This document shows positions 1 through 6,841 of a DNA stretch of 6,841 bases, piece after piece. A model generated the notes under the pieces. It was given only the letters and a program-made list of their open reading frames with translations, searched no databases and was not told the origin of the DNA. Both the position numbers and the translations under genes were made by a program. The stretch is taken from NCBI GenBank assembly GCA_949747745.1, contig CATKFT010000102.1:1-6841 (forward strand), given 5' to 3'. This DNA is from an uncultured Clostridia bacterium. GTDB lineage: Bacteria; Bacillota_A; Clostridia; TANB77; CAG-508. Every line of letters starts with the position of its first letter. The stretch's first letter is position 1.

Positions 1-406
1 ACTTCATATATGTATCTGAATCAGCAGAACAACAGAAACGAGGATTTATTAAGTATTGATTTTTTGTATCAGTTTCTATTATAAAATTTTCCTTTATAAG
101 TTTATTTTTATAAGTCCAAAAATTTTGCCTTTGCATTTTTAAGTTTTTTAAAATGTTCTTTTTTCCTAAATTTATTAAATTTGTTCTTTGATTTCTATTG
201 ATTATACAATATTTTAACAGTGTAAATTCTTTATTAGATAAATTTTCAATTTTTTCAAATTCATCATTATATATTGAAAAAAATCCTTTTTCTCTTCCAT
301 TCTTCTTTGTTTCTTTAAAATTCAATGTTCCTTCAGATATTATTTCTCCAGAACTATTTATCATTGTTACATTTTCACTTTTGTAGCTCGTTTCATTCTT
401 TCGCAT
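1..406 (-). CDS. RepL-like plasmid replication protein, module 1 (partial, C-terminus outside window)
   Basis: An open frame runs leftward from ATG at 406 to the window edge (135 residues seen). It has a strong ribosome binding site, AAGGAGG, 6 bases before the ATG. The N-terminus has a G-E-I-I motif (residues 20-23). A probable winged-helix part follows (about 58-123) and ends in Y-L-I-N-P-R-F (118-124). This order, an early GEI motif followed by a small winged helix closing on a hydrophobic-N-P strand, is what I recall of the RepL family (Firmicute plasmid replication protein). Inference: it starts replication of this replicon. The gene sits behind an attenuator and an antisense RNA, the usual setting for a plasmid rep gene. 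It shares architecture but little obvious sequence with the protein at 5000-5596. It could instead be another winged-helix plasmid regulator. Confidence 0.7.
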   Translation of the reverse strand, partial: MRKNETSYKSENVTMINSSGEIISEGTLNFKETKKNGREKGFFSIYNDEFEKIENLSNKEFTLLKYCIINRNQRTNLINLGKKNILKNLKMQRQNFWTYKNKLIKENFIIETDTKNQYLINPRFCCSADSDTYMK

Positions 407-412
407 TTTAAA

Positions 413-430
413 CCTCCTTTTGTTAGGAGA
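413..430 (-). promoter_or_regulatory. Ribosome binding site of rep1, folded into a small hairpin
   Basis: On the minus strand CTCCT and AGGAG flank the 6-base loop AACAAA, so the Shine-Dalgarno sequence of rep1 can be masked by its own leader. This is seen directly; a role in translation control is inferred. Confidence 0.5.
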
Positions 431-431
431 T

Positions 432-463
432 ACAAAAAATACTACCCTCTGCAAGGTAGTATT
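432..463 (-). terminator. Transcriptional attenuator in the rep1 leader
   Basis: Minus-strand hairpin with the 9-bp stem AATACTACC/GGTAGTATT, an 8-base loop and then a run of T, placed between the rep1 promoter and the rep1 ribosome binding site. A segment of the leader at 516-522 reads TAGTATT and could pair with the 5' arm as an antiterminator. It lies at the start of the antisense RNA. This matches the pT181/pIP501 type of control, where antisense RNA binding favours the terminator and lowers rep expression. Confidence 0.7.
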
Positions 464-486
464 TTAAAAATTTCTTTTCAAAATGG

Positions 487-515
487 TTGACACATCTGTC
501 GCTTTGCATTATAAT
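487..515 (+). promoter_or_regulatory. Promoter of antisense RNA 1
   Basis: Perfect consensus: TTGACA (487-492), 17 bases, TATAAT (510-515). It points right, against the rep1 leader. Confidence 0.85.
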
Positions 516-521
516 AATACT

Positions 522-598
522 AGCGAAAGGCAATTTGAAAGTGTTATGCCTTTCAGATATGCCGAAGCTACCGCGAATAGCTGAGGCTTTATTTTTTT
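522..598 (+). ncRNA. Antisense (counter-transcribed) RNA controlling rep1
   Basis: A transcript started by the consensus promoter at 487-515 would run about 77 nt opposite the rep1 leader. It has a first stem-loop, GAAAGGCA/TGCCTTTC (525-532 with 547-554, 14-base loop). It ends in a Rho-independent terminator: GCC/GGC and AGCTA/TAGCT stems separated by opposed GA pairs (561-587), then TTTATTTTTTTAT. It ends just before the rep1 transcription start (about 611), so it covers the first part of the rep1 leader. Known for such plasmids: these RNAs set copy number and incompatibility. The start point is predicted from the promoter, not measured. Confidence 0.8.
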
Positions 599-600
599 AT
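561..600 (+). terminator. Terminator of antisense RNA 1
   Basis: Stem GCC-GA-AGCTA against TAGCT-GA-GGC with a 7-base loop, followed by TTTATTTTTTTAT. The tandem GA mismatch inside the stem is unusual. Confidence 0.8.
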
Positions 601-617
601 CTCTTTTTTCTGATGTG

Positions 618-646
618 ATTATATAATTACGAAAAAGAATTGTCAA
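618..646 (-). promoter_or_regulatory. Promoter of rep1
   Basis: On the minus strand TTGACA (641-646), 17 bases, TATAAT (618-623), a perfect consensus. Start of transcription is expected near 611, giving a leader of about 205 nt before rep1. The same promoter is present in module 2 at 5841-5869. Confidence 0.85.
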
Positions 647-738
647 TGTATTTTGACATTTTTTTGTTTTAAACGATAAATTATACTATTTTTATAAAAA
701 AATCAATTTAAGGACATTCTGGAGCAAATAAGATATAT

Positions 739-767
739 TTGACAAGTAGTTATCTATAATATATAAT
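739..767 (+). promoter_or_regulatory. Consensus promoter in front of the folded element, copy 1
   Basis: TTGACA (739-744), 17 bases, TATAAT (762-767). Conserved in copy 2 (5963-5991), although several spacer bases differ. It points toward the folded element and away from rep. Confidence 0.8.
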
Positions 768-850
768 AACAATACCAAAGAGAGGATAAGGAGCAACGCA
801 GGGGTGCGACTCTGAACGGCTCAATGGTCGACGGTATTGTTTAACAATAC
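768..850 (+). ncRNA. Structured RNA or single-strand DNA element of unknown family, copy 1
   Basis: An outer stem AACAATACC (768-776) with GGTATTGTT (833-841) encloses a conserved core. The core holds hairpin CGCA-GGGG-TGCG (797-808), a possible GAGC/GCTC helix (791-794 with 819-822) and a possible AGAG/CTCT pairing (779-782 with 810-813) that would make a pseudoknot. In copy 2 the core hairpin is CGCT-GGGG-AGCG, a compensatory change. AACAATAC recurs at 843-850, so GGTATTGTT can pair with either flank. The promoter at 739-767 predicts a start near 774, inside the outer stem. The stem may therefore be only partly in the RNA and may act in single-stranded DNA. I match it to no known RNA family. 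Confidence 0.65.
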
Positions 851-880
851 AAAAAAGGGTAGATATAATCTACTCTTCTT
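851..880. terminator. Bidirectional terminator between folded element and mob1
   Basis: Stem GGGTAGAT/ATCTACTC (857-864 with 868-875). Rightward it is followed by TTCTTTTT, leftward by TTTTTT. It can end both the short rightward RNA and the leftward mob1 mRNA. It overlaps the region just after the mob1 stop codon. Confidence 0.85.
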
Positions 881-881
881 T

Positions 882-2093
882 TTATATTTCTAAATCATAA
901 TCATCTCGTTGCTTTTGTTCTTTGATATAATTAGAATCTTCTATATATAAATTATTGTTTCTTTTATCTTGATATATTTCTATTTTATTTTTTGGATCTA
1001 TATAAAGTAAATCTTGTAGTCCAATAAGTTTTTCTATTCTATTTACCATATCTTTTAACTTACTTTTTATAAAATCAATTACTTTTGGTTTGTTCCTAGT
1101 ATTAGTTTGTGATTCATAATCATTTAAAATTTGATTTTGAATAGGATCAAAAATATATTCTTCTTTCTTCAGCATATTCAAATCATTATTAACAACATTA
1201 TGTGCTTTTACTTCATTTTTTACTCTAGTCTTATATAATGACTGCATTTCCTCTACAAAGCTATAAACTTTATTTTCGTTTTCTTCGTAATTTCTAACAG
1301 AAAAATTTTCTATATCATAACCTTTTTTCAATTCTTTTAAGCAAGTTCCTTTTTCTTCGTTTATTACAAAATCACTAGCATTGCAAACATTTTTAACTAT
1401 TGATTTCAAATGATTATTTTTCTTTATATAACTTTCTTTAGGGTTGTTTTTTCCTATGTGTTTTTCAGAAAGTTCCTTATTTCTCTTTTCACTTTCTAAA
1501 GACCACTCAATCTTTAACATATCTTTTAAAAAAATCTCTTTACACTCATATACAAACTTTTGTGATTTAAAAAATTCGTTCTTATCAGTAAAGTTTCTAA
1601 TTCCACCTTTTTGTAATATCGTTCCTTTTTTTACTATTTTTACTGCATCAGCTTTTTTACATTTTTGTCCTTTTTCATTATAGTAATAAGTTCTAGCTGC
1701 TTTTCTTTCTTCTATTACTTCTGGTTCATTTAACTTTTGTCTTTCACTAAAAATCAAATGACAATGTCTGTTTACAACTCCCTTTTTATTATTTTGATGT
1801 ATAGCACAAGTACACTCTACTTTATATTTTTCTTTAAAAGTATCGCAAATTTCTTTTGCTGTAACACGAGAATCTTGTGGTATTCCTATTATTAGTTCTC
1901 TACTTTCACAACATTTTCCTCCAGCACTTACTTCTTTATGTCTTTGTTGACTTTCTTTTGCTAACATTATCCAGAAGTTAATATCAGTTGTATTATGATA
2001 ATCAATTATATTTTCTTGTTTCTTACCATTATTTATATAATTTATTCTTCCTTTAACATTAGTCAACTTTCTACTGCTCAAATACCCACTCAT
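882..2093 (-). CDS. MobA/MobL family relaxase (MOBQ type), module 1, complete
   Basis: 403 residues from ATG at 2093. I chose this start because AAAGGAAG lies 8 bases upstream; the in-frame GTG at 2102 touches the ribosome binding site and is unlikely. The N-terminus (S-G-Y-L-S-S-R-K-L-T-N-V-K-G-R-I-N-Y-I) is typical of Gram-positive MobA/MobL relaxases. The metal-binding H-x-H lies in N-R-H-C-H-L-I-F-S-E-R (His110, His112). E-x-R-E-L (63-67) and a conserved A-I-H (His99) support the fold. Tyr19 or Tyr4 is the likely nicking residue. Known role: it nicks oriT and leads the strand into a recipient, using another element's conjugation channel. The C-terminal half (from about residue 160) is Lys/Glu-rich, with no domain that I recognise. 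Promoter and operator are at 2128-2161 and the candidate oriT lies upstream. Confidence 0.93.
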   Translation of the reverse strand: MSGYLSSRKLTNVKGRINYINNGKKQENIIDYHNTTDINFWIMLAKESQQRHKEVSAGGKCCESRELIIGIPQDSRVTAKEICDTFKEKYKVECTCAIHQNNKKGVVNRHCHLIFSERQKLNEPEVIEERKAARTYYYNEKGQKCKKADAVKIVKKGTILQKGGIRNFTDKNEFFKSQKFVYECKEIFLKDMLKIEWSLESEKRNKELSEKHIGKNNPKESYIKKNNHLKSIVKNVCNASDFVINEEKGTCLKELKKGYDIENFSVRNYEENENKVYSFVEEMQSLYKTRVKNEVKAHNVVNNDLNMLKKEEYIFDPIQNQILNDYESQTNTRNKPKVIDFIKSKLKDMVNRIEKLIGLQDLLYIDPKNKIEIYQDKRNNNLYIEDSNYIKEQKQRDDYDLEI

Positions 2094-2127
2094 ACAACTC
2101 ACTTCCTTTACAAAATTTACTTAAAAT

Positions 2128-2156
2128 ATTCTACCAGACTTTGCTACTTTTGTAAA
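2128..2156 (-). promoter_or_regulatory. Promoter of mob1
   Basis: On the minus strand TTTACA (2151-2156), 17 bases, TAGAAT (2128-2133) with TG one base before it (extended -10). Start expected near 2121, about 28 bases before the ATG. Confidence 0.7.
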
Positions 2157-2161
2157 GTAGC
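2143..2161. promoter_or_regulatory. Inverted repeat over the mob1 -35 box (probable operator)
   Basis: GCTACTTT-TGT-AAAGTAGC, a perfect 8-bp palindrome covering the -35 box. A repressor, or the relaxase itself, could bind here. The binding protein is unknown. Confidence 0.55.
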
Positions 2162-2212
2162 GAAAAATCACCCATAGAACATTTGCTACACAAATGCACT
2201 ATGGATTTTTCG
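2161..2212. repeat. Long hairpin upstream of mob1
   Basis: Arms CGAAAAAT, CCATAG and CATTTG pair in order with CAAATG, CTATGG and ATTTTTCG around a 5-base loop, with short internal mismatches. There is no T run in a useful place, so a transcription terminator is unlikely. It fits the hairpins of transfer or lagging-strand origins. Confidence 0.6.
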
Positions 2213-2229
2213 TTGGGGGTACACCCCAA
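2213..2229. repeat. GC-rich hairpin next to the long hairpin
   Basis: TTGGGG and CCCCAA around a 5-base loop. It follows the 2161-2212 hairpin directly. Confidence 0.55.
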
Positions 2230-2265
2230 ACCCCTATCGCATATTTATATAATAACTATGCTCAA

Positions 2266-2333
2266 CAATACCTATTTAAAAAAATAGGTATTGCAGGGGC
2301 TATCTCGCCCCTACGAAAAGGTGTAAACCTTTT
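2266..2333. other. Candidate origin of transfer (oriT)
   Basis: Three hairpins in a row lie about 170-240 bases upstream of the relaxase gene: CAATACCTATTT/AAATAGGTATTG (2266-2277 with 2282-2293), AGGGGC/GCCCCT (2295-2300 with 2307-2312), and AAAAGGT/ACCTTTT (2316-2322 with 2327-2333). An inverted repeat just 5' of a TCGCCCCTACG core resembles the layout I recall for MOBQ origins, where the nick lies in a GCGCCCT-like core after an inverted repeat. The nick position itself is not determined. Confidence 0.55.
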
Positions 2334-2356
2334 CTACCCTAGAGCTACCGCACTAC

Positions 2357-2379
2357 ATTGCTAATATAAAATTAGCAAT
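2357..2379. repeat. Hairpin ATTGCTAAT/ATTAGCAAT
   Basis: Perfect 9-bp arms with a 5-base loop between the oriT candidate and the 27-bp repeat. Function unknown; possibly the outer part of oriT. Confidence 0.5.
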
Positions 2380-2411
2380 TCCGTTTGGTTTAAAAGCCAC
2401 TCTCTGGAGAT

Positions 2412-2438
2412 GGGTTTATTACGATTCACTCTGGTATT
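2412..2438 (+). repeat. 27-bp perfect inverted repeat, left copy
   Basis: All 27 bases are the exact reverse complement of 4781-4807, and the match stops on both sides. This copy abuts the -35 box of the gene at 2543; the other copy lies just after the last gene of the block. It may be a recombination site or a regulator binding site. No recombinase gene is present in the window. Confidence 0.9.
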
Positions 2439-2465
2439 GCATTTATATTCTTTATGTGCTAAAAT
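2437..2465 (+). promoter_or_regulatory. Promoter of the coiled-coil protein gene
   Basis: TTGCAT (2437-2442), 17 bases, TAAAAT (2460-2465). The -35 box overlaps the end of the 27-bp repeat. Confidence 0.6.
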
Positions 2466-2468
2466 GGG

Positions 2469-2521
2469 TACTAATATAAATATAATTAGTATGCTTTTTA
2501 GTATGTGCTAATATATACTAA
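2469..2521. promoter_or_regulatory. Cluster of four TACTAA/TTAGTA half-sites (probable operator)
   Basis: TACTAA at 2469-2474 and 2516-2521, TTAGTA at 2486-2491 and 2498-2503. They form two inverted pairs between the -10 box and the ribosome binding site at 2527-2533. ATGTGCTAA also recurs at 2454-2462 and 2503-2511. The layout suits self-repression by the HTH protein encoded next to it, or a partition site. Confidence 0.5.
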
Positions 2522-2542
2522 AGCTAGAAAGGACAAGCAATA

Positions 2543-3022
2543 ATGAACGAAACTAAATATACAAGTTTTGATTTAATGAAGATTTTTGGAATAAAAAAGG
2601 GATCTTGGTATAATGTAAAAAACAAATTTGAATTAGACCAGTTTTCAGAACAAATTTATGAAGGAAAACAAACAAAGTTTGTTTATAATCAACAAGCTTA
2701 TGATATATTAAAACAAAACTATCAAAAAAAGATAGTAGAAGAAGTAAGAGAAAATCCAAAAATGTTTTCATTGATTCAAGAAAATGAAACATTAAAAGCA
2801 ACATTAAGTGAATATAAACAAATATCTTCAAAGTTTGAAACTATGTATAACGAAGAAAAAGCAGCAAAAGAAAATCTAATAAATGAAAAAGCTACATTAC
2901 AAGCAACAAATAGTAATTATATTAAACAAAATCATAAACTGGAAGAAGAAAAATATAAATTGCAACAAGAACTAGAAAGAATAAAAAACAGAGGTTTTTT
3001 TGCTAGATTATTAAATAAATAA
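2543..3022 (+). CDS. Plasmid-type protein: N-terminal helix-turn-helix and C-terminal coiled coil
   Basis: 159 residues. GAAAGGAC lies 9 bases before the ATG. Residues 5-60 look like a small DNA-binding fold (T-S-F-D-L-M-K-I-F-G-I-K-K-G-S-W-Y-N, then F-V-Y-N and an A-x-D-I-L-K helix). Residues 75-148 are rich in Glu, Lys, Gln and Leu with heptad-like spacing, a long coiled coil. The end, G-F-F-A-R-L-L-N-K, is a short aromatic and basic tail. This plan resembles plasmid-borne DUF536-type proteins and, more loosely, KfrA-like proteins, which are linked to plasmid maintenance; the precise role is not known. The operator cluster upstream suggests self-regulation. The gene is followed at once by the promoter of a small RNA. 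Confidence 0.75.
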   Translation: MNETKYTSFDLMKIFGIKKGSWYNVKNKFELDQFSEQIYEGKQTKFVYNQQAYDILKQNYQKKIVEEVRENPKMFSLIQENETLKATLSEYKQISSKFETMYNEEKAAKENLINEKATLQATNSNYIKQNHKLEEEKYKLQQELERIKNRGFFARLLNK

Positions 3023-3040
3023 TGTATTAAATTTTAGTAT

Positions 3041-3069
3041 TTGACATATAATAAAAATGGTGTTATAAT
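3041..3069 (+). promoter_or_regulatory. Promoter of the short RNA at 3076
   Basis: TTGACA (3041-3046), 17 bases, TATAAT (3064-3069), a perfect consensus with no gene behind it. Confidence 0.85.
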
Positions 3070-3075
3070 ACTATT

Positions 3076-3147
3076 AGCTTAATTGTTGAGTGTATCCTGG
3101 CAATGAAGCTCCAGATATGTGGGGAGAAACGCATATCTCTTTTTTTT
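3076..3147 (+). ncRNA. Short RNA, probable type I antitoxin
   Basis: A transcript of about 70 nt between a perfect promoter and a terminator (AGATATGT/GCATATCT, 3113-3138, then T8). Its segment at 3090-3099, GTGTATCCTG, also occurs at 3281-3290, which on the minus strand covers the start codon of the small ORF at 3199-3294. The following GAAGCTCC (3105-3112) can pair, with one G-U pair and one mismatch, with the GGGGGTGTTTC ribosome-binding region of that ORF. The RNA can therefore bind the toxin-like mRNA in trans over its start site, as RNA II does in the par locus of pAD1. The length also fits RNA II. Confidence 0.65.
3113..3147 (+). terminator. Terminator of the short RNA
   Basis: Stem AGATATGT/GCATATCT (one G-T pair), 10-base loop, then CTTTTTTTT. 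It would also stop readthrough from the 2543-3022 gene. Confidence 0.85.
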
Positions 3148-3157
3148 GCAAAAAAAT

Positions 3158-3186
3158 AAAAAAACAGAGTAGGGAGAACTACTCTG
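3158..3186 (-). terminator. Terminator of the small leftward mRNA
   Basis: Minus-strand stem CAGAGTAG/CTACTCTG with a 6-base loop, followed by T7. It ends the mRNA of the 31-residue ORF just short of the short RNA's 3' end. Confidence 0.85.
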
Positions 3187-3198
3187 AACTAAACTCAA

Positions 3199-3294
3199 TT
3201 AGTTTTTACTCTCGTTGCTTTGGTATTTTTTTAATTCTTCTTTCAATCTTTCGATTTCTTGAAGTAATATAAATACCAATGTGTATCCTGTCAC
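3199..3294 (-). CDS. 31-residue ORF, candidate type I toxin
   Basis: The start is GTG at 3294, with GAGGGGG 9 bases upstream; no other in-frame start exists before a stop. The peptide has a short hydrophobic stretch (Y-T-L-V-F-I-L-L, residues 4-11), then a charged helix (Q-E-I-E-R-L-K-E-E-L-K-K-Y) and a polar tail. Its mRNA has its own promoter (3343-3371) and terminator (3158-3186). It begins with a hairpin, and a second hairpin masks the ribosome binding site (3306-3320). A short RNA with matching repeats converges on it. All this matches type I toxin loci of the Fst/par kind. Against it, the hydrophobic part is shorter than a normal membrane helix and I see no Fst signature, so the toxin call is inference. 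Confidence 0.5.
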   Translation of the reverse strand: MTGYTLVFILLQEIERLKEELKKYQSNESKN

Positions 3295-3305
3295 AACGAA
3301 ACACC

Positions 3306-3336
3306 CCCTCTCTTAAAGGGATTTGTCCTAACGGAC
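3306..3336 (-). promoter_or_regulatory. Leader hairpins of the toxin-like mRNA
   Basis: On the minus strand GTCC-GTTA-GGAC (3325-3336) lies at the predicted 5' end. CCCTTT-AAG-AGAGGG (3306-3320, one G-U pair) then folds the ribosome binding site away. A 5' stem-loop plus a ribosome-site helix is the known arrangement of Fst RNA I. Confidence 0.55.
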
Positions 3337-3342
3337 TATATA

Positions 3343-3371
3343 AATATACTATAAAACTATACTTTTTTCAA
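3343..3371 (-). promoter_or_regulatory. Promoter of the toxin-like mRNA
   Basis: On the minus strand TTGAAA (3366-3371), 17 bases, TATATT (3343-3348); start expected near 3336. Confidence 0.7.
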
Positions 3372-3378
3372 CAAAATT

Positions 3379-3708
3379 TTAAATATCACTATTTTTTATA
3401 ATTTTTATTAAATCATTTCTTTCTTCATCTTTTAACCAAACTAAATGACTTCTAATTCTATTCACACTACCCCTTATAGCATTACAAGTGCATTTTTCTT
3501 TTTTGCTAATACTTGTATATGTTTCCAATTTTTGATTTTCTTTAACATCAAAAAACATAAAAAACCTTTTTCTCTGTATATCAGTACCTATTTTTAATTT
3601 ATCAACGAAATTAAGAAATTCTTTAATTTTATTTTCTGGAATCTCTTTTGCTCTTATTGATTTTAAATAATTATGTACTAATAAAGAAAGATCCTCTTTT
3701 TCTTCCAT
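3379..3708 (-). CDS. Small sigma-70 region-4-like DNA-binding protein
   Basis: 109 residues; AGGAGG lies 6 bases before the ATG. Residues 45-91 read like a sigma region 4 helix-turn-helix: basic R-K-R-F-F-M-F-F-D, then T-Y-T-S-I-S-K-K-E-K-C-T-C-N-A-I-R-G-S-V-N-R-I-R-S-H-L (63-89), where the last part fits the recognition helix. No sigma region 2 is present, so it is not a full sigma factor. Such short proteins occur on phages and plasmids of Bacillota as transcription regulators; the target is unknown. No promoter is visible between the gene and the terminator-like hairpin at 3721-3769, so expression probably needs readthrough. Its last codons lie close to the -35 box of the toxin-like mRNA promoter. 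Confidence 0.55.
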   Translation of the reverse strand: MEEKEDLSLLVHNYLKSIRAKEIPENKIKEFLNFVDKLKIGTDIQRKRFFMFFDVKENQKLETYTSISKKEKCTCNAIRGSVNRIRSHLVWLKDEERNDLIKIIKNSDI

Positions 3709-3720
3709 ATTTTCCTCCTA

Positions 3721-3769
3721 GTAAAAAATAAAAACTAAAAGTCAAGATAAATAAATATATCTTGACTTT
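3721..3769 (-). terminator. Terminator-like hairpin in the leader of the sigma-like gene
   Basis: Minus-strand stem of 12 bp (AAAGTCAAGATA at 3758-3769 with TATCTTGACTTT at 3738-3749) and an 8-base loop, followed by T-rich sequence that runs into the ribosome binding site. It can end the mRNA of the DUF6809-like gene and can act as an attenuator for 3379-3708. Confidence 0.75.
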
Positions 3770-3786
3770 AGAAACACACGTATTTT

Positions 3787-3856
3787 GTAAGTGCAAAGTG
3801 AAAGACAGTTTTAAAAATCTCTTTATTACAACAAAAAATAGGAGAATTGCACTTAC
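3787..3856. repeat. 10-bp inverted repeat GTAAGTGCAA / TTGCACTTAC
   Basis: Perfect arms at 3787-3796 and 3847-3856 with 50 bases between. They lie in the 171-bp gap between two leftward genes, upstream of the attenuator-like hairpin. Possibly a leader structure or an operator; nothing more is seen in the gap. Confidence 0.5.
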
Positions 3857-3879
3857 TAATATGTATGAAAAGCAATATA

Positions 3880-4170
3880 TTACACTATCTTGTGTAACAT
3901 ATTAAAGAACTTAATACCATCCAAAAAACCTACTAAAAAATATAAGTTTTGCTTATATTCTTCTATTGTGCGACATTCAAACATTAAATCTTCAAATTCG
4001 CGTTTTCGGTTATTTCCCATTTTTTTGTCTATTTCTTGGTACATCTCTTCAAATTTATCATCAAATTTTTTATTACTTCGTTTATATTCTTCGTTTAATT
4101 CTAGTTTTTTTATTGGTTGGCCCATTCGTTCAGAGATAATCATTTCAATATCTTCAAACAAATCTTCCAA
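3880..4170 (-). CDS. DUF6809-like small protein of unknown function
   Basis: 96 residues when started at TTG 4170. I prefer this start because AAAGGAGG ends 7 bases upstream; an ATG at 4203 would place that ribosome site inside the gene and lies upstream of the expected transcription start (about 4192). The protein is acidic and helical, ending in F-L-V-G-F-L-D-G-I-K-F-F-N-M-L. That matches the pattern I recall for DUF6809: charged helices, then a hydrophobic G-F-x-x-G helix. No enzyme motif is visible. The gene is divergent from the RHH gene at 4295. Its promoter (4199-4226) contains the palindrome TTTTGTATACAAAA, which probably links the two. Confidence 0.6.
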   Translation of the reverse strand: MEDLFEDIEMIISERMGQPIKKLELNEEYKRSNKKFDDKFEEMYQEIDKKMGNNRKREFEDLMFECRTIEEYKQNLYFLVGFLDGIKFFNMLHKIV

Positions 4171-4198
4171 TAGTATACCTCCTTTCTTTGTCTTTGGC

Positions 4199-4226
4199 AA
4201 CATATTTTGTATACAAAAACTGTCAA
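4199..4226 (-). promoter_or_regulatory. Promoter of the DUF6809-like gene with operator inside
   Basis: On the minus strand TTGACA (4221-4226), 16 bases, TATGTT (4199-4204). The spacer is filled by the perfect palindrome TTTTGTATACAAAA (4205-4218). Confidence 0.6.
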
Positions 4227-4235
4227 TATTATATA
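4207..4235 (+). promoter_or_regulatory. Divergent promoter of the first RHH gene
   Basis: TTGTAT (4207-4212), 17 bases, TATATA (4230-4235). Its -35 box lies within the GTATAC palindrome, so one bound protein could block both directions. Confidence 0.5.
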
Positions 4236-4294
4236 TAGCTTTTTTTGGTTATCATAATAGTGTCAAAAAAAGACAAAACAAAGGAGCAACTATT

Positions 4295-4459
4295 ATGGAC
4301 AAATTTGAAATAAAAAAACCTAAAAATGCAAATAGAAGAATAGTAATAAGGACTACTGATGAAATGGCTGAAGAAATTTTCACAGTAGCACAAGATATGA
4401 ATGTAAGTGTAAATACATTTATTACTAATTGCATACAATTCGCATTAGATCATAGATAA
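4295..4459 (+). CDS. Ribbon-helix-helix (Arc/CopG-like) DNA-binding protein
   Basis: 54 residues; AAAGGAG lies 9 bases before the ATG. The order is typical of an Arc/CopG ribbon-helix-helix dimer: basic N-terminus, beta strand R-R-I-V-I-R-T (14-20), helix T-D-E-M-A-E-E-I-F-T-V-A-Q-D-M-N (21-36), turn V-S-V-N, then helix T-F-I-T-N-C-I-Q-F-A-L (41-51). The family acts as repressors, copy-number regulators, antitoxins or transfer auxiliaries. The likely target is the GTATAC operator found upstream of this gene and again before the second RHH gene; this is inferred. No toxin partner follows. Confidence 0.8.
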   Translation: MDKFEIKKPKNANRRIVIRTTDEMAEEIFTVAQDMNVSVNTFITNCIQFALDHR

Positions 4460-4483
4460 AATATGATCTTTTCTTATATATAA

Positions 4484-4540
4484 GTGTTGCCATTTTTTGT
4501 ATACAGATATTATAACCTAATTTCTGGAAAATAGCAACAC
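4484..4540 (+). promoter_or_regulatory. Promoter/operator of the second RHH gene
   Basis: TTGCCA (4487-4492) with TTATAA (4510-4515) 17 bases on. The spacer carries TTTTTTGTATACAGAT, matching the operator at 4205-4218 in the same place between -35 and -10. The region is bracketed by 13-base inverted arms with one mismatch (4484-4496 and 4528-4540). Confidence 0.55.
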
Positions 4541-4597
4541 CGTGCAACTATTTTGTAGCGATTATTTTTGTTATTCTTCTTTAAGGAGGGAATAAGT

Positions 4598-4777
4598 ATG
4601 TTTAAAGTAGACAAAATATATAAAACAAGCAGAAACGATATAGCAATGAATATAAGATTTCCAGAAGAGATATACAATAAATACAAAAAAATATCTAAAG
4701 AAACTGGTTATTCTTTTAATGGTTTAGTTATAAATGCTATGAACTATGCTTTAGAAAATATGGAAGAAAAGAAATAG
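4598..4777 (+). CDS. Second ribbon-helix-helix (Arc/CopG-like) protein
   Basis: 59 residues. The ATG at 4598 is chosen because AAGGAGGG lies 7 bases upstream; the ATG at 4568 has no ribosome site. The strand D-I-A-M-N-I-R-F (18-25), helix P-E-E-I-Y-N-K-Y-K-K-I-S-K-E-T-G, turn Y-S-F-N and helix G-L-V-I-N-A-M-N-Y-A-L-E form the ribbon-helix-helix fold. The N-terminal 17 residues are basic. The gene is in line with 4295-4459 and has its own promoter with the same operator type, so the two are probably co-regulated. A plasmid regulator, copy control or relaxase helper are all possible; the sequence does not decide. Confidence 0.8.
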   Translation: MFKVDKIYKTSRNDIAMNIRFPEEIYNKYKKISKETGYSFNGLVINAMNYALENMEEKK

Positions 4778-4780
4778 TAT

Positions 4781-4807
4781 AATACCAGAGTGAATCGTAA
4801 TAAACCC
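4781..4807 (-). repeat. 27-bp perfect inverted repeat, right copy
   Basis: Exact reverse complement of 2412-2438. It begins 3 bases after the stop codon of the second RHH gene. Confidence 0.9.
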
Positions 4808-4840
4808 CTGGGGTGTTTTAAAAAATATAAAAAGTAGATA

Positions 4841-4863
4841 AAAAAAAGAGGGGCAAAGCCCCT
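4841..4863 (-). terminator. Terminator of the rep2 transcript
   Basis: Minus-strand AGGGGC-TTT-GCCCCT followed by CTTTTTTT. It faces rep2 and lies 137 bases past its stop. Its rightward T run is poor, so it works mainly leftward. Confidence 0.8.
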
Positions 4864-4951
4864 TTGGTAGATATTATATTATAGATATAGAGTAAAAAAA
4901 ATCAAAAATGCTAATTTTTATTGATATTTATAGTGTTTGCGGGTTTTTGAC

Positions 4952-4991
4952 TACATACACTTTGCGGTCACTTTTACATACACTTTGCGGT
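4952..4991. repeat. Two 17-bp iteron-like direct repeats
   Basis: TACATACACTTTGCGGT at 4952-4968 and again at 4975-4991 (period 23, about two helical turns). A weaker relative, TAGTGTTTGCGGGT, is at 4931-4944. Very AT-rich sequence lies on the left (4866-4930). They lie just after rep2. Iterons are the usual initiator-binding sites, so this may be an origin for replicon 2. Confidence 0.65.
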
Positions 4992-4999
4992 ACTAATTT

Positions 5000-5596
5000 T
5001 TATAACATATTTTTTAAATCTTCTATCAATTTTTTTATATCTTCTTTTGATAGTTTTGTTGCTTTCTTTTTTATCTTTGCTAATTCTATTTTACTATCTT
5101 GGCTTAATTCTTCTCCAAATTGTTCTTCATATAATTGACTTGTTGTATAAGCATTTCCCCTACTAAACAAATCTACATTTAATGTAAATACATTTTTTTT
5201 GTTTGGTTTTTGAAATATGTATTTATTTTCTATCAAAAATCTTCTATCTTGATAAAATTTTGTGCTTAAACTATAACTTTCAATAAATTTTTTATCAAAA
5301 CTAAATTCATTATTCCAATTTACTGTATTTATAATATATGTAAGCATTTTACTTATTGCTCTATTCTTTTTATTTAATGAACAAAGTCTAGCAAGTTCTT
5401 CTGGATTCCCAACATAGAAAGTTCCTTTTTTTCTTTTTGTTTCGGAATTATAGTTTGTTTCTGTAGATAAAATTTCTCCTGTTTGCTGATCTACCTTTTG
5501 TTTAATTTCTGTTATTCCCTTTTTCTCAAAGAGATTTAATTGTTCTTTTTCTTCTTCTGGTAAAGAATTGTATGTTTTGTTTATTTCTTCATTCAT
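5000..5596 (-). CDS. RepL-like plasmid replication protein, module 2
   Basis: 198 residues; AGGAGG lies 10 bases before the ATG. After a charged N-terminus comes D-Q-Q-T-G-E-I (36-42). A helical part follows (60-95), then a winged-helix-like region with helix S-L-S-T-K-F-Y-Q-D-R-R-F-L-I-E (109-123) and closing strand V-F-T-L-N-V-D-L-F-S-R-G (136-147). The last 45 residues are charged helices. The T-G-E-I motif and the closing strand match my memory of RepL, as in the module 1 protein, but the two are only distantly alike. Antisense RNA 2, an attenuator and the rep promoter lie upstream, and iteron-like repeats downstream. Function as initiator is inferred. Confidence 0.75.
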   Translation of the reverse strand: MNEEINKTYNSLPEEEKEQLNLFEKKGITEIKQKVDQQTGEILSTETNYNSETKRKKGTFYVGNPEELARLCSLNKKNRAISKMLTYIINTVNWNNEFSFDKKFIESYSLSTKFYQDRRFLIENKYIFQKPNKKNVFTLNVDLFSRGNAYTTSQLYEEQFGEELSQDSKIELAKIKKKATKLSKEDIKKLIEDLKNML

Positions 5597-5631
5597 TAGT
5601 GCTTGTCCTCCTATTTCTTCTGTAGAGGAAC

Positions 5632-5671
5632 AAAAAAATCGCCTCTTGCTCTATCTCTTGCAATGGCGATT
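5632..5671 (-). terminator. Transcriptional attenuator in the rep2 leader
   Basis: Minus-strand stem AATCGCC/GGCGATT (5665-5671 with 5637-5643) around 21 bases, followed by a T run, just before the rep2 ribosome site. Same position as the rep1 attenuator but unrelated sequence. No clear antiterminator arm was found by eye. Confidence 0.65.
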
Positions 5672-5696
5672 CATAAAAATTTTCTTTTATAAACCC

Positions 5697-5726
5697 TTGA
5701 CATATCTTACTGAAATGACTTATAAT
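5697..5726 (+). promoter_or_regulatory. Promoter of antisense RNA 2
   Basis: TTGACA (5697-5702), 18 bases, TATAAT (5721-5726); points against the rep2 leader. Confidence 0.8.
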
Positions 5727-5732
5727 TGTTGT

Positions 5733-5818
5733 ATAAGGTAAGACTTATTTTGTTTGCTTATATCCATAAGTCTTACAAGATATGTCTTGCTCCGTGAAAG
5801 CAAGGCATTATTTTTTTA
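5733..5818 (+). ncRNA. Antisense (counter-transcribed) RNA controlling rep2
   Basis: About 86 nt. The first stem-loop has a perfect 11-bp stem, GTAAGACTTAT/ATAAGTCTTAC (5738-5748 with 5766-5776), and a 17-base loop. It ends in terminator TGTCTTGC/GCAAGGCA (5783-5790 with 5800-5807, one U-G pair), then TTATTTTTTTAT. Layout is as in antisense RNA 1, but both stems and loops differ, so the two RNAs should not cross-regulate. Confidence 0.8.
5783..5818 (+). terminator. Terminator of antisense RNA 2
   Basis: 8-bp stem with a 9-base loop (TCCGTGAAA), then TTATTTTTTTAT. Confidence 0.8.
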
Positions 5819-5840
5819 TTCTCTTTTCAATGTTGATGTC

Positions 5841-5869
5841 ATTATATAATTACAAAAAAGAATTGTCAA
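5841..5869 (-). promoter_or_regulatory. Promoter of rep2
   Basis: On the minus strand TTGACA (5864-5869), 17 bases, TATAAT (5841-5846). Start expected near 5834, leader about 238 nt. Nearly identical to the rep1 promoter. Confidence 0.85.
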
Positions 5870-5962
5870 TGTATTTTGACATTTTTTTGTTTTAAACAAC
5901 AAACTATACTACTTTTATAAAAAAAATCAATTTAAGGGCATTCTGGAGCGAATAAACTATGT

Positions 5963-5991
5963 TTGACAACTACTTATCTATGATATATAAT
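5963..5991 (+). promoter_or_regulatory. Consensus promoter in front of the folded element, copy 2
   Basis: TTGACA (5963-5968), 17 bases, TATAAT (5986-5991). Confidence 0.8.
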
Positions 5992-6074
5992 AACAACACC
6001 AAAGAGAGGATAAGGAGCAACGCTGGGGAGCGACTCTGAACGGCTCAATGGTCGACGGTATTGTTTAACAATAC
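5992..6074 (+). ncRNA. Structured RNA or single-strand DNA element of unknown family, copy 2
   Basis: Same plan as 768-850. The outer stem is AACAACACC (5992-6000) with GGTATTGTT (6057-6065), with one C-A mismatch relative to copy 1. The core hairpin CGCT-GGGG-AGCG (6021-6032) differs from copy 1 by a swapped base pair. The rest of the core is almost unchanged, and AACAATAC follows at 6067-6074. Confidence 0.65.
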
Positions 6075-6105
6075 AAAAAAAGGGTAGAAATAATCTACTC
6101 TTTTT
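6075..6105. terminator. Bidirectional terminator between folded element and mob2
   Basis: Stem GGGTAGA/TCTACTC (6082-6088 with 6094-6100), followed rightward by TTTTTAT and leftward by TTTTTTT. Confidence 0.85.
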
Positions 6106-6841
6106 ATATTTCTGGTTCGTAATCATCTCTTTGCTTTTTTTCTTTGATATGGTTAGAATCTTCTATATACAAGTTGTTATTTCTTTTATCTTGATAAATT
6201 TCTATTTTGTTTTTTGACTCTATATAAAGTAAATCTTGTATATTAACAAGTTTTTCAATTCTTTTTATCATATCTTTTAATTTGTTTTTTATAAAATCAA
6301 TTACTTTTGGTTTACTTCTAGTATTAACTTGTGGCTCATAATCGTTTAAGATTTGATTTTGCACAGGCTCAAAAATATATTCCTCTTTCTTCAGCATACT
6401 TAAATCGTTATTTACAACATTATGTGCTTTTACTTCGTTTTTAACTCTAGTTTTATATAATGACTGCATTTCTTCTACAAAACTATAAACTTTGTTTTCG
6501 TTTTCTTCATAATTTTTAACCGAAAAATTTTTTATATTATAACCAGTTTTCAATTCTTTTAAAGATCTTCCTTTTTCTGCATTTATAACAAAATCACTAG
6601 CATTGCAAACATTTTTAACTATTGATTTTAGATGATTGTTCTGTTTTATATAACTTTCTTTAGGGTTGTTTTTACCTATATGTTTTTCAGAAAGTTCCTT
6701 ATTTCTTTTTTCAGATTCCAAAGACCACTCAATTTTTAAGAAATCTTTTAGGAAAATTTCTTTACACTCATATACAAACTTTTGAGATTTAAAATATTCG
6801 TTTTTTTCAGTAAAGTTCCTAACTTCTCTCTTTTGCAATAT
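6104..6841 (-). CDS. MobA/MobL relaxase, module 2 (partial, N-terminus outside window)
   Basis: Frame open from the right edge to a stop at 6104, 246 residues. It corresponds to residues of about 159-403 of the module 1 relaxase, with about 87% identity by hand count and no indels. The catalytic N-terminal domain (H-x-H, tyrosine) is beyond the window, so whether this copy is active cannot be told. The frame has no stops and most changes are mild (Asp/Glu, Ile/Val, Lys/Arg), which suggests it is or was recently a functional gene. Stop and terminator spacing match module 1. Confidence 0.88.
   Translation of the reverse strand: MLQKREVRNFTEKNEYFKSQKFVYECKEIFLKDFLKIEWSLESEKRNKELSEKHIGKNNPKESYIKQNNHLKSIVKNVCNASDFVINAEKGRSLKELKTGYNIKNFSVKNYEENENKVYSFVEEMQSLYKTRVKNEVKAHNVVNNDLSMLKKEEYIFEPVQNQILNDYEPQVNTRSKPKVIDFIKNKLKDMIKRIEKLVNIQDLLYIESKNKIEIYQDKRNNNLYIEDSNHIKEKKQRDDYEPEI

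Follow-up and report, generated by a model that had tools for sequence, protein, structure and literature searches.

A putative small-RNA gene, rigidly conserved and removable, on small plasmids of uncultured Clostridium-like bacteria

What is the short element that stands, twice over and each time behind a perfect promoter, between a rep promoter and the end of a relaxase-like gene in this DNA? An earlier note had proposed a plasmid small RNA, a riboregulator, or a single-strand promoter or origin. We analyzed the window, i.e. the whole stretch of 6,841 nucleotides, which is part of a low-G+C small plasmid, together with its relatives in sequence databases. The best reading, which we hold with moderate confidence, is that the element is a new, rigidly conserved, stand-alone plasmid small-RNA gene.

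Anatomy and relatives of the element

The window holds two replicon units. Each consists of a rep gene on the - strand, a ctRNA-like gene on the + strand over the rep leader, a rep promoter on the - strand, and the element, on which the end of a relaxase-like gene converges. The features are as follows.

2..403, - strand: rep 1, extending past the window edge; Pfam family, none
487-600 and 5697-5810, + strand: ctRNA-like genes over the rep leaders (promoters at 487 and 5697)
646-618 and 5869-5841, - strand: rep promoters, one per replicon unit
739..767, + strand: perfect promoter of copy 1 (TTGACA-17-TATAAT, 12/12)
774..840, + strand: conserved putative RNA core of copy 1 (67 nt; 63/67 invariant in 10 copies)
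797..808, + strand: predicted hairpin CGCA-GGGG-TGCG with the compensatory pair 800/805
834..850, + strand: predicted second hairpin of copy 1 (GTATTGT-TTA-ACAATAC; innermost pair broken in 2 of 6 distinct sequences)
855..877, + strand: intrinsic terminator of copy 1; stems vary between plasmids
882..2102, - strand: mob, relaxase-like protein, converging on element copy 1
2412..2438, - strand: 27-bp site, copy A (AATACCAGAGTGAATCGTAATAAACCC), upstream of mob
4781..4807, + strand: 27-bp site, copy B, inverted relative to A, past the rep end
5000..5596, - strand: rep 2, divergent RepL-like initiator
5963..5991, + strand: perfect promoter of copy 2 (TTGACA-17-TATAAT, 12/12)
5998..6064, + strand: conserved putative RNA core of copy 2 (T800/A805 version)
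6058..6074, + strand: predicted second hairpin of copy 2
6077..6105, + strand: intrinsic terminator of copy 2

The perfect promoter was present twice and a terminator closed both copies, as the earlier note had stated. Perfect promoters with a spacer of 16-18 numbered seven in the window, compared with a mean of 0.008 in 500 dinucleotide shuffles. The two copies are direct repeats with 91% identity over 171 nt. Identity between them was 75/77 at 774-850, 31/35 at 739-773, and 42/50 at 689-738, which agreed with the claim that the core is more conserved than its surroundings. The conserved unit of about 80 bases described in that note was real, but it is better divided into a 67-nt core (774-840), a less conserved hairpin reaching 850, and a terminator of variable sequence. 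From its distance to the -10 box, base 774 is predicted to be the first transcribed one. The terminator at 855-877 probably serves both strands, as the opposite-strand mob gene stops at 882.

A pattern scan of the species-genome collection, which required 27 exact letters and so missed variants, yielded seven contigs. The contigs L001-L007 are labelled uncultured Clostridium sp. (four), Clostridiaceae, Lachnospiraceae, and Tenericutes. A covariance model built from nine copies, with stricter filters in runs over more than 40 genomes, matched all seven genomes behind the scanned contigs. Among sampled relatives, in sets that overlap and include known bearers, it matched 3 of 385 genomes of one order, 2 of 299 (one of them the rejected L026), and 1 of 193; further samples gave 3 of 195 (G701 being new), another 3 of 195, and 1 of 6. 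The bearers thus comprise nine plasmids, namely the window and eight further contigs (L001-L007 and L043). Several matches were rejected. The match in L026 (31.7 bits) lies antisense in a long frame that resembles a PTS gene by eye and was regarded as chance, as were the matches of about 10 bits in L036-L038 (E 0.55-0.58). All eight pattern matches in IMG/VR (L008-L015) had the pattern alone in common.

PLSDB gave no match to 301 bases at 1e-5 and, when E was allowed to reach 10, three matches that were short and weak; no relevant match to the element was found among phages (INPHARED) or in IMG/VR. The core letters had no match in the literature searched. No Rfam 15 family reached its gathering threshold over the element; the best match, sraA at 800-887, scored 25.3 bits with the whole window and 19.4 bits with 118 bases against a threshold of 56. 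The earlier note had likewise recognized no family.

Constraint and fold across the copies

Two sets of 10 copies were compared. One included L043 and omitted the second, end-truncated copy of L001 and one of the two L006 copies; the other included both L006 copies and omitted L043. The core was invariant at 63 of 67 positions in the set with L043 and at 64 of 67 in the set without it. In the former set, the promoter spacer (7/17) and bases 768-773 (3/6) together gave 10 invariant positions of 23, which differed from the core with a Fisher p of 1e-6. In the latter set, 5/6 positions of the -35 box and 6/6 of the -10 box were invariant, compared with 15/94 in the ungapped upstream region 640-733 and 4/30 at 851-880. 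Strict constraint started at 774, seven bases past the -10 box, and a terminator-like hairpin with T's followed in 10/10 copies, built from about four different stem sequences. This constraint profile is that of a transcribed, terminated RNA whose first base would be about 774. The kept hexamers, the drifting spacer, the onset of constraint, the ubiquitous terminator-like hairpin, and the lack of an Rfam family all argue for the plasmid small RNA proposed earlier. The element also has the parts of a plasmid small-RNA gene in the broad sense: its own promoter, a conserved and putatively transcribed region, and a terminator.

Four core positions vary in the set with L043. Positions 800 and 805 change together and keep their pair, position 790 turns a G-U pair with 813 into A-U in L043, and position 823 is unpaired. 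The compensatory change from A800-T805 in copy 1 to T800-A805 in copy 2, around GGGG, had been pointed out in the earlier note and proved real; the 10 copies show both paired states and no intermediate. The covariation amounts to this one pair, and its score was reached by 32 of 500 shuffles. The test for further covariation that the note had suggested was run with a mixed outcome: the 10 copies gave no second compensatory pair, while the change at 790/813 kept pairing, as did U-A to U-G at 835/849 in the second hairpin, which two of the six distinct sequences show and which pairs on the + strand only; the innermost pair 840/844 of that hairpin was the one broken.

The nested fold consists of helices 774-777/825-828, 780-782/820-822, 790-793/810-813, and 797-800/805-808, plus the hairpin 834-850. 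Across six distinct sequences, 98.5% of its cells were paired, compared with 98.6% for a pseudoknotted fold. The crossing pairings of the suggested pseudoknot can be drawn, but because the nested fold pairs the same letters equally well, a pseudoknot is neither shown nor needed. The paired cells amounted to 98.5% on the + strand and 93.2% on the - strand, a comparison biased toward the + strand since the tested structure was drawn from it. The element with its terminator folded strongly (z -4.6 and -5.3). Without the terminator, the core and second hairpin gave z of -2.0 and -2.4 against shuffles, whereas the opposite strand gave -3.2 and -3.5; as the opposite strand folds relatively better, the RNA strand is not favored by thermodynamics. 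The hairpin 797-808 likely forms, and the remainder of the fold is plausible. The support for a fold is real but thin, consisting of one compensatory pair and single changes that mostly keep pairing.

A removable block on diverse plasmid backbones

The sole relative of rep 1 among L001-L007 is found in L007 (82%). Rep 2 itself had no RepL match, but a relative with 67% identity to it (P0089) scores above the Pfam cut-off for RepL; no relative of rep 2 was found in PLSDB at 1e-5, and none was confirmed among viral contigs. The best local match between rep 1 and rep 2 covers 18/57 residues (E 0.019). Rep 1 and rep 2 thus have little in common, so the element is found beside two distinct initiators. 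The mob protein had no Pfam match at 0.001. With 27% identity in 211 aligned columns (E 4e-12), it resembles a protein from a plasmid of Streptococcus thermophilus that itself passes Pfam Relaxase (PF03432). The HxH of mob at 113/115 was invariant in nine sequences, and the predicted mob structure was of low confidence (mean pLDDT 62). A hairpin region lies directly upstream of mob at about 2126-2190 (CGCTACTTTNNNAAAGTAGC on the mob strand, within 2126-2166). The CGCTACTTTNNNAAAGTAGC hairpin recurs in the S. thermophilus plasmid, where it occupies the corresponding position next to the relaxase; the DNA match is weak (E 0.1-0.3). This region is probably the transfer origin of this relaxase group, and a better candidate for it than the element; its position beside the relaxase makes it credible, as the weak DNA match alone would be insufficient.

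A search with rep 2 in 385 genomes gave seven with a match, four of which (L035-L038) were without the element. L036-L038 align with bearers upstream and are without a block of about 115 bp: at the expected block start they run straight into a terminator-like hairpin and then the GCACAAATTGTAATTT motif, as judged by eye (the automatic alignment scatters the downstream part). L036 equals L037 where they overlap, and the independent non-bearers number only three. The existence of these sister plasmids marks the element as a removable module. The bearer L003 falls with L036-L038 in the rep tree (support 0.999), and the mob tree joins L004 to L038 and L006 to L036/L037 (1.000 each). Since both trees mix bearers and non-bearers, the element has been gained or lost independently of the rep and mob lineages.

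The GCACAAATTGTAATTT motif is also found 3' of the L004 terminator and, with one letter changed, in L006. By eye, other genes are present at this place in L004, L006, and L036-L038, and the motif may mark a cargo boundary. Cargo genes between the rep unit and mob were seen at L004:3980-5295, which we take to be an acetyltransferase and a MerR-type regulator by eye, and at L037:1354-2268, presumably an rRNA-methylase-like protein, likewise by eye.

The ctRNA-like genes of the two rep leaders differ from each other. Type 1 was seen in L002-L007 and L043, type 2 in L001 and L035-L038, and the L001 contig end also holds a type-1 piece. One plasmid thus holds two replicon units of different rep and ctRNA types, and L001, from another bin, is arranged similarly. 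In the sections of one paper that treat pSN2/RepL plasmids, their copy-number control is given as not previously identified (PMC5703833).

Candidate functions

A single-strand priming site (sso/ssi), at which RNA polymerase or primase would start the second strand after rolling-circle replication or transfer, is an unlikely identity for the element, at roughly the level of one chance among several. RepL plasmids are classed as rolling-circle (PMC5703833). The element lies between the rep promoter and mob, it is accessory as ssos can be, and its transcript, antisense to rep and mob, would run in the primer direction if the rep/mob coding strand were displaced. However, CS-6, counted as TAGCGA or its variant TAGCGT, was found only at 521, 2158, and 4556, never within the element, and RSB (TTTATGCCGAGAAAA) had no match within 3 mismatches in the whole window. 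In addition, the change in the second hairpin pairs on the + strand and not on the - strand. When either single strand of 10 copies was folded, with no positive-control sso, the mean pairing probability was 0.28-0.65 for the -35 box and 0.20-0.62 for the -10 box, which indicated no consistent promoter hairpin. RSB and CS-6 (TAGCGA) are described as marks of known single-strand origins (PMC6395029). The element resembles ssoA, ssoU, ssoT, and ssoW, as these are portrayed in PMC5703833 and PMC6395029, in being small, structured, and accessory and in the involvement of RNA polymerase, but it differs from them in having neither RSB nor CS-6 and perhaps also in that its promoter is not consistently paired in the single strand. 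For these reasons, the single-strand promoter or origin of the earlier note is unsupported.

A DNA-level site for recombination, segregation, or protein binding, lying under a promoter by chance and tied to the inverted 27-bp sites, is somewhat less probable still. With up to 6 mismatches allowed, 9/9 bearers had two inverted copies of AATACCAGAGTNNATCGNNANAAACCC, the first upstream of mob and the second past the rep end; with up to 4 allowed, a single site was found in each of L002 and L003. This type-1 site was found in 0/4 of the element-less L035-L038 when 6 mismatches were allowed. At these two places, L037 carries a different, perfect 60-bp inverted pair. L038 has a single copy of the 60-bp repeat at its contig start, L036 ends short of both spots, and no inverted pair of the 60-bp type was seen in L035. 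Such an association, along with the intermixing of bearers and non-bearers in the rep and mob trees, would suit a DNA site. With three independent non-bearers, however, the co-occurrence of element and 27-bp site is suggestive only, and the constraint, falling on the hexamers and the transcribed part, fits an RNA gene. A resemblance of the 5' part of the element to the 27-bp site looked striking but was not significant, as 125 and 189 of 2000 shuffles were as good. No recombinase was found among the nine window proteins scanned with Pfam. It is a long shot that the RNA, as the trans half, and the inverted type-specific sites, as the cis half, form one maintenance or exchange module, with relatives using another site type without the RNA; if so, the rep-mob backbone would be bounded by a site-specific system that depends on an RNA.

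Plasmid ctRNAs commonly regulate by antisense pairing with plasmid messages, and the element resembles a rep ctRNA in being a small putative plasmid RNA with its own promoter and terminator. It is nevertheless quite improbable that the element is an antisense regulator of this kind for the rep or mob messages of its own plasmid. It converges on mob in the window, but in 5/9 plasmids it lies about 0.5 kb or more from mob; it stands upstream of the rep promoter, outside the rep message and its leader, and the rep leaders are already covered by the separate ctRNA-like genes at about 487-600 and 5697-5810. Furthermore, the best duplexes between core and plasmid were no better than those of shuffled cores (five plasmids, six shuffles each). 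That the block has no selected function and owes the identity of its copies to recent spread or gene conversion is very improbable: two copies do occur in one plasmid, and L001 shows shuffling at the element (preceding flank like L002/L003, following flank like window copy 2), but in the 21 pairs of seven representative copies the core differed at 0-3/67 positions and the spacer and leader of the same block at 4-13/23, a drift beside a near-constant core that is not accounted for by an unchanged block having spread recently.

If the element is a small-RNA gene, transcription from its strong promoter would begin near 774 and stop at the terminator near 877, giving an RNA of about 100 nt with a compact folded core and a second hairpin. 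Its carriers, small plasmids of uncultured Clostridium-like bacteria that encode RepL-like initiators and a relaxase, would hold it as a module of about 115 bp that can be removed. The core is near letter-perfect while rep, mob, and neighboring sequences diverge or are exchanged, and no pairing target was found in the plasmid; hence, we tentatively suggest, by analogy, that the RNA may act in trans through a conserved host partner, either a protein or the transcription or translation machinery. Near-invariance over 67 letters could also be expected of a protein-binding DNA site. The RNA might adjust plasmid maintenance or host behavior, as Rcd RNA does for ColE1. Rcd RNA, which has its own promoter, is likewise a short regulatory RNA of a small plasmid, and the comparison concerns the mode of action only, not the sequence; Rcd lies in cer, whereas the element lies outside any known dimer-resolution site. 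Rcd RNA is described as a 70-nt RNA of the ColE1 cer site that acts in trans on host tryptophanase in plasmid stability (PMC3973702).

If transcribed, the element would represent a family of RNAs that Rfam 15 does not contain, carried by small plasmids of uncultured Clostridium-like bacteria. Its core is better conserved than rep and mob, the proteins that these plasmids encode. Conservation this rigid points to a demanding partner, which would offer a handle on the life of cryptic plasmids in hardly cultured hosts, and the question can be tested directly on the natural pairs of plasmids that have or lack the block.

Four other candidate roles were rejected. As for a CsrA decoy, CsrA was found in 1/7 host genomes, which are draft bins in which absence is uncertain, and one GGA motif is lost in L043. 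A Shine-Dalgarno mimic is at odds with the change of AAGGAG to AAAGAG in L043. By eye, a coding role is contradicted by the compensatory change, which alters codons, and by start and stop, which are not kept. A cis-acting riboswitch or leader would need a gene on the same strand; in the window, the terminator and then the end of mob on the opposite strand follow.

Apart from the element, the interval 3041-3143 holds a further perfect promoter, with TG, and behind it a short stretch that ends in a hairpin, and an unlisted GTG frame of about 31 codons was noticed by eye near 3195-3295 on the opposite strand. The stretch is possibly a second small RNA or, with the GTG frame, a small toxin-antitoxin pair. 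The promoter part of 3041-3143 is kept in several relatives.
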